DNA from: an uncultured Vicinamibacterales bacterium
Lineage (GTDB): Bacteria; Acidobacteriota; Vicinamibacteria; Vicinamibacterales; UBA8438
DNA: 64,000 nucleotides
Direction: 5' to 3'
NCBI GenBank assembly: GCA_958295905.1
Contig: OY282382.1
Coordinates: 3,248,001-3,312,000, forward strand
In this document: positions 1 through 64,000 of the stretch, one piece after another
Numbering within the stretch: the stretch's first letter is position 1
How the letters are laid out: each line of letters starts with the position of its first letter
Position numbers and translations under genes: made by a program
The notes under the pieces: model-generated
What the model was told of the DNA's origin: nothing
Seen by the model: only the letters and a program-made list of their open reading frames with translations
The model's database searches: none

Positions 1-382
1 GATTCCTGCGGCGATCTCCCGGCCAAGTCACCACGTCACCCCGCCGCAGGACCATCCCACGCTCCGCCACCGCCGTGCGCAGGCGGCATCGTGGCGGGTC
101 CTGAGGCTCCGACCGTGCGGAAATCGTGGGTCTCACGCGGCGCCGGGCGGTCGGCAAGACGGTGGCGACCCGCGCCCGGGGCGCGGACGCTGCCGTCGCG
201 GGTGAGCGCACGCGGTGCCGGCCGGTCGGCAAGACGGTGGCGACCCCTCGAACCGGGGGCGGGCCGTCACGCGCCGTCAGCGTGGGATGCCCCTGCCCCC
301 GCCGGCGGGGTGGTTGACATCGGTGGGGTCCGACAGTAGCTTGGCGAGAGTCGACAACGGCTCGGTTGAGGAGGGGACGCAC
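1..382. other. Left-edge non-coding stretch with repeats
   Basis: I see no convincing gene here. It holds two near-identical 37-bp direct copies at 135-171 and 210-246 (core gtcggcaagacggtggcga), 75 bp apart. The second copy continues into a 72-bp segment (225-296) that recurs inverted at 15110-15181. The ribosome-binding site of the next gene, gaggagggg, lies at 367-376. Confidence 0.5.
225..296 (+). repeat. Dispersed 72-bp repeat, copy 1
   Basis: The segment from gtcggcaagacggtgg to gtgggatgcccctg reappears as the reverse complement at 15110-15181 with only a few substitutions. No open reading frame is shared between the two places and no transposase is next to either, so it behaves like a small intergenic repeat (REP- or MITE-like). 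A partial extra copy of its first part lies at 150-171. Confidence 0.7.
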
Positions 383-1162
383 ATGCACGTGGATCGACGA
401 AAGTTCTTCGCATCGGTGGGCGGGGCGGCGGCGGTGGCGGCCATGGGGCACGAGGACCGGGCCGAGGCCCTGGAACACTACATGACGGATCGGCTCGATC
501 GTCGCGTCGGGCTTGCGGAAACCGCCCAGGCGTCGGCCGAGCTCCGGGTGCCGCGCGGAACCGGCAACCTCTACAGACCGACCGCCGGCGGCTTCGAGCC
601 GATGCCCGACAAGCCCACGCTGGTCGACTTCTTCGAGCGCCGGTTCGCCCCGGCCCGCCACGTCCTGCAGAGCGCGAACCGGGCCGTCGAGACGGGTCAG
701 CCGGAGCGCACGGTGTTCGCGTGTCTCCTGCACGACGTGACCCAGAACCTGATCAAGGCGGACCACGGCTACTGGGGTGCGCAGCTTTTCGCCCCCTACG
801 TGGACGAGCGCGTGGCCTGGGGGATCAAGTATCACCAGGCCCTGCGGTTCTACCCGGACGACGCCGTCGGCTACGAGTATCCCGACATGTACAACCGCAT
901 CTTCGGCGAGGACTACGAGCCGGACGAGTACATCCGGAAGGACTACGAGTTCGCGCGGAACCACCGGCACTACATGGAGGCGCGGCTGATTACGGTCAAC
1001 GATCAGTACGCGTTCGACGAGAACCAGCGCCGGATCGGGATCGAAGAGTTCACCGACGTCATCGGCCGGCAGTTCAAGCAACCGAGAGAAGGGTTGGGGT
1101 ACGACAACAGTCCGGTCGCGCACATGTGGCGGTCGATCATCGATCCGAACCGGCCGTTGTAG
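383..1162 (+). CDS. Tat-exported HD-domain (phosphohydrolase/oxygenase-like) protein
   Basis: The protein has 259 residues. ATG 383 is chosen because gaggagggg lies just upstream and because it exposes a twin-arginine-like leader (DRRKFF at residues 4-9, then an Ala/Gly-rich stretch). An HD pair sits at residues 117-118 with further histidines at 93, 128 and 151, as in the HD superfamily that includes metal-dependent phosphohydrolases and the diiron PhnZ/MIOX-type oxygenases. The conserved-looking block around DHGYWGAQ and KYHQALRFYPD supports a metal-binding helical fold. Export through Tat suggests folding with a metal cofactor before secretion; that is inference. The substrate is unknown. 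It stands alone, facing the ABC exporter operon across about 250 bp. Confidence 0.75.
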   Translation: MHVDRRKFFASVGGAAAVAAMGHEDRAEALEHYMTDRLDRRVGLAETAQASAELRVPRGTGNLYRPTAGGFEPMPDKPTLVDFFERRFAPARHVLQSANRAVETGQPERTVFACLLHDVTQNLIKADHGYWGAQLFAPYVDERVAWGIKYHQALRFYPDDAVGYEYPDMYNRIFGEDYEPDEYIRKDYEFARNHRHYMEARLITVNDQYAFDENQRRIGIEEFTDVIGRQFKQPREGLGYDNSPVAHMWRSIIDPNRPL

Positions 1163-1414
1163 CCGCGGACGGAGGGTGCGCGTGGAAGCCGGCTCCGGCC
1201 GACCCCGCGGCGCGGGCGGTAGATCGGCGGACAGGCTGGGGGGGGGCGGCCGTCTCGGCGCCGTCTGGCTGTTTGCCGTACCGTCGGAAAGTAGCTACGA
1301 GGCCCAAGAAGACGGGGCACGGGGACGGCGGCAGACCTCGATCGTTGCGCGGTCCGTACGGGCGGCTCGACGGGGACCGACAGCCCGTCGTGGCCCGCAT
1401 CGCGCCGTAATGCG

Positions 1415-3232
1415 CTACCGATAGGCCGCCGCCTGGATTTCGTACAGCTCGGCGTAGTGTCCCGCCGCCGCCACGAGCTCCTCGTGGCTGCCGGCCTCCA
1501 CCACCCGGGCGCCGTCGAGGACCACGATCAGGTCCGCCATGCGCACCGTGCTGAACCGGTGCGAGACGAGCAGGGTGATGCGCCCGCCGGCCGCTCCGCC
1601 GCCGTTGCCGCGGGCGGCGCTCGCATAGCGCTCGAACAGCGCGTGCTCGGTCTCGGCGTCGAGGGCCGCGGTGGGCTCGTCGAGCGCCAGCAGCAGCGGC
1701 TCGTCGCGCATGAAGCCGCGCGCCAACGACAGCTTCTGCCACTGCCCGAAGCTGACGTCGACGCCGTTCGGCCACGTCGGGCCGAGCTGGGTGTCGAGGC
1801 CGTCGGTCAGCGTCCGCACCACGTCCCCGGCGCCGGCCCGCCCCACCGCGGTCTCGATCGCCGGGCGCTCGTCGAGACGCGGCACATCGCCTATCCCCAC
1901 GGTCCGCTGCGCCTGCAGCTCGAAGCGGAAGAAGTCCTGGAACGCGCCGGCGAGGCTGGCGCGCCACCCGGCCGCCGGCATCCGCGCGAGGTCCTCGCCG
2001 TCGACGAGAATGCGGCCCGCGGTCGGCTCGTACATCTTGCCGAGCAGCTTGACCAGGGTGGTCTTGCCGGCCCCGTTCTCGCCGACGAGGGCCACGACCG
2101 CGCCCGCGGGGAGCGTGAGGTCGACGTCTTCCAGCACCAGACGGTCGGTGCCCGGGTAGGCGAACGAGACGCGCTCCAGCACGATGCCGCGCTCGATGGA
2201 CGTGGGAGCCGGCCGGTCGGCGCGCTCGGCCTGCGCGGCCGCGTAGTCTTCGAGCCACGCGAGGCGCCGCGAGCCGTCGAGCCAGATGCCGCGCAGAAAG
2301 CCGATCTCGCCCACCGTGGCGCTGACGTACCCGGCGAGGCGCGAGCCCGCCGCGAGCAGCAGCAGGACGTCTCCGGGCGGGGCGCGCAGCCCGGAGGCCA
2401 CGAAGACGACGGCACCGACGTAACCGGCGCCGAACACGCTCCAGCCGAGGGTGTGCCAGCCGGCGCTGGCCCAGCGTGCGGCCGCGACGGGACGGTACCA
2501 GCGCTCCCAGGCGGCGCGCCGGCCGCGGACGAGGCGCCGGCCGATGCCGGTGACGCGGACGTCCTTGCCCGGCGCGGCGGTGGTGGCGGCGTCGAACAGG
2601 TGCCGCGCCAGGCGCCGGGCCTGCGCGCCCGCCTGTTCGACGGCGCGCTCCACCCCCGGCCGCCACGCGGCCGTCGCCACCGTCGGCAGCGCGCAAAGGG
2701 CGAGCAGGGCCAGCGCCGGATGGATCGACACGAGCAGGCCGATGGTCACCGCCAGCCGCAGGATCCAGCCGCCGGTGGTGAACAGCGACATGTACATGTG
2801 GTCGAGCACGAACACCTGGTCGCGGAGCATGGACAACCGGTCGAGATACGCCGGGCGCTCGTGGTGCTCGACGGTGACGACGCCGGCCTGCAGTCCGGCG
2901 ACGTGCGCCTCGAGAGCGATGGTCACCCGGTCGCGGAACCGGCGTTGGGTGCGGTCGCTGACCACGCGCAGCGCCCAGGTCAGCGTGGCGGAGGCGGCGA
3001 GGCCGGCCGCCGCGGCGGTAACGAGGGTCGAGTCGTCGCCGAGCAGACCGTCGGCCAGCAGCTTCAGCCACACCGCCATCAGCGCGTCGGGCAGGGCCGC
3101 GAGCAGGGACAGCGCGAACGCGACGGCCAGCAGCGCCGGCTCCGCGTCGAAGCCGCGCTTGAGCGCCCGCCACATGGCGGGCAGGGCCGCGGGCAGATCG
3201 CCGCCGCGCGTGGGGTCAGTCGAGGACATCAA
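1415..3232 (-). CDS. ABC exporter, fused permease-ATPase subunit (intact partner)
   Basis: This 605-residue half-transporter has an N-terminal membrane domain (about residues 30-310) and a C-terminal nucleotide-binding domain. Walker A is GENGAGKTT near residue 384, Walker B is LLLALDEPTAALD, and the H-loop is LLVSHRFSTV. The signature is VSFGQ rather than LSGGQ, so it may form a degenerate site in a heterodimer. Its start overlaps the end of the neighbouring ATPase segment by 17 bp, so the two are co-transcribed and probably formed one heterodimeric exporter. Whether it still works is doubtful because the partner is interrupted by an amber codon (4095-4097). No substrate can be inferred. Confidence 0.9.
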   Translation of the reverse strand: MMSSTDPTRGGDLPAALPAMWRALKRGFDAEPALLAVAFALSLLAALPDALMAVWLKLLADGLLGDDSTLVTAAAAGLAASATLTWALRVVSDRTQRRFRDRVTIALEAHVAGLQAGVVTVEHHERPAYLDRLSMLRDQVFVLDHMYMSLFTTGGWILRLAVTIGLLVSIHPALALLALCALPTVATAAWRPGVERAVEQAGAQARRLARHLFDAATTAAPGKDVRVTGIGRRLVRGRRAAWERWYRPVAAARWASAGWHTLGWSVFGAGYVGAVVFVASGLRAPPGDVLLLLAAGSRLAGYVSATVGEIGFLRGIWLDGSRRLAWLEDYAAAQAERADRPAPTSIERGIVLERVSFAYPGTDRLVLEDVDLTLPAGAVVALVGENGAGKTTLVKLLGKMYEPTAGRILVDGEDLARMPAAGWRASLAGAFQDFFRFELQAQRTVGIGDVPRLDERPAIETAVGRAGAGDVVRTLTDGLDTQLGPTWPNGVDVSFGQWQKLSLARGFMRDEPLLLALDEPTAALDAETEHALFERYASAARGNGGGAAGGRITLLVSHRFSTVRMADLIVVLDGARVVEAGSHEELVAAAGHYAELYEIQAAAYR

Positions 3233-4061
3233 GACCCGTTTCTTCCTCTTCCGCGAACCGCTGCGCCTGCAGGTCGAACATGGTCTGGTAACGGCCGCCC
3301 CGCGCCATCAGCTCGTCGTGGGCGCCCAGCTCGACGACCCGGCCGTGCTCCAGCACGCAGATCCGGTCTGCGTGGCGGACGGTGGAGAAGCGGTGCGAGA
3401 TGAGGATGGTGGTCGTCTCGCGGGTCGCCTTCAGGATCCGCTCGAAGATCTCCGCCTCGCCCCGAACGTCGAGCTGCGCGGTCGGCTCGTCGAGCAGGAC
3501 GATACCCGCGCCCTGCCGCACCGCCGCGAGCGCGCGCGCCAGGGCCACGCGCTGCCACTGGCCGCCGGAGAGCTCCGTGCCGCCGTCGTAGCCCCGGGCG
3601 AGGACGGTGTCCAGCGCGGCCAGGTCCGCCGCGCCGGCCTCCGCCAGCGCCTCGCGGATCACCGGCTCCGGCGCCCCGGCCGGCGCCACGTTGTCGGCGA
3701 GCGGCAGTTCGAAGCGCGCGAAGTCCTGGAAGACCGCGGTGATCCGTTCGCGCCAGGATTCGATGTCGATCGCCCGCAGGTCGACGCCGTCCACCTCGAT
3801 GGCGCCCGCCTGCGGCTCGTAGAGACGGCACAGCAGCTTGGCGAGGGTCGTCTTGCCGGCGCCATTCTGGCCGACGATGGCGAGCGACGATCCGGCGGGG
3901 ACGGTGAGGTCGAATCCGTCCAGCACGGGCTCGTCCGGCCGGGAGGGATAGGCGAAGCGCACCCCCGCGAAGCGGATCGCGCGCGCCGGCAGGCCGGCCG
4001 CCGGCTGCGAGCCGAGGGTCAGCGCGCCGCGCGGCGCCATCGCTTCGCGCAGCCGGAGCAC
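3216..4061 (-). CDS. ABC exporter partner, ATPase segment downstream of an in-frame amber codon
   Basis: This carries a complete nucleotide-binding domain: Walker A GQNGAGKTT, signature LSGGQ, Walker B VLLDEPTAQLD and H-loop ILISHRFSTV. It is the second half of a 600-residue permease-ATPase whose reading frame runs from 5018 to 3216 and is cut only by TAG at 4095-4097. Reading through gives FGGLS-stop-ALDGAG. A TGG to TAG change would explain it, because a Trp is plausible there; that is inference. The first ATG after the stop is at 4061, so the ATPase could be made alone only by re-initiation. Either a recent nonsense mutation, an assembly error or amber readthrough is possible. Confidence 0.8.
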   Translation of the reverse strand: MLRLREAMAPRGALTLGSQPAAGLPARAIRFAGVRFAYPSRPDEPVLDGFDLTVPAGSSLAIVGQNGAGKTTLAKLLCRLYEPQAGAIEVDGVDLRAIDIESWRERITAVFQDFARFELPLADNVAPAGAPEPVIREALAEAGAADLAALDTVLARGYDGGTELSGGQWQRVALARALAAVRQGAGIVLLDEPTAQLDVRGEAEIFERILKATRETTTILISHRFSTVRHADRICVLEHGRVVELGAHDELMARGGRYQTMFDLQAQRFAEEEETGLDVLD

Positions 4062-4094
4062 CGCCGCGGTGGGCGCCCCGGCCCCGTCGAGGGC

Positions 4095-5018
4095 CTAGGA
4101 CAGACCGCCGAAGGCGATCATGCTGGTGGCGATGGCGGCGCCGGCGAACGTCACCATGCGGTCGAGCGGCAGGGCGCCGGCGCCGGCGTCGGCCGCCAGC
4201 GACCAGAACAGGAGGACGTTGGCGGCGGCGACCAGGGCGAGGCTCGCGGCCACCGGCCGCTCGCGCAGCTTCGTCGCCTCCCAGCGCAGATCGTGGAGCC
4301 GCCGCCGGTAGCGGCGGAAGCGCTCGATGGTCCAGCCGGCGAGGCCGAACAGCCGCAGTTCCTTGGCGGCCGGCGCATCCACCGCGAGCCGGTACGCATA
4401 GTCGGCGTGACGCTGGGCCTCGCGCACCACCGCGGTCTGGCGGTCCTTCCAGACGCCGCTCTCGCGCAGGAGCCAGTGCGTGGCGAGCCACGCGCCCCCC
4501 AGCAGCAGGGGCGCCCACCATGCATAGGCGAAGAGGATCGAGGCCGCGGCCAGCCCGGCCAGCAGCTCGATGAGGCCGAACGCGATGAAGTCCATCGATA
4601 TCGTCAGCGGCGGTCCGCTGATGCCGAGATCGAAGTCCCGCGCCATCGTCAGGTCGCCGGCCAGCTCGGGGTCCTCGAGGTGGCCGATGCCGGGCGGCGC
4701 CACGCAGGCCACCGTCAGTTCGTCGTAGAGCCAGGCCGCGGCGGCGCTGCCGAGGTTGCCGCCGGCGGCCCCGTGCAGCGGCGGCAGCACCTGCAGCAGG
4801 ACGAACACGGTCCCCACGCCGGCGAGCGGCCGGGCGAGGTCGCCGCCCGCCTCGACCGCGCCGACCAGCGCCCCCATCGCGATCGCGAACAGGGCCGGCA
4901 GGAGGGCCCGCACGACCAGGAGGCTCCACCAGACCGCCGCCAGGAACGGGTTCGCGCGCGGCAGGATGGCCAGGAACTTCCATTCCGGGCGCCCGCGGAG
5001 GCGTTCGATCAGAGGCAT
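4095..5018 (-). CDS. ABC exporter partner, membrane segment ending at an amber codon
   Basis: The 307 residues are the transmembrane domain of the second ABC subunit, with several hydrophobic spans (for example LLPALFAIAMGALVGAV and ILFAYAWWAPLLLGGAWLA) and an ABC-type coupling region near AAKELRLFGL. It ends at TAG 4095-4097, exactly where homologous proteins continue into the linker and ATPase domain, and the frame stays open to 3216. ATG 5018 lies 5 bp after the stop of the DUF1579 gene, so it belongs to the same operon. As it stands the product has no ATPase. Confidence 0.8.
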   Translation of the reverse strand: MPLIERLRGRPEWKFLAILPRANPFLAAVWWSLLVVRALLPALFAIAMGALVGAVEAGGDLARPLAGVGTVFVLLQVLPPLHGAAGGNLGSAAAAWLYDELTVACVAPPGIGHLEDPELAGDLTMARDFDLGISGPPLTISMDFIAFGLIELLAGLAAASILFAYAWWAPLLLGGAWLATHWLLRESGVWKDRQTAVVREAQRHADYAYRLAVDAPAAKELRLFGLAGWTIERFRRYRRRLHDLRWEATKLRERPVAASLALVAAANVLLFWSLAADAGAGALPLDRMVTFAGAAIATSMIAFGGLS

Positions 5019-5023
5019 GAGCG

Positions 5024-5509
5024 TCAGCCGCGAGCTGCTCCGCCGCCGGCGTCCGCGCGCGCGAAGGTCGCCTCGACGGCCAGCGCCTCCTCGCCGTCGG
5101 GCGTCACGTTGCGCATGACGACGTGCAGCGCGGGGTCGGCCGGCCGGACGACGATGCGCCAGCCCCAGTCCGGGCCCGGCGGGGCGGCGTAACCGCCGCG
5201 CACCGCGATGGTTCCGTCGGCCTCGACGGCGCCCTCGCACGCCATCACCCCGTCCGACATGTGCCACGAATCGATCCAGTGCGCCGTCGCCCTGCCGTGG
5301 CCGGCCTGGTGGCCGATCAGGAGCGAGCCTTCCTGGGGGGCGCCCCGATAGCTCCAGCCGTAGTCCAGGCGGACGAACCGGCCGCCCAGCAGCGCCGTCA
5401 GCACCGCCGTGGACGCCGAGTCTTCCGGCTTCCCCGTGTGGGGATCGTGCAGGCGGTTCGATCCGCGCCAGCGTCCGGCGCACGCCGCCAGCCGGTCCAG
5501 GGCACTCAT
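5024..5509 (-). CDS. DUF1579-like cytosolic protein
   Basis: The protein has 161 residues and no signal peptide or membrane span. The pattern (LAACAGRWRGSNRL near the N-terminus, then LGGRFVRLDYGWSYRG, GHQAGHGRATAHWIDSWHMSD and a final strand region) fits the DUF1579 beta-barrel-like family, which is widespread and uncharacterised. It is the first gene of the reverse-strand operon with the ABC exporter, 5 bp ahead of the membrane subunit. A lipocalin-like ligand-binding role is possible but is only inference from the fold class. Confidence 0.7.
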   Translation of the reverse strand: MSALDRLAACAGRWRGSNRLHDPHTGKPEDSASTAVLTALLGGRFVRLDYGWSYRGAPQEGSLLIGHQAGHGRATAHWIDSWHMSDGVMACEGAVEADGTIAVRGGYAAPPGPDWGWRIVVRPADPALHVVMRNVTPDGEEALAVEATFARADAGGGAARG

Positions 5510-5819
5510 GGCTTCACGTCCTGAGACATGGGGAGATCATAGTCCGGGCGAGGCGGCCCGCGATCGACGCGCGTCGGCGCTTGGCCACCGCGGCCCGGCG
5601 CGGCGACACCACACAGGCGCTTGCCGGTGGACAGGCGGGGTCCGGGATCGCACCCGGCCCGCGGGAGGAGTCGAGGCCGATGAAGGATTGTCGAACCGGC
5701 GTCGCGGCGGCTCGTGACGCAGGTGCCGCCGGCCGGGGCGGAGGGCGCCGGCTCGCCGCTCAACCCCCGGGCGATCTTCTGAGGGAGATGCGGCGGCCCG
5801 CCACGGGCCGCCGGCATCG
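5510..5819. other. Intergenic region, no gene recognised
   Basis: This lies between the divergent-looking DUF1579 start (5509, reverse) and the end of the 58-codon gene (5820, reverse). Several GC-rich frames are open but none has a ribosome-binding site together with recognisable protein features. A 9-bp perfect hairpin lies at 5791-5813. Confidence 0.5.
5791..5813 (-). terminator. Candidate hairpin terminator after the 58-codon gene
   Basis: cggcggccc (5791-5799) pairs perfectly with gggccgccg (5805-5813) across a 5-base loop. It begins 7 bases past the stop codon of the reverse-strand small gene. There is no U-run, so a factor-independent terminator is only possible. Confidence 0.35.
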
Positions 5820-5996
5820 TTACGGTGTCCGCGGCGGAGTCGAGTCGCGGCCGGTGATGGCGTCACGCAAGCCTTCGAGCAACCCTTCGACTCGGGCGAG
5901 TCGTTCGCCCTGCAGCCGCACGTGCGAGTCCATCCGGAACACCAGGGACGCGATTCCCACGCCCACGCCGACTACCGTCCATGCTTCGGGAGTCAT
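5820..5996 (-). CDS. Small membrane-anchored coiled-coil protein (58 aa)
   Basis: ATG 5996 to TAA 5820 encodes 58 residues: a short N-terminal hydrophobic anchor (WTVVGVGVGIASLVF), then an amphipathic helix (HVRLQGERLARVEGLLEGLRD) and a basic/proline tail. The layout, one anchor followed by a coiled-coil, is the same in miniature as the 19191-19643 gene. Such proteins are often unannotated. No strong ribosome-binding site is visible (gtgaaacg precedes the ATG), so expression is uncertain. The function is unknown. Confidence 0.5.
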   Translation of the reverse strand: MTPEAWTVVGVGVGIASLVFRMDSHVRLQGERLARVEGLLEGLRDAITGRDSTPPRTP

Positions 5997-6252
5997 CGTT
6001 TCACGTACCTCTGCGTCCGCCGTCCTGCCACAAGACGTCAGCAGGAGCGATCACGCCGATGCATCAGGTTAGCAGTTTCCGACACGCGCATCCACCGGCC
6101 GTTGCCGATTGAACCGTCGTTTCGCCGTCATGCCGAGATGGACGCCGCACGACGATCACTAAGGGAGCAAGTACCGTGCCGTCTGTCCGCCTCTCGGCCG
6201 CATCCGCCGCGGCGGGGAGCCTTCTTGCTGCGCGGAGGCCGGGCAGGCCGGC

Positions 6253-6258
6253 TATAAT
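6253..6258 (+). promoter_or_regulatory. Candidate -10 box (tataat) for the first secreted operon
   Basis: A consensus tataat sits 31 bases before ATG 6289, with aggagg at 6277-6282 between them. No well-spaced -35 box is obvious; ttgctg at 6225-6230 is 22 bases away, which is too far for a typical sigma-70 promoter. Confidence 0.45.
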
Positions 6259-6288
6259 CAGGCCTACGTCACATCAGGAGGAAAAGCC

Positions 6289-7278
6289 ATGAACCATGGA
6301 ATGCTCGCCGCAGCCGGGGGTCTGGCCGTGCTGGCCGTCTTGTCTGCGCCGGTTGCCGTGTCGGCCCAGAGTGAGACGGAGGCGCCGCGGACGGCCTGGG
6401 GAGACCCCGACCTGCAGGGGGTCTGGGACTTTCGGACGATCACGCCGCTGCAGCGTCCCGAGGAACTCGGCGACCAGGCGTTCCTGACCGCGGAGGAAGC
6501 GGCCAATCAGGAACAGGAGGTCGTGGAGCGGAACGCCCGGTTGTGGAACGAGGCCGCCCGCCGGACCGAGGCCGGCGGCAACGTCGGCGCCTACAACAAC
6601 TTCTGGATGGACCGGGGCACCCGGACGGTCGGGACCCGGCGGACGTCGCTCATCGTGGACCCGCCGAACGGGCGCATCCCGCCGTTGTCGGAGGCGGGGC
6701 AGGCGCGGGCCGACGCGCGGGCCGAGTATCGGAGCGAGCACCCCGCCGACTCTTGGGCGGACCGCAGCGTCGGCGAGCGTTGCGTGCTCGGGTTCAACTC
6801 GGGACCCCCGATGGAGCCGCGCGCCTACAACAACCACATGCAGCTCTTCCAGACCGCCGGCCACGTGGTCATTCTCAACGAGATGGTCCACGACGCGCGC
6901 ATCATCCCCCTGGACGGCGGCGCGCTGGCGGAAGGGGTGACCCAGTGGATGGGGGACTCCCGCGGGCGCTGGGAGGGCGACACGCTGGTCGTCGACACGA
7001 CGAACTTCTACAACAAGAACTCCTTCACCGAGCGCTACGGGGCGACCACCGCGATGAGCCTGGTGGAGCGTTTCACGCGCGTGGACGCCGAGACGCTGCT
7101 CTACGAGTTCACGGTCGAGGACCCCGCGACCTGGACCCTGCCGTGGACGGTCGAGGTGCCGATGCTGCGCTCGGACGATCAGGTCTGGGAGTACGCGTGC
7201 CATGAAGGCAACTACGGGATGGACGGCATTCTCGCCGGCCACCGCGCCGAGGAACGCGATGCGGCGCAGGACCGGTAG
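6289..7278 (+). CDS. Secreted GDSRG-family protein, paralogue A1
   Basis: The protein has 329 residues with a clear signal peptide (residues 1-27, cut after VSAQ). It has the family hallmarks WGDPDLQGVWD near residue 40, IVDPPNGRIPPL, HDARIIPLDGG, GDSRGRWEGDTLVVDTTNF and EDPATWTLPWTVE. I know of no described activity. The family is abundant in Acidobacteriota and usually sits beside DUF6152 proteins, as here. The start is fixed by aggagg 7 bases upstream. Its closest relative in the window is 53068-54096. It heads a tight operon to 9863. Conserved acidic and His positions could bind a ligand or metal, but that is speculation. Confidence 0.85.
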   Translation: MNHGMLAAAGGLAVLAVLSAPVAVSAQSETEAPRTAWGDPDLQGVWDFRTITPLQRPEELGDQAFLTAEEAANQEQEVVERNARLWNEAARRTEAGGNVGAYNNFWMDRGTRTVGTRRTSLIVDPPNGRIPPLSEAGQARADARAEYRSEHPADSWADRSVGERCVLGFNSGPPMEPRAYNNHMQLFQTAGHVVILNEMVHDARIIPLDGGALAEGVTQWMGDSRGRWEGDTLVVDTTNFYNKNSFTERYGATTAMSLVERFTRVDAETLLYEFTVEDPATWTLPWTVEVPMLRSDDQVWEYACHEGNYGMDGILAGHRAEERDAAQDR

Positions 7279-8479
7279 GGGCTCGCGCCGTGGAACGGCG
7301 GGGACCGCCGCAGGGTTGGCCGGGCGGGGGGCGGAGCCGCAAGGCGGCGTTTTCCGGGCTGCCTTCCTGCGCGGTTTCCTGGTCGTCTGCACCGCGGCCG
7401 GCGTCCTGGGTCCCGCCGTCCCCGCGGCGGGGGCTCAGGACCATCCGGGCGCCGAGCCGTACCGGCGGGTGTGCGAGCTGTGCCACGGGGCGGGCGGGCG
7501 CGGCGACATCGCCCCGGGGCTGGTCCCCCTGGGCTTCGACGCCGAGTACGTGCTGGCCGTGGTGCGCGAGGGCTACAGCCAGATGCCCCCGATCTCGACG
7601 CGCGAGCTGACCGACGACGAGGTGCGGCAGGTCGTCGGCTATCTCGAGGTCCTGTCGAGCCCGTCGGCGGAAACGCCGGCGGGGGCGACCCCCGACCTGC
7701 CGTCGGCCGCCGCGGCCCCGGCCGGCTCCGCGCCGTCCGGGGCCGGGGGAGAGCAACCTCCGGCCGCCGGCGCGTCCGGCTACGACGGACCCCGGACCCC
7801 CGAGGGGCGGCCCGACCTGAACGGCTTCTGGCAGGTGCTGAACTCGGCGGCTTGGGACATCCGCCCCCACAACGCCCGGGACGGCGTTCCGGCCGGCCTC
7901 GGGGTGGTCGAGGGGGGCGGCATCCCCTACCAGCCGTGGGCGGCCGAACAGCAGCAGGAGAACCAGGCGAACCGGCTGACCGCGGACCCGGTGCGGCAAT
8001 GCTATCTGCCGGGGGTCCCGCGCATCACCTACATGCCCTTCCCGTTCCGCATCCTGCACACCCCCGACCACGTGGTGATCACCTACGAGTTCGCCCACGC
8101 CGTCCGCATCATCTACACCGACGGCAGTCCGCATCCGTTGCCGAACGACTTCTGGATGGGCGACTCGCGCGGGCACTGGGAGGGCGATACGCTGGTGGTC
8201 GACACCACCCACTTCAACGGGCGCACCTGGCTCGACGCGGCCGGCAACTTCCACAGCGACGCCCTGCACGTCGTCGAGCGCTATACCCCGACGACCCCGT
8301 ATCACATCGACTACGAGGTCACCATCGAGGATCCCAACGTGTTCACCCGTCCGTGGACGATGCGGATGCCCTTGTACCGGCGTGTGGAAGAGCGGCTGCA
8401 GATTCTCGACTACGACTGCGTCGATCATCTCCTGCAAGCGGCGGTCGAGGGCCGGCAGGAAGAAGAAGGAGACCGGTGA
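7259..8479 (+). CDS. Cytochrome c domain fused to a secreted GDSRG-family domain
   Basis: The protein has 406 residues from ATG 7259, which overlaps the previous gene's end by 20 bp. A long basic N-terminus precedes a hydrophobic export segment (FLRGFLVVCTAAGVLG). A class I cytochrome c domain follows with haem motif CELCH and a likely distal Met in GYSQMPPIS. After a Pro/Ala-rich linker comes a full GDSRG-family domain (PDLNGFWQVL, CYLPGVPR, GDSRGHWEGDTLVVDTTHF, EDPNVFTRPWTMRMPLYRR). The linked haem suggests that the family domain takes part in a periplasmic redox reaction. The paralogue 54098-54913 has the same C-terminal domain without the cytochrome. Confidence 0.85.
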   Translation: MRRRTGRGSRRGTAGTAAGLAGRGAEPQGGVFRAAFLRGFLVVCTAAGVLGPAVPAAGAQDHPGAEPYRRVCELCHGAGGRGDIAPGLVPLGFDAEYVLAVVREGYSQMPPISTRELTDDEVRQVVGYLEVLSSPSAETPAGATPDLPSAAAAPAGSAPSGAGGEQPPAAGASGYDGPRTPEGRPDLNGFWQVLNSAAWDIRPHNARDGVPAGLGVVEGGGIPYQPWAAEQQQENQANRLTADPVRQCYLPGVPRITYMPFPFRILHTPDHVVITYEFAHAVRIIYTDGSPHPLPNDFWMGDSRGHWEGDTLVVDTTHFNGRTWLDAAGNFHSDALHVVERYTPTTPYHIDYEVTIEDPNVFTRPWTMRMPLYRRVEERLQILDYDCVDHLLQAAVEGRQEEEGDR

Positions 8480-9435
8480 TGAACCTTCGATCGCTCGCGT
8501 GCGCAGCGGCGGTGCTGCTCGCCTCGGCTGCGGCCCCGGCCGCCTTCGCCGGCCAGGACCGCGGCTATGAGCCCCCGCGGACGCCGTGGGGCGACCCCGA
8601 CTTCCGCGGCCACTATCTCCCCGGCCGGTCCCAGCCGATGGAGACCCCCGCGAACGATTCGTGGCGCCCGCCCGAGGGGGCCAACCTTGGGCAGGGAGCG
8701 GCGTTCTCCCGGTTCTTCGAACCCGACCCGGATGCGCCGCCGCGCCCGGGGCGCGTCACCACGCCGATGGTCGTCGACCCGCCCGACGGTCGTATTCCCC
8801 TGTTGCCGTGGGCGGCCGAGCGCCGGGGCGAGGTGATGGCGCGGCAGGACGAGCTGGAGCATCTCGACCCCCGCGTGAAGTGCCTCCCGGCGGCGCTGCC
8901 CCGAGCGCACCTGCCGGTCGGCTACAACACCTACCAGATCCTGCAGGTTCCCGGGTACGTCGTCATGCTCTACGAGTGGAACCACCACTCGCGCTACATC
9001 CCCCTCGACGGCAGCCCCCATCCCGACCCCGAGATCCGTCTCGGCATGGGCGACTCGCGCGGCCACTGGGAGGGGAACACCCTGGTCGTCGACGTCACCA
9101 ACTTCACCGAAAACACGTGGCCGGTGGGGCACGGCGCGCCCCCCGAGGGGGTGCCGGCGAGCGCCCTCGCGACCGGACACGGGGTGTTCCACAGCGGCGG
9201 GCTGCACGTGGTCGAGCGCTTCACCCTGGTCGACGACGACACCATCCGCTACGAGGCGACCATCGAGGACCCCGAGGTCTTTTCGCAGCCGTGGACCATC
9301 AGGTTCGACGCGCTGCGCCGGGCGCCCGACGATCACATGCTGTTCGAGTACGCCTGTCACGAAGGCAACGGGCGGAACCTGTCGCTCATGACCGGCGCCG
9401 ACCTCGATGACGTGCGGGTGAACCCCATCAGGTGA
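8479..9435 (+). CDS. Secreted GDSRG-family protein, paralogue C
   Basis: The 318-residue protein has an Ala-rich signal peptide (residues 1-25, ending AFAGQ). The family core is visible: TPWGDPDFRGHYLPG, VVDPPDGRIPLLPWAAER, KCLPAALPRAHLP, GDSRGHWEGNTLVVDVTNF, HVVERFTLVDDDTIRYE and EDPEVFSQPWTI. The ATG shares one base with the preceding TGA (8477-8481), so translation is coupled. It differs from its neighbours by an extra loop (about 20 residues) after the TNF motif. Activity is unknown. Confidence 0.85.
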   Translation: MNLRSLACAAAVLLASAAAPAAFAGQDRGYEPPRTPWGDPDFRGHYLPGRSQPMETPANDSWRPPEGANLGQGAAFSRFFEPDPDAPPRPGRVTTPMVVDPPDGRIPLLPWAAERRGEVMARQDELEHLDPRVKCLPAALPRAHLPVGYNTYQILQVPGYVVMLYEWNHHSRYIPLDGSPHPDPEIRLGMGDSRGHWEGNTLVVDVTNFTENTWPVGHGAPPEGVPASALATGHGVFHSGGLHVVERFTLVDDDTIRYEATIEDPEVFSQPWTIRFDALRRAPDDHMLFEYACHEGNGRNLSLMTGADLDDVRVNPIR

Positions 9436-9440
9436 GACCG

Positions 9441-9863
9441 ATGCGAAAGATTGAAACCTCGTTCATCGCCATGGCCGGCGCCCTCGTCCTGCTGGCGCCG
9501 GCCGGATCGGCGTCCGCCCACCACGCCTTCTCGGCCGAGTTCGACGCCAACCGGCCGTTGCAGCTCACGGGCACGGTGGCGCGCACCGAATGGATCAATC
9601 CCCACTCGTGGATCCACGTCGACGTCACCGGCGGCGACGGCACGGTGACGACCTGGGCGATCGAGTGCGGCGCGCCCAACTCGCTGATGCGGCGCGGGCT
9701 GAACAAGAACTCGATCCCGGCCGGCACCGAGCTGGTCATCGACGGCTTCGGGGCCAAGGACGGGTCGAACACCGCGAACGCGCGCGACATCACCTTCCCC
9801 GACGGGTCGCGTTTCTTCGTCGGGTCGTCCGGGACCGGCGCGCCGTACGAACGCGGCCGCTGA
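9441..9863 (+). CDS. Secreted DUF6152 protein, copy 1
   Basis: The 140-residue protein has a signal peptide ending SASA, followed at once by the DUF6152 hallmark HHAFSAEFD, then EWINPHSWIHVDV, IECGAPNSLMRRG and the C-terminal FPDGSRFFVG. The N-terminal HH after cleavage is striking and could be a metal ligand (a 'histidine brace' style end is possible but unproven). It is the last gene of the operon, 6 bp after the previous stop. A GTG at 9432 is an alternative start, but ATG 9441 gives a better leader. Confidence 0.85.
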   Translation: MRKIETSFIAMAGALVLLAPAGSASAHHAFSAEFDANRPLQLTGTVARTEWINPHSWIHVDVTGGDGTVTTWAIECGAPNSLMRRGLNKNSIPAGTELVIDGFGAKDGSNTANARDITFPDGSRFFVGSSGTGAPYERGR

Positions 9864-9976
9864 TTCAGGGGGCGTCCGGCGCCGGCGCGGCGGACGAACG
9901 GATGCGTTGATTCGTCGTCCATCCGGTGCCTCGTAGGGTTGCCCTTCAGCAGGTCCGTGCGGAGCTCCCTTGATCC

Positions 9977-9998
9977 AATATAGCGGATCCGCGATATT
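9977..9998. promoter_or_regulatory. Near-perfect 22-bp palindrome, likely operator of the toxin-antitoxin locus
   Basis: aatatagcggatccgcgatatt is an inverted repeat with a single mismatched pair and a perfect gcggatccgc core. It sits directly upstream of the RelE/HigB-like toxin, where autoregulated antitoxins bind. The flanks are AT-rich relative to the window. Confidence 0.55.
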
Positions 9999-10063
9999 GC
10001 TGCTGAATAGGTTGGACGGTCGAGACCCACTCCGCCGTCGACAGTGAGATCGAGACTCTGCCG

Positions 10064-10330
10064 GTGGGCCTGCGTGCCCGCCTGCTCCGGTTGCTCGAAT
10101 CCATCGAGAACGTCGGTCTGGAGGCACTCCCCGAGCCCCATGCCAAGCATCTCAGCGGCAAGCTCTGGGAGTTGCGGGTGAGAGCCCAAGGGGGAATCGC
10201 GAGGGGGATCTACGTGACGAAGGCCGACCACCGCGTTGTGATCCTGCATGTCTTCGCGAAGAAGTCACGAAGGACGCCGCTTCGGGCACTCGCAATCGCC
10301 AGAGAACGTATGAAGCAGGTGACGCCATGA
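10064..10330 (+). CDS. HigB/RelE-type toxin (phage Gp49-like), start codon apparently lost
   Basis: From GTG 10064 this gives 88 residues with the Gp49/HigB2 pattern: GLRARLLRLLE, EPHAKHLSGKLWELRV, GIARGIYV and FAKKSRRTP. These toxins are mRNA interferases acting with the ribosome. Homology-like sequence clearly continues upstream in frame (GWTVETHSAVDSEIETLP) to ATA 10007, just after a TGA. The natural start was probably an ATG now reading ATA, or ATA is used inefficiently. The end overlaps the antitoxin start by 4 bp, the usual toxin-first arrangement. Confidence 0.75.
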   Translation: MGLRARLLRLLESIENVGLEALPEPHAKHLSGKLWELRVRAQGGIARGIYVTKADHRVVILHVFAKKSRRTPLRALAIARERMKQVTP

Positions 10331-10557
10331 CGAGACTGAAGGACCTGAAGAACCGCCTCTTCGAGGATCCTGACTTTCGGAAGGAGTACGCCCGCGTCGA
10401 TGAGGAGTTCACGCTCATCGAGGCGCTGATCCGTGCCCGCATGGCGGCTAGGCTGACGCAAGCAGAACTCGCGCGACGGCTCGGCACCACCCAGTCTGCG
10501 ATCGCACGGCTGGAGGGGGGCCGCGTCTCGCCCTCCTTTGCGACCTTGCGTCGATAA
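10327..10557 (+). CDS. XRE-family antitoxin, C-terminus frameshifted
   Basis: The 76 residues contain a helix-turn-helix (LTQAELARRLGTTQSAIARLEGG) typical of HigA-type antitoxins that neutralise the toxin and repress the operon. The frame stops at 10555-10557 after ATLRR. The expected tail continues in the next frame, with AEATGTRLTVGLVHADG ending at TGA 10610-10612, so one extra base near 10553-10557 has cut off about 20 residues. Together with the toxin's lost ATG this looks like a decaying locus. Confidence 0.75.
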   Translation: MTRLKDLKNRLFEDPDFRKEYARVDEEFTLIEALIRARMAARLTQAELARRLGTTQSAIARLEGGRVSPSFATLRR

Positions 10558-10699
10558 CGCTGAAGCTACCGGCACTCGGCTCACTGTGGGCTTGGTGCAC
10601 GCAGACGGATGAACCGGATCTCCAGCAACCCGCACGTGCCTTCCGAGAGCTGCCGCTCAGTGAACGCCTCTATAGCCCGAAGCCCTCCAACCTGCTCCC

Positions 10700-10780
10700 A
10701 TGAAGATATCCCGCCGCAAGATCACCGACAAGGATGAAGCCTTCGAGTGGTTCCATGAAACCACCTATGGCAAATCTTGA
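10700..10780 (+). other. 26-codon ORF, possibly the 5' stub of a gene cut by an IS
   Basis: ATG 10700 to TGA 10780 reads MKISRRKITDKDEAFEWFHE and six more residues. The charged, helix-like composition looks protein-like, and it stops just before the ISL3 transposase remnant. It could be the truncated start of a gene destroyed by that insertion. No family is recognised. Confidence 0.2.
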
Positions 10781-10786
10781 ATCTCC

Positions 10787-10990
10787 TCAAATGCGTGTGG
10801 GTAGGGGCGGCACCAGTTCGATGCCTCCGCAGCACAGGAACGGCATCGAGATGAGCGCACCGGTCGAGTGGAAACCGTACGCGCGCCGCGCAATCACACG
10901 CAGCTTGTTGTTGATGCCCTTTACCGGACCGTTCGTCATCCGGGTGCGCCGGTCACGGTGTGGGGATGTGATCGGCGGCCCGTGGGCCAC
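10787..10990 (-). pseudogene. ISL3-family transposase remnant (C-terminus only)
   Basis: On the reverse strand the segment RTRMTNGPVKGINNKLR, VIARRAYGFHSTGALISM ... CCGGIELVPPLP matches the C-terminal end of ISL3-type (DDE_Tnp_ISL3) transposases, where SNGPVEGxNN and RRAYGFH-like blocks are conserved. Only about 50 residues survive, the upstream reading frame is unrelated, and no terminal inverted repeats are apparent. It marks an old insertion between two toxin-antitoxin loci. Confidence 0.65.
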
Positions 10991-11008
10991 TCCGCGTGCG
11001 GCCCGGAG

Positions 11009-11308
11009 TCACGGAGCAGCTGCTTCCAGCGGGCGGATCTTCCGCAGGGATCGTGCGGCGGCCGACTCGGCCAGTGCGAGCTCGTAGCCGGTCTGAAGGT
11101 TCATCCAGCTCTGTGCGTCGGTGCCGAAGTACTTCGCCAGCCGCAGTGCCGTCGCCGCCGTGATGCCGCGCCGGCCGCGCACGATCTCATTGATGCGCGC
11201 CGGTGTCACGCCGGTCGCTTTCGCGAGCGCAGTCGACGACAATCCAAACGGTTCCATGAAGTCGTGCTTCAGGACCTCGCCGGGGTGCACCGGCTGCAAA
11301 CGGGTCAT
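11009..11308 (-). CDS. higA: HigA-type antitoxin
   Basis: The 99-residue protein has the HigA/VapI signature: PVHPGEVLKHDFMEPFGLS, then a helix-turn-helix (TALAKATGVTPARINEIVRGRRGIT) and LRLAKYFGTDAQSWMNLQTGYEL. It binds and neutralises HigB and represses the operon. It follows the toxin gene by 12 bp on the same strand, the canonical higBA order. The locus looks intact, unlike its neighbour at 10064-10557. Confidence 0.9.
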   Translation of the reverse strand: MTRLQPVHPGEVLKHDFMEPFGLSSTALAKATGVTPARINEIVRGRRGITAATALRLAKYFGTDAQSWMNLQTGYELALAESAAARSLRKIRPLEAAAP

Positions 11309-11320
11309 GGGCTCATTCCT

Positions 11321-11599
11321 TCAGTGGTAGTCAACGATCTCGGCATCGAACGCGCTTCCATCCCGGAAGCGAAAACAGAGCCGCCACTGGTCGTTGATCC
11401 GTATGCTGTACGAACCGTGCCGCTCGCCCCTGAGCGACTCGAGACGATTTCCCGGCGGTACCCGCAGGAAGTCGAGCGTCGCCGCGGCATCCAGTTGCGC
11501 CAGCTTGCGTTGCGCGACGCGCTCGAAGGCCGCGAATCGCCGCACGCGGTACCCGGCGGCGAGTCGCTCCGTATCCCTGCAACGGAAGCTCCGAATCAC
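11321..11599 (-). CDS. higB: HigB-type toxin (mRNA interferase)
   Basis: The 92 residues fit HigB/RelE: IRSFRCRDTERL at the N-terminus, AQRKLAQLDAAATLDFLRVPPGNRLESLRG in the middle and SIRINDQWRLCFRF with DAEIVDYH at the end. HigB toxins cleave mRNA at the ribosome. It is first in the operon with higA, and its start is 8 bases from the AT-rich candidate operator at 11607-11624. All family landmarks are present, so it is probably functional. Confidence 0.9.
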   Translation of the reverse strand: MIRSFRCRDTERLAAGYRVRRFAAFERVAQRKLAQLDAAATLDFLRVPPGNRLESLRGERHGSYSIRINDQWRLCFRFRDGSAFDAEIVDYH

Positions 11600-11606
11600 G
11601 GCACGG

Positions 11607-11624
11607 TATATCGTATATCGATAT
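11607..11624. promoter_or_regulatory. Candidate operator/promoter of higBA
   Basis: Two abutting tatatcg copies (11607-11613 and 11614-11620) run into the perfect palindrome atatcgatat (11615-11624), just upstream of higB. AT-rich palindromes in this position are typical HigA binding sites and overlap the promoter. Confidence 0.5.
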
Positions 11625-11668
11625 GCATGTGCCTGTCAGGGCGGCGGTGAGCGTTCATGGAATAGACG

Positions 11669-12835
11669 TCACTCTGGCTCCTGACCGGCCGAAGGCGCGA
11701 GGTCGAGGGCGTCGAGCACGTCCTGCCACGAGACCAGCTTGAAGTTCTGGTTGGCCTCCTCGGCATCCGGGGCCAGATTGATGCCGTCCTGCACGACGAG
11801 CAGGCCCATCGGATAGCGCGGACCGAGCGGGGCCGACACGACCTGCAGTCCGTCGGTGTCCTCGGCCCCGTCGACCGCGCCTGCTCCACCCACGCGGAAC
11901 GTCCCGCGGTAGGCGTGCGGCGGGGCGCGGTCGTAGACGACGTAGGTGTGGTTGCCCTGGCTCGACGCCACCAGGAAGCCCTCGCCGGGGCCGCGGCCCG
12001 GCGGCGCGTAGATCGAGAGGCCCTCGACATGCGACGCCAAGCGTCCGCCCTCCGGCCCGCCCAGCCCGACGCGGTCGACCGCGACCCGCTCGGTGGGCGC
12101 GTCCGGCTCGGCGCCGTAGCGCCAGATGCCGACCTCTTCCTCGCCGATGAACAGCCACCCGACGGCGTCGTCGGCGACGCACCCTTCGGTCTGGCTGCCG
12201 ACCGCCCATGACCGGACGCGAGTCCCGGTCATGCCCGCGCCTTTGCTGTCCAGGCGCCACTGCTCGACCGCGCCGCCCTGGTCGTTGGCGAAGACGTACA
12301 GGTCGCCGCCCGCCCCGCTGCGGTACAGGCACAGGCCGTACGGATCCTCGTCGAAGTCCGGCGAGATGGGGACGTCGAGCAGCGGCGTGAGGTCGCCGCT
12401 GTCCGGGTCGAGCGCGAGGACGTCTATCGTGGCGGTCGTGCGGTTGGTGGCCGCGACGACGATCGCCTCCTCGCCGCCGACGTTCACGCCGTCCCGCAGA
12501 TCCACGTTGTTCACGCGGCCCACGTCGTTCGTCGACACGACCGCGCCGTCGAGCCCGTACACGAGGAGGCCGCGCAGCTTGTTGGTCGCGACGATCAGGC
12601 TCGCCTCGGGATCCGACTCGTTGACCCAGACGGCGACGTCGTCCGCCGCGTCGCACGGGTCGGGCACCGGTGCCGTTTCCGCCGCCGCCGCGACGGTCCG
12701 CGTGTCGGCCGGCTGCGGCCCCGGCTCGGTGGTCAGCAGGTCCGTCAAAGCGCACCGGACCACCGTTCCCGGGCTGCACCCGGCGACTGTGAGGTAGCAG
12801 CACGCCAGTGCCGCCGCGAGTTGGCGGGCTCTCAT
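11669..12835 (-). CDS. Beta-propeller phytase-like lipoprotein
   Basis: The protein has 388 residues. A signal peptide ends in a lipobox (LTVAGC, Cys 20), so it should be anchored to a membrane after lipidation. The beta-propeller phytase pattern is clear: DDVAVWVNESDPEASLIVATNK with GLLVYGLDG, RVNNVDLRDGV, CVADDAVGWLFIGEEEVGIWRY and HVEGLSIYAP. These calcium-dependent enzymes release phosphate from phytate and inositol phosphates. The acidic residues that bind Ca2+ and substrate (DD, D, E in those blocks) are present. It is a single gene on the reverse strand, 158 bp downstream of the PQQ enzyme. A role in phosphate scavenging is inferred. Confidence 0.85.
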   Translation of the reverse strand: MRARQLAAALACCYLTVAGCSPGTVVRCALTDLLTTEPGPQPADTRTVAAAAETAPVPDPCDAADDVAVWVNESDPEASLIVATNKLRGLLVYGLDGAVVSTNDVGRVNNVDLRDGVNVGGEEAIVVAATNRTTATIDVLALDPDSGDLTPLLDVPISPDFDEDPYGLCLYRSGAGGDLYVFANDQGGAVEQWRLDSKGAGMTGTRVRSWAVGSQTEGCVADDAVGWLFIGEEEVGIWRYGAEPDAPTERVAVDRVGLGGPEGGRLASHVEGLSIYAPPGRGPGEGFLVASSQGNHTYVVYDRAPPHAYRGTFRVGGAGAVDGAEDTDGLQVVSAPLGPRYPMGLLVVQDGINLAPDAEEANQNFKLVSWQDVLDALDLAPSAGQEPE

Positions 12836-12993
12836 GCGGCCTCCCGGTGGAACCGGCTCAGGTGACGCCCCCGCGTGTGGCCGAGGTCATCGCGGGGTCC
12901 GTTCCAGGGCGGCGAGCTCATCAATCAGGTCCGGGTGAAGCGGTCGCCGGGCTGGTCGCGGCAGCGGTCTCGTCACCGCCGTCGGTCTGGCGG

Positions 12994-15057
12994 CTACCGC
13001 AAGGTGAAGGCGACCAGCTCCGCGATTCTCTCCTCATCCAAGGCCGCCACGACCAGGTACTGCCGGCCGCCCGCCAGGTACGTGATCGGGAACCCGGTGG
13101 TTGGTCCACCCGGAAGCGGAATCTCATGGACGACGTCACCCGTGCGCTTGTCGTACGCGCGGAGAACCGGAGCGCCCCGTTGTCCTTCGCCCGCGAACAG
13201 CAGGGTGGACGTCACGAGAAGTCCGGAGCTCTGCGTGAGAATCCCGGTCTGCGGCACGTTCACGCCCTGGAGGTCCGGATGCCGCCGGATATAGGCGGGC
13301 GTCTCGCCGTGCGGGATCTGCCACAGAATCTCTCCCTCGGTCAGGTCGATCGCGGTGATCCGGCCGTAGGGAGGCTTCAGGAGGGGCAGGTCGCGGACGG
13401 TTGGGACACCCCGGGAGAACGAGATGTGGTAGCGCACGCCGGTCCCCTCGGCGCCGTTGGTCAATCCGAACAGCGTCGGCCTCGTCTGCGACGGCACGAA
13501 GAGGAGACCCGTCTCGGCGTCCACCGCGCCGGCCGGCCAATTGACGCCGCCGCCCGCGCCGGGGAGCCCGAGGGTCCCGAGATTGACGCCCGGCACAATC
13601 AGGGACGGCGGGGTATAGAGGGGGCCGAGCCGGAATTGCTCCACGATCCGCAGCGCCTCGGCCCGGAGCTCCGGCGTGAAGTCGATCAGGTCGTCCCGGG
13701 TGACGCCCTGGCGCTCGAACGCCGGCGGCTTGGTGGGGAAGGGCTGCGTCGGAGAGGTCCACTCGCCCGGAACGTCCGACGCCGCCGCCGCCCGCTCCTC
13801 GATCGGCCAAACGGGTTCGCCGGTTTCGCGGTCGAGCACGTACGCGAAACCCTGCTTCGAGAGTTGCACCAGCGCCTTGACCGGGGCGCCGTCGACCTCG
13901 ATGTCCACGAGGATGGGGGCGGTGGGGATGTCGTAGTCCCAGAGTTCGTGATGGGTGAGCTGAAAATGCCACACCCGCTCGCCGGTCTCCGCGTCGAGCG
14001 CCAGCACGGAGTTGCCGAAGAGGTTGTCGCCGGGTCGATAACCGCCGTAATAGTCGTTCGTGGGAGTCTCGGTGGCCACGTAGAACAGGCCGAGCTCCGC
14101 GTCCGCCGTCACCGGCGCCCAATGCCCGACGTTCCCCGTGTACTTCCAGGAGGCGTCGAGGAGCTCCGGATGCTCCTGCACCCAAGGGTGGGTGCCGGTC
14201 GGCACGTTCCAGAGGGTCTCGTCCGCCTTCAGCCAAGTCTCGACGCCGAATTCTTCCGCCTTCGGGACCGTGTTGAAGCGCCACAACATCCGGCCGGAGC
14301 GGGTGTCGTACGCCACCACGTCGCCGGGCATGTTCATGGGCCAGACCTCATTGGGTGATGCCCGGGTGGGAATGCTGCCGGTGTGCATCGAGATCGACGC
14401 CACGAGCACATTCCCGAGAATCGCCGCCGGCGACGTGTTGGCCACCCGACCCGCTCTCGCCGCGGCCGGCCGCTCGCTCCAGCGCAGGTCGTCCATCATG
14501 TCCACCGCGCCGGCCGCCCCGAAATCCTCCACGAGATTCCCCGTCCGGGCGTCCAGGGCCACCAACTGGTAGCTCGGCGTCACCACGAAGATGCGCTCGT
14601 CTCCCGCCCCGTCCGTCCAGTAGGTCACGCCGCGCCCGGCGCTCCGCGCAACCGGCTCGATGATGTCGCCCCACCGGCGCTCGTTGTCGCCCGGGTGCCA
14701 GTTCCAGATGGACTCACCGGTCGCGGCATCGAGGGCAATCACGCTGCGCTGGTTGCCGATGGTCGTATAGAGAACGCCGTTGACCACGATGGGGCTGATC
14801 TGTGTCCGGCCGGACGGCGGCGGCGAGCCCTGGTCCCGTGCGCTCCATCGCCAGGCCACCTCCAGATCGCCGACGTTGCCGGCACGAATCTCGTCGAGCG
14901 GCGAATAGCGGGTGGCGCCCGCGTCCGCCCCGAACACACCCCATTCCCCGTCGGCGGCGCCGTGCTGAGCGCTCACACCGACGGTGCCCAGACACGCGGC
15001 GGCCGCAACCGCCGCGCAACGGATCACCCAGTGCCGACCGGAATGCGTTTTACACAT
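12994..15057 (-). CDS. Soluble PQQ-dependent glucose-dehydrogenase-type quinoprotein
   Basis: The protein has 687 residues with a signal peptide ending VSAQ. It is an eight-bladed quinoprotein: GDAGATRYSPLDEI-type start, repeated ALDAxTGExxWxF blade motifs, and HHELWDYDIPTAP near residue 371, which corresponds to the catalytic Asp region of membrane glucose dehydrogenase (HHDLWDxD). It lacks the N-terminal five-helix membrane domain of Gcd and no haem CxxCH is present, so electrons must go to a separate acceptor. It would oxidise a sugar or alcohol in the periplasm with PQQ and Ca2+. No PQQ biosynthesis genes are in the window. Confidence 0.85.
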   Translation of the reverse strand: MCKTHSGRHWVIRCAAVAAAACLGTVGVSAQHGAADGEWGVFGADAGATRYSPLDEIRAGNVGDLEVAWRWSARDQGSPPPSGRTQISPIVVNGVLYTTIGNQRSVIALDAATGESIWNWHPGDNERRWGDIIEPVARSAGRGVTYWTDGAGDERIFVVTPSYQLVALDARTGNLVEDFGAAGAVDMMDDLRWSERPAAARAGRVANTSPAAILGNVLVASISMHTGSIPTRASPNEVWPMNMPGDVVAYDTRSGRMLWRFNTVPKAEEFGVETWLKADETLWNVPTGTHPWVQEHPELLDASWKYTGNVGHWAPVTADAELGLFYVATETPTNDYYGGYRPGDNLFGNSVLALDAETGERVWHFQLTHHELWDYDIPTAPILVDIEVDGAPVKALVQLSKQGFAYVLDRETGEPVWPIEERAAAASDVPGEWTSPTQPFPTKPPAFERQGVTRDDLIDFTPELRAEALRIVEQFRLGPLYTPPSLIVPGVNLGTLGLPGAGGGVNWPAGAVDAETGLLFVPSQTRPTLFGLTNGAEGTGVRYHISFSRGVPTVRDLPLLKPPYGRITAIDLTEGEILWQIPHGETPAYIRRHPDLQGVNVPQTGILTQSSGLLVTSTLLFAGEGQRGAPVLRAYDKRTGDVVHEIPLPGGPTTGFPITYLAGGRQYLVVAALDEERIAELVAFTLR

Positions 15058-15109
15058 GGCCTCATTCTACTCTTGCCGCCATCTCGTGGTGAGCGGCCTG
15101 CTTGATCCG

Positions 15110-15181
15110 CCAGGGGCATCCCACGCTGACGGCGCGTGACGGCTCACCCCCGATTCGAGGGGTCGCCACCGTCTTGCCGAC
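15110..15181 (-). repeat. Dispersed 72-bp repeat, copy 2 (inverted)
   Basis: This is the reverse complement of 225-296. It ends exactly where the recognisable coding sequence of the mazE remnant begins (15181), so the repeat, or a rearrangement at it, has replaced the front of mazE. Confidence 0.7.
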
Positions 15182-15270
15182 TTCTGGCGCAGTGCGACGA
15201 GACCGCCGCGGCCGACGACGGGGATCGCGCCTGGCTCGAGGCCAAACCGGTCGGCAACGAGCTGCTGTGA
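15181..15270 (+). pseudogene. mazE-like antitoxin remnant (C-terminal end)
   Basis: The frame reads LLAQCDETAAADDGDRAWLE then AKPVGNELL and TGA (15268-15270). The LLAQCD and AWLxxxPVGxEL pattern is typical of MazE/ChpAI antitoxin tails. The DNA-binding N-terminus is missing, replaced by the 72-bp dispersed repeat. The stop overlaps the mazF ATG in a TGATG, the normal mazEF junction. Confidence 0.6.
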
Positions 15271-15593
15271 TGCGGCGGGGTGGCTCGTCAGTCTCGACCC
15301 GACCGCCGGCCATGAACAACGGGGGACCCGGCCGGTCGTGATCGTATCCCCCGCGTCCTTCAACAAGCTGACCGGGACGCCGGTCGTCCTGCCGATCACG
15401 ACGGGCGGGGGATTCGCGCGCCGGCGCGGGTTCGCGGTGTCTCGATGATGCCGGCGCCGTGACGACCGGGGTGGTCCGCTGCGACCAGCCCTGCGTCCTC
15501 GATCTTGCCGCCCGGAACGGGAAACGCGTGGAAACCGTCCCGGAGCCGATCATGGACGAGGTGCTCGCCCGCCTCGCCGCGATCCTGGTGTAG
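15270..15593 (+). pseudogene. mazF toxin pseudogene with two frameshifts
   Basis: MRRG is followed, in another frame, by WLVSLDPTAGHEQRGTRPVV and IVSPASFNKLTGTPVVLPIT, then after a second shift by DDAGAVTTGVVRCDQPCVLD and a tail ending at TAG 15591-15593. These are consecutive blocks of MazF (an mRNA interferase). About 7 bases are missing near 15280 and 2 near 15442, so no functional toxin is made. Confidence 0.75.
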
Positions 15594-15788
15594 ACGAGGC
15601 GTGCGGCGGTGTGGCGGTCCGTGCGGCGGGTTGGTCGTGCGTGGGTCGGACGGCGGGGTGTCCGCCGGGGTCACCGTCCGGGGCGGCGCCGAAGGGGGGT
15701 GCGGCGGTGGCGGGTCGGGCCGTCGGGGATGTGCTAGCATGTGCCGTTTCCGGTCGTCGACGGAGCGCTTCAAGGGAGGTTGGCCGTC

Positions 15789-16025
15789 TTGACGGGGGTG
15801 CTCGGCGAAGGTGTCCGGCTCATGCTGGCGGGGATGGGCGTGGTGTTCGTCCTGCTCACCCTGCTGGTTCTGGCCGTCAAGGGAATGTCCCGCCTGGCGC
15901 TCGCCGTGGGCCCTCCCGCCCTCGTCCCGGATGCGCCGGCCGCACCCGGCGTCGAAGGAAGCGGGACGGCGTTGATCGCCGCCATCACCGCCGCCGTGGC
16001 CGCATATCGAAGGGACGCGCGGTAG
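15789..16025 (+). CDS. oadG: OadG-like gamma subunit of a Na+-pumping decarboxylase
   Basis: The 78-residue protein starts at TTG 15789, chosen because aagggagg (15772-15779) is well placed. One transmembrane helix ([24 protein letters not shown]) and a Pro/Ala-rich cytoplasmic tail fit the gamma subunits that hold the alpha and beta subunits together and often bind a metal. Its stop lies 1 base before the oadA ATG, so it is translationally coupled. Confidence 0.8.
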
Positions 16026-16026
16026 C

Positions 16027-17811
16027 ATGACGAAACCCCTGGCCATCACCGAGTTGGTCCTTCGCGATTCCGCCCAGTCCCTGCTCGCAACCCGCGTCCG
16101 CATCGAAGACATGCTTCCCGTCTGCGGGAAGATCGACAAGGCGGGTTTCTGGTCGGTCGAGCTGTGGGGCGGCGCGACGTTCGACGCCTGCATCCGCTAC
16201 CTGGGCGAGGATCCCTGGGAACGGCTGCGCCGGTTTCGCAAGGCCCTGCCGAACACGAAGACCCAGATGCTGCTGCGCGGGCAGAACCTGCTGGGATACC
16301 GGCACTACGCCGACGACGTGGTGGACGCATTCGTCGCGAAATGCGCCGAGAACGGCATGGACGTCTTCCGCGTCTTCGATGCGCTGAACGACGTGCGGAA
16401 CGTCGAGGGGGCGGTCCGGGCCGTCTTGAAGACGGGCAGGCATGCCCAGGGCGCCATTTCCTACACGATCTCTCCCGTCCATACGATGGACAAGTGGATC
16501 GATCTCGGGAAGCGCCTCGAGGACATGGGCTGTCACTCGGTCTGCATCAAGGACATGGCGGGCCTCATCAAGCCCTACGTGGCCGAAGAGATGGTGTCGA
16601 GGCTCAAGGAAGCGCTGTCGGTGCCGATCGCGCTGCATTCTCACGCCACCACCGGCATGAGCACCGCGGCCACGGTGAAGGCCGTCGAGGCCGGTGTCGA
16701 CATGGCCGATGCCGCGATTTCGTCGATGAGTCACACCTACGGTCACTCCGCGACCGAATCGGTGGTCGCCATTCTCGAGGGCCGGGACCGGGACACGGGC
16801 CTCGATCTCGGGCTGCTCGAAGAGATTGCCGCCTACTTCCGCGGCGTGCGCAAGAAATACGCCAAGTTCGAGGGCTCGCTGCGCGGCATCGATGCGCGTA
16901 TCCTGACCGCCCAGGTCCCCGGCGGCATGCTGACCAACATGGAGAACCAGCTCCGGGAGCAGGATGCCACCGACCGGTTCGACGAAGTCCTCAAGGAAAT
17001 GCCGAGCGTGCGCCAGGAGCTCGGCTTCATTCCGCTGGTCACGCCGACGTCCCAGATCGTCGGGACGCAGTCGATCGTCAACGTGCTGGCGGGCGAGCGT
17101 TACAAGACGATTACCCGGGAGACGGCGGGCGTTCTTCGCGGCGAGTACGGCCGCACTCCCGCCCCCGTCGACGCCGATCTGCAGAAGCGGGCGCTGAAGG
17201 GGGACGACCCGGTGACCTGCCGGCCGGCCGATCTGCTCTCCCCGGAGATGGGGAAGCTGACCGCCGACGTGGACGGTCTGGCGAAGGAACAGGGGTTCCG
17301 GCGCGCCGGCGATCCGGTGGAAGACGTCCTGACCTACGCGCTGTTCGGTCAGGTCGGGCTGAAGTTCCTGAAGAACAGGAACGACCCGTCGGCATTCGAG
17401 CCGCCGCCCTGGGAGGACGCCGCCGCGCCGCCGCCGGCCGCGCCCACCGCCGCCCCGGCGGCCGGCACCGGCCCGGCCCGGTACCGGGTCAACGTCAACG
17501 GGACGGCCTATGACGTCGAAGTCAGTCCCGAGGGCGCCGTCGATTCGATCGAGTCCGCCCGCCCGCCCGCGCCCGCCGCCCCCGCGCCGGCCGTTTCCGG
17601 GGAGGCGCTCCCGTCGCCGCTTTCGGGCACGGTGCGCGCCGTCCGGGTGCAGCCGGGGCAGGCGGTCGCCGTCGGTGACGTGGTCCTCGTGCTCGAGGCG
17701 ATGAAGATGGAAACCAACGTCAGCGCCCCCCGCGCGGGCCGCGTCGTCTCGATTGCCGTCCAGGAAGGCACCCAGGTCCGGAAGGGCGACCCCCTGCTCT
17801 ACGTCTCCTAG
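16027..17811 (+). CDS. oadA: Oxaloacetate decarboxylase alpha subunit (carboxyltransferase + biotin domain)
   Basis: The 594-residue protein has an HMGL-type TIM barrel (residues about 5-290; [15 protein letters not shown], with the metal-binding ALHSHATTG), a conserved PYC/OADA domain, a Pro/Ala linker around 460-475 and 515-535, and a biotinyl domain with EAMKMET, whose Lys carries biotin. It transfers CO2 from oxaloacetate (or a related acid) to biotin. The usual RDAHQSL appears as RDSAQSL, a variant worth noting. Between oadG and oadB it completes a full alpha-beta-gamma sodium pump. A short hairpin (cgggg/ccccg at 17818-17832) follows. Confidence 0.92.
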
Positions 17812-17926
17812 CCGCCCGGGGCGAAACCCCGCGTTCGCGTCGAGAGCGGCGGGGCGCGGGCTGCATCGCTGCTCTCGATGCAGCGGGAATTCCGCCACGG
17901 GCTCCTAGACTCATGGAACGCGCCGC

Positions 17927-19069
17927 ATGCAATCCGATCTACTCCTGAGGCTCTGGGAAACGACCGGCGTTGCGAACTTCGACGGGATCGGGCCGATCGC
18001 CATGATACTGGTCGGCGGGGGCCTCATTTATCTGGGCATCTCCAGACGGTTCGAGCCGCTGCTGCTGATCCCGATCGGGTTCGGCGCAATCCTGAGCAAC
18101 ATTCCCGTGGCCGACATCGGCGGCCCCGAGGGGATTCTCGGCTACTTCTATTCGGTCGGCGTGTCGACCGGCATCTTTCCGTTGCTGATCTTTCTGGGCG
18201 TCGGCGCGCTGACCGACTTCGGCGCGCTGATAGCCGATCCCAAGACGCTGATACTGGGCGCGGCGGCGCAGTTCGGCATCTTCTTCACCCTGCTCGGGTC
18301 GCTGGCCATGAGCGAGGTCGTGCCCGCGATCGAGTTCTCGCTGCAGGACGCCGCCGCGATCGGCATCATCGGCGGCGCCGACGGTCCGACCGCGATCTTC
18401 CTCGCCTCGCGGCTGAGTCCGGATCTCCTGGGGGCGATCGCCGTCGCCGCCTATTCGTACATGGCGTTGGTGCCCATCATTCAGCCCCCGATCATGCGGG
18501 CGCTCACCACGGAGCAGGAACGCGCCGTGGCCATGGACGAGCTGCGTCCGGTGTCCTCGACCGAACGCATCCTTTTTCCGTTCACGGTTCTGCTGCTCGT
18601 CGTCCTGCTGCTGCCCTCGGCGTCGCCGCTGATCGGCATGCTGATGTTCGGCAACCTCCTGCGCGAGGCGGGCGTGGTGGAGCGGCTGTCGCAGACCGCG
18701 CAGCACGAGCTGATCAACATCGTGACCATCCTGCTCGGCCTGACCGTCGGCTCCCGGCTGGCCGCCGACGCCTTCCTCACCGCCGAGACGATCGGCATCC
18801 TCGTCATCGGGCTCGTGGCGTTCGCCGTGGGCACCGCCACCGGCGTCCTGATGGGGAAGGCCATGCACCGCCTGAGCGGCGGGCAGGTCAACCCGTTGAT
18901 CGGCGCGGCGGGCGTCTCGGCGGTGCCGATGGCCGCCCGCGTCGTCAACAAGGTGGGCCTCGAGTCCAATCCGAACAACCACCTCCTGATGCATGCGATG
19001 GGTCCGAACGTGGCCGGCGTGATCGGGTCCGCGGTGGCCGCCGGGTTCCTGCTCTCGCTGTTGGGGTAG
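17927..19069 (+). CDS. oadB: Na+-translocating decarboxylase beta subunit, set 1
   Basis: The 380-residue integral membrane protein has about nine hydrophobic spans. It carries the conserved [15 protein letters not shown] near residue 152, whose Asp is essential for Na+ transport in this family, and the C-terminal [18 protein letters not shown] and [14 protein letters not shown] blocks. It decarboxylates carboxybiotin and exports Na+. It lies 115 bp after oadA on the same strand, probably in the same transcript. A second, divergent beta subunit is at 48709-49806. Confidence 0.93.
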
Positions 19070-19106
19070 ACCGGAGCGGGGGAATCGCCCACGCGCATCG
19101 GGGGGA

Positions 19107-19199
19107 GGGCGGATTTGGTATGGGTTCAAGCCGCCGACGTTCCAGCTCGTAGCGTCCATCCCGTCCACCTTGGGCGGATTTGGTATGGGCTCAAGCCGC
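19107..19199. repeat. 28-bp direct repeat pair at the 3' end of the coiled-coil gene
   Basis: Copies lie at 19107-19134 and 19172-19199 with one mismatch (gggcggatttggtatggg core). The second copy contains the last codons and the stop of the reverse-strand coiled-coil gene; the first is a duplicate of that gene end just downstream of it. Confidence 0.65.
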
Positions 19200-19643
19200 G
19201 TCGGCTTTGCTCCGGTGGGTGATGAATGTGGTGATCGCGCCCTCGAGCTTGCCGGTTCGGTCGCGTAGCTCGCCGATGTCTCGGTTCGTCTCGTCGCCGC
19301 GCGTCTCGATGCGTTCGAGTCGGCGGTTCGTGTCGTCAAGTCGTGCGTTCAGTTCGACTCTCGTGTCATCGAGCCGCGTGCTCATGTCGTTTTTGGCGTC
19401 GTCGATCCGGCGGTTCGTGTCGTCGAGCCGCGTGCCCAGGTCGTTTTTGGCGTCGTCGATCCGGCGGTTCGTGTCGTCGAGCCGCGTGCCCAGGTCGTTC
19501 TTGGCGTCGTCGATCCGGCGGTTCGTGTCGTCGAGCCGACGGTTCGTGCTCCGGATCATCAGTCCGAGGAACGTGCCGAGGATTGCGATAATCCCGACCG
19601 CGCTGCCGACGATCGACGTCACGATCGTGGTCGTCCCACTCAT
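19191..19643 (-). CDS. Membrane-anchored coiled-coil protein with 18-residue tandem repeats
   Basis: The 150-residue protein starts at ATG 19643 (aaggtag upstream). One N-terminal transmembrane helix (SIVGSAVGIIAILGTFLGLMI) is followed by a long charged coiled-coil. Three 18-residue repeats (DDTNRRIDDAKNDLGTRL type) come from three 54-bp tandem DNA repeats starting at 19386, 19440 and 19494, plus degenerate flanking copies. The repeats are almost identical at the DNA level, which points to recent expansion and probable length variation between strains. The function is unknown; the topology suggests a membrane-tethered structural or sensor rod. It sits at the left edge of the defence island. 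Confidence 0.75.
   Translation of the reverse strand: MSGTTTIVTSIVGSAVGIIAILGTFLGLMIRSTNRRLDDTNRRIDDAKNDLGTRLDDTNRRIDDAKNDLGTRLDDTNRRIDDAKNDMSTRLDDTRVELNARLDDTNRRLERIETRGDETNRDIGELRDRTGKLEGAITTFITHRSKADAA
19386..19547 (-). repeat. Three 54-bp in-frame tandem repeats
   Basis: Units start at gtcgtttttggcgtcg (19386), gtcgtttttggcgtcg (19440) and gtcgttcttggcgtcg (19494). The period is 54 bp = 18 codons, and all lie within the coiled-coil gene. There are no spacers, so this is not a CRISPR array. Confidence 0.85.
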
Positions 19644-19792
19644 CTTCAAGCTACCTTACCACGCCGCCGCGGTTGCTGATTCCGCCGGCGGGTCCGGCTT
19701 CCCGCCGCAGGCGTCCGCCGAGTCGCGCAGTTTCCGACGACTGTTCCGGCGGCCACCCCGATCCCGCCGGTCAATTCGATCGTCTCCGAGCC

Positions 19793-23266
<3,474 letters not shown>

Positions 23267-23313
23267 GACATCAGGTCCGGTCGCCGAGCCCCGGGTCGGG
23301 CGCTCACAGGCCC

Positions 23314-23509
23314 GTGTCGGCTTGCGCGTCCCTTCGCCGAGGTCCTGGGTCGGTCGGCATCCCTTCGGGGCGGCTCTATCCTTCTTCGCATCCGTGGGAC
23401 CGGACCCGGAGCGTCGTGTCGGCTTGCGCGTCCCTTCGCCGAGGCCCTGTGGTCGGTCGGGACGGCGCTATTCTTCCTCGAATCCGTGCGACCGGAACCG
23501 GAGCGTGTT
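23314..23509. repeat. 102-bp duplicated tail of the DUF499 gene
   Basis: A unit beginning gtgtcggcttgcgcgtccct occurs at 23314 and again at 23416. Its second half matches the end of the reverse-strand DUF499 gene (RFRSHGFEEE-stop). The extra copy at about 23376-23415 reads RVRSHGCEEG-stop, a decayed duplicate of the gene's last codons downstream of the real end. Confidence 0.7.
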
Positions 23510-26500
23510 GCAGTTCTCGTCGACGATCCGCCGGACCGCCTCGCTCACGCCGTCCCGGACGGTCACCGCTATCTCGACGGATACCTCCACCTCCGCGCCG
23601 GGCAGGGCGTTGAAGTGCTGTACGACTTCGTCGGCGACCACGCTCATGTCGCGGCCGGTGCGGAGCGGATCGAGCTGCACCGTTCCGAAGAAGCGGCGCG
23701 ACGGGCGCGGCTTGGGTTCGACCCCGGTTGCGGGGGTATCCGACGGTCCGGGCTCGGCATCGTCTCCGGTTTCGTCGCGCGATGGTTCGGTCTCGTTCTC
23801 CGTGTCGCCGTCCGGCGGCCGTTCGGCTTCGCGCTGCGCCCGCGCGGCCTCCGGCTTGACGAGCACGCTCGATGCATCGACGTAGACGGTGGCCGGCGTG
23901 CCGAGCGTCAACCCTTCGTAGCGACCCTGCGCCGAGACGCTCGTCGCGTAGCCGAAGTAGTCGCCGCTGGCCAGACCGGCCTGGATCGAGGCCGCGAACA
24001 CCGACTCGTCACACAGCCGCGGCAGGTAGCAGTAGGCGCACAGCGCGTCCCAGACCTGCTTGACGGGCATGTGGTTCCGATCTTTCCAGAACCAGCGGTC
24101 GAGCTCCATCTTGAGCAGCGCCGGTGACCACTTCGTGATCAGGTGCTCGTCCGATCGCATGCGTTGGGAGACGCGGGCGACAATCGGGTTCCCGCCGCCG
24201 GCGACCCGTGTGATTGTCCACTCGAGGCCTCCCACGCCATCGCTCGACGCCTCCTGGACCGGAACGAGCAGCCAGCGCCACGCCTCGTGCACCAGCCGCC
24301 GCACGGCGTCGTCACTTCCCTTCGTGCCTTCGGCGGCCTCTCGGCGCTGGTGCGCGTCGAGATTCAGCGCCTCGTGGTCGTCGGCCACCGACTTCCAGGC
24401 GAGGTAACGCCGCGCTTCCTGATCGAGTCCCTTCATGCCGTCCTGGTCCGGCGCGAGGAACGCCAGCATGTTCTGGTGCTGGCGCGGGCCGCCGCCGTGC
24501 TCGGACAGCAGGTCGCGGGCCGTGGTCAACGCCCCGCTCTCGGTGTTCTTCCCGGCGTGGGTGGCGCCGGGGCCGAGCACCACGAGCCGCGCCGCTCGTT
24601 CGTCGCGCACGTCCGCCGACGAGGCCGGACACGCATGAACACCGCGGAAATCGCCCCGATCGCGCTTGGTCGCGTCACGCACCCGTCGTTCGATCTCCCG
24701 CTCGACGTCGTCGCCGGCGAACTGCTGCGCACGCTCGGCGACGGTGCGCCGCAGGTTGGGCCGCGTGTCGTACCAGTAGCGTTGGCCCTGGCGGTAGAGA
24801 TAGGTGAGCCGGTCGGACAATTGAGACAGCGCGTCGTTGAAGACGGCCACCTGCTCGCCCGGCTGCACCACGCCGAGGCGCACGCGCACGTCTTCGACCC
24901 CGCGCACCTGCTGTTGCGCCACGTGCGCCGCGCTGCCGAGGAAGATCGCGCGGGCGACCCGGCGCGCCGCCACCGGCTGGCCGAACCGGGGATTTTCCGC
25001 GTCCATGCGAGACGGCCCGGCGTTGGGGCCGTCTACGTCGCCTTCGAGCACCGCGGTCCAGCCCTCCGGCAGATAGCGGGTCAGCTCGTCGCGCACACTC
25101 GGGGAATCGAGGCCGACGGCGCCGGGCTGGATCAGGACGCTCGCGTCGTTGCGCGCCCACAGGTCGTGGATGACCGCCGCCATCAGCCGCAGCACGCCGC
25201 GCGTCCGCTGGAACCGCTCCAGCGTGGCCCAGTCGTTGTACAGCCGCTCGAAGATCTCCGGGTGGATCGGATAGCACGCCTTCAGGCGCTCCAGGTAGCG
25301 GGCCTCGCGGCACTCGGCCGGGAACTGCGCGCCGTGCTCCCGGTACATCGCGCCGAACGCGCGGCACGTGTCGTCGCGCGCCGGTTCGTCGTCGAGCGGC
25401 AGGAACAGCCGCCGGCGCACGACCTCGAAGCCTTCTTCGGCGCCGACCGGCTTCCAGACGGCTTCCATGCGCCCGAACGTGTGCTCGATCCGCGCCAGCG
25501 TCTCCCGGCCCGCGTCGCCGCCGATCTCCATGTCCGACTCGGGGATGGTGGCCACGAGTACCGTGTTCCGGCTCGCTCGGACCGCCTCGGTCAGTTCCTG
25601 GACGAAGGTCTGCACCGCGTCGAAGGTGCCCGCCGCCAACCCGTCGACGCCGTAGATCTTGCGCGCGTAGGCGACCAGCTCGTCGACGAGGATGAGACAC
25701 GGGCCGCAGGCGTCGAACAGTCCACGCAGGGCGTCCGAGCCGGGCGGCACCGCCTTGCGGTCTGCCGAGCGGATCCGGTTGTAAAGCTTGGGGTTTCCGG
25801 CCTGCTCGGCCAGTTGGGCGGCGATTTCGCCCCACAGGGTCCGGATGGTGATCCCGGGCAGCGTCGGGGGCCGGCGTTCGCGCGTCGGGTTGATGGCGGT
25901 GCCGACCAGCACCGCGACCCGGGCCGCCGCCGGCCGCTCGACGCCTGCTTCCTTCAGCAGGTCCGTCATGCCGCGCAGCTTGTGGGGCGGTTGCTGCTCG
26001 CGCAGCAGGTGGTAGAGCGCGAGCAGCGAATGGGTCTTGCCGCCGCCGAACGCGGTCTTGAGCTGGATGATCGGTTCGCCGCCCTGGCCGGAGATCCGCC
26101 GCAGGGCCTGGATCATCAACCCGCGCATGCCGCCGGTGAGGTAGGTGCGGGCGAAGAACTCGATCGGGTCTTGGTACTCGGCCTCGGCCCGGCCGCGGGC
26201 GACCTGGGAGAGATCGGCCGCGAACTCGGCCTGCCGGTAGCGCCCCGCCGCGACGTCGGGATGCGGTTTCGCCACCTCCCGCCACGGTCTCAGTCCCTGC
26301 CGGGGAACGGCGGCGAGCACGCCGGTTCGGGCCGCCTGCGGTGCCGCGGGGCTCTTCGGCGCGCCCACGTCCGCCGCCGACGTCGACGGTCCCGCCGTGC
26401 CGTAGCGCACCGTGCGCGCCAGCGCCCGCAGGCGCTCGGTCGCCTCCGCGTCGATCTGTTCGACGAGCCGGTTCATGGTGTCGAGGGCGCGCCACGCGTC

Positions 26501-26866
26501 GTCGTCCGACATGTCGAGCAATCCGGCATGCGCCCACTTGTTCCGCGTCGTGATCAGCTCCTTGACCCAGGTTCGGTGCTCCCGGCTGAGCTTCTGCCGG
26601 AAGAGCTCGTGCCACTGCACGTCCATCAGCCGCAGGCAGAGGGCGGTGTCGAGCTTGGCGAGCAGGGCGTCGTCTGCGCCGGCCGCCGGGAGATCGCGCC
26701 GCTGGTGCTCGTGCAGCACCCCGAGGACGCCGCGGCTCCACCACTCGTCGGCGAACTTGGCGCGCAGCTCCTGCGCCACGTAGGGCGCGAGAACCGCCGT
26801 GACGATCTGCAGTCCCTCGGTCACGCGCTGATGATTGGTGGTTTGGGGAGTTGGGGCTGTGGTCAT
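23468..26866 (-). CDS. DUF499 ATPase with N-terminal Swt1-type HEPN domain (Hma-type ATPase)
   Basis: The 1132-residue protein starts at ATG 26866. The N-terminal 150 residues look like a Swt1-like HEPN domain with the RNase-type pair R108-x4-H113 in RNKWAH. The DUF499 ATPase core follows, with Walker A FGGGKTHS at 273-280 and Walker B LILVDELVAYARKIYG. A charged, Pro/Glu-rich linker precedes a final 80-residue domain. HEPN domains in defence proteins are often toxic RNases, so this subunit could be an abortive-infection effector coupled to ATP sensing. It lies 169 bp downstream of the methylase in one operon. Confidence 0.87.
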   Translation of the reverse strand: MTTAPTPQTTNHQRVTEGLQIVTAVLAPYVAQELRAKFADEWWSRGVLGVLHEHQRRDLPAAGADDALLAKLDTALCLRLMDVQWHELFRQKLSREHRTWVKELITTRNKWAHAGLLDMSDDDAWRALDTMNRLVEQIDAEATERLRALARTVRYGTAGPSTSAADVGAPKSPAAPQAARTGVLAAVPRQGLRPWREVAKPHPDVAAGRYRQAEFAADLSQVARGRAEAEYQDPIEFFARTYLTGGMRGLMIQALRRISGQGGEPIIQLKTAFGGGKTHSLLALYHLLREQQPPHKLRGMTDLLKEAGVERPAAARVAVLVGTAINPTRERRPPTLPGITIRTLWGEIAAQLAEQAGNPKLYNRIRSADRKAVPPGSDALRGLFDACGPCLILVDELVAYARKIYGVDGLAAGTFDAVQTFVQELTEAVRASRNTVLVATIPESDMEIGGDAGRETLARIEHTFGRMEAVWKPVGAEEGFEVVRRRLFLPLDDEPARDDTCRAFGAMYREHGAQFPAECREARYLERLKACYPIHPEIFERLYNDWATLERFQRTRGVLRLMAAVIHDLWARNDASVLIQPGAVGLDSPSVRDELTRYLPEGWTAVLEGDVDGPNAGPSRMDAENPRFGQPVAARRVARAIFLGSAAHVAQQQVRGVEDVRVRLGVVQPGEQVAVFNDALSQLSDRLTYLYRQGQRYWYDTRPNLRRTVAERAQQFAGDDVEREIERRVRDATKRDRGDFRGVHACPASSADVRDERAARLVVLGPGATHAGKNTESGALTTARDLLSEHGGGPRQHQNMLAFLAPDQDGMKGLDQEARRYLAWKSVADDHEALNLDAHQRREAAEGTKGSDDAVRRLVHEAWRWLLVPVQEASSDGVGGLEWTITRVAGGGNPIVARVSQRMRSDEHLITKWSPALLKMELDRWFWKDRNHMPVKQVWDALCAYCYLPRLCDESVFAASIQAGLASGDYFGYATSVSAQGRYEGLTLGTPATVYVDASSVLVKPEAARAQREAERPPDGDTENETEPSRDETGDDAEPGPSDTPATGVEPKPRPSRRFFGTVQLDPLRTGRDMSVVADEVVQHFNALPGAEVEVSVEIAVTVRDGVSEAVRRIVDENCNTLRFRSHGFEEE

Positions 26867-27035
26867 TGCGGCCTCCGCATCAGGTGCCGTGGGGGTCCGA
26901 GGGTTCCGCCGCCGCTGGTGCCGTCCCTGGCGCTCGTCCAGCACGCGTACGTCCGGAGGGGCGCAGGCCGGCGGGTCCGCTGCCGCTGGTTCCGTCCCTT
27001 GTGTTCAGGCGGGCCGCCAGGTGACGGTCAGGAGG
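26867..27035. other. Spacer within the Hma operon with a small repeat
   Basis: This 169-bp non-coding gap between methylase and ATPase genes contains an imperfect direct repeat (ccgctggtgccgtccct and ccgctggttccgtccct). No promoter is obvious. Confidence 0.4.
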
Positions 27036-30165
<3,130 letters not shown>

Positions 30166-30176
<11 letters not shown>

Positions 30177-30672
30177 CGGCAACGGACGTTGCGAGTGTGC
30201 GCGGCCACTGGGAACTGGCGGAGTCGTCGAGCGCCTTGAAGAACCGGTTGATCACTTGATCGTTGAGATGTTGCGGGTTCGCGGCTTGCATCCGGCGTGC
30301 GACTGCCGCGGCCCGCAGTCGCGTGAGAGCGCCCGCGGCAACCAGGTCCACCATGAGGCCGAGGCCGTACCGCATCTCGACACCGTGACGTTTGCAGAGC
30401 CGCCGGAGCGCGCCGTCGTTCGTGACGCAGGTCCATCCTTCGTCGCGGCACACGACCAGACAGAGGCGGTCGTTGAACGAGACGCGCGCTTCGACTTCCT
30501 GCGCTCGAAGCATCCGTTCGGTCTCGACGGCGATAATCTCGATCCCGAGTTTCGCGCACTCTGCCACCGTGAGCCCGCGCACTTCCTCAAGCACCGGCGC
30601 CAAGAGCGCCACCCGTCCCACGTGCTTCGTCACGAGCTCGAAGATCGCCAACGCCGCCTCTACTTGGCCCAC
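30166..30672 (-). CDS. PIN-like (DUF3368-type) nuclease-toxin, probably N-terminally truncated
   Basis: About 168 residues from GTG 30672, which overlaps the upstream gene's stop. The block [41 protein letters not shown] and [18 protein letters not shown] fits the middle and end of PIN ribonucleases, with the Asp pair in SFND and VTND. The first strand with its essential Asp (DTN-like) is not visible in any frame upstream, so it may be inactive or start elsewhere. It sits between XRE-ImmA and the methylase with overlaps on both sides, so it is co-translated with the defence operon. Confidence 0.6.
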
Positions 30673-31793
30673 GCACGGGCCTGCTTTCTCATCTCCTCGC
30701 GGCTGAGTCCGAGAATCTCGGCCGCCCGCCCGAGCGAAACGTGTTCGCCCTCGACCGCCCGCCGCACCAGGCGCGACAGGCGGTCCTCGACGAAGTCGTG
30801 CCTGGTCAGACCGGCGGGTTCGCCCGACCGCCTCCAGTTCCAACTGAACTCGCTCTCGTTGAGTGCCTCCGGCTCGTCGATCTTCCGCAGCGTCTTGCCG
30901 AAGCTGTCACGATGCTGGCCTTGGAAGGCGCGCCAGACGTCGGTCGTTTCCCGGCGGGTCTCCACCAGCCGGCGGAGCACGGTCATGTAGCTCACGCCGA
31001 AGAGCCGCTTGACCTTGAGCACGCCGTCCAGCAGGGAGTGCCCGCGGGTCGCGTCCCACGCCTCCGTGAAGGCCGCCTCCGGCATCAAGAACTCGCCCGC
31101 GAACGCGTCGGCGTCCCGCTCCGGTTCGTCGCGCATCTCGGTGGCGTCCCGCCGGTAATCGGACGGGTGCAGCAGCAGGTGCCCCAGCTCGTGCGCCGCG
31201 GTGAAGATCCAGCGCTCCACCGAAATCCGATCCCACGTGTTGACCACGACCGCCGGGCCGCCGTCGCGCTTGCCGACGCTCAGTCCGAAGAAGGAGTCGC
31301 GCGTGGTCTCCAGCAGCAGGACCTTCACGCCGTTCTCTTCGAGCAGCCCGCCGATGTTCCGCACCGGCTCGGCGGCCGTGAGTCCGGCCGCCCTGCGGGC
31401 CGCCTGCGCCATGTCCGGCGGACTGCCGGCATGCGCCGCCGCTTCCTCGAACCGGAACGGCTGGCGGTCGTCCAGTTCCGTTTCGAGCCAGGCGTAGGCG
31501 TCCAGCCATTTCGAGACCATCGCCAGAATCTGTTCCCGCGCATGGACCTGCGCCTTGGCGCGGAACCGCACGCTCTCAAGAGACCGCACCGGCACGACGA
31601 GCTCGCCGACCGGCGCCGCCAGCGCCTCCGCCAGAGCGGTGAGCGTCCGCGCCCGCGGGACGACCGCCCCCCGCTCGATCTTCCCGAGCGCCAACCGTGA
31701 GATCCCGGCCTTCGCGGCAAGCTGCTCCTGCGTCAGTCGGCGATCCAACCTCAGCCGGGCGACGTTCGCGGCGATGCACGCGCTGTCGGCCAT
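30660..31793 (-). CDS. XRE regulator fused to an ImmA/IrrE metallopeptidase
   Basis: The 377-residue protein starts at ATG 31793 (aagagaag upstream). An N-terminal helix-turn-helix (LTQEQLAAKAGISRLALGKIE) is followed by an ImmA/IrrE zinc-peptidase domain with FTAAHELGHLLLH (HELGH at 201-205) and the third ligand region ERDADAFAGEFLMP. Such proteins regulate mobile elements or toxin-antitoxin loci by binding and cleaving repressors. It is the first gene of a reverse-strand operon leading into PIN and the Hma methylase and ATPase, so it may control the whole system. It faces an AT-rich divergent promoter region. Confidence 0.87.
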   Translation of the reverse strand: MADSACIAANVARLRLDRRLTQEQLAAKAGISRLALGKIERGAVVPRARTLTALAEALAAPVGELVVPVRSLESVRFRAKAQVHAREQILAMVSKWLDAYAWLETELDDRQPFRFEEAAAHAGSPPDMAQAARRAAGLTAAEPVRNIGGLLEENGVKVLLLETTRDSFFGLSVGKRDGGPAVVVNTWDRISVERWIFTAAHELGHLLLHPSDYRRDATEMRDEPERDADAFAGEFLMPEAAFTEAWDATRGHSLLDGVLKVKRLFGVSYMTVLRRLVETRRETTDVWRAFQGQHRDSFGKTLRKIDEPEALNESEFSWNWRRSGEPAGLTRHDFVEDRLSRLVRRAVEGEHVSLGRAAEILGLSREEMRKQARAWAK

Positions 31794-32059
31794 TGTCTTC
31801 TCTTCTTGACGAATGTCGGGGATGGATAATATCATTTTTACCGGAGATGTTGATGTGAATCTTTTCGATGTCGGATCGCCCGGGGCTGAAGTTCCGGTTC
31901 GGGTTTCCGTGTCGCGACCTGCCGGGTGCGCCAGTGTCGAGTCGGAGACGCCGGCCTCGACGAGTAGAGTGATCGGTTTCTGTCTGTCCACAACGGCCCG
32001 CCGAAGAGCCGTCGGTTTGGAGAGTACGACGCGACAAGCTACACACTTGGAGGCCCCCG
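31794..32059. promoter_or_regulatory. Divergent promoter region of the Hma operon and the OLD-like gene
   Basis: This 266-bp region is noticeably AT-richer than its surroundings (gataatatcatttttaccgg at 31826-31845). On the reverse strand tattat near 31829-31834 is a possible -10 box for the XRE-ImmA gene, without a good -35. On the forward side ggagg lies at 32049-32053 before ATG 32060. It is a natural place for the XRE protein to bind. Confidence 0.4.
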
Positions 32060-34159
32060 ATGAGAATAACCAAGTTGCTCGTTGAGAACTTCCGTGCAAT
32101 CCAAAGGGTCGAGTTATCCGACCTCGAAGACATGATCGTCATCGCCGGGCCAAATGGGTGTGGCAAGTCGTGTGTCCTGGATTCCATCCGGTTATTCAAG
32201 TCCGTTTACGGCGGCTACCAGACAAACGAATGGCAGCAGTGGTTGGGTGAGTTTCAAATCAACTTCCAGCGCAAGCCAAGGCAAATGGCCTCGCTGCTGA
32301 GAGACAATTCACGACCGGCCGTTCTGGAAGCAGACATCCGATTATCGCCAGACGAGAAGCAGTTCATCATGTCTAACATCAGCGTACTACTGGAGGCGAT
32401 AGCTTGGAAGAGTGTGGTTCCCGGTCTTAACGATGTCTCGCCCTTCGCGCGGGGGACACTGGCGATCGAGCATCGGGCCTACAGACCTCAGGTTGTCCAA
32501 AAGGTCAACGACATGATGCCCGGAGTGGTGACCCAACTCAACGCCGCAACTACACAGGGGCGTTTCGAGATAGGCCCCACCGGAGAAGCGACCGTACGAA
32601 CCAACGTGCTCCTTGAGCTGCTATTCTCGTCTTTCTACCCGAAGTTCATCGGCCTCATCGACTACCATGGGTCACACAGGAACTATGGAAGGGAGGAGCT
32701 TGGAGGAATCAACCTCAACCTCGATCAACAAGAGGACAAGTTCCGGACATCCTCGCTATACAACTACGCCAACAAGTACGCCAACATCAAGAGCGAGATG
32801 GCTGGCGAGTACGTCCGCCAGGCACTCATCGAAAAAGGTGGCGTTTCCACCCGATCACGAGGGCTGTCGGATACCTTGCAGGAACTCTTCAAGTCCTTCT
32901 TCCCCGGCAAGAAGTATCTGGGGCCAGTCCCGACAGGCGATGGCAGCTTGAGCTTCCCGGTCGAAATTGATGGCGGAGTCAAGCACGACATCAACGACCT
33001 CTCGTCTGGAGAGAAGGAGGTTCTTTTCGGCTACCTTCGTCTTCGAAATTCCGCGCCGAAGCACTCGGTCATTCTTCTTGATGAGCCAGAGCTTCATCTT
33101 AACCCGGCCCTGATCATCGGCCTTCCCCAGTTCTACCACAAGAATCTTGGTCAGGCGCTGGACAACCAGATTTGGCTCGTCACCCATTCCGACGCCTTCT
33201 TGAGGGAAGCTGTTGGAATCACGAGCAGCAACGTCTTGGTCCTCCACATGCAGCATGCGACGGCGGATGGTGGCACGGAGAACCAACTCCGGCCGATCAC
33301 CGCTGAGGAGGAATTCGAGACTACGATCCTGGACATGGTGGGTGACCTTGCCGCCTACCGGCCAGGTGCCAAGATTGTGCTCTTCGAGGGGGAGAATTCC
33401 GATTTCGATCAGAAAATGGTCGCTCGCTTGTTTCCGGAGATTGCGAAAAAAATGAACTTCATCTCCGGAGGTAACAAGCAGCGTGTGCAGGCGCTTCACC
33501 AAGCACTCGCGGAGAGCGCCCGCGGAGTGGTGCCGTTCAGATTCTACTCGGTCGTTGATGGGGACTCCGACGTAGGGAGTCGCACCGAAGCGGACGCGCG
33601 GCGCCACTCCTGGGATGTCTACCACATAGAAAACTACTTGTTGGAGCCGATGTACATCTCCAAGGCGATGCGCCAGCTTGCTGTCGCCGATGGTGGGGCT
33701 GCAACGCCAGAAGTGGTGGATCAGTGCCTCAAGAAAATAGCGGAATCACAGGTCGGGCAGCTAGCCCGCCATAGAGTAACGGTGTATGCGAACAGCTTAC
33801 TCGTTGAGGCGCTCGACCTTGGTGTCAACCGTGATTCTGACGATGTGGCCGAGGAAATTCACCGGGCAGTTGAGATGTCTTCCGATAGAGTGGCCAAAGT
33901 AGTTACGGAGACGCTCACTGGGGAGGCCATCCGCGTTCGTGTCGACAAGGAGCGGGATGCCCTCGACCAGTCGTTGCGCGACAGCGAGTGGAAGAAGCGT
34001 TTCAAGGGGAGGGATATCCTCAAGGCGTTTGTGCGCGAGCACGTCAAATCCATCAGATACGACCCCTTCAGGAACCTTATTATCAGTGCAATGGCCGATG
34101 CAGGGTATCAGCCTGAGGGCATGAAACGTGTTTTGGAGAAGATTGCGGCCGACAGTTAG
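32060..34159 (+). CDS. Fused ATPase-TOPRIM/DUF4435-like defence protein (OLD/PARIS-like)
   Basis: The protein has 699 residues. The N-terminal SMC/AAA15-type ATPase has Walker A GPNGCGKS at 30-37, an ABC-like signature LSSGEKE near 315 and VILLDEPELHL near 338. From about residue 438 a TOPRIM/DUF4435-like domain follows (VLFEGENSDFD, FISGGNK, FYSVVDGDSD, HIENYLLEP), with the acidic residues that bind metal in nucleases of the OLD family and in AriB. A single-chain ATPase-TOPRIM resembles OLD nucleases or fused AriA-AriB of PARIS; I cannot tell which without a search. The gene is less GC-rich than its neighbours, suggesting recent transfer. A split pair of similar make-up lies at 44395-46627. 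Confidence 0.85.
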   Translation: MRITKLLVENFRAIQRVELSDLEDMIVIAGPNGCGKSCVLDSIRLFKSVYGGYQTNEWQQWLGEFQINFQRKPRQMASLLRDNSRPAVLEADIRLSPDEKQFIMSNISVLLEAIAWKSVVPGLNDVSPFARGTLAIEHRAYRPQVVQKVNDMMPGVVTQLNAATTQGRFEIGPTGEATVRTNVLLELLFSSFYPKFIGLIDYHGSHRNYGREELGGINLNLDQQEDKFRTSSLYNYANKYANIKSEMAGEYVRQALIEKGGVSTRSRGLSDTLQELFKSFFPGKKYLGPVPTGDGSLSFPVEIDGGVKHDINDLSSGEKEVLFGYLRLRNSAPKHSVILLDEPELHLNPALIIGLPQFYHKNLGQALDNQIWLVTHSDAFLREAVGITSSNVLVLHMQHATADGGTENQLRPITAEEEFETTILDMVGDLAAYRPGAKIVLFEGENSDFDQKMVARLFPEIAKKMNFISGGNKQRVQALHQALAESARGVVPFRFYSVVDGDSDVGSRTEADARRHSWDVYHIENYLLEPMYISKAMRQLAVADGGAATPEVVDQCLKKIAESQVGQLARHRVTVYANSLLVEALDLGVNRDSDDVAEEIHRAVEMSSDRVAKVVTETLTGEAIRVRVDKERDALDQSLRDSEWKKRFKGRDILKAFVREHVKSIRYDPFRNLIISAMADAGYQPEGMKRVLEKIAADS

Positions 34160-34418
34160 TCAAGTCACGATTCGTGTCTTTATTCACCACCGGCCAGGGG
34201 GAATCACCGATGGGTGCGGTTCTTCTTCGTAGAGGGCTTTGTCGCATTCATGGGCGTTTGTGCTTGCGGACGATCTCTCTTCGGTGTGCCTTGACGGCCG
34301 GTGGTGAAACCCCGCGTCGCACCGAGAGCGGCGAGGTGCCCGCCTGACAAAACCGAGCGCGAGCGTGCAGATAAGTGCCATCGTGCGGACGTGCTTGGGG
34401 GGCCGGCCCCTCAAGCGC
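34160..34418. other. Intergenic region, nothing recognised
   Basis: No gene. A stretch near 34307-34345 (gtgaaaccccgcgtcgcacc onward) loosely resembles 17820-17860 after oadA, possibly an old repeat. Confidence 0.3.
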
Positions 34419-34805
34419 TCACGGCGTCTTGCGAAGCTCCGGCAGGCACGCGCCGGCGACGGCCGCGACGGCGCCGAAGCCGAGCATCAAGGGCATGAAG
34501 GGCGCCTGCCAAGCCAACGCCAGTACGGTGCCGAGAACGACCCCGTGGCCCCCAGCGAACACCATCCATCCCACGCGCGGCACCGAGTCCAAGAAGACTT
34601 TGAAGCGAGGGCTCGGATTGCGTTGGTGGGTGCGCCACACCAGCGCGCCGAGCAGGGCAGCGCCCGCGCCCTGGAACGCCAGCAGCATGACGATGGAATC
34701 CGTGATTCCGACTGGGCTCAGCCGCGCGATGAACGTGCCTCTGCCCACGACCACGGAAACCAGCGTGAGGCTGTACACCGCCGCCGATAGACCGCTCCTG
34801 ATCAT
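34419..34805 (-). CDS. Small four-helix membrane protein of unknown function
   Basis: The 128-residue protein starts at ATG 34805 (gagagg 7 bases upstream). Four hydrophobic segments are spaced along the chain: SAAVYSLTLVSVVVG, SIVMLLAFQGAGAALLGALVW, VGWMVFAGGHGVVLGTVLALAW and PLMLGFGAVAAVAGACL. I do not recognise the family. It stands alone just upstream of the group II intron, which is inserted 97 bp from its start and does not interrupt it. Confidence 0.6.
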   Translation of the reverse strand: MIRSGLSAAVYSLTLVSVVVGRGTFIARLSPVGITDSIVMLLAFQGAGAALLGALVWRTHQRNPSPRFKVFLDSVPRVGWMVFAGGHGVVLGTVLALAWQAPFMPLMLGFGAVAAVAGACLPELRKTP

Positions 34806-35395
34806 GCTCGTCCTCTCTTCACGCAGCATTCGACTAGTGCATCGCCACGACAAAAATAGGGTTGCCGGGGCACTCACCTCGAACCGCAAGAGTCCTATGC
34901 AGTGCGCCGTGCGAAGGCGCCATTCCTCAGCGGGTGCGAATCCCGCCCGGCAACTGTCGCTCCAGCCGGTAGCAGTCGGAGCGGACGATGGAGGCAACGA
35001 CATCGCCTGAAGCACTCCGACGACAACGGGCCGCCATTGGGCGGCTCAGCGACCATGCGGGCCGCAACGCGAGTGAACGCCGAGCAGGCCTCGAAACATC
35101 TAATGCGGAAGCCGACCCGCCTGCATTACGGGGAAGGCTGCCACGGGCCGGGAAGCGAGCGACGGGGGCACCGGTCGGTTCCGCCGGGGTACTGGCGGCG
35201 GCACGCATGGAAGAGGGGGATGGACGCAACACGGGAAGCCCCGCCGGTGGCGTGGCACGCGCCAACTGACAGCCCGCGAGGGTCAGGTCGGGCCGGCGGG
35301 GGTGGCGGAGAGGCCCGTAGTACCGGGGAAGCCGGGCAACGCCGGCGGAGGGAAGGGGCCTCGGTTCGAGAGCAGCGCATGAAGGAGGAAGGGAC

Positions 35396-36736
35396 GTGGG
35401 GACTGGTGAGAGCCTAACCGCCTCAGAACGAGTTCAGCGACTCCAGACGGCGTTACATGCGAAAGCGAAGGAAGCTCCGGGCTTCCGGTTCTACTCGCTG
35501 AGCGACAAGGTGTGGCGCGACGACGTGTTCGCGGTCGCCTGGCAGACGGTCCGCCGCAACGGCGGGTCGGCCGGGGTGGACGGCGAAACGGTCGCGGGCG
35601 TCGAGTCGTTCGGGGTTGACCGGTGGCTGGGGGCACTGGCGCGGGACCTGAAGGAGGGGACCTACCGGCCGCGTGCGGTTCGGCAGGTGCTCATCCCGAA
35701 GAAGCAACGCGGGAAGTTCCGGCGGTTGGGCATTCCGTGTCTCCGGGACCGGGTGGCGCAGACGGCGGCGATGCTGGTGTTGTCGCCGATCTTCGAGGCG
35801 GACCTGCAACCGGAGCAATACGCCTACCGACCGGGCCGGGGCGCGCTTGACGCGGTCAGGCGTGCGCACCGGCTGCTGACGACGGGGCGCCGGGAGGTGG
35901 TGGACGCCGACCTGTCGGACTACTTCGGCCAGATACCGCACGCGGAGTTGATGCGGTCCATCGCGCGTCGCGTGAGCGACGGGCGTCTGTTGGGCTGGGT
36001 CAAGGCGTGGCTGGAAATGGCGGTGGAGGAGGACGACGGGCGCGGCGGTCGCCGCCGCACGAACCGGGCGCGTCGGGAGCGGAAGGGGACCCCGCAGGGG
36101 TCGCCGATTTCGCCGCTGTTCAGCAACATCTACATGCGTCGCTTCATCCTCGGCTGGAAGGTGCTGGGCTACGCCCGGCGCTTCAAGGCGGAAATCGTCA
36201 ACTACGCGGACGACTTCGCGGTCCTCGGCCGCGCGCCGGCAGCGGCGATGCTGACGGCGGTCGAAGGGCTGATGAAGCGTCTGAAGCCGCCGATGAACGC
36301 CGGGAAGACCCGCCGCTGCCGGGTGCCGGAGGAGCCGATGACGTTCCTCGGCTACCGGATTGGGCGCAACTACCGGCCGGACACGGGAGCCGCCTACATC
36401 GGCACACGTCCGAGCCGGGAGAGCGTCCGGAGCATCTGCCGCCGCGTGAGCGGGCTGACGACACGACGCAGCGGGCTCCTGTCGCCGGGGGTAGTGGTGG
36501 CGCGCCTCAACCGGGCATTGACCGGTTGGGCGAACTACTTCACCCTTGGGCAGGTCAGCCCGGCGTACCGCGCCGTTGACCAGCATGCTACGCGACGGCT
36601 GCGCCAGTGGCTCTGTCGTAAGCACAAGGTGCGGTCCGGGAAGAGTGTGCGCTTCCCGGACGAGCGACTCCGGCAGGAGTACGGGCTCACGTGCCTTGCG
36701 CAGCGCACGGCGAGCTTTCCGTGGGCGAAGGCATGA
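35396..36736 (+). CDS. ltrA: Group II intron reverse transcriptase/maturase
   Basis: The 446-residue intron-encoded protein has RT motifs in order: NGGSAGVDGETV, RRLGIPCLRDRVAQ, QYAYRPGRGALDAV, VDADLSDYFGQIPH, GTPQGSPISPLFSNIYM and the catalytic NYADDFAVLG (YADD near residue 270), then the thumb and a maturase domain X (LNRALTGWANYFTLG). No HNH endonuclease domain follows, so it belongs to the endonuclease-less forms that prime from nascent strands. It splices and mobilises the surrounding intron. The reading frame looks intact. The start codon GTG 35396 is preceded by gaaggaggaaggg. Confidence 0.92.
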   Translation: MGTGESLTASERVQRLQTALHAKAKEAPGFRFYSLSDKVWRDDVFAVAWQTVRRNGGSAGVDGETVAGVESFGVDRWLGALARDLKEGTYRPRAVRQVLIPKKQRGKFRRLGIPCLRDRVAQTAAMLVLSPIFEADLQPEQYAYRPGRGALDAVRRAHRLLTTGRREVVDADLSDYFGQIPHAELMRSIARRVSDGRLLGWVKAWLEMAVEEDDGRGGRRRTNRARRERKGTPQGSPISPLFSNIYMRRFILGWKVLGYARRFKAEIVNYADDFAVLGRAPAAAMLTAVEGLMKRLKPPMNAGKTRRCRVPEEPMTFLGYRIGRNYRPDTGAAYIGTRPSRESVRSICRRVSGLTTRRSGLLSPGVVVARLNRALTGWANYFTLGQVSPAYRAVDQHATRRLRQWLCRKHKVRSGKSVRFPDERLRQEYGLTCLAQRTASFPWAKA

Positions 36737-36743
36737 TCTCGTC

Positions 36744-36780
<37 letters not shown>

Positions 36781-36857
36781 ATGAGCGGCGACTGGAAACG
36801 GAGTCACGGCGGGGAGTGAGGCACCGGCACCGGGCGAAAGCGGCCGGAAACAGCTAC

Positions 36858-37302
36858 CCCCATCCGCCTACCGCCACCGCGCCAGTCGTCGACTCTACGA
36901 AGAAAATACGTCGTTCGACTCAAGTCCGTTTGTCTGAAGATTATGACGTGACGGACTGCTAGCTAGAGAAGCTGCACGCCGCCCCGAAACCGAGGGCACT
37001 CCAAGGACCGAACGCGAAGGAAGGAATCTTGTCCTGGAAGGGGCCGGATCATCCACGAAGACCGATCATAGAACACGGGGCGGGCACCGCGGGCGCCGCG
37101 ACGGACCGACGTTTGCCGGTGGGTCGGGAGACCGCCGGGACGCCGGTGCCCGAAGTCGGTTCATTTCTCACCCGGTGAACCCTCCCTGGGCTGTTCGCCA
37201 CAGATCCGCGCGGTTCGACCGCGGGAACGTGCAGCCACCGCTCACATCGCCCGTCCCGTGGTGTGTTCGCCACAGATCCGCGCGGTTCGACCGCGGGAAC
37301 CG
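36858..37302. other. Intergenic region with a 36-bp duplicated repeat
   Basis: No gene is supported. It holds the intron's 3' flank and two identical 36-bp copies of gttcgccacagatccgcgcg... at 37193-37228 and 37265-37300, separated by exactly 36 bp. The second copy ends 2 bases before the stop of the ADOP permease. Confidence 0.6.
37193..37300. repeat. Identical 36-bp direct repeats
   Basis: Copies at 37193-37228 and 37265-37300, 72 bp apart, are identical (core cacagatccgcgcggttcga). Each has an internal inverted element (cgcggttcgaccgcg), so the transcript could form hairpins just past the permease gene end. Confidence 0.7.
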
Positions 37303-39792
37303 CTACTCGTCGCGGAGCACCTCATTGGGATTCACCCGCGTGGCGTGGAGTGCGGGGCCCAGGCAGGCGACGACCGCCGCCGCGAGGAACAGGGCGGGTA
37401 CGACCGCGAACGTCGGTGCGTCACCCGGTCCGACGCCGTAGAGCAGCGGCGACAACCGCCGGCCGGCGCCGATGCTCGCCGCAAGGCCGGGGACGAGGCC
37501 GAGGACCGTGAGCCGGCAGCCGCGTCCGACGACGAGGCGGTGGATGTGGGCCCGCGTCGCGCCCAGCGCGATGCGGATCCCCATTTCGCGCTCCCGCCGG
37601 CGGACCACGTAGCCCATCAGGCCGTAGAGCCCCACCAGGGCGAGGCCCAGGGCGAGCCCGGCGGCGGTCGCGGCGAGGCCGGCGTGCACCCGCGACTCGC
37701 GGGTTGCGGCGCGCCGCAGCTCGGTGAAGGTTGCGGCCTCGGAGAGGGCAATCGCGGGATCGAGCTCCCGGGCGCGGCGGCGCAGCAACGCGCCTTCGTC
37801 CGCCGCGCCGTCCGCCGCGCGGACCGTCACGTACGCGCTCCCTGGCGCGCGTTGCCGGTACGGCACGTAGACCGTCGCCGGCGGCGCGAGACGGACGTCG
37901 CGGCCCGCCGTGTCCCCCACGACGGCGACGATGCGGCGGGGCCCCTCCTCGCCCGGCAGGCGCAGCGTCCGCCCCACCGGGTCGCGCGGCGGGAAGTGGA
38001 GGGCGGCCAGCGTTTGGCTGACCACCGCCACCGGGGCGCCGGCCGCCGCGTCCGCCCGGCCGAATACCCGCCCGGAACGCACCGGGATGCCGAAGGTCTC
38101 GAAGTAGTCGCCGGTGACCGCGTTGACGGTCGTCGCGACGGGGGTCTCCGGTCCCACCCGCCGCGAGTCGGCGAACCGCACCTCCACCCGAATCGGAACG
38201 TCTCCCGGGCGGCGGGTCGAGGCGCTCGCGGCGGTGACCACGCTCTCGGCGCGCAGGCCGTCGAGGAGCCGGTCCATCGCGGCGTCGGCGCGATCGGGGT
38301 CGTCCTCCCAGGCGCGGGGGAACGCCACCCGCAGGCTCGCGCCGTAGGGGGCGTCGAACCCCTGGTCGATGCGCTGGGTGTTCCAGGCGCTCCTGGCGAG
38401 GAGGCCGCACCCGACGACCAGCACCGTCGAGACCGCCACCTGCGCGACGACGAGCCCGCTCATCGCGGTGGATCGGGCGGCGGCTCTGTGGGTGCGGGAC
38501 ATCGCCGCGGAGCCGGGCAGGCCGCGAAGGACCCGCCAGACGGCGGGGACTGCGAAGGCGCATCCGGTCGCCGCGGTGACGGCCAGCCCGATGCCCAGCA
38601 CGCGGAGGTCCGGCACGAGGTCGAGCTGATAGGGCACGGTCAGGGGCAGCAGCGGCGCGAACGCGCTCGACCAGACGACGAGCACGGCCGCGCCGAGACC
38701 GCCGGCCGCCGCGAGCACGGCGACCTCCAGGCCGAGCCGACGCACCAGGTCGACGCGCCCGGCTCCCAGGGCGCGACGGATGACGAGCTCGTGCCGCCAC
38801 TCGGTCGATCGGGCCAGCAGCAGCGTCGCCAGGTTCGCGCACGCCGCCGCGAGGGCGGCCGCCGCCATGAGGCCGAGAATGCCCAGGAAATTGGCCACTT
38901 CGCCGCGGAACTCGGGCCACAGCCGCAGGTAGCTTGCCGGGAGGGCCTGCACGCGCCACGGCGCCCCCGTCTCCGGGTAGTAGACGCTCGCGCCGCGGTC
39001 CCGGGCGAGGACCTCGTCCACCGGGTCGATGCGCGCCTGCACCGCCTCCAGGGGCGTGCCGGGCGCGAGACGGCCGACGGTCTGGAACACCGCGAAGGCA
39101 CGGCCGCTCAGAACGTCGCGTCCCGAGAAGTAGTCGTCGGCCATCATCGCCGGGATCCAGAACGCGCTCTCGAACGACGGCCACACCGCGCCCCGGAAGC
39201 CCGCCGGGGCCACCCCGATGACGTCGTACACGTCTTCGTTCAGACGCACCGTCTTGCCCACGATCTCCGGATCCGCCGCGAACTGGCTGCGCCACAGGAA
39301 GTCCGAGAGCACGACGACGCGGTGCCCCCCCGGAACCAGGTTGTCCGCGGGGCCGACGAGCCGCCCGAGGGCGGGCCGGACGCCGAGCACCGAGAAGAAG
39401 GCCCCGGACACCATCTCCCCCTCATGACGCTCCGGAAACGCCCCGCCGGCCACCGTCATGAACACCCGGCAGAACGCCGCGAGGTCGACGGTGTCGTCGA
39501 GCGCGGTCCGCAGCTCGGCGTAGTCCGCGTAGGGCATCGGAGAGTACTCGGGACCGCTCGTCACGTACAGCGTCACCAGCTCGCGGCCGTCGGCGAAGCC
39601 CAGCGGACGCACGAACGCCTGGTCGAGCAGGCCGAGGACGAGGGTCGAGCCGGCCACGCCGAGGGCGAACGTGAGCACGCCGGCCGCGGTCCAGCCGGGC
39701 TCGCGGGCGAGGGCGCGGCCGGCCAGGCGCAGGTCCTGGCGCAGGTCGCCGAACCGGTGCCGCCGCCGTTCGCCGCGCCTCGAGGTGGTCAT
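37303..39792 (-). CDS. ADOP-type FtsX/MacB-like ABC permease
   Basis: The 829-residue permease has an N-terminal cytosolic region (RQDLRLAGRALAREPGWTAAG), a first membrane span, a large periplasmic MacB_PCD-type domain (QTVGRLAPGTPLEAVQARID, VVGDTAGRDVRL), a central group of spans and a second FtsX core (GLYGLMGYVVRRREREMGIRIALGA) at the end. This duplicated layout is the 'acidobacterial duplicated orphan permease' (ADOP) family, one of the strongest lineage markers here. No ATPase is adjacent, as the family name implies. It may export peptides, lipoproteins or drugs with a distant ATPase. Confidence 0.9.
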   Translation of the reverse strand: MTTSRRGERRRHRFGDLRQDLRLAGRALAREPGWTAAGVLTFALGVAGSTLVLGLLDQAFVRPLGFADGRELVTLYVTSGPEYSPMPYADYAELRTALDDTVDLAAFCRVFMTVAGGAFPERHEGEMVSGAFFSVLGVRPALGRLVGPADNLVPGGHRVVVLSDFLWRSQFAADPEIVGKTVRLNEDVYDVIGVAPAGFRGAVWPSFESAFWIPAMMADDYFSGRDVLSGRAFAVFQTVGRLAPGTPLEAVQARIDPVDEVLARDRGASVYYPETGAPWRVQALPASYLRLWPEFRGEVANFLGILGLMAAAALAAACANLATLLLARSTEWRHELVIRRALGAGRVDLVRRLGLEVAVLAAAGGLGAAVLVVWSSAFAPLLPLTVPYQLDLVPDLRVLGIGLAVTAATGCAFAVPAVWRVLRGLPGSAAMSRTHRAAARSTAMSGLVVAQVAVSTVLVVGCGLLARSAWNTQRIDQGFDAPYGASLRVAFPRAWEDDPDRADAAMDRLLDGLRAESVVTAASASTRRPGDVPIRVEVRFADSRRVGPETPVATTVNAVTGDYFETFGIPVRSGRVFGRADAAAGAPVAVVSQTLAALHFPPRDPVGRTLRLPGEEGPRRIVAVVGDTAGRDVRLAPPATVYVPYRQRAPGSAYVTVRAADGAADEGALLRRRARELDPAIALSEAATFTELRRAATRESRVHAGLAATAAGLALGLALVGLYGLMGYVVRRREREMGIRIALGATRAHIHRLVVGRGCRLTVLGLVPGLAASIGAGRRLSPLLYGVGPGDAPTFAVVPALFLAAAVVACLGPALHATRVNPNEVLRDE

Positions 39793-40234
39793 GCTTGGAA
39801 TGGTACCGCGGGAGGTCCGCCGTTCAACGAGCCGAGGCGGGTGAAGACCGCCGGCGGCGCGGGCAGGGCGGAGGTGTTCCGCGGGTGTTTCAACGAGCCG
39901 ATGCGGGTGGAGACGATCGCGGCGACGGACCCGCCGGCTGGACGCCAGCCCGAGCAGACCCCCGCCGGAGCAGACGCGGGTCGACCTTGAAGAACATCGG
40001 CGCCGTGTCCTGGATTCGAACCGTCAGCGTTCGGCGACGGTTCAGCGGGTGATTCGGCGACGGTCCAGCGGGTGATTCGGCGAGCCTCGTCAGGCGCCGC
40101 CGGATCGGTTCGGCCGCCCGTGCTCGGCCGGTGGAGGCAGTGGAAGCATGTGATCGTAGCGGCTTGTGCGATGATGACCATCGCCGGTTCGCCGCCGGGC
40201 TGACCGCGAAGATAGTGAAGTTGCGCCTGCCCGC
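39793..40234. other. Intergenic region with two sets of direct repeats
   Basis: There is no supported gene in these 442 bp between divergent genes. Repeats: 26-bp ttcaacgagccg... at 39823-39848 and 39889-39914 (two mismatches, period 66), and a perfect-length 23-bp tandem at 40031-40053/40054-40076 (tcggcgacggttcagcgggt, one mismatch). The promoters of the permease and of the SNF2 gene must lie here, but none is recognisable. Confidence 0.5.
40031..40076. repeat. 23-bp tandem repeat upstream of the SNF2 helicase
   Basis: Two abutting 23-bp units differ at one base (gacggttcag versus gacggtccag). It could be a binding-site array or a slippage duplication. Confidence 0.7.
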
Positions 40235-42901
40235 ATGAGCATCGGACTGACACCGACCGGGCGCCCGCGCTGGGCTCCCCTGCCGGATGACGACGTCGCC
40301 GCGCCGCGCCTGCAGCGCGCCTTCGACACCGACTGGCGCGAAGCCCTCTTCACGATCGCGGCCGAGCGGATTGACCTTCGGGGTTCACCCGGTCTGCGTT
40401 TCTGGCGGGAGATCGCCGAGCGCCATCTCACGGCCCTCTGCCACGTCCCCGAGGACGCGGCGCCTCTGCGGGTCCCCGCGCCGGCGGTCTGGCAGTGGAC
40501 CGCCTGGGTGCAGGCCGCGCCGCCCATGGCGGGCGGCGAGTACCTCTCCGTGGACCGCCTGCGGCGCATTTGGCGCCAGCTTACCGCATGGGTGTCGGAG
40601 ACCGCGCAGGCCGGCGGCGGACTGGCGGCGTTCCTGGAGGAGCGCGCGCCCCGGTGGCGGCAGGTGGGGCGCATCTGCTTCCACCTCGCCGAGCACCCGC
40701 ACGACGAAGCGCATCCGTTCGCCTTCCTGGCCACCTGGGTCGCCGGGTTCGACGCGGCGGGACGGATGAAGCACCGGCCGTTGCTCTCGGCGGTGCGGCA
40801 ACGCATCGGCGTGAAGGACGGCGCGGTGTTGGCGAGTTTCTTCGCACCCCTCCGGCGGGCCGCGGAGACCTGCGACTGGATCCGGGATCTGGTGCAGTCG
40901 GGCGACGTCTACCGGCCGCTGGCGTGGCCGCCGGAGCGCGCCCGGCGGCTCCTGCGCAGCGTGCCGGCGTTGGAGGAGGCCGGCCTGTCGGTCCGGCTGC
41001 CGGACGGGTGGCGGCGCCAGACGCGGCCGCGGGTCGAGGTGACCATCGGCGCCCGGACGCCTGCGCGGCTGGGGACCGACGCGGTGCTGGACTTCGACGT
41101 GGGCGTCACCCTCGGCGACGACGCGTTGACGCGCGACGAGCTGGAAACACTGCTCGACGGCGACGACGGGCTGGTGCGGATCAAGGACCGGTGGGCCGAG
41201 GTCGACCGCCAGCGGCTGCGGCAGGCCCTCCGCCACTGGCAGGCGGTGCAGCGGCGGGCCCGCAACGGGCTCTCCTTCACCGAGGGCATGCGTCTGCTCG
41301 CCGGCGCGCCGGCGGATCTGCGGGGCGCCGCCGGGGACGAAGAACGCGCGTGGGTGCACGTCTCCGCCGGCGATGCGATGCGCGGGGTGCTCCGGGGCAT
41401 GCGCCAGCCGGATGCGCTGGCCCCGGCGGAGATCGACGGCGATCTGCGGGGCACGCTGCGGCCGTATCAACGCGACGGGCTGACGTGGCTGCGCTTCCTG
41501 TCGCGGCTGGGTCTCGGCGCCTGCCTGGCCGACGACATGGGTCTGGGCAAGACCATCCAGGTTCTCGCGCTGCTGCTCTGCGGGCGGCGCGACGACCCGG
41601 CCGGGCCGCGGGCGCCGTCGCTGCTGGTGATTCCGGCGTCGCTGCTCGGGAACTGGCGCCGCGAGGCGGAGCGGTTCGCGCCGGCGCTGGCGCTGCGGTT
41701 CCTGCACCCCGCCGAGACGGACCGCCGGCGGATCGCGGAGATCGCGGCCGACCCCGCCCGGCATCTGGCCGGCGTCGATCTGGCGGTGACGACCTACCCC
41801 ATGCTGGTCCGCCAGCCGTGGCTGGAGGACGTATCCTGGCGACTGGTCGTTCTCGACGAAGCGCAGGCCGTCAAGAATCCGTCGACCCGCCAGAGCCGGG
41901 CTGTCCGGCGGCTTCCGGCTCACGCCCGCATCGCCCTGACCGGCACCCCGGTGGAGAATCGCCTGGATGATCTCTGGGCGCTGTTCGACTTCCTCAATCC
42001 CGGTCTGCTCGGCTCGCGCGCGGTGTTCCAGGCGTTCGTCAAGCGCCTGCAGGCGCGTCCGGAGAACCCCTTCGCACCGCTTCGCCAACTGGTCGCGCCC
42101 TACATCCTGCGCCGCCTGAAGACGGACCGCGGCATCGTCGCCGACCTGCCGGAGAAGACGGAAACGGCCCGTTACTGCCGATTGACGCGCGCGCAGGTCG
42201 TCCGCTACGAGCGCGTGGTCCGCGACCTGCGGCGCGACCTGGAATCGAGCGCGGGCATCGCACGCCGAGGCGCGGTGCTGCGGGCGCTGCTGCGCCTGAA
42301 GCAGGTCTGCAACCATCCGAGTCAGGCGTCGGGCGACGGCCGTTACGCGCCGGCCGACAGCGGCAAGTTCGCGCGTCTGGCGGAAGTGTGCCAAGAGCTG
42401 GCGGAGCGCCGGGAACGAACGCTCGTCTTCACCCAGTTCCGGGAGATCATCGACCCGCTGGCGGCGCATCTGGCGACGATCTTCGGCCGGCCGGGACTGG
42501 CGCTGCACGGCGGCACGGCCGTGGGGCGGCGCCGCGCGCTGGTGGATCGGTTCCAGGCCGCCGACGGCCCCCCCTTCTTCATTCTGTCACTCAGGGCGGG
42601 CGGCACGGGGCTGAACCTGACGGCGGCGTCCCACGTGATCCACTTCGACCGCTGGTGGAATCCGGCGGTGGAGAATCAGGCCACCGACCGCGCGTTCCGT
42701 ATCGGCCAGCGGCGCAACGTGCTCGTCCACAAGTTCATCACCACGGGCACCATCGAGGAGAAAATCGACCAGATGATCGCGGAGAAGAAGGCGCTGGCGG
42801 CCGACCTGCTCGATGGTGACCGCGAGATCGACCTGACCGAGCTGTCCGACGACGAGCTGATCGATCTGGTGCGGCTCGACGTCACACGGGCGCAGCCGTG
42901 A
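40235..42901 (+). CDS. SNF2-family DEAD/DEAH helicase (HepA-like)
   Basis: The 888-residue protein has an N-terminal SNF2-associated region (about 1-400; ARNGLSFTEGMRLL is typical of the SNF2_assoc/DUF3670 part) and a complete SNF2 motor: RPYQRDGLTWLRF, ADDMGLGKTIQ near 434, DEAQAVKN near 540, LTGTPVENRLDDLW, and in the C lobe SLRAGGTGLNLTAA and QATDRAFRIGQ. These ATPases translocate on double-stranded DNA and displace bound proteins. It is followed after 175 bp by a SWIM zinc-finger protein, a pairing that recurs in many bacteria; the pair's role is not established, though its place here suggests a link to defence. Confidence 0.9.
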   Translation: MSIGLTPTGRPRWAPLPDDDVAAPRLQRAFDTDWREALFTIAAERIDLRGSPGLRFWREIAERHLTALCHVPEDAAPLRVPAPAVWQWTAWVQAAPPMAGGEYLSVDRLRRIWRQLTAWVSETAQAGGGLAAFLEERAPRWRQVGRICFHLAEHPHDEAHPFAFLATWVAGFDAAGRMKHRPLLSAVRQRIGVKDGAVLASFFAPLRRAAETCDWIRDLVQSGDVYRPLAWPPERARRLLRSVPALEEAGLSVRLPDGWRRQTRPRVEVTIGARTPARLGTDAVLDFDVGVTLGDDALTRDELETLLDGDDGLVRIKDRWAEVDRQRLRQALRHWQAVQRRARNGLSFTEGMRLLAGAPADLRGAAGDEERAWVHVSAGDAMRGVLRGMRQPDALAPAEIDGDLRGTLRPYQRDGLTWLRFLSRLGLGACLADDMGLGKTIQVLALLLCGRRDDPAGPRAPSLLVIPASLLGNWRREAERFAPALALRFLHPAETDRRRIAEIAADPARHLAGVDLAVTTYPMLVRQPWLEDVSWRLVVLDEAQAVKNPSTRQSRAVRRLPAHARIALTGTPVENRLDDLWALFDFLNPGLLGSRAVFQAFVKRLQARPENPFAPLRQLVAPYILRRLKTDRGIVADLPEKTETARYCRLTRAQVVRYERVVRDLRRDLESSAGIARRGAVLRALLRLKQVCNHPSQASGDGRYAPADSGKFARLAEVCQELAERRERTLVFTQFREIIDPLAAHLATIFGRPGLALHGGTAVGRRRALVDRFQAADGPPFFILSLRAGGTGLNLTAASHVIHFDRWWNPAVENQATDRAFRIGQRRNVLVHKFITTGTIEEKIDQMIAEKKALAADLLDGDREIDLTELSDDELIDLVRLDVTRAQP

Positions 42902-43076
42902 AGGCCGCGGCTTTTCCCGACCCGGACCGCCCCGGCGCGCCGCCCCGTGCGGCCGGGGCGCGGCCGGCGCGCCGCCCGCGCCCGTCGTCGTCTCTTCACC
43001 CGCCGGCGGGCGCCGTCTGCGCGATCCGGGCCAAGCCGGCCCCACGTTCGCGCGGACGCTCCACCGGGTGCTGACC

Positions 43077-44198
43077 ATGCCGCGGCGACAACCTCTGCTG
43101 CCGTTTTTCGATCGGGTTCCGCCCCGGCTGCGGGAGCTGTACAGGCGGCGCCTGGGCGAGGCGGTGCGGCCGGACGCGTCGGACGAACCGGTCGCGCGGC
43201 ACTTCTGGGGCCGGCGTTGGCAGGAACACCTGGAGGCGTGCCTCGCCGGGCGCCTGCCGGGAGGCCGCGCCTGCGTGCGCGAAGGCGCCATCAACAATCT
43301 GGAGGTCCGCCCGGGACACGTCCAGGCGATCGTCGTCGGCGCGACGATCGATTACGTCGACGTTCGCATCCGAAAGCTCCGGGCCGACGTCTGGAAAGCC
43401 CTCCGGATCGCCTGCCTCGGCCAGATCGGATCCCGGAGCGACCTGCTGGACGGACGCGTGTCCGGGCACGTGCGGGACGTCCTCACCGACCCCGACCGCG
43501 GCCTGTTTCCGACGCCGGCCGACATCACGCCGCGCTGCCCTTGCGGCGACCGGGCCGCGGCCTGCAAGCACGCGATGGCCGCGCTCTACGGGGCCGGCGG
43601 TTCTTTCGACCGCGACCCGCTCCTGCTCTTCCGTCTTCGCGGCGTCCAACCGGCGGATCTGATCAGCGACCTGGCCCCGCCGGTCGGCGGGACGTGGCGG
43701 CGCGACGTGCTCGCCGAGGACGCCCTCGCCGAGATCTTCGGCATTCATCTCGATGCCGGTCCGAAAGAGACGGCCCTCTCGTACCGCCGCCGGCTGCCGG
43801 TGGCCGGCCCCCGGCCCAGGAAGACGCCCGCCGGGAACCGGGAACCCGGAAACGACGCCTCCGCGGAGGAGCCGGCGCCCGCACGACGCGGCAATACCGG
43901 CGCCGCGATTCGGGAACCGGGACGCGCCGCCGCCGCGGGGGAGCCGGGACGCGGCCCCGGCGCGGAGGGGCCGGCCCCCGCGCCCGACCGATCGGCGTCC
44001 GCATGGCGCCCCACCGGACCGCTCGTGGCCAGGCTGCGCGAGCGGACCGGCTTCACCGTCGCCGAGCTGGCCGAACTGCTCCACGTGTCGCCGTCGACGG
44101 TGCGCCGCTGGGAGACCACGCCCGGCCCGTTGCGCCTGCCCCCGCCGCAGCGGGAGGCCCTGCGGGTGCTGCGCGACGAAACCGGCTTGGCGGAGTGA
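43077..44198 (+). CDS. SWIM zinc-finger protein with C-terminal helix-turn-helix
   Basis: The 373-residue protein starts at ATG 43077; GTG 43068 is possible. A SWIM zinc finger, CPCGDRAAACKH (C-x-C ... C-x-H) near residue 154, should bind DNA or protein. It is followed by an Ala/Pro/Arg-rich low-complexity stretch (about 245-310) and then a C-terminal HTH (FTVAELAELLHVSPSTVRRWE). SWIM proteins commonly pair with SNF2 helicases, as here, and may target the helicase to DNA. The added HTH is unusual and could give sequence specificity or autoregulation. The low-complexity linker is rich in repeated GAEGPAPA-like words. Confidence 0.82.
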   Translation: MPRRQPLLPFFDRVPPRLRELYRRRLGEAVRPDASDEPVARHFWGRRWQEHLEACLAGRLPGGRACVREGAINNLEVRPGHVQAIVVGATIDYVDVRIRKLRADVWKALRIACLGQIGSRSDLLDGRVSGHVRDVLTDPDRGLFPTPADITPRCPCGDRAAACKHAMAALYGAGGSFDRDPLLLFRLRGVQPADLISDLAPPVGGTWRRDVLAEDALAEIFGIHLDAGPKETALSYRRRLPVAGPRPRKTPAGNREPGNDASAEEPAPARRGNTGAAIREPGRAAAAGEPGRGPGAEGPAPAPDRSASAWRPTGPLVARLRERTGFTVAELAELLHVSPSTVRRWETTPGPLRLPPPQREALRVLRDETGLAE

Positions 44199-44394
44199 CG
44201 GAACGCTCCCCCTGCGGGAGCGTCTTGCGTGATCCGTGCTTCCAGGAACAGCCGGGCGTCTCGTCGTTCGGTGAATCCGGCAGCCGATTTCCACTGTCCG
44301 GGCTGGTCCGTCGCCTCGTGAACCTCTCGGCGGGTCGCGCTTGTTTGCGGTCCCAACCTGGCTCGTACGAACGTGGCCGAGGCGGGGCGGCAGG

Positions 44395-45231
44395 TCAATC
44401 CACGAGTACCGCGTAGGGGCGGTTCGCGGCCTCCCACGCGCGCAGATCCGCCCATAACCCGGTGTCCCGCAGGTCCTCTGGAGACATGCCCGCTCGAAGG
44501 AGTCTCGCGATGTCGTTGGTTCCAATACTGGTGGGGAGGTCTCCGAGAACGCGGCGGAGTCCTATGCGGAGAATCGTGATCATGTCGTGCCCCCGGACGA
44601 CATGCCACGGATCGACGTCCGCAAGTTGCCCGAGACGGCTTGTGACGGCATCTGCATCATGAGGCGAATTCGCCAACGCTCGGCAAATCAACGTTTCGTC
44701 GTCTACCGTCCACGTCTTCTCGTCCACGAACTGCTGTACCTTCACTTGCAGTTTGACCGATGGTCGAGCGAGCAGGGCGGCGAACCGCAGACGACCGAAG
44801 ACCAGTGCCCGTTCCAGAAGGGCAGTGCGTACGTCGATGCCTGCGCTCTCGAGTCGATGGATCTTGGAAACATTGCCGTGCTCGGCGAGTACCTTGTCGA
44901 GCGCGGATGAACGGCAAAGAAGACACTCGAGGTCGTGCGCGTCCGTGTACAACAGGTTGCTGGATTCGATGCGCCCGCCTGTCAGGCGTTCGAAATCGCT
45001 GTCCACGATGCCGAGAGCGCCACCGAATTGCGTGGCGTCGAGCCGTTGAACGGCGCCGATGACGTTCGGTTTCCCCTCCCCGTCGATGAGATCGCATGTG
45101 GCATGGCACCGCGGCCGCCAGAAGCGCACGTCATCCTTGCCTTCGACGATCATGACGGCGCCGTGGTGAGACGCGCGGAGCATTTTGATTTCGCCGACGA
45201 GCGTGCCGGGAGATTTGTGTCCCTGTAGCAT
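44395..45231 (-). CDS. DUF4435/TOPRIM-type effector (AriB-like)
   Basis: The 278-residue protein has TOPRIM-like acidic motifs: MIVEGKDDVRFW at about 27-38 and GIVDSDFERLTGG near 75, followed by NLLYTDAHDLECLL, the DUF4435 pattern. In PARIS the related AriB is a nuclease released by the ATPase partner to cleave host RNA targets and abort infection. It starts 16 bp after the ATPase stop on the same strand, so the two form an operon. Whether this is true PARIS or another ATPase-DUF4435 family cannot be decided here. Confidence 0.8.
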   Translation of the reverse strand: MLQGHKSPGTLVGEIKMLRASHHGAVMIVEGKDDVRFWRPRCHATCDLIDGEGKPNVIGAVQRLDATQFGGALGIVDSDFERLTGGRIESSNLLYTDAHDLECLLCRSSALDKVLAEHGNVSKIHRLESAGIDVRTALLERALVFGRLRFAALLARPSVKLQVKVQQFVDEKTWTVDDETLICRALANSPHDADAVTSRLGQLADVDPWHVVRGHDMITILRIGLRRVLGDLPTSIGTNDIARLLRAGMSPEDLRDTGLWADLRAWEAANRPYAVLVD

Positions 45232-45247
45232 GGTCGGTCATGCCGGA

Positions 45248-46627
45248 CTATGCCGAATCGCCCAATGCAACCATCAGATCGCTTTCATCGCCAACTATGA
45301 ATGGCGAATGGGTGGCAACTACCGTATCAAAACCTGACAGTTCGACGATCTGCTTCAGATCGGGGAGAAATCTCTTCTGCCATCCTACATGAAGGGACAA
45401 CTCGGGTTCATCGATCAATACGACTGTATTGGGTCGGACCCTGAACAGAAGATCGTAGTGCAAGACGAGTTCGTGCTGTTCGCCGGAGGATAGAGAGTTC
45501 AGTTGTAGTCGTGAACCGGCTGGGTCTTCCGCCACCAAGCCCGTGGTTCTGTCGAGGCGAATTTTCTTGTTGCGAAACTTCCCATTCACGTTGTCGAGAA
45601 AAAGACGAGTGCGCCTCGCCAAATCCTCCAATGCATCGAGTTTGTGATCAGTGTCCTGCACGTACAGCGTCATTGCCCGGGCCACGGTAGTGTCCATATC
45701 CCGCAGTCTGGCGGCGTCAAGGGGATGTGCGGGCGTTTCGTCGAGAATGCCGATTGCCTTGAATTCGCTGGTCTTCTTGACCAGAATGGCCATGCGTTCC
45801 TGAAGTTCGTCTTCGGGCAATCGTCGAGTCGCCGAGATCAGGCGCTGCGGAAAGGTCTGATCCAGCGTCTGGGCCTGTCTTCCATACTCGGCCATCGTGT
45901 CGCCGAGACGTACGTGAAAGTCCTGACTGCACTCCAGGACGCTGGAGATGAAAGCGAAGGTTCCGCGAACCGATCGGATTCTCGACGTGGTGGCCGGCTC
46001 GGTCCGCACAAGTCGTTGGGCCTCGATCAGGAAGGCGTTCGTACTCTCCAGAAACGCATCCAGCCAGGGAGACTCCCCACCCGCGGGGCTGTCGCCGGTC
46101 GGGGTATGCAACCCAAGAAAGTGGTAGGGCCTGGGCCACCCTTCGCCACGAGGGTCGCCGAACCGGGAAAGCACCTCGGACTCGGAGAGGACCTCTCCGT
46201 CGCGTACGTCGATCCAGGCGTTCGGGAGGCTGTGGTGGGGCTCGATGTACCGGATTCGGGCGGCGACGGATTCTGCCTCGGACGGGCGGAGGTCTACCTG
46301 GTGGATGTTGCGGGTTCCGTCCGCCGTCGTCAGCGTGAGCGTTCCGGCGTCGCCGGTGCTCTCAGGAAGATCTGACGTCCGCAACTCGAGAGTGCTGCGG
46401 TCCTCGAATCGCAGAAGAAAGCGTGTGAACGGAATGCGCTTGAAGCAGGCGAAGTCGTTTCGCAAGAGGGCGTCGACCATTCGCAGAACGGTGGTTTTTC
46501 CCACGCCGTTCGGACCATGCAGAAGCGTTACGCGGTCGTCGAGGTTGAGGTCGATGCCATGGTCGTAGATGCCGAAGAGCCCGTCGACCTCGATTCGTTG
46601 AAGCCGAAGGAGTTGAGGTCGGTCCAT
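45248..46627 (-). CDS. AAA15-type ATPase partner of DUF4435 (AriA-like)
   Basis: The 459-residue protein starts at ATG 46627. It is an SMC-like ATPase with Walker A HGPNGVGKTT near residue 37, a coiled helical middle, signature LSSGEQHELVLHYDLL, Walker B VVLIDEPELSLHVGWQ near 405 and the D/H-loop VVATHSPFIVGD. This is the architecture of AriA and of OLD-family ATPases. It would sense a phage protein and hold or release the downstream TOPRIM effector. Base composition is somewhat lower in GC than the surrounding genes. The upstream 208 bp to the PQQ gene end hold nothing recognisable. Confidence 0.83.
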   Translation of the reverse strand: MDRPQLLRLQRIEVDGLFGIYDHGIDLNLDDRVTLLHGPNGVGKTTVLRMVDALLRNDFACFKRIPFTRFLLRFEDRSTLELRTSDLPESTGDAGTLTLTTADGTRNIHQVDLRPSEAESVAARIRYIEPHHSLPNAWIDVRDGEVLSESEVLSRFGDPRGEGWPRPYHFLGLHTPTGDSPAGGESPWLDAFLESTNAFLIEAQRLVRTEPATTSRIRSVRGTFAFISSVLECSQDFHVRLGDTMAEYGRQAQTLDQTFPQRLISATRRLPEDELQERMAILVKKTSEFKAIGILDETPAHPLDAARLRDMDTTVARAMTLYVQDTDHKLDALEDLARRTRLFLDNVNGKFRNKKIRLDRTTGLVAEDPAGSRLQLNSLSSGEQHELVLHYDLLFRVRPNTVVLIDEPELSLHVGWQKRFLPDLKQIVELSGFDTVVATHSPFIVGDESDLMVALGDSA

Positions 46628-46835
46628 GACACTGTGGCTCCGTCGTCTCTCGGAGTTCCTGGAGGGCGCTTGGGCGGTGGGGCCATGCATCCGGCGTCGG
46701 GCGGTCCGCCGGTAGCGGGCCGGCGATCAGGACTGCTTGGTTCGTTTCGACGGAAGATGTCCAGGCAAAGAGACGATCATCCCCGTCTCCCGCGCCGGCG
46801 GCGGCTGGAAGACGGGGATAAACCGTGCGGCTCGT

Positions 46836-48599
46836 CTAACGCTGGTCGAGCGCGAAGACGAACAGGTAGCTCGAGTTCTCGAGGTTGTCGTACTTCACCG
46901 GGTGCAGGTGGCGTCCGCTGGACTGCACCGCGACGTACTGCGTGGGGCCGATGGCGTAGGTGACGGGGGCGCCCTTGAGGGGGGTGCCGACGTTGAAGCG
47001 CCACAGCTCTTCGAGCGTCTCGTCGTTGTAGGCCACGATCCAGCCGTCCTGCAGGGCGGTGAACACGAGGCCGCCGGCGGTGGCGACGATCCCCGACCGG
47101 ATCTCGATGTCGGTGATCGCCTTGGCGAGCACTTCGTGCTCGACCGCGTGGAACGCGGTCACCGACCCGTAGTAGAGGTCGCTGTCGTACTGGCGGCGCT
47201 CGCTGCGCTGGGGGTCGATGTTGCCCTCGGGCCCGGCGGGGACCATGGCCGCGCCGGTCTGCTCGAAGCAGCCCTCGGTGCCGACGCCGTAGGCGATGCG
47301 CTTCACGGGGTTGTAGGCCATCGGCTGGTGGGCGACCCCGCCGTGCCACGTCGGGCAGGCCCGCTTCATTTCGTCGCGGTCGCTGCGCATGGCGCGGGCC
47401 TCGGGGTTGTAGATCTGCACGTCGAGGTTGGGGTCGTACTCGACCGGCTTCCCGGTCACCGGATTGAGCCCCGCCGTCCAGTTCAGGTCGTTGACGTACT
47501 TCGCGCCCCGGATGAAGCTGCCGTCGGTGCGGTCGAGGGTGTAGAAGAACCCGTTGCGTCCGTAGTGGGAGACGACCTTGCGCAGGCGCCCGTCGATCTC
47601 GAGGTCGTAGAGCATGTGCACGCCGACCTCGTCGTAGTCCCACGAGTCGTTCGGGGTGTACTGGAAGTGCCACTCGAGCTCGCCGGTGGCGACGTCGAGG
47701 GCGACGGCGCTGTTGGTGAAGAGGTTGTCGCCGGGGCGGAACTCGGCGTCGTAGCCGGGGAACGGGTTGCCGGTGCCGACGATGTAGAGGTTCGTCTCGG
47801 GGTCGTAGGAACCGGTCTGCCAGATGCCCCCGCCGCCCGTCTTCCACGCGTTGTGGTCGTCGGTCCAGGTCTCGCTGCCGGGCTGGCCCGGCTCGGGCAC
47901 GACGTACCAGCGCCACAGCTCCTGACCGGTGTAGACGTCGAGGGCCGCCACCCAGCCGCGGGTGCCGCCGTCGCCGGCGCCGTTGTGCACGAGGACCTTG
48001 CCGTCGGCGACGAGCGGCGCGGTGAGGAACCGTTCGCGCCGGCCGAACTCGTTGGCGCCGGCGATCTCCACGTCCCACATGATCTCGCCGTTGTCACGGT
48101 CGATGGAGATGACCCGGCCGTCGGGCAGGTTCGCCAGCACCCGGTCCTCCCAGAGGGCGATGCCGCGGGAGCGCGACGTGTTCCCCTCGTGGTCGACGCC
48201 GGGGTCCGCGATCCAGACGAACTGGCCGTAGTTGGGGTTGCGGGCGTCGATCTTGTAGACGGTCCCCCAACCGTCGCTGGTGTACATGAAACCGTTGTCG
48301 ATCAGCGGGTTGAGCTCGCTCTCGGGGCCGTTGCGCCCGGTGTCCTGCATGCCGCCGAGGGCCAGGGCCCACACCATGCGGAGGTCGCCGACGTTGCCGC
48401 GGTCGATCTGGGTGAGCCGCGAGTAGCGGGTCGACGTGTAGTCGCCGTTCATGATCAGCCAGTTCTGCGGCTCGTTCCGGGCGTTGATCAGCCGGTCGCG
48501 GTTGACCGTGAGGCTGTACTGCCCGTGGGCCGCGATCGTCGAGGCGGCCACCAGGAGGGCGGCGGCGCAGACCGTTTTGACCAAAGAGTGCTGGCGCAT
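46836..48599 (-). CDS. PQQ-dependent alcohol dehydrogenase, lanthanide-type Asp signature
   Basis: The 587-residue secreted quinoprotein has a signal peptide ending AAHGQ and eight propeller blades. The catalytic region reads NDSWDYDEVG with the sequel GRNGFFYTLDR. The Asp two residues after the catalytic Asp matches the extra ligand of lanthanide-dependent XoxF/ExaF enzymes (Ala in calcium-dependent MxaF). The Glu that usually coordinates the metal (GGE-x-GVRG) appears as AGDGGTRG, so the site is atypical. IVGTGNPFPGY carries the expected Asn. It oxidises alcohols in the periplasm; no cytochrome partner is adjacent. aaaggggac provides a ribosome-binding site. Confidence 0.87.
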   Translation of the reverse strand: MRQHSLVKTVCAAALLVAASTIAAHGQYSLTVNRDRLINARNEPQNWLIMNGDYTSTRYSRLTQIDRGNVGDLRMVWALALGGMQDTGRNGPESELNPLIDNGFMYTSDGWGTVYKIDARNPNYGQFVWIADPGVDHEGNTSRSRGIALWEDRVLANLPDGRVISIDRDNGEIMWDVEIAGANEFGRRERFLTAPLVADGKVLVHNGAGDGGTRGWVAALDVYTGQELWRWYVVPEPGQPGSETWTDDHNAWKTGGGGIWQTGSYDPETNLYIVGTGNPFPGYDAEFRPGDNLFTNSAVALDVATGELEWHFQYTPNDSWDYDEVGVHMLYDLEIDGRLRKVVSHYGRNGFFYTLDRTDGSFIRGAKYVNDLNWTAGLNPVTGKPVEYDPNLDVQIYNPEARAMRSDRDEMKRACPTWHGGVAHQPMAYNPVKRIAYGVGTEGCFEQTGAAMVPAGPEGNIDPQRSERRQYDSDLYYGSVTAFHAVEHEVLAKAITDIEIRSGIVATAGGLVFTALQDGWIVAYNDETLEELWRFNVGTPLKGAPVTYAIGPTQYVAVQSSGRHLHPVKYDNLENSSYLFVFALDQR

Positions 48600-48708
48600 G
48601 CAGGGTCCCCTTTCTGGACGTTCCGATCGACGTAGCTTACACCGAAAGAGACGCGCCGGCCGGGGGGTTGGGGGAGGGGGCGCGCGTAAGCCGGCGCCGG
48701 CCGGGCCG

Positions 48709-49806
48709 CTAGCTGAATATGCCGTAGAGCGACAGGAGGACGCCGCCGGCGATGACGGAGCCGAGCTGGCCCGCGGTGTTGGCGCCCATCGCGTGCATGA
48801 GGACGTGGTTGGTGAAGTCCTCTTCCTGCGCCACCCGCTGAACGAGCCGCCCGCTCATGGGGAAGGCGCTGATGCCGGCGGCGCCGACCAGGGGATTCAC
48901 CTTGCCCCGCGTCACCGCGCAGAGGACCTTGCCGAACACGATTCCCGCGATGGTGTCGAGCGCGAACGCGAAGAGGCCCAGGCCGAGGATGAACAGGGTC
49001 GTCGACTGCAGGAACGTGTCGGCCTGCATCAGGCTGCCGACGGTGAGCCCCAGGAAGATCGTCGACAGGTTGGCGAGCTCGTTGGACGCGGTGCTCGCGA
49101 GCTGGGCGACGACGCCCGACTCCTTCAAGAGGTTCCCGAACATCAGCGTCGCCACGAGCGGGGCCGAGGGCGGCACGAGAATGCCGACGAGAATCGTCAC
49201 CACGATGGGGAAGGCGATGACCGCGCCGCGGGGGACCGGCCGCGGGGCGTACTCCATGCGGATGCTGCGCTCCGCCTTCGTGGTGAAGAGCCGCATCAGC
49301 GGGGGCTGGATGATCGGGACCAGGCTCATGTAGGAGTAGGCGGTGACCGCGATCGGAGCCAGCAGCTCGGGGGCGAGCAGGGACGAGACGTAGATGCTGG
49401 TGGGGCCGTCGATGGCGCCGATCACGGCGATCGAGGCGGCCTGGTTCAGGGGGAACCCGAAGAGGGTGGCGAGGATGAGGGTGGCGAAGATGCCGAGCTG
49501 GCCGGCCGCCCCGAGCAGGGCGAACACCGGCTGCGACAGCAGGGGGCGGAAGTCCATCATCGCCCCGATGCCGATGAAGATGAACAGCGGGAACAGCTCG
49601 GTGTCGATGCCGAACTCGATCAGGAGCTGCAGCATGCCCTCGGGCTGGTTCATCGGCGAGTTCGGCAGGTTGCCGAGCAGCACCCCGAAGCCGATGGGCA
49701 GCAGCAGGGTCGGTTCGTACTCCTTCCCGATGGCCAGATAGATCAGGAGTCCGCCGATGGCGAACATCAGCAGCGCTTCGGGGCCGATCGAGGGAATGTA
49801 GGGCAT
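48709..49806 (-). CDS. Na+-translocating decarboxylase beta subunit, set 2
   Basis: The 365-residue membrane protein resembles OadB/MmdB/GcdB: LLLPIGFGVLLGNLP near the start, AVIGAIDGPTSIYVSS near 138 with the conserved Asp, [14 protein letters not shown], and the C-terminal NPLVGAAGISAFPMSGR and NHVLMHAMGANTAGQ. It differs from the first copy at GAIDGPT (GGADGPT in 17927-19069). It is the last gene of a four-gene operon with carboxyltransferase, gamma-like and biotin carrier subunits. It would couple decarboxylation of a carboxybiotin to Na+ export. Confidence 0.92.
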   Translation of the reverse strand: MPYIPSIGPEALLMFAIGGLLIYLAIGKEYEPTLLLPIGFGVLLGNLPNSPMNQPEGMLQLLIEFGIDTELFPLFIFIGIGAMMDFRPLLSQPVFALLGAAGQLGIFATLILATLFGFPLNQAASIAVIGAIDGPTSIYVSSLLAPELLAPIAVTAYSYMSLVPIIQPPLMRLFTTKAERSIRMEYAPRPVPRGAVIAFPIVVTILVGILVPPSAPLVATLMFGNLLKESGVVAQLASTASNELANLSTIFLGLTVGSLMQADTFLQSTTLFILGLGLFAFALDTIAGIVFGKVLCAVTRGKVNPLVGAAGISAFPMSGRLVQRVAQEEDFTNHVLMHAMGANTAGQLGSVIAGGVLLSLYGIFS

Positions 49807-49874
49807 GAAGGCCGGTGCGCGCTTCCGCGGAGGGGCGGACGGCGCGCCTTGGAACCGCCGGTTGCCGCGCGGGC

Positions 49875-50312
49875 TCAGGGCACGAAGGATATCAGCGGCT
49901 CGCCTTGGGCGACCCGGCTGCCCTGGGCCACGTGCACCGTGTCGATCCGGCCGTCCCGCGGCGAGCGGATGACGTTCATCATCTTCATCGCCTCGAGGGT
50001 GATCAGCTCGTCGCCGCGGGCGACGGTCTGCCCGGCCGCGATCGCGATCGAGGCGACCACCCCGGGAATCGGGGCGATCATCCGGTCGGGGTCGCCCGGC
50101 GCCGCGGTCGCCGCCGGGGTCCCGGCCGACGTGGTCTGCCGTATCCCCGCCCGCGGCGCGGGGGCGCTCAACGGCACCTCGGTGCTGTCCGACGGCTCCA
50201 CATCGACCGAGAAGGTCGCGCCGGAGACTCTCGCGGTGACGGGGCGCGCCTGCGGGTCGTCGATCTCCACATAGTACCGCCGGCCGTCGACGGTGACTCG
50301 ATAGCGGCTCAC
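49875..50312 (-). CDS. Biotin carboxyl carrier subunit of decarboxylase set 2
   Basis: The 145-residue protein starts at GTG 50312, which overlaps the gamma-subunit stop (GTGA). A short N-terminal strand region (RYRVTVDGRRYYVEI), a linker and a C-terminal biotinyl domain with LEAMKMMNVI, whose Lys (about residue 110) is biotinylated, correspond to MmdC/GcdC. It shuttles CO2 from the carboxyltransferase to the beta subunit. The start is chosen for the coupling overlap and for domain fit. Confidence 0.87.
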   Translation of the reverse strand: MSRYRVTVDGRRYYVEIDDPQARPVTARVSGATFSVDVEPSDSTEVPLSAPAPRAGIRQTTSAGTPAATAAPGDPDRMIAPIPGVVASIAIAAGQTVARGDELITLEAMKMMNVIRSPRDGRIDTVHVAQGSRVAQGEPLISFVP

Positions 50313-50662
50313 GATCGCGCTCTCGTCCGGGGGGGCTGACCGCTCAGGCGGCGGGCGAGGTGCGCGTGCCGCCACTGGGACGGGGTTCGATCCGGCGCGC
50401 TCGGCGCCGGCGCGGCGGTCGCGCGGGCCACCGCCACCGCGATCGCGACGGCGCGGAGCCGACGCTCCCGTTCGGTGTCGGTGATCCGGCCGAACGTCGC
50501 CGGCTCGGAGCCGGGAACCGTCTCGAGCAGCCATTGCGCGGCGCGGGCCGGCCACTGCGCGGTCAGCAGGTACATCAGGCCGAGCAGTCCGGCCAGCGCC
50601 GCAAAAAGGATGACGGTGCCGTAGGCGGAGATCTCCAGCACCGTCTCGAGTTGGGAGAGCAT
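50309..50662 (-). CDS. OadG/MmdD-like gamma or delta subunit of set 2
   Basis: The 117-residue protein has one N-terminal transmembrane helix (YGTVILFAALAGLLGLMYLL) and a basic, Ala-rich cytoplasmic tail ending in Arg/Pro-rich sequence. Its ATG shares one base with the TAA of the carboxyltransferase (TAATG at 50662) and its stop overlaps the biotin carrier start, so all are translationally coupled. Sequence is poorly conserved in this subunit; the call rests on topology and position. Confidence 0.72.
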   Translation of the reverse strand: MLSQLETVLEISAYGTVILFAALAGLLGLMYLLTAQWPARAAQWLLETVPGSEPATFGRITDTERERRLRAVAIAVAVARATAAPAPSAPDRTPSQWRHAHLARRLSGQPPRTRARS

Positions 50663-52731
50663 TACAGCGGAATGTTGCCGTGCTTCTTCGGCACCGTGGC
50701 GGTCTGCTTGTCCTTGAGGAAGTCGAGCGCCGCCGTCACCCGCGCCCGGGTCTCGCGCGGATAGATCACGTCGTCGACGTGCCCCGCCGCCGCGGCCACG
50801 AACGGTGAGTTGAACTTCTCCTGGAACGCATCCTCGAGCCGGCTCCGCTCGGCCTCCCGTTCGGCCGGATCGACCGCCGCGAGCTGCCGGGCGTACAGGA
50901 TGTTGACGGCGCCCTTCGGACCCATGACCGCGATCTCGGCCGTCGGCCAGGCGAGACACACGTCGGTGCGGATCATCTTGCTGCTCATCACGATGTAGGC
51001 GCCGCCGTAGGCCTTCCGGAGCACCACCGACACCTTGGGGACGGTCGCTTCCGAGTACGCGTACACGATCTTGGCGCCGTGCCGGATGATGCCCCGGCGC
51101 TCCTGCCCGCTCCCGGGAAGGAAGCCGGGGCAGTCGACCAGCGTCACGATCGGGATGTTGAACGCGTCCGAGAACCGGATGAACCGGGCGATCTTGTCCG
51201 AGGCGTCGATGTCGAGGGCCCCGGCGAGGTGGGCCGGTTGATTGGCCACGAACGCCACCGCCCGGCCGCTCAAACGGGCGAATCCGATAACCGCGTTCGG
51301 CGCGAAGTCCGCCTGCACTTCGAGAAACGAGTCGCGATCGACGATCAGCGTGATGGCGTCCCGGACGTCGTAGGACAGCTCCGCCGATTCCGGAATGAGC
51401 CCGTCGAGGGCCGCCGCGTCGGGGACCAGGGCGTCGTCCGGCGGCAGCGCCGGCGGATCGTCGACGTTGTTGGACGGGAGGTATCCCAGCAGCCGCCGTG
51501 TGAGGGCGAACGCGCCGTTCTCGTCGTCCGCCACGAAATGCGCGACGCCCGAGCCCGCCGCGTGGGTGGTGGCGCCGCCGAGCGTCTCCGCGTCGACCTC
51601 TTCGCCGGTGACGGTCTGGATGACGTCCGGCCCGGTGATGAACATGAAGCTGTTGCCGCGGGTCATCACCACGAAGTCGGTCAGTCCCGGCGAATAGACG
51701 GCACCCCCCGCGCACGGCCCGAGCATGAGGCTGATCTGCGGCACCACGCCGCTCGCCTGGGTGTTGCGCCAGAACAGGTCTCCGAACCCTGCGAGGCTCC
51801 AGACGCCTTCCTGGATGCGGGCCCCGACCGAGTCGAGCAGCGCGATGATCGGCAGCCCGCTGCTCGTGGCCGCCTCGAGCAGCCGTCCCACCTTCATGGC
51901 CTGGACTTCGGAGAAGGACCCGCCGAGCACCGTGAAGTCCTGCGCGAAGATGGCCACGCGCCGGCCGTCGATGAGACCGAACCCGGTGACGACCCCGTCC
52001 CCGGCGTGCCGGTTCTTCTCGAGCTCGAAGCCGGTGTGGCGATGCTCGACGTACGGGGCGATCTCTTCGAACGAGTCGGCGTCCAGCATGCGCTTGATGC
52101 GCTCGCGCGCGGTCAGCTTGCCGCGGGCGTGCTGCGTATCGATGCGTTCCCGGCCGCCGCCCAGCCGGACCGCGGCGCGCCGCTCGGCAATCGAGTCCCG
52201 GTTCGCGGCGGCGTTCTCAGGCGCGGGGCTGTCGACGGGCGGCCCGCCGGTCGCGGGGGGGCGGTTCGCGGCGTCGTCCGGAAGCGGCGCCCCATCGGCA
52301 GGGGGGGGCGCCGCGATGCCGCCGGGGCCCGTCGGGGGGCCTGCATCGGAGGTCGGGTCCGGCCCGTTCGCGGCCGGAGCCGGATGCGGGAGTCCCGCCG
52401 GGGCCTCGGCTCCGGCGGACTCGGCCGCGGCGCCGGGGTCGGCCGCCGGCGCGCCGATGCCGGAACGCAGCGGGGGATGCGCAGGGTTCAGGGCCCCGGC
52501 GGCCGGCGAACCGTCGTCGCCCCCCCTTTTTCGTGACCGACGCCGGCGGTTCCAGTTGCGCAGCGTCGCCAATACCGTTCCGCCGGCGACCGTGCCGGCG
52601 GGCGCCACCAGCTTCAACGCCGCGGTATCCGCGGTCGTCGCCCGGTCGCCGTCGCCGGTAACGGGAACCGCGGTCTGCTCCGGTTTCTCGTTCGGCAGCG
52701 CGTCGGCGGGAGTGTCAGCCATGTCGGCCAT
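50662..52731 (-). CDS. Acyl-CoA carboxyltransferase (MmdA-like) with a long N-terminal extension
   Basis: The 689-residue protein has two crotonase-like carboxyltransferase halves from about residue 185: ARGKLTARERIKRMLD, FTVLGGSFSEVQAMK, GPCAGGAVYSPGLTD, MFITGPDVI, then VANQPAHLAGALDIDASDKIARFI, VDCPGFLPGSGQE and AYGGAYIVMSSK. That core is the usual 510 residues of methylmalonyl-CoA decarboxylase alpha or propionyl-CoA carboxylase beta. The first 180 residues are Pro/Ala/Asp-rich low complexity and atypical; a start inside them is possible. Operon context (gamma, biotin carrier, beta) favours a Na+-pumping decarboxylase, probably acting on methylmalonyl- or a similar CoA ester. Confidence 0.88.
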   Translation of the reverse strand: MADMADTPADALPNEKPEQTAVPVTGDGDRATTADTAALKLVAPAGTVAGGTVLATLRNWNRRRRSRKRGGDDGSPAAGALNPAHPPLRSGIGAPAADPGAAAESAGAEAPAGLPHPAPAANGPDPTSDAGPPTGPGGIAAPPPADGAPLPDDAANRPPATGGPPVDSPAPENAAANRDSIAERRAAVRLGGGRERIDTQHARGKLTARERIKRMLDADSFEEIAPYVEHRHTGFELEKNRHAGDGVVTGFGLIDGRRVAIFAQDFTVLGGSFSEVQAMKVGRLLEAATSSGLPIIALLDSVGARIQEGVWSLAGFGDLFWRNTQASGVVPQISLMLGPCAGGAVYSPGLTDFVVMTRGNSFMFITGPDVIQTVTGEEVDAETLGGATTHAAGSGVAHFVADDENGAFALTRRLLGYLPSNNVDDPPALPPDDALVPDAAALDGLIPESAELSYDVRDAITLIVDRDSFLEVQADFAPNAVIGFARLSGRAVAFVANQPAHLAGALDIDASDKIARFIRFSDAFNIPIVTLVDCPGFLPGSGQERRGIIRHGAKIVYAYSEATVPKVSVVLRKAYGGAYIVMSSKMIRTDVCLAWPTAEIAVMGPKGAVNILYARQLAAVDPAEREAERSRLEDAFQEKFNSPFVAAAAGHVDDVIYPRETRARVTAALDFLKDKQTATVPKKHGNIPL

Positions 52732-53067
52732 TCATTATATCGAGGAACCGTCCGTCCCCCCCGCGAAACCCGACCCGAGCGCGGACTGGACTCGACGTTG
52801 CCCCACTATGCCCGATGCCCGGCCCGCGTGGAACCCGACCCCGAGCGCGGACCGGACTCTCCTCGGCGACCCGTTCAGGTCGATACGCCATCGTACCACG
52901 ACCGGCGGGACGGCGGGTGGCGCGCCCGGGGAATAATTTGGTGTCGCGGGCGGTGTCCAATTGGGTGATAATTGCGGGGGTTCGCGGCCCCGCGCGCATC
53001 GAAGTCCGGCAGGTGTCATGCGGGGGGCGGGCGGAGGGCATCCGGAGGGAGAAGAAGGAGCGTTCAG
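52732..53067. other. Divergent intergenic region with a repeat and AT-rich promoter-like patch
   Basis: It separates the decarboxylase operon (reverse) from the second secreted operon (forward). A direct repeat (cccgacccgagcgcggactg, imperfect) occurs at 52765-52793 and 52831-52859. An AT-rich patch at 52931-52975 contains gataat (52967-52972), a possible -10 for the 53068 gene, and gaagaaggag (53051-53060) is its ribosome-binding site. Confidence 0.5.
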
Positions 53068-54096
53068 ATGCTTCGTCGAGACATCGTGTCGAACGGCTGG
53101 CTGGTCGCGCTGGCCGGGCTGGGGCTCGCGGCGCCGGGCTCGGCCGCCGCGCAGGAGGCGGCCGGATCGGGCCAGGCGGCAGGAACCTACGAGGTGCCCC
53201 GGACACCCGACGGCCACCCGGATCTGCAGGGCTTCTGGTCGAACCAGACCTACACGCCGCTGGAGCGGCGGGAGGGGGTGACGGGCGCGTTCCATACCCC
53301 GGAGGAACTGGCGCTGATCGAGAGCGGCGCGGCCGGCCGCGAGAGTGCGCAGACCGAGCCGGGCACCATTCCCGACGTGCACTACGACTTCACGCAGTTC
53401 GGGCTCGACCGCAGTCAGGCGGCGCGGGCCCAGAATCTGCGCACGTCGATGATCGTCGATCCCCCGGACGGACGCCTGCCGCCGGTCAACGCCGCGGGGG
53501 AGCGACTGGCGGCGGAGCGGGCCGAGGCGCAGGCGCGGCTCGGCGGGCGGTGGGACTCCGCCGAGGCCAACCAGCTCGACGATCGGTGCATCATCATGCG
53601 CGGGGTCGGCCCCCCGCTGATGCCCAGCGGGTACAACGCCAACTACCACATCGTGCAGTCGGCCGGCCACGTGATGATCCTTTCCGAGATGATTCACGAC
53701 GCGCGTATCATCCCGCTCGACGACCCGGCGGCGCCCCCGGCGGGCGTGCGGCAGTGGATCGGGGTGTCGCGGGGGCACTGGGACGGCGACGCGCTGGTGG
53801 TGGAGACCACGAACTTCAACGGCAAGAATCCGTTCCAGGGGTCCGGCGATCGGATGACGGTGACCGAGCGCTTCACGCGGGTGTCCGACGACGTGATCGA
53901 GTACCGGTTCACGGTCGACGATCCGGGGACCTGGGATCGCCCGTGGACGGCCGAGAACCTGATGCAGAGGACCCGGGGCCCGCTGTTCGAGTTCGCGTGC
54001 CACGAGGGCAACTACGGGCTCTACAACACGCTCGTCGGCGCCCGTCTTGAAGAGCAGCGCGCCGCCGGGGAGGCGGAGCAGTCGAGGGACAGGTGA
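53068..54096 (+). CDS. Secreted GDSRG-family protein, paralogue A2
   Basis: The 342-residue protein has a signal peptide ending SAAAQ. The family landmarks are TPDGHPDLQGFWSNQTYTP, MIVDPPDGRLPPV, HDARIIPLDD, the variant GVSRGHWDGDALVVETTNF in place of GDSRG, VTERFTRVSDDVIEYRFTV and FACHEGNYG. It is the counterpart of 6289-7278 and likewise heads its operon. Start from ATG 53068 behind gaagaaggag. Function unknown; periplasmic or secreted. Confidence 0.85.
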   Translation: MLRRDIVSNGWLVALAGLGLAAPGSAAAQEAAGSGQAAGTYEVPRTPDGHPDLQGFWSNQTYTPLERREGVTGAFHTPEELALIESGAAGRESAQTEPGTIPDVHYDFTQFGLDRSQAARAQNLRTSMIVDPPDGRLPPVNAAGERLAAERAEAQARLGGRWDSAEANQLDDRCIIMRGVGPPLMPSGYNANYHIVQSAGHVMILSEMIHDARIIPLDDPAAPPAGVRQWIGVSRGHWDGDALVVETTNFNGKNPFQGSGDRMTVTERFTRVSDDVIEYRFTVDDPGTWDRPWTAENLMQRTRGPLFEFACHEGNYGLYNTLVGARLEEQRAAGEAEQSRDR

Positions 54097-54097
54097 C

Positions 54098-54913
54098 ATG
54101 GCGATGCGTACTCGGCTATCGACGATGACGCTGGCCGCCGTGGCCGCGCTGGCGGCGTCCGCGGCGGGCCAGACGTCGGAGTATCGGGCGCCTCGGGGGC
54201 CGGACGGCAACCCCGATCTCAACGGGATCTGGCAGGCCCTGGGCTCGGCCCACTGGGATGTCGAGCCGCATTCGGCGGGGCCGAGCGTGGTGCGGGAGCT
54301 GGGCGCGCTGTCCGCGGTGCCGGCCGGTCTCGGGGTCATCGACGGCGACCGGATCCCGTACACGCCGGAGGCCTTGGCCCAGCGGAACGAGAACCGCGCG
54401 AACCGGCTCGAGCGCGATCCCGCCGTCAAGTGCTACCTGCCGGGGGTGCCGCGCGGCATGTACATGCCGTTTCCGGTGCAGATCATCCAGAGCCGGGCCC
54501 ACGTCATGATCCTCCACGAGTTCGCCGGCGCCGTGCGCACGGTGTACATGGAGAACCAGATGGACGCCCCCGCCGACAGTTGGATGGGGTGGTCGAACGG
54601 GCGCTGGGACGGCGACACGCTCGTCATCGACACCACCGGCTTCAACGGCCGGACTTGGTTCGATCAGTCGGGCAACTTCCACAGCGGGGCGTTGCGCGTG
54701 GTGGAGCGCATCACGCCGCGGAGTCCGGACACGCTCTGGTACGAGGTCACCCTCGAAGACCCGAACGTTTTCACGCGGCCCTGGACGATGCGCATGCCCC
54801 TCTATCGACGGGTGGAAGAGAACGCGCGGGTTCTGGAGTTCCGATGCGTCGAGTTCGTGGAAGATCTGATCTACGGGCACCTCCGCAAGCAACCCGAGGA
54901 TGCCGGCCGGTAA
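54098..54913 (+). CDS. Secreted GDSRG-family protein, paralogue B2 (no cytochrome domain)
   Basis: The 271-residue protein has a short signal peptide ending SAAGQ and the same core as the cytochrome fusion at 7259-8479: PDLNGIWQALGSAHWD, CYLPGVPRGMYMPFPVQII, DGDTLVIDTTGFNGRTWFD, GNFHSGALRVVERITP and LEDPNVFTRPWTMRMPLYRR. The cytochrome c module is absent here, so it may use a separate electron partner such as the monooxygenase-cytochrome at 55467. It starts 1 base after the preceding stop. Confidence 0.85.
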   Translation: MAMRTRLSTMTLAAVAALAASAAGQTSEYRAPRGPDGNPDLNGIWQALGSAHWDVEPHSAGPSVVRELGALSAVPAGLGVIDGDRIPYTPEALAQRNENRANRLERDPAVKCYLPGVPRGMYMPFPVQIIQSRAHVMILHEFAGAVRTVYMENQMDAPADSWMGWSNGRWDGDTLVIDTTGFNGRTWFDQSGNFHSGALRVVERITPRSPDTLWYEVTLEDPNVFTRPWTMRMPLYRRVEENARVLEFRCVEFVEDLIYGHLRKQPEDAGR

Positions 54914-54933
54914 CGTTGAGGAGGGGAATCCTT

Positions 54934-55344
54934 ATGCGCACGAAGCTCGCTTGTGTCGTCGTCGGGGTCGGAGTCCTGTTGGCGGCCGCTCCGGCGTCGA
55001 CCCATCATGCCTTCTCCGCCGAGTTCGATATCGAGAAGCCGTTGACGCTGACCGGCAAGCTCGTCCGGTGGGAAATGATCAATCCGCACTCCTGGTTCCA
55101 CATGGACGTCGAGGACGAGGAAGGGAAGCTGGTGCGGTGGATGATCGAGGGCGGGAGCCCGAACGAACTGATCCGGAACGGGGTCACGAAGAACACCCTC
55201 GACATCGGGATCGAGTTGACCGTCGAGGGCTACTACGCCAAGGACGGGACGCCCAAGGGCGTGGGCAGGAACTTCCTGCTCGCGGACGGCGAACGGCTGT
55301 TCCTCGGCGGGTCGGCGCCCCCGGTCGCGCCCGCCGTCCGCTAG
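54934..55344 (+). CDS. Secreted DUF6152 protein, copy 2
   Basis: The 136-residue protein has a signal peptide ending PAST, then HHAFSAEFD, the same mature N-terminus as copy 1 (9441-9863), EMINPHSWFHMDVEDEEG, IEGGSPNELIRNG and LADGERLFLG. gaggagggg lies 8 bases upstream of ATG 54934. The close repetition of gene order (A, B, DUF6152) in two places argues that these proteins work together. Confidence 0.87.
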   Translation: MRTKLACVVVGVGVLLAAAPASTHHAFSAEFDIEKPLTLTGKLVRWEMINPHSWFHMDVEDEEGKLVRWMIEGGSPNELIRNGVTKNTLDIGIELTVEGYYAKDGTPKGVGRNFLLADGERLFLGGSAPPVAPAVR

Positions 55345-55466
55345 TCCGGAACCGTCGCTTGGCGGCTCCGTCGCCGCGTTGCTGCGCAGCCGCCCAACCA
55401 ATCCTCTAGGCGTTCGCACCGTTTCGCGGGCGCATGCTTGGAATCGTGAACTGGGAGACATCGATC

Positions 55467-56939
55467 ATGCGGACCATCATCGCGGCGGCGGGTGTCATCG
55501 GAACGTGTCTGGCCGGCGCCGTCGGCGCGGCGGCGCAGGAAGTCCCGACCTACAACGAACACGTCGGCCCCCTCCTGCTCGAGAACTGCGCGAGCTGCCA
55601 CCGGCCGAATCAGGTGGCGCCGATGTCGCTGCTGTCCTACCGCGAGGCGCGTCCGTGGGCGCGGGCGATCAAGGCCAAGGTCGAGGCGCGCGAGATGCCG
55701 CCCTGGTTCGCCGACCCGCGGTTCGGCAAGTTCTCGAACGACACGAGCCTGAGCGACGAGGACGTCGCGACCATCGTCGCCTGGGCCGAGGGCGGAGCCC
55801 CGGAAGGAGCCGGGCCGGCCCCCGCCGCCCCCCGCTTCTCGGCCGCGGGTTGGAGCCACCCCGCGGGGCGCGAGCCGGACTACGTCATCGAGTTCCCGAT
55901 CGCGTGGCAGGTCGACGCCGAGGGGGAGACGCCGAACTTCAACCTGTACACGCCGTTGCCGTTCGACGACGTGATGGTGGTCTCGGCGACCCAGGTGCGG
56001 CCCGGGAACTACGCGGCGACCCACCACATCACCACCGGTCTCGTCAACATGCCGGCGGGCATGGTGCTCGGCCGGGGGGCGGCGTGGCAGGGCGGTCCCG
56101 AGGTCGACTACGTGCCGGTGCGGGACCCGAACGTCGATCCCGAAGAGGTGGCGAGGCTGACCGCGGACGGCCGCGCCCAGCGTCGTCAACTGAGCCCCGA
56201 GGCCCGGGAAGAGGCGGCGGCGCAGCGGGCCGGCTTCGGGCCGTACATTCCCGGCGTCGGCGCCGATGTGGCCCGCCCCGGCCAGGTGCGCGAGATCCGC
56301 GGCGATCTCTTCGACTACATCATCTGGAACCTGCACTATCAGGCCACCGGCAAGCCGGAGACGGCGCGGCCCTCGATCGGGGCGTGGCTGGCCACCGAGA
56401 AGCGCGCGCAGCGCGTCCGCAGCCTCGGCCTGAACGAGACCACTTCCGAAGGGATGCAACTGGTCGCGCCGCCGCCGTTGACGCCCGAGGAACGCCGCGC
56501 CCGCGCGGCGTCCCGGCAGGTGGGGCAGGGGCTGAACCCGCTGCTCGCCCCGATTCCCCCGAACGACGGGAACTGGACGGTGACGGGCGTCGGGGGCTTC
56601 CAGAACGACGCGATCATCCAGTCGATGTTCGTCCACGCCCATGTCCGGGGCAAGGACTTCACCTGGGTGCTGACGTATCCCGACGGCCGCGAAGAGGTGC
56701 TGCTGCGGGTTCCCGACTACGACTTCGACTGGCAGTTCGAGTACGAGCTGGCCGAGCCGATCCCGGTGCCGGCGGGCAGCACCGTGAAGTCGATCGCCCG
56801 CTATGACAACTCGCGCAACAACCGGCGCAACCCGGCTCCGCACAAGGAGGTCTACTGGTCGGAGCAGAGCTGGGACGACATGTATCTGACCAACGTCAAC
56901 TACACGCTGGTCGACGAGACCCCGGCCGACGACGAATAG
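55467..56939 (+). CDS. Cytochrome c / copper type II monooxygenase-like fusion
   Basis: The 490-residue protein starts at ATG 55467; ATG 55434 is an alternative. After a signal peptide (IIAAAGVIGTCLAGAVGAAAQ) comes a cytochrome-like module with haem motif CASCH and PMSLLSYREARPWA, then a domain resembling ascorbate-dependent copper type II monooxygenases (PHM/DBH): THHITTGLVN, IIWNLHYQATGKP and FVHAHVRGKDFTW provide the His clusters for two copper sites. Such fusions are common in Acidobacteriota; the substrate is unknown. It follows the second GDSRG/DUF6152 operon by 122 bp and may be its redox partner. Confidence 0.82.
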   Translation: MRTIIAAAGVIGTCLAGAVGAAAQEVPTYNEHVGPLLLENCASCHRPNQVAPMSLLSYREARPWARAIKAKVEAREMPPWFADPRFGKFSNDTSLSDEDVATIVAWAEGGAPEGAGPAPAAPRFSAAGWSHPAGREPDYVIEFPIAWQVDAEGETPNFNLYTPLPFDDVMVVSATQVRPGNYAATHHITTGLVNMPAGMVLGRGAAWQGGPEVDYVPVRDPNVDPEEVARLTADGRAQRRQLSPEAREEAAAQRAGFGPYIPGVGADVARPGQVREIRGDLFDYIIWNLHYQATGKPETARPSIGAWLATEKRAQRVRSLGLNETTSEGMQLVAPPPLTPEERRARAASRQVGQGLNPLLAPIPPNDGNWTVTGVGGFQNDAIIQSMFVHAHVRGKDFTWVLTYPDGREEVLLRVPDYDFDWQFEYELAEPIPVPAGSTVKSIARYDNSRNNRRNPAPHKEVYWSEQSWDDMYLTNVNYTLVDETPADDE

Positions 56940-57156
56940 CCGCCGGGCCCGGAGTCCGCGCCGTGGCGACGGTGCGGACTCCGGCCGGGCCGGCCACCGG
57001 AGCCGCCGCCGGCGATTTCCGGGCCGGGTCGGGAAGGCGGGCGGGGCCGCGATGCCCGGGGCGTCTTCCCGGCCCCGTCCGGTCGCGGGGAGCCCGTGGT
57101 GTGAGATCGCCCGGGCCACGGGCAGGTCGGGCGGGACGGGACGATCAGGAGACATC

Positions 57157-57852
57157 ATGCGGAACGCGGCCCTGTCGGTATGCCTGCTTCTGACCTTCGC
57201 GGCGGCGGTGGCGGCGCAGACTCCCCGCGAGCTGGAAGCCGAGCCGGTCGTCAAGCTCCAGGCGGGCGAGACCGAGGTGGCCGGCCAGTGCCTGACGGAG
57301 CAGGAGCTCGATCTCATCGCCCGGCTCGACGCCCTGCGGCGGCCGACCCTCGGGGTCGAGGGCGACGGCGAGGGCGACGACCCCGCCCCGTTCGATCCCC
57401 ACTACTTCGTCGGGAGTTGGGAGGTCGAGGGCGTGCTGCCCGATTCGCCGCTGGCCGAGTCGAGCGAGTTCGTGGGGACCGAGACGGTACGGCACGTGGA
57501 GGGATGCGCCTACGCGAGCACCATCGAGGCGGCCACCCTCGACGGCGACGTGACCGTCGAGTCCATCCTGGTGTACGACCGGCGCATGAAGTACCTGGTG
57601 CGGCTCGAGGAGGACAGCCGCGGGTTCGAGCTCCTCAAGGTCGGCCGCGTCGGCGGCGATCCCGGCGGGTACTTCTCCCACCACTGGGAGGCGGCGCCGA
57701 TCACGCGTCGGGGGAGCCGGGTCCGGCTCGCCGGCCGCACGTTCATGCTGTCGCCGTTTCACTACGACGTCCGCATGCGCATGTCCGTCGACGGCGGGCC
57801 GTTCGTCAACTTCGGCACGTTGCGCCTGCGGCGCCTGGACGACGAGCCGTAA
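57157..57852 (+). CDS. Secreted protein of unknown function
   Basis: The 231-residue protein has a signal peptide ending AAVAAQ and starts at ATG 57157 behind caggag. The mature part has an acidic N-terminal third (GVEGDGEGDDPAPFDPHYF) followed by beta-rich sequence (FVGSWEVEGVLPDSPL, YASTIEAATLDGDVTV, YDVRMRMSVDGGPFVNFGTL). The FVGSWEVEG...L pattern weakly recalls lipocalin/DUF1579-like secreted barrels. It lies 217 bp downstream of the monooxygenase on the same strand. Confidence 0.65.
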   Translation: MRNAALSVCLLLTFAAAVAAQTPRELEAEPVVKLQAGETEVAGQCLTEQELDLIARLDALRRPTLGVEGDGEGDDPAPFDPHYFVGSWEVEGVLPDSPLAESSEFVGTETVRHVEGCAYASTIEAATLDGDVTVESILVYDRRMKYLVRLEEDSRGFELLKVGRVGGDPGGYFSHHWEAAPITRRGSRVRLAGRTFMLSPFHYDVRMRMSVDGGPFVNFGTLRLRRLDDEP

Positions 57853-57884
57853 CCCCGCCCCGCCGTTTGCGCGAATAGACGCAC

Positions 57885-58163
57885 TTACCCGGCGTCAGTT
57901 CTTCGCATGCGCGCTCGGAGCTCATCGCCGGTGCGGATGACGTCGTTCGTGCGACGCAGGTCCCGATGCTGCTCGTGTTCGGCGTAGCCGGTGGGTTGGC
58001 CGGTTCGGGCGTTGACCACCCACGAGGCGTACGGTCGTCTCCGGGCTAAGTGTTGTCCGACCGAGCGCACGGGGATACCCGTCACGTCGGCGAAGGCGCC
58101 GTACGTGCAACGGATGCGGGCTCGATTGAGGTAGTCGAGAATCGATTCCGGTGAGCAGTTCAT
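57885..58163 (-). CDS. Small conserved-looking protein, unknown (HTH-like)
   Basis: The 92-residue soluble protein starts at ATG 58163, overlapping the upstream CDP-alcohol phosphatidyltransferase stop by 4 bp. It has a dense, motif-like sequence: ILDYLNRARIRCTYGAFADVTGIPVRSVGQ, RRPYASWVVNARTGQPTGYAEHE and RTNDVIRTGDEL. The first part could form a winged or tri-helical fold, and SVGQHLARRRPYASWVVN weakly recalls the MGMT-like fold of alkyltransferase-like proteins. I cannot assign a function. Confidence 0.55.
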   Translation of the reverse strand: MNCSPESILDYLNRARIRCTYGAFADVTGIPVRSVGQHLARRRPYASWVVNARTGQPTGYAEHEQHRDLRRTNDVIRTGDELRARMRRTDAG

Positions 58164-58915
58164 TGTTCCGCCTGTTCGTGCGCGAGCAGCCAGCGGACGT
58201 CTACCGCGAACGAACCGATCAACAGGACGAGGGTCACCGCCGCTCCGGCCGCGGCGAGCCCCACCGGGACGATGGGGGCGAGACAGACGACCAGGGCGAC
58301 GCCCTGGGCGACGCACCCGGCCTTCCGGCGCAGCCGTTGCGGCAGGGGAGCCCGCAGCCGCGGCCGGAGCCAGCCGGCGGCGACGAACAGATAGCGGGGC
58401 GCGCCGAGCAGCAGAATCCAGGCGTCGATCCGTCCGCTCCGCCAGACCAGCGCGGCCAGCACCAGCATCAGGAACGAGTCGAGCTCCATGTCGAAGCGGG
58501 CGCCGAAGGCGCTGGCGGTGCCGGTGCGCCGCGCCACCTGTCCGTCGACGCCGTCGAGGCAGAGGGCGAGGGTCGCCAGGCCGATGACCCACCAGTAGCC
58601 GGCGCCCGACAGGACCTGCGGGTGGAGCAAGAGCGCCGCAAGCGTGAAGACCAGCGTGCCCCGGCCGACGGTGACCCGGTTGGCGGGGCCCAGCCCGGGC
58701 CGGGGCTGCGCCGGCAGGAGGCTCTGGACGGCCGTCGCGAAGAGGCCGTAGGCCGCCACCGCGGTGAGGAGGTAGTCGCGGGGCAGCTCGAATCGCCGCG
58801 CCGTCGCGCCCGCGGCGAGCAGCAGGGGCACCAGACCGGCGGCCAGCTCCGCGGCGACGCGGCCCCGGCCGTGAACCGGTGGACGAAGGGGGGCGTGGGA
58901 CGTCGTCGCCGGCAT
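58160..58915 (-). CDS. CDP-alcohol phosphatidyltransferase family protein
   Basis: From ATG 58915 it has 251 residues; 58951 and 58966 are in-frame alternatives, but 58951 shares bases with the divergent gene's start codon. The family signature D-G-x2-D-G-x2-A-R-x8-G-x3-D-x3-D is complete (LDGVDGQVARRTG then GARFDMELD). Six or so hydrophobic spans fit this membrane enzyme class, which transfers a phosphoalcohol from CDP-activated lipid or polar head groups. It diverges from the pterin-like operon with only about 35 bp between, so shared control is likely. It may supply the lipid or polyol part of the product. Confidence 0.82.
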   Translation of the reverse strand: MPATTSHAPLRPPVHGRGRVAAELAAGLVPLLLAAGATARRFELPRDYLLTAVAAYGLFATAVQSLLPAQPRPGLGPANRVTVGRGTLVFTLAALLLHPQVLSGAGYWWVIGLATLALCLDGVDGQVARRTGTASAFGARFDMELDSFLMLVLAALVWRSGRIDAWILLLGAPRYLFVAAGWLRPRLRAPLPQRLRRKAGCVAQGVALVVCLAPIVPVGLAAAGAAVTLVLLIGSFAVDVRWLLAHEQAEQ

Positions 58916-58949
58916 GGTTTTGCGATAAGGTGTCGGCGCTGGACTCGTC

Positions 58950-59927
58950 ATGGCGGAGTCGACCACCGCACGTCAGTTCTGGATCGAGGCGCCCGGCCGC
59001 GGCGCCGTCCTGGGCGCGCGCCTGCCCCCGCGGCGGGACCACGAGCTGTCGATCCGCACGCTCTACTCGGGCATCAGCCGCGGGACCGAGGCGCTGGTGT
59101 TCCGCGGCGGAGTGCCGCCCTCACAGTATCAGGCGATGCGGGCGCCGTTCCAGGAGGGAGAGTTTCCCGGTCCCGTCAAGTACGGCTACAGCAACGTCGG
59201 CCGGGTGGTCGAGGGTCCGGACGGCCTCGCCGGACAGGTGGTCTTCTGTCTCTACCCGCATCAGGATCGCTATGTCGTCCCCCTGAGCGCGGTGGCCCGC
59301 GTGCCCGCCGGGGTTCCGCCCGGCCGTGCAGTGCTCGCGGCGAACATGGAGACCGCGGTGAACGTGCTTTGGGACGCCCGCCCCGTCGTCGGCGACCGTA
59401 TCGTCGTCGTGGGCGGGGGCGTGGTGGGGCTGCTCTGCGCCTGGCTGTGCCGGGGGATACCCGGCGCGGCGCTGACCCTGGTCGATCCCAACCCCGCGCG
59501 CGGGCCGGCCGCCGCGGCGTTGGAGATCCCGTTCCGCACCACGCCGCCGGAGCGCGACGACGCCGATCTGGTCATCCATGCCAGCGGCCATCCGGCGGGG
59601 CTGGCCGCCGCCCTCGCGGCGGCGGGGGTGGAGGGCGTCATCGTGGAGGCGAGCTGGTACGGCGACCGGCCGGTGCCGTTGCCGTTGGGCGAGGCGTTCC
59701 ACGCCCGGCGGCTCACGGTGCGGAGCAGCCAGGTCGGCCGCCTCGCGGTCGCCCGCACGCCGCGGTGGGACCACGCGCGGCGGTTGGCGCTGGCCCTGAC
59801 CCTGCTCGGCGACGCCCGGCTCGATGCGCTGATCACCGGTGAAGACCGGTTCGAGGACCTGCCGCGCGTCATGGCGCGCGTGAGCCGGGCGCCCGGGGAC
59901 ACCCTCTGCCATCGGATTCGCTATTGA
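58950..59927 (+). CDS. MDR-superfamily dehydrogenase (zinc-ligand-poor)
   Basis: The 325-residue protein has the medium-chain dehydrogenase layout: LYSGISRGTEALVFRG, GPVKYGYSNVGRVVEG, VPLSAVARVPAGVPPGRAVLAANMETAVNVLWDA and the NAD(P)-binding IVVVGGGVVGLLCAWL. The GHE zinc motif and the structural Cys cluster are missing, so it is probably a zinc-free reductase rather than a classic alcohol dehydrogenase; it somewhat resembles BchC-like reductases. It opens the operon with the PTPS-like, glycosyltransferase and methyltransferase genes. Its 3' end is part of a 155-bp tandem duplication. Confidence 0.82.
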   Translation: MAESTTARQFWIEAPGRGAVLGARLPPRRDHELSIRTLYSGISRGTEALVFRGGVPPSQYQAMRAPFQEGEFPGPVKYGYSNVGRVVEGPDGLAGQVVFCLYPHQDRYVVPLSAVARVPAGVPPGRAVLAANMETAVNVLWDARPVVGDRIVVVGGGVVGLLCAWLCRGIPGAALTLVDPNPARGPAAAALEIPFRTTPPERDDADLVIHASGHPAGLAAALAAAGVEGVIVEASWYGDRPVPLPLGEAFHARRLTVRSSQVGRLAVARTPRWDHARRLALALTLLGDARLDALITGEDRFEDLPRVMARVSRAPGDTLCHRIRY

Positions 59928-60122
59928 CCCTGTCGGTCCTCTGAACCATGTACAGCCTCAACGTCCGCGCCCGGCTCGATGCGCTGATCACCGGTGAAGA
60001 CCGGTTCGAGGACCTGCCGCGCGTCGTGGCGCGCGTGAGCCGGGCGCCCGGGGACACCCTCTGCCATCGGATTCGCTATTAACCCTGTCGGTCCTCTGAA
60101 CCATGTACAGCCTCAACGTCCG
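59813..60122 (+). repeat. 155-bp tandem duplication (two copies)
   Basis: 59813-59967 and 59968-60122 differ at two positions only (a/g in gtcatggcg versus gtcgtggcg, and the stop TGA versus TAA). Each copy holds the last 38 codons of the dehydrogenase, the 20-bp spacer and the first codons of the PTPS-like gene (MYSLNVR). The duplication is so fresh that it must be recent. Confidence 0.95.
59948..60082 (+). CDS. Chimeric 44-aa ORF created by the duplication
   Basis: ATG 59948 begins as the PTPS-like protein (MYSLNVR) and at once continues in frame into the dehydrogenase C-terminus (ARLDALITGEDRFEDLPRVV ... HRIRY), ending at TAA 60080-60082. It carries the same upstream context as the true gene start at 60103, so it may well be translated, but there is no reason to expect a function. 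Confidence 0.45.
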   Translation: MYSLNVRARLDALITGEDRFEDLPRVVARVSRAPGDTLCHRIRY

Positions 60123-60504
60123 CGACCACTTCATGATCGCCCACAGCTTCGAGGGCGACGTCTTCGGTCCGGCCCGGCGTCTGCACGGGGCGACCTATGT
60201 CGTCGACGCCACCTTCCGCCGGCAGGAGCTGGACGGCGACGGCCTGGTGGTGGACATCGGGTTGGCGGGCCGGTGTCTGGCCGCGGTCCTCGCAGACCTG
60301 AACTACCGCAACCTCGACGAGGAGCCGGCGTTCGCGGGGCGGAACACCACGACCGAGTTCCTGGCGCGGTTCGTCTTCGACCGGCTTGCGCAGGCCGCGC
60401 GGGAAGGGCGTCTGGGGCCGGGCGCGCGCGGCCTCGCCTCCATCTGCGTTGCGCTGCGCGAGTCGCACGTCGCCTGGGCCAGCTACGAGGGTCCCGTGGG
60501 GTGA
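60103..60504 (+). CDS. 6-pyruvoyl-tetrahydropterin synthase-like protein with degenerate metal site
   Basis: The 133-residue protein has the T-fold pattern of PTPS/Que[54 protein letters not shown] and a C-terminal [18 protein letters not shown] with the conserved Glu. In QueD the zinc triad is His plus HGH; here the second motif is HGA, so one ligand is missing, and the catalytic Cys before it is absent. It may use a different metal geometry or bind a pterin without classic chemistry. It sits between a dehydrogenase and a GT4 enzyme with a GTGA overlap to the latter. Confidence 0.82.
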
Positions 60505-61580
60505 CCGCGGTCCGCCTGCACGTCGTCGTCCCCGGCCCCCTCGACCAGCAGACCGGAGGCTACATCTACGACCGGCGAATGGTCGACGGGCTCCGCGCCC
60601 AGGGCTGGCGGGTCGACGTGCGCAGCGTGGCCGGCGTCTTCCCGGCCGCCGATGCCCGTACCGCGGCCCGGATGGGCGCGGTCCTGGCCGGCCTCCCCGA
60701 CGGAGACCGGGTGCTCGTCGACGGGCTGGCCCTCGGCGGGCTGCCCGCCCCGGCGCGCGCCGAGCGCACCCGACTCCGCCTACTGGCTCTCGTGCATCAT
60801 CCGCTGGCCGACGAGACGGGGCTGGACGCGCCCCGGCGGGCGCAGTTCGCGGCCCTGGAACGCGAGGCGCTGGCCGCCTGCGCCGGCGTGCTGGTCACCA
60901 GCGCGTTCACCGCCCGGCGTCTCGAGGCCTATGGCGTGGCCGCGGCGCGGGTGCGGGCCGTCTGTCCCGGTACCGACCCGGTGCGACCCGCCGCCGGGCC
61001 GCGGCCGGGCGACCCGCCGCTGCTGCTGTCGGTGGGGTCGGTGACGCCGCGCAAGGGCCAGCGGGAGCTGGCGGCGGCCCTGGCCCGGCTCGCGGGGCTG
61101 CCGTGGCGCTGTGTCTGCGCCGGCAGTCTCGAGCGCGATCCGGACTGCGCGGCCGAGGTCGCGGAGCGGGTCCGGGAGGCCGGTCTGGCGGACCGGCTGC
61201 GGTTCGCCGGCGAGTGCGGCGCGGCCGAGCTCGACCGTCTGTACCATCGGGCCTCGCTGTTCGTGCTGCCCTCGCACTACGAGGGATACGGCATGGCGTT
61301 GGCGGATGCGCTGGCGCGGGGGCTTCCGGTGGTCAGCACCACCGGGGGGGCGATTCCCCATACCGTGCCGGCCGACGCGGGCGTGCTCGTCGCGCCCGGT
61401 GACGAGTCGGCGCTGGCCGGCGCGCTCGACCGCCTGCTGCGCGAACCCGGCGGGGCCGAACGCCGCCGGAGCCTCGCGGCGGCGGCCCGCCGCCATGCCC
61501 GGCGGCTGCCGGACTGGCCGGATGCCGCCCGTCGGTTCGCCGAGGCGATACTGGCATTGACACCCGATGGAGACGTTTGA
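60501..61580 (+). CDS. GT4-family glycosyltransferase
   Basis: The 359-residue protein starts at GTG 60501, overlapping the preceding TGA. The GT-B fold is shown by [23 protein letters not shown] at the N-terminus, [16 protein letters not shown] at the start of the second lobe, and the nucleotide-sugar site with [29 protein letters not shown] (E-x7-E motif). It transfers a sugar, with retention, to an acceptor made by the neighbouring enzymes, presumably a pterin or a lipid-linked intermediate (inference). It overlaps the methyltransferase by 14 bp. Confidence 0.87.
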
Positions 61581-62409
61581 CGCCGACTGGCTGGGGCTGC
61601 GCGAGGCGGCGGACCGGCGGGCGCGGGCCCCGATGCTGCCGGCGCGGTTGTGCCCGGCCTGGCGGCGGTGCGGCTGGACCCGGGTCGTCGACCTCGGCAG
61701 CGGGACCGGCGCGAACCTGCGGTACCTGGCCCCGCGGCTGCCCCCGGGGCAGCGGTGGACCCTGGTGGATCACGATCCGCGGCACATGGACCGGTTGCGG
61801 CGCCTCGAGCCGCCTCCGGAGGTCGAGACGGTGGCCGCGGTGTCCCGGGACCTGGCCGCGGACGGGCTCGCGGTCGTCGCGGGACAGAACTTGGTGACGG
61901 CGTCGGCGCTGCTGGATCTGGTCTCCGAATCGTGGCTCGCGGGGCTGGTGCGCCGGTGCGCCGACAACGCCTGCGGCGCGTACTTCGCGTTGACGTATGA
62001 CGGTGAGGTGCAGTGGATGACGGAATCGGCGGCGGGATGGCGGATCGACGACGACCCGGACGACGGCCTCGTGCGGGACGCCGTCAACCGGCATCAGCGG
62101 AGTGACAAGGGGTTCGGCCCGGCCTTGGGTCCCGCTGCCGCCCCCCGCGCCGCGCATCTGTTCCGCGAGGCCGGGTACGACACCTGGCTCGCGGCGAGCG
62201 GCTGGCGGCTCGAGGCCGCCGACCGCGGGCTGGCGGACCGGCTTGTCGAGGGATGGGCGGCGGCGGCGGCCGGGCTCCGGCCGGAGACGGCGGCCCGGGT
62301 CGGGGCGTGGGCGTTGCGCCGCCGCGCCGCCGTGTCGCGCGGGTCGTTCCGGGTGACGGTCGGGCACTGCGATCTGCTGGCGCTGCCGAGGGGGCCGCAT
62401 GAGCGGTAG
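61567..62409 (+). CDS. Class I SAM-dependent methyltransferase
   Basis: The 280-residue protein has the SAM-binding motif I VVDLGSGTGANLRYLAP (about residues 40-56), the acidic loop end WTLVDHDPRHMDRL and a post-motif region VTASALLDLVSESWL. It methylates a small molecule rather than nucleic acid, judging by family and operon. It overlaps the glycosyltransferase at its start and the flippase-like gene at its end by 11 bp. Confidence 0.85.
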   Translation: METFDADWLGLREAADRRARAPMLPARLCPAWRRCGWTRVVDLGSGTGANLRYLAPRLPPGQRWTLVDHDPRHMDRLRRLEPPPEVETVAAVSRDLAADGLAVVAGQNLVTASALLDLVSESWLAGLVRRCADNACGAYFALTYDGEVQWMTESAAGWRIDDDPDDGLVRDAVNRHQRSDKGFGPALGPAAAPRAAHLFREAGYDTWLAASGWRLEAADRGLADRLVEGWAAAAAGLRPETAARVGAWALRRRAAVSRGSFRVTVGHCDLLALPRGPHER

Positions 62410-63484
62410 CGGCGTGCCGGCGGCGGCGCTGCCGCGGCGCGACCCCGGACGCCTCGCGCTCGGCCTGCGGGCGGCGGTCAGTCTCGGCCTGCTGGCCGGT
62501 CTCGCCGTTTGGCTGGACGCCGGCGCGGTGGCGTCGCGGCTCGCGTCGATGCGGCCGTCCTGGGTGCTGGCGGCGCTCGCGGTCTCCGTCGCGCAGGTGG
62601 CGGTGCTCGCCTGGCGCTGGAGCTTCACCGCGCGCCGGCTGGGCGTCGACCTCCCGTGGCCGGTCGCCTGGCGCGAGTACTACCTGTCCATCTTCCTCAA
62701 TCAGGTCCTGCCCGGCGGCGTCCTCGGGGACGTGGCCCGGGCCTGGCGCCAGGTGCGGTCGCAGATCCGGGTGCAGGCCCCGGGGGGGCCGGCGGTGCGG
62801 GCGGTGGTGTTCGAACGCCTGTCCGCCCAGGTGGTGATGACCACGGCGGCCGGCGTCTCCCTGCTCTTTCTGCCGGTCACCGTGGCGCCCGGATCCCGGC
62901 CGGTGATGATCGGGGCCGGTCTGCTGGCGGGGGGGCTCGTCGTCACGCTGATCGCGTGGATGCGCCGCCAGTCGTCCGAATGGTCGCTGTTCGGGCCGGT
63001 CCTGGCGGAGGTCGGCGCCGCCCACCTGTCGCCGGGCGCGTTCGCGGCGCAGCTCGCCAGCGCCCTCGTGGTTGTGGCGACGTATCTGGCGACCTATCTC
63101 CTGGCGGCGGGAGCGGTGGGGGTCGAGACGCCGTGGCCGGTCCTGCTCCCCCTCGTCGCCCCCGTTCTGATGTCGATGCTGATCCCGGTCACGGTGGCCG
63201 GGTGGGGGCTGCGCGAAGGGGCCGCCGCCGTCCTCTGGGGCGCGGTGGGGCTGACCGCAGCCGACGGCGTCGCGGTGTCGGTCGCTTACGGGTTCCTGGT
63301 ACTGGTGGGAAGCGTGCCCGGGGCCCTGTTCCTGATCCTCGGCCTCAGGCGCGGGCGTTCCCCGCGCCCGGTGGCCCGGCGGGTCGGCGCAGATCCAGGT
63401 CGAACAACACGTCGTCTCCGAGCGGGAAACGCCGGCACGGCGGGCGGAGGGCGCGGTCGAGGGACGGGACCGGCGGCAGGGTGA
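62399..63484 (+). CDS. Flippase-like / lysylphosphatidylglycerol-synthase-type membrane protein
   Basis: The 361-residue protein has about eight transmembrane spans and the UPF0104/LPG_synthase_TM hallmarks LAWRWSFTARRLGV, YYLSIFLNQVLPGGVLGDVARAWR, VVFERLSAQVV and IPVTVAGWGLREGAAA. The family includes the MprF flippase part and many operon-borne lipid handlers. It may move the finished lipid-linked product across the inner membrane. The last 30 residues are Arg/Gly-rich and overlap the convergent RibD-type gene by 140 bp, so the true C-terminus may be shorter in function. Confidence 0.82.
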   Translation: MSGSGVPAAALPRRDPGRLALGLRAAVSLGLLAGLAVWLDAGAVASRLASMRPSWVLAALAVSVAQVAVLAWRWSFTARRLGVDLPWPVAWREYYLSIFLNQVLPGGVLGDVARAWRQVRSQIRVQAPGGPAVRAVVFERLSAQVVMTTAAGVSLLFLPVTVAPGSRPVMIGAGLLAGGLVVTLIAWMRRQSSEWSLFGPVLAEVGAAHLSPGAFAAQLASALVVVATYLATYLLAAGAVGVETPWPVLLPLVAPVLMSMLIPVTVAGWGLREGAAAVLWGAVGLTAADGVAVSVAYGFLVLVGSVPGALFLILGLRRGRSPRPVARRVGADPGRTTRRLRAGNAGTAGGGRGRGTGPAAG

Positions 63485-64000
63485 GGGCGTGGCGGCCGGA
63501 TCCGATGACCATCGGCGCGACCGTGACGTGCAGGCGGGTCAGCACCCCGGCTTCGAGAAACCGTGAAACGGTCACCCCGCCCCCTTCGACGAGGATGCGC
63601 GACAGGCCCTGCGCGCGCAGGGCGGCGAGGATCGCGGACGGGGCGACGCGGCCGTCGGCGGACGACCCGTCGGCCGGCAGTTCCAGGAGGTCCCGCGTCG
63701 GCCCGGTGCGGGTACGACCGGCGGGAGCGCGGCGGATGACCACGGTCCGCGCCGCGCCGTCGCGAAAGACCGCCCGATCGTCGTCGAGGCGGCCGTTCGG
63801 GTCGAGGACGACGCGCACCGGGTTCCTGCCTTCCACCTGCCGCACCGTGAGGCGGGGGTCGTCCGCCGCGACGGTGCCGGCCCCGACGATGACGGCGTCG
63901 ACGAGCGCCCGCAACCGGTGCAGACGGCGGATGTCCGCGGGGCCGGTGATGTAGTGGGAATGCCCCTGCTCGGTCGCGATGCGGCCGTCCAGGCTCTGGC
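63345..64000 (-). CDS. RibD C-terminal / dihydrofolate-reductase-like protein (5' end outside window)
   Basis: At least 217 residues are visible; the start lies beyond 64000. The visible frame begins SLDGRIATEQGHSHYITGPAD and continues RALVDAVIVGAGTVAADDPRL, RILVEGGGVTVSRFLEAGVL and LHVTVAPMVIGSGR, all RibD-C landmarks. Such enzymes reduce the ribose side chain of a diaminopyrimidine in riboflavin synthesis, or a pterin in relatives. Facing the PTPS-like operon tail to tail, it probably belongs to the same pathway. A riboflavin housekeeping role is the main alternative. Confidence 0.87.
   Translation of the reverse strand, partial: QSLDGRIATEQGHSHYITGPADIRRLHRLRALVDAVIVGAGTVAADDPRLTVRQVEGRNPVRVVLDPNGRLDDDRAVFRDGAARTVVIRRAPAGRTRTGPTRDLLELPADGSSADGRVAPSAILAALRAQGLSRILVEGGGVTVSRFLEAGVLTRLHVTVAPMVIGSGRHALTLPPVPSLDRALRPPCRRFPLGDDVLFDLDLRRPAGPPGAGNARA

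Follow-up and report, generated by a model that had tools for sequence, protein, structure and literature searches.

Exported GDSRG-family proteins and their DUF6152 partners in Acidobacteriota and other bacteria, with a cytochrome c fusion in one orthologous group

Exported proteins sharing a GDSRG motif and proteins of the DUF6152 family form a real gene pair and are near-obligate partners, and in one clade a GDSRG protein is additionally fused to a cytochrome c. The simplest account is that the GDSRG proteins are exported and carry or bind lipophilic compounds for extracytoplasmic catabolism, acting with a metal-binding partner, and that the carrier has been wired to a cytochrome in one clade. 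We give this explanation as a whole, namely lipophile-binding barrels with a metal-binding DUF6152 protein, coupled to cytochrome c in the clade of the fused protein, a probability of roughly 0.4.

The window, by which we mean the whole 64 000-nucleotide stretch of DNA analysed, derives from an uncultured Vicinamibacterales bacterium and contains a tightly spaced operon of four open reading frames (ORFs), O1 to O4, all on the + strand. The sequence-only reading had described three secreted paralogues tightly coupled to a DUF6152 protein. Both points were borne out: O1, O2 and O3 are paralogues with secretion signals and a common GDSRG-x-W-E-G-(D/N)-TLVVD stretch, and the adjoining O4 on the same strand matches DUF6152 (Pfam PF19649) at 8.8e-32 and 109.5 bits, above the curated cut-off of 27. 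O1 (6289–7278, preceded by AGGAGG) encodes a long-form exported GDSRG protein, and O2 (7259–8479; longest frame from 7202) is a short form in which a cytochrome c, a linker and a GDSRG barrel follow one another. The O2 start codon, ATG at 7259, sits inside the 3' end of O1, while O2 and the exported GDSRG protein O3 (8479–9435) overlap in the sequence TGATG at 8477–8481, with the O3 start lying within the O2 stop. For O4 (9441–9863) a GTG start at 9432 is possible, and the ATG at 9441 is closer to the starts of its homologues. O1 was found upstream of O2 in just two genomes, the window's own and G001, of the same genus; the contig of a third genome stops before the O1 site. The widely conserved unit is O2-O3-O4, without O1 and with O3 as its second gene.

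The pairing was seen from both sides. Loci in different phyla share the order short GDSRG, GDSRG, DUF6152, and 56 of 80 loci fetched by their GDSRG gene have a DUF6152 gene on the same strand within 500 bases. As these 80 loci had been chosen by GDSRG, we fetched 30 further loci by DUF6152 alone; all except one (29/30) carry a GDSRG gene on the same strand at most 800 bases away. Of the 13 DUF6152 genes in the window's genome, 10 have a GDSRG gene no more than 1.5 kb away. A sample of the phylum gave the same picture at the level of whole genomes, with DUF6152 present in 11/11 GDSRG-positive genomes and GDSRG present in all four further DUF6152-positive genomes; a search with the family profile yielded no GDSRG member in three genomes negative for DUF6152. 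DUF6152 is joined to a GDSRG-type domain in six single ORFs from assemblies of Gammaproteobacteria and Rhodospirillaceae.

The GDSRG family ranks among the larger gene families of the window's genome (6.3 Mb in 3 contigs), with approximately 85–90 members. The family profile matches 92 ORFs, including fragments of broken genes, and in 85 the matched part exceeds 600 bases. GDSRG-positive genomes made up 11 of the 119 in the phylum sample. On named contigs, relatives are mostly from Acidobacteriota, and also from Gammaproteobacteria, Rhodospirillaceae, Gemmatimonadetes and others, with more distant relatives on sphingomonad plasmids. Neither O1, O3 nor the C-terminal half of O2 gave a credible Pfam or NCBIfam match. 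Two cysteines, Cys189 and Cys328, are 99% conserved and may form a disulfide.

The fusion of one paralogue to a cytochrome c, pointed out from the sequence, proved to be real. Residues 80–148 of O2 (numbered from 7202) match Cytochrome_CBB3 (PF13442) at 7.2e-12 and 45.9 bits, above the curated cut-off of 27 bits, and the domain has the features of a class I cytochrome c: a CxxCH haem-binding motif (CELCH, 7472–7486) and a likely distal Met ligand (7583–7585, in QMPPIS). Searching relatives with O2, we found the fusion in orthologues from 13 other genomes of the host's family, so that by hand tally 14 of the 28 genomes examined, in six genera, carry one (G000, G001, G003, G005, G006, G007, G010, G012, G013, G014, G020, G022, G023 and G040; G020 has two copies). 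In each, a single frame runs through signal peptide, cytochrome c, linker and barrel. All of them keep CxxCH, and QMPPIS is conserved in each of the sequences read out, a set that excludes G040, known only as a CxxCH-bearing frame; the linker varies in both length and sequence. That the fusion is an accident of assembly or gene calling, the finding that would have undone it, has practically no chance of being correct, with the same open frame read through in independent assemblies of many species and nothing found in its favour.

The distribution of the fusion sets limits to what it implies. Five genomes in two genera (G008, G009, G021, G041 and G042) have the orthologue without the cytochrome, and in the three whose sequences were read (G008, G009 and G021) the signal peptide directly precedes the barrel. 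On the barrel tree the fusion label requires three changes. One of these is an apparently unfused case, L106, whose contig ends inside the gene and which we discounted; the remaining two are consistent with a single gain and a single loss. No other cytochrome fusion was found among the 92 family ORFs of the window's genome, where CxxCH occurs only in O2, and within the genomes searched the fusion is restricted to a single orthologous group in a single bacterial family. The earlier suggestion that the fusion is direct evidence of redox work by the whole family did not hold up, because only one of the approximately 85–90 paralogues carries the cytochrome. The fusion is evidence about O2, placing that protein alongside electron transfer; neither the barrel nor the GDSRG family is shown by it to be a redox enzyme.

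Structure prediction points to a barrel resembling the fatty-acid- and retinoid-binding proteins of the calycin superfamily. An AlphaFold2 model of O2, built with 105 homologues, is poor in the cytochrome region and reaches pLDDT values mostly above 93 in the barrel, which corresponds to the GDSRG domain (7769–8479). In a Foldseek search of solved structures, the best 50 matches all belong to the fatty-acid/retinoid-binding-protein family, with the exception of one tardigrade SAHS protein, and the top match has an E-value of 2.8e-4 and a probability of 1.00. VIA-align superposed the O2 barrel on FABP and CRBP structures with a Z of 10.1 and an rmsd of 3.3 over 124 residues; the background Z is usually 7 to 8, so that a value of about 10 is moderately higher. 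A G-x-W motif marks the first strand of calycins, and the conserved PDLxGIW of the GDSRG family contains it, with Gly130 at 100% and Trp132 at 94% in A3. Comparison with solved structures by sequence or profile found nothing: there was no Pfam calycin match among the 105 members and no PDB profile match. Because of this lack of detectable sequence homology, we class the GDSRG domain as working like a calycin rather than as a member of the superfamily. CusF-type and nitrobindin-type relatives, also considered, are absent among the structure matches listed, which is not decisive either way.

The model also bears on the proposal that the family shares an active site around GDSRG-x-W-E-GDTLVVD, which it weakens. 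In O2, GDSRGHWEGDTLVV covers two predicted strands, 243–249 and 252–258, that together form one beta-hairpin of the barrel in a confident part of the model; the GDSRG motif itself (8159–8173) lies inside it. As a hairpin, the stretch could owe its conservation to folding, which readily explains it, and GDSRG-W-EGDTLVV probably marks the fold rather than an active site.

For DUF6152, a confident structure model with OB-fold matches among solved structures predicts an OB fold, while no sequence method connects the family to a solved one. We found no paper naming DUF6152 or DUF6644 in the literature searched. A marked feature of the family is a His-His pair (9519–9524 in O4) right after the signal peptide, present in 91 of 93 DUF6152 hits and in 30/30 independently fetched genes. 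The alignment for the structure work was picked on this pair, which is therefore 100% conserved there by construction; the evidence lies in the two counts just given. The −3,−1 rule for signal peptide cleavage is satisfied exactly at the bond before the pair in 86 of the 91, and mature DUF6152 is thus predicted to begin with His-His. Such a start makes metal binding likely in our judgement. His29 and Pro28 (of an NPH motif) and one Trp are also invariant in the alignment. Whether the protein forms a classical histidine brace is uncertain, since a canonical OB topology may place His1-His2 far from His29.

Among the genes directly next to GDSRG genes are those for alpha/beta hydrolases, gluconolactonase/NHL propellers, pyrroloquinoline quinone (PQQ) enzymes, cytochromes c and tannase/feruloyl esterases; these families are not among the commonest in random stretches, the numbers being small at 2–5 each. 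The window's genome has approximately 80 loci for PQQ quinoproteins (PF01011), and a PQQ gene lies within 5 kb of 18 of 63 GDSRG clusters where 7.8 were expected, none of 1000 circular shifts reaching 18. This modest enrichment could reflect shared genomic neighbourhoods. In 80 loci from other genomes, the neighbours most often held in common are receptors of the outer membrane of TonB type (18) and PQQ enzymes (14), and the copies on sphingomonad plasmids have TonB receptors, monooxygenases or acyl-CoA catabolic genes nearby. A specific partnership of the module with TonB-dependent receptors was considered on this ground and not adopted. A DUF6644 membrane pair adjoins the module in L047, L157, L176 and on sphingomonad plasmids. 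As a general third partner this pair was rejected, only 4 of the searched loci having it.

We postulate that each GDSRG protein would be an exported FABP-like barrel binding one hydrophobic small molecule, and that DUF6152 would be its exported OB-fold partner, using the mature N-terminal His-His to bind a transition metal such as copper. For the O2 orthologues, the tethered cytochrome c may couple ligand binding or conversion to the periplasmic electron-transfer chain, in which PQQ dehydrogenases, often encoded nearby, would perhaps take part. The parts of this proposal differ in strength. On balance a hydrophobic ligand is probable for the barrels, whereas electron flow between the O2 cytochrome and either the barrel's ligand or a partner dehydrogenase is put forward tentatively. 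The boldest form of the proposal, an undescribed, widespread exported module in which GDSRG and DUF6152 jointly bind hydrophobic small molecules and carry out their oxidation or reduction, with dozens of ligand-specific copies per genome and cytochrome c wiring in one clade, we regard as unlikely.

In the closest rival, the barrels would simply carry or scavenge hydrophobic nutrients, and the O2 cytochrome would be an electron carrier parked there for another enzyme, for instance a PQQ dehydrogenase, the barrel itself doing no redox work. Carrying suits an FABP-like fold, and the approximately 85–90 paralogues that lack haem and the variable linker fit it too; the O2 orthologues that do without the cytochrome speak for this rival and count against coupling. 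Against it, the cytochrome remains on the same barrel in six genera and has not moved between paralogues, and the DUF6152 pairing suggests more than carrying. We hold this alternative to be somewhat unlikely, though a serious contender. An account in which the GDSRG protein is instead an enzyme, or a haem or metal protein, with its site in the GDSRG-W-E stretch or at a conserved His, could draw on the very high conservation of that stretch and on the His found in most members at columns 221, 233, 273 and 278. The placement of the stretch in a beta-hairpin, and the observation that at every column His stays below 90% in the family, make it distinctly improbable. Finally, GDSRG and DUF6152 might together mature or deliver metal, haem or PQQ for exported quinoproteins and cytochromes. 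PQQ genes are indeed numerous and closer than expected, and an N-terminal His on an OB fold would suit a metal chaperone, but the dozens of diverged GDSRG copies fit a diversity of ligands better than delivery of one cofactor, and the genome has 13 DUF6152 genes against its PQQ loci, several-fold more numerous at about 80; we consider this very improbable.

The preferred reading, of lipophile-binding barrels with a metal-binding partner, matters beyond this locus. Neither Pfam nor NCBIfam has an entry for the GDSRG family, despite its copy number here and its spread over Acidobacteriota, Proteobacteria and other phyla. With a predicted FABP-like fold, a near-obligate DUF6152 partner predicted to start with a metal-binding His-His, and a cytochrome fusion that is conserved, two families of unassigned function become one testable system. 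If the reading is correct, the barrels would be a bacterial exported counterpart of the fatty-acid-binding proteins, and DUF6152 a new family of N-terminal-His metalloproteins.

Among known systems, the GDSRG proteins are most like FABP, CRBP and CRABP of the calycin superfamily, in the predicted barrel, the G-x-W at the first strand and the presence of one barrel per domain. They differ in showing no sequence similarity, in being bacterial and exported, in their two conserved cysteines and extra N-terminal segments, and in having a DUF6152 partner and, in one clade, a cytochrome. Bacterial extracytoplasmic barrels of lipocalin/FABP type have been described in the VtrA/VtrC bile-salt receptor, which binds a steroid-like ligand (PMC4933562), and in TP0751 (PMC7521688). 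The GDSRG proteins are likened to both by description, as bacterial barrels outside the cytoplasm. Unlike the GDSRG system, neither of the two is known to have a DUF6152 partner, a cytochrome or an expansion to dozens of copies. For DUF6152, the nearest parallel is with DUF4198, DUF6702, Ang-1 and Ang-2, N-terminal-His metalloproteins found by signal strapping, in keeping with metal binding by exported proteins with a mature N-terminal His in other families (PMC12537917). DUF6152 shares with them export and a predicted His at the mature N-terminus; it lies outside the four families characterised there and has His-His and a predicted OB fold. No description of a signal peptide, cytochrome c and GDSRG arrangement appeared in the Pfam or NCBIfam matches. 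O2 resembles other class I cytochromes c fused to periplasmic domains in its CxxCH, distal Met and domain length, and differs from them in that the cytochrome is inserted between the signal peptide and the GDSRG barrel.

DUF6152, the exported partner of the GDSRG genes, occurs in natural fusions at four loci from other genomes (L160, L171, L174 and L208), where a single ORF joins an N-terminal DUF6152 to a GDSRG-type domain; the host assemblies are Gammaproteobacteria and Rhodospirillaceae. The window itself holds a second operon of the order GDSRG-GDSRG-DUF6152 (52972–55409, + strand), which is without a cytochrome. Two further loci carry a GDSRG gene split across frames (L055:3704–4896 and L060:3440–5326), representing either pseudogenes or sequencing errors.

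Some GDSRG-DUF6152 modules are adjoined by paired DUF6644 membrane proteins, as seen at L047:3290–4265, L157:10262–11221, L176:10191–11302, L259:16286–17304 and L261:10945–11920. One His is invariant in an alignment of eight DUF6644 copies.

Around the O1–O4 operon of the window, a Gp49-like (DUF891) toxin-type gene (10064–10330, + strand) and a HigB-like toxin with an HTH antitoxin (11009–11599, − strand) lie shortly downstream, and a beta-propeller phytase (PF02333, 5e-88) is encoded close by (11669–12835, − strand). An ABC exporter at 3216–5483 (− strand) has its ATPase and membrane part in separate frames, perhaps reflecting a frameshift. The nearest locus for a PQQ quinoprotein dehydrogenase is found at 12994–15057 (− strand), one of approximately 80 such loci within this single genome, an unusually large expansion.

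Follow-up and report, generated by a model that had tools for sequence, protein, structure and literature searches.

DUF6152 Genes and Their Surroundings

The window analyzed here, a stretch of 64,000 nucleotides from an uncultured Vicinamibacterales bacterium, carries two DUF6152 genes, referred to as copy 1 and copy 2 (Table 1). Both open reading frames (ORFs) reported in the first-pass annotation are present on the plus strand, and both products belong to DUF6152 by Pfam, with scores far above the curated cut-off of 27 bits for PF19649. Their precursors share 47% identity, along with the segments HHAFSAEFD and NPHSW; the closest named relative of copy 1, encoded at locus L043 of a Vicinamibacteria (Acidobacteriota) MAG, shows 92% identity. 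At E 0.01, DUF6152 is the only Pfam family found in the window copies, which do not match DUF1775, DUF6702 or DUF4198. A search of NCBIfam gave no DUF6152 match, and a sequence search for solved relatives returned nothing significant for either copy 1 or the DUF6152 alignment. Among the viral contigs searched for DUF6152 relatives there were five pattern matches, none of which was confirmed.

Both copies reside in operons with genes of an unnamed secreted family, for which we have coined the name PDLNG after its motif (PRTPxGxPDLxGxW ... GDSRGHWEGDTLVVDTTNF), and with genes that contain cytochrome c domains. The first-pass annotation described these operons as holding copper and heme proteins, and the heme half of that description is borne out by the Cytochrome_CBB3 match upstream of copy 1 and the Cytochrom_C match downstream of copy 2 (21.7 bits against a cut-off of 21.3). 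The copper half comes down to a sub-threshold Cu2_monoox_C match in the latter protein (11.9 bits, cut-off 23), and the evidence for a copper context is thinner than the earlier reader supposed. Elsewhere in the neighborhood, a minus-strand ORF a few kb from copy 1 (12994-15057) encodes a PQQ-type alcohol/glucose dehydrogenase (PF01011, E 6.4e-168), and small ORFs at 11009-11308 (-), 11321-11599 (-) and 10064-10330 (+) resemble, by eye, HigBA/RelE-type toxin-antitoxin genes.

Table 1. Genes and predicted features at the two DUF6152 loci; residue numbers start at His1 of the predicted mature protein.
Feature	Positions	Strand	Basis or remarks
PDLNG protein	6289..7278	+	no Pfam match
Cytochrome c domain fused to PDLNG domain	7202..8479	+	Cytochrome_CBB3, E 7.2e-12; alignment with other copies; start uncertain
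PDLNG protein directly upstream of copy 1	8476..9435	+	alignment, profile
DUF6152 gene, copy 1	9441..9863	+	140-aa precursor; ATG 9441, stop 9861-9863; PF19649, 109.6 bits
Predicted signal peptide, copy 1	9441..9518	+	26 aa, ending in A-S-A; K/R n-region, hydrophobic core, AxA before HH
Codons of His1-His2, predicted mature copy 1	9519..9524	+	direct sequence reading
N-P-H turn, copy 1	9597..9605	+	His29 codon 9603-9605; candidate second histidine ligand
W-x-x-E, mature copy 1	9654..9665	+	Trp46, Glu49; candidate second-sphere or ligand residues
PDLNG protein	52972..54096	+	alignment, profile; start uncertain
PDLNG protein directly upstream of copy 2	54104..54913	+	predicted calycin (FABP/lipocalin-like) barrel
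DUF6152 gene, copy 2	54934..55344	+	136-aa precursor; ORF; PF19649, 100.4 bits
Predicted signal peptide, copy 2	54934..55002	+	23 aa, ending in A-S-T; rival site APA/STHH two residues earlier
Codons of His1-His2, copy 2	55003..55008	+	sequence reading
N-P-H turn with His29, copy 2	55081..55089	+	sequence reading, alignment with copy 1
Cytochrome c domain with C-terminal part weakly like copper type II monooxygenases	55434..56939	+	Cytochrom_C, E 5.2e-4; Cu2_monoox_C, E 0.15

Conservation of His-His and Pro-His

The two adjacent histidines that open the segment common to both copies are found throughout the family. A main set of 252 ORFs was gathered from 246 loci, picked either by the PF19649 profile, which contains the His-His columns, or by similarity to copy 2; once identical stretches had been dropped, His-His was present in all 245 distinct ORFs. 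For a second profile the first nine mature residues were left out of the training, which makes ORF finding with it, alone among these steps, independent of His-His. Re-detection with this blind profile in a set of 268 distinct ORFs, comprising the main set and later-fetched loci with shorter ORFs permitted, recovers His-His in 267 and the later Pro-His likewise in 267, the sole exception being an ORF cut by the end of the fetched stretch. All of these counts cover the fetched loci, a minority of the listed matches from which the weakest (two genomes, E 5e-9 and 3e-7) were left out. Two other samples were set aside for this purpose because of how they had been collected: the search pattern behind an 80-locus genome-collection sample demanded His-His, and the regular expression behind a 134-ORF set demanded His-His, Pro-His and W-x-x-E.

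Pairwise identity among the first 105 ORFs has a median of 47% and a minimum of 23%. In this set H1, H2, P28 and H29 are present in every sequence, followed by N27, W46, G60 and G69 (103 each) and by E49 and G18 (102 each); in a larger alignment of 308 sequences, W46 is retained in 307 and E49 in 305. When the four most divergent paralogs of the source genome (L010-L013) are compared with the two window copies, what stays invariant is His-His, PHS, W-x-x-E, five glycines and one proline of the signal peptide. Four further genomes yielded 28 matches; the 23 distinct places that were fetched from among them have both His-His and Pro-His without exception. Three of these genomes are titled Pseudohongiella or Gammaproteobacteria and contribute 18 of the 23 places (18 of their 19 matches were fetched), with both features still kept at blind-profile scores as low as 35 bits; these 18 places constitute the evidence from outside the phylum. 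The other five are in G551, which shares its match coordinates with G237, a genome from the same order as the window. The G551 record (VFZL01; loci L085 and L327), titled 'Acidimicrobiia bacterium', thus looks like a misnamed MAG. As judged from these alignments, His-His at the predicted mature start is a true and strikingly strict feature of a large uncharacterized family.

A Predicted Signal Peptidase I Site Directly before His-His

Signal peptidase I is governed by an established preference for small residues at positions -3 and -1, and a proline at -4 occupies its usual place relative to the cut. Copy 1 reads ...LAPAGSASA/HHAFSAEFD and copy 2 ...LAAAPAST/HHAFSAEFD, where the slash marks the predicted cleavage site, assigned by motif from the position-specific residue make-up of the family. 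Across the 245 ORFs of the main set, the residue immediately preceding His-His is A in 230, T in 6, G in 5, S in 3 and V in 1, so that A, G, S or T accounts for 244; position -3 is occupied by A, V, L and other small or aliphatic residues, with P in a single case. The pattern [AVSTLIGM]-x-[AGS] ends right before His-His in 237 of the 245, position -4 is proline in 189, and the contrast between a free position -2 (entropy 3.50 bits) and a nearly fixed position -1 (0.44 bits) is pronounced. Upstream, 242 of the 245 have a start codon 15-45 residues away together with K or R within the first nine residues, and a hydrophobic 10-mer is present in all 244 of those tested. The residues before His-His thus read as a classic signal peptidase I site that directly adjoins His1, and there is little doubt, on this pattern, that His-His forms the mature N terminus in the DUF6152 family. 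Export as a lipoprotein or through Tat was also considered and rejected, the lipobox pattern occurring in 4 and the twin-arginine pattern in 3 of the 245.

The first-pass annotation predicted that both copies are cut right before HHAFSAEFD, leaving a free N-terminal histidine. This is the best reading of the sequence both for copy 1 and for the family as a whole, given the near-fixed position -1 and the strictness of His-His, and in copy 1, with its A-S-A ending, cleavage at this point gains support from the close relative at L043, which reads APAAPASA/HH. For copy 2 the prediction is weaker. This copy has threonine at -1 and is among the eight ORFs that miss the -3/-1 pattern; the only other members with threonine there are five of the ten loci L184-L193 (L184, L185, L186, L188 and L189), the remaining five having A or G, and in two threonine members (TPVST/HH and TPVWT/HH) the last six residues before His-His contain no AxA. 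Because of this threonine, APA/STHH becomes a rival cut in copy 2, and cleavage before His-His is probable there with less certainty than in the family at large. The rival cut would leave an N-terminal S-T-H, a possible copper/nickel ATCUN-type motif, and slow or alternative processing is possible among the threonine members.

As a reading of the family, a cut elsewhere that removes His-His from the N terminus, whether at this position in copy 2 or after residue 5 (HHAFA/AEFD), is very unlikely. The -3/-1 pattern does fit after residue 5 in 223 of the 245 ORFs, yet the other 22 have Thr, Gln, Asn, Val, Asp or another unsuitable residue there, or proline at +1. Nor would cleavage at an alternative position account for the invariance of the -1 alanine and of His-His itself, and the frequent proline at -4 is counted from His-His.

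Predicted Fold and Candidate Ligands

An AlphaFold2 model of mature copy 1, built with 64 sequences (pLDDT 90.2, pTM 0.82), comprises strands at residues 8-26, 29-37 and 43-49, a helix at 53-58, and strands at 71-79 and 85-92. Mean pLDDT is 82 over the first ten residues versus 93-97 in the next nine blocks of ten. The top structural matches from Foldseek and VIA are the OB-folds of SSB, PriB and LysRS, and the match to PriB (Z 9.4, rmsd 2.4, 81 residues aligned) leaves residues 1-9 mostly outside the aligned OB core. Foldseek returned no match to this model at E 0.001, the best being 1.8e-3, and a viral structure library likewise gave none at that threshold, the names returned being mostly those of OB-folds. 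CusF does not appear among the 50 VIA matches listed, which is no evidence of a different fold. The mature DUF6152 protein is therefore predicted to be a small OB-fold barrel.

A mean-field coupling analysis (308 of 340 sequences after gap filtering, Neff 171) recovers the strand pairs β1-β2, β2-β3, β1-β4 and β3-β5 (19-37, 35-45, 33-47, 17-71 and 12-78), with no β4-β5 pair among the top 60. The N-terminal tail is coupled to W25 (9-25, 6-25 and 3-25), to the β4-β5 loop (5-82 and 3-80) and to the helix (3-56); these couplings are weak, ranking 17-112 of 5050 pairs with medians of 89-448 in half-samples, and they weakly suggest that the tail lies near the strand end that bears His29. Positions 1 and 2 also seemed to couple with other invariant columns, but this signal is an artifact of invariance and was discarded.

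The OB topology is well established, and when the model is read against it, the β1-β2 turn, which carries H29, and the end of β3, which carries E49, would come together at one end of the barrel. The conserved residues His1, His2, His29, Trp46 and Glu49 are candidate metal ligands. The first-pass annotation, which raised the possibility of a copper histidine brace, named a third ligand as a requirement, and at the level of sequence the invariant His29 of the N-P-H turn supplies one.

PDLNG and Other Neighbors

The PDLNG domain matches nothing in Pfam or NCBIfam, apart from sub-threshold NCBIfam matches to cytochromes in the fused copy, and a sequence search for solved relatives gave none that is significant. 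An AlphaFold2 model of the protein encoded at 54104-54913 is a barrel (pLDDT 90.1, pTM 0.86) that best matches fatty-acid/retinol binding proteins (FABP/CRBP) and NanoLuc (Z 9.4, query TM ~0.33), with no Foldseek match at E < 0.001. From this model, PDLNG proteins appear calycin-like and are likely binders of a small hydrophobic ligand.

A PDLNG gene occurs in 76 of the 80 genome-collection loci and in 49 of the 80 it is the immediate same-strand neighbor, a count made with a crude gene caller that misses some. The source genome (6.3 Mb) has 102 PDLNG profile matches including fragments, estimated to represent about 90 genes (150 of 169 candidates were scored), and a hand count puts a same-strand PDLNG gene within 1 kb of 10 of its 13 DUF6152 genes, one of these PDLNG matches being weak (E 8e-15). 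For 90 uniformly placed genes the chance of such proximity is ~2e-11, the 1-kb limit having been chosen after the data were seen. The three genes with no PDLNG gene within 1 kb (L011, L012 and L013) are all divergent paralogs.

This association makes a partner interface plausible, and it could be that His-His and Pro-His have a structural role or serve for docking to the PDLNG protein or a cytochrome, with no metal involved. Pro28 shows the same invariance as the histidines, with N27, W46, G60 and G69 close behind, as might be expected of such an interface. Docking does not explain, however, why both histidines sit at the exact cleavage site in the three paralogs that have no adjacent PDLNG gene, and we regard it as improbable.

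To survey the wider neighborhoods, 120 candidate neighbor proteins were reduced to 85 by distance and length limits and then to 58, with 27 left out as spurious-looking by eye. Searched against Pfam, these matched DUF6644 in 12 cases, PQQ dehydrogenase and DUF2214 in 6 each, and individual cytochrome c families in 2-3. The 25 families listed, of 67 for the 58 proteins, include none for copper transport, resistance or handling, and none for nickel or zinc transport. DUF6644 membrane proteins, often paired, are seen by eye near DUF6152 and PDLNG genes at L050, L055, L057, L067, L090, L092 and L111, and in the source genome a DUF6644 pair (C1:2389858-2390767) lies upstream of PDLNG and DUF6152 genes at 2390977-2392195; no paper naming DUF6644 was found in the literature searched.

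The cytochrome c domains in both operons, one of them fused to PDLNG (Table 1), are also what would be expected if the histidines ligated heme and DUF6152 were an OB-fold heme carrier or a small cytochrome, and the heme chaperone CcmE is itself an OB-fold protein. Against this, the two window copies have no CXXCH and match no heme family, and ligands on an exposed tail are unusual for heme, so that this role seems highly improbable.

A Putative N-Terminal Histidine Metal Site

The arrangement that best fits these observations is an OB-fold periplasmic metal protein with an N-terminal histidine and, most likely, Cu(II), a reading that we hold with moderate confidence. DUF6152 would be exported via Sec, and the sequence pattern strongly suggests that signal peptidase I then removes everything up to His-His. 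On the surface of the resulting small barrel, the N-terminal amine, His1 and His29 of the β1-β2 turn may form a metal site built like a histidine brace or a mono-histidine brace, perhaps joined by His2, Glu49 and Trp46, which share that barrel end in the predicted fold. We infer metal binding on good grounds from the conserved residues, and a metal site of some kind is likely. That the metal is copper, a choice that follows from the Irving-Williams order and the type of ligands, seems slightly better than an even chance, and a true two-histidine brace is somewhat doubtful. DUF6152 would have as its operon partners a calycin-like protein of the periplasm and c-type cytochromes or PQQ dehydrogenases, and its role, which is more speculative, would most likely be the holding or delivery of copper, or electron transfer, in many parallel periplasmic oxidation systems.

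The nearest parallels come from signal-strapping, which identified DUF6702 and DUF4198 as nickel- or copper-binding families with an N-terminal histidine after the signal peptide, and in which DUF6702 has a modeled tri-histidine site (His1, His28 and His32) (PMC12537917). Like these families and the anglerases described there, DUF6152 is uncharacterized and exported, with histidine at the predicted mature N terminus and further candidate ligands; unlike them, it begins with His-His and is predicted to be an OB barrel, whereas DUF6702 and the anglerases are beta-sandwiches and DUF4198 has a divergent fold (PMC12537917). The method rejects a second ligand at position 2, its authors arguing that histidines next to each other can scarcely ligate the same metal (PMC12537917). 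This speaks against a site that uses His1 and His2 together, and a family that starts with His-His might be overlooked unless H29 is noticed.

These families also bear on the identity of the metal, since the same N-terminal site could hold nickel, zinc, cobalt or iron instead of copper. DUF4198 prefers nickel and DUF6702 prefers nickel while also binding cobalt and copper (PMC12537917). The neighborhoods are in keeping with this alternative insofar as they show no copper family among those listed and the Cu2_monoox_C match is below cut-off, but nickel and zinc transport families are equally missing from the same list, and the metals are indistinguishable by sequence. A metal other than copper is unlikely, although it deserves serious consideration, and copper remains our preferred assignment.

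A second parallel is YcnI, in which an N-terminal histidine and a glutamate bind Cu(II) with a tryptophan alongside, forming a mono-histidine brace on the cupredoxin fold of the DUF1775 family (PMC8424229). DUF6152 resembles it in having nearly invariant H1, E49 and W46, as known from its alignments, and differs in its predicted OB barrel and in matching no DUF1775 profile. The OB-fold copper/silver chaperones CusF and SilF, with their His-Trp-Met-Met site (PMC10656224), are a third parallel: DUF6152 is likewise predicted to be a small periplasmic OB-fold barrel with histidine and tryptophan. In contrast to these chaperones, however, it has no methionine column conserved at 75% or more (105 sequences) and therefore is not a CusF/SilF member; by OB topology, its candidate residues would moreover lie at the other end of the barrel from the CusF/SilF site.

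The LPMOs and CopC, which contain a bis-histidine brace, have folds that differ from the OB barrel. DUF6152 shares with them an N-terminal histidine and a further histidine, a likeness read from sequence. The brace is defined by an N-terminal histidine with a further histidine (PMC10952591). In such a site the two histidines and the amino group meet in a T-shape, an arrangement at which the tail couplings of DUF6152 only hint.

It is conceivable, if far-fetched, that DUF6152 is a copper histidine-brace enzyme on an OB barrel, acting as an oxygenase or peroxygenase for small hydrophobic compounds that are held by the calycin-like partner, with electrons from the neighboring cytochrome c; the Acidobacteriota would then have tens of paralogous pairs, each with its own substrate. 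Metal sites with an N-terminal histidine are known so far on a few folds, among them those of copper carriers and of the LPMOs, which are very strong copper oxidants; DUF6152 presents the same N-terminal signature on a different predicted fold. Should the model hold, a site of this kind would have a new scaffold in the OB barrel, which differs from the cupredoxin-like or beta-sandwich folds reported for YcnI, the anglerases and DUF6702. No described function, and no paper naming DUF6152 or PF19649, was found in the main text of the literature searched, a scope that excludes bioRxiv, most subscription papers and the supplements of PMC12537917. The unnamed PDLNG partner, with its many genes in one genome, would gain a testable function if the role of DUF6152 were known.

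Distribution of the Family

DUF6152 is present in none of 14 control genomes and in 39 of 297 genomes of an evenly drawn phylum sample. Its frequency is 97 of 162 in the window's order and 42 of 151 in another class of the same phylum, that of G187. The 13 matches of the source genome compare with at least 28-30 per genome in G028, G380, G469, G480 and others, and up to 107 loose first-look candidates were seen in one genome; copy numbers are large in these expanded genomes.
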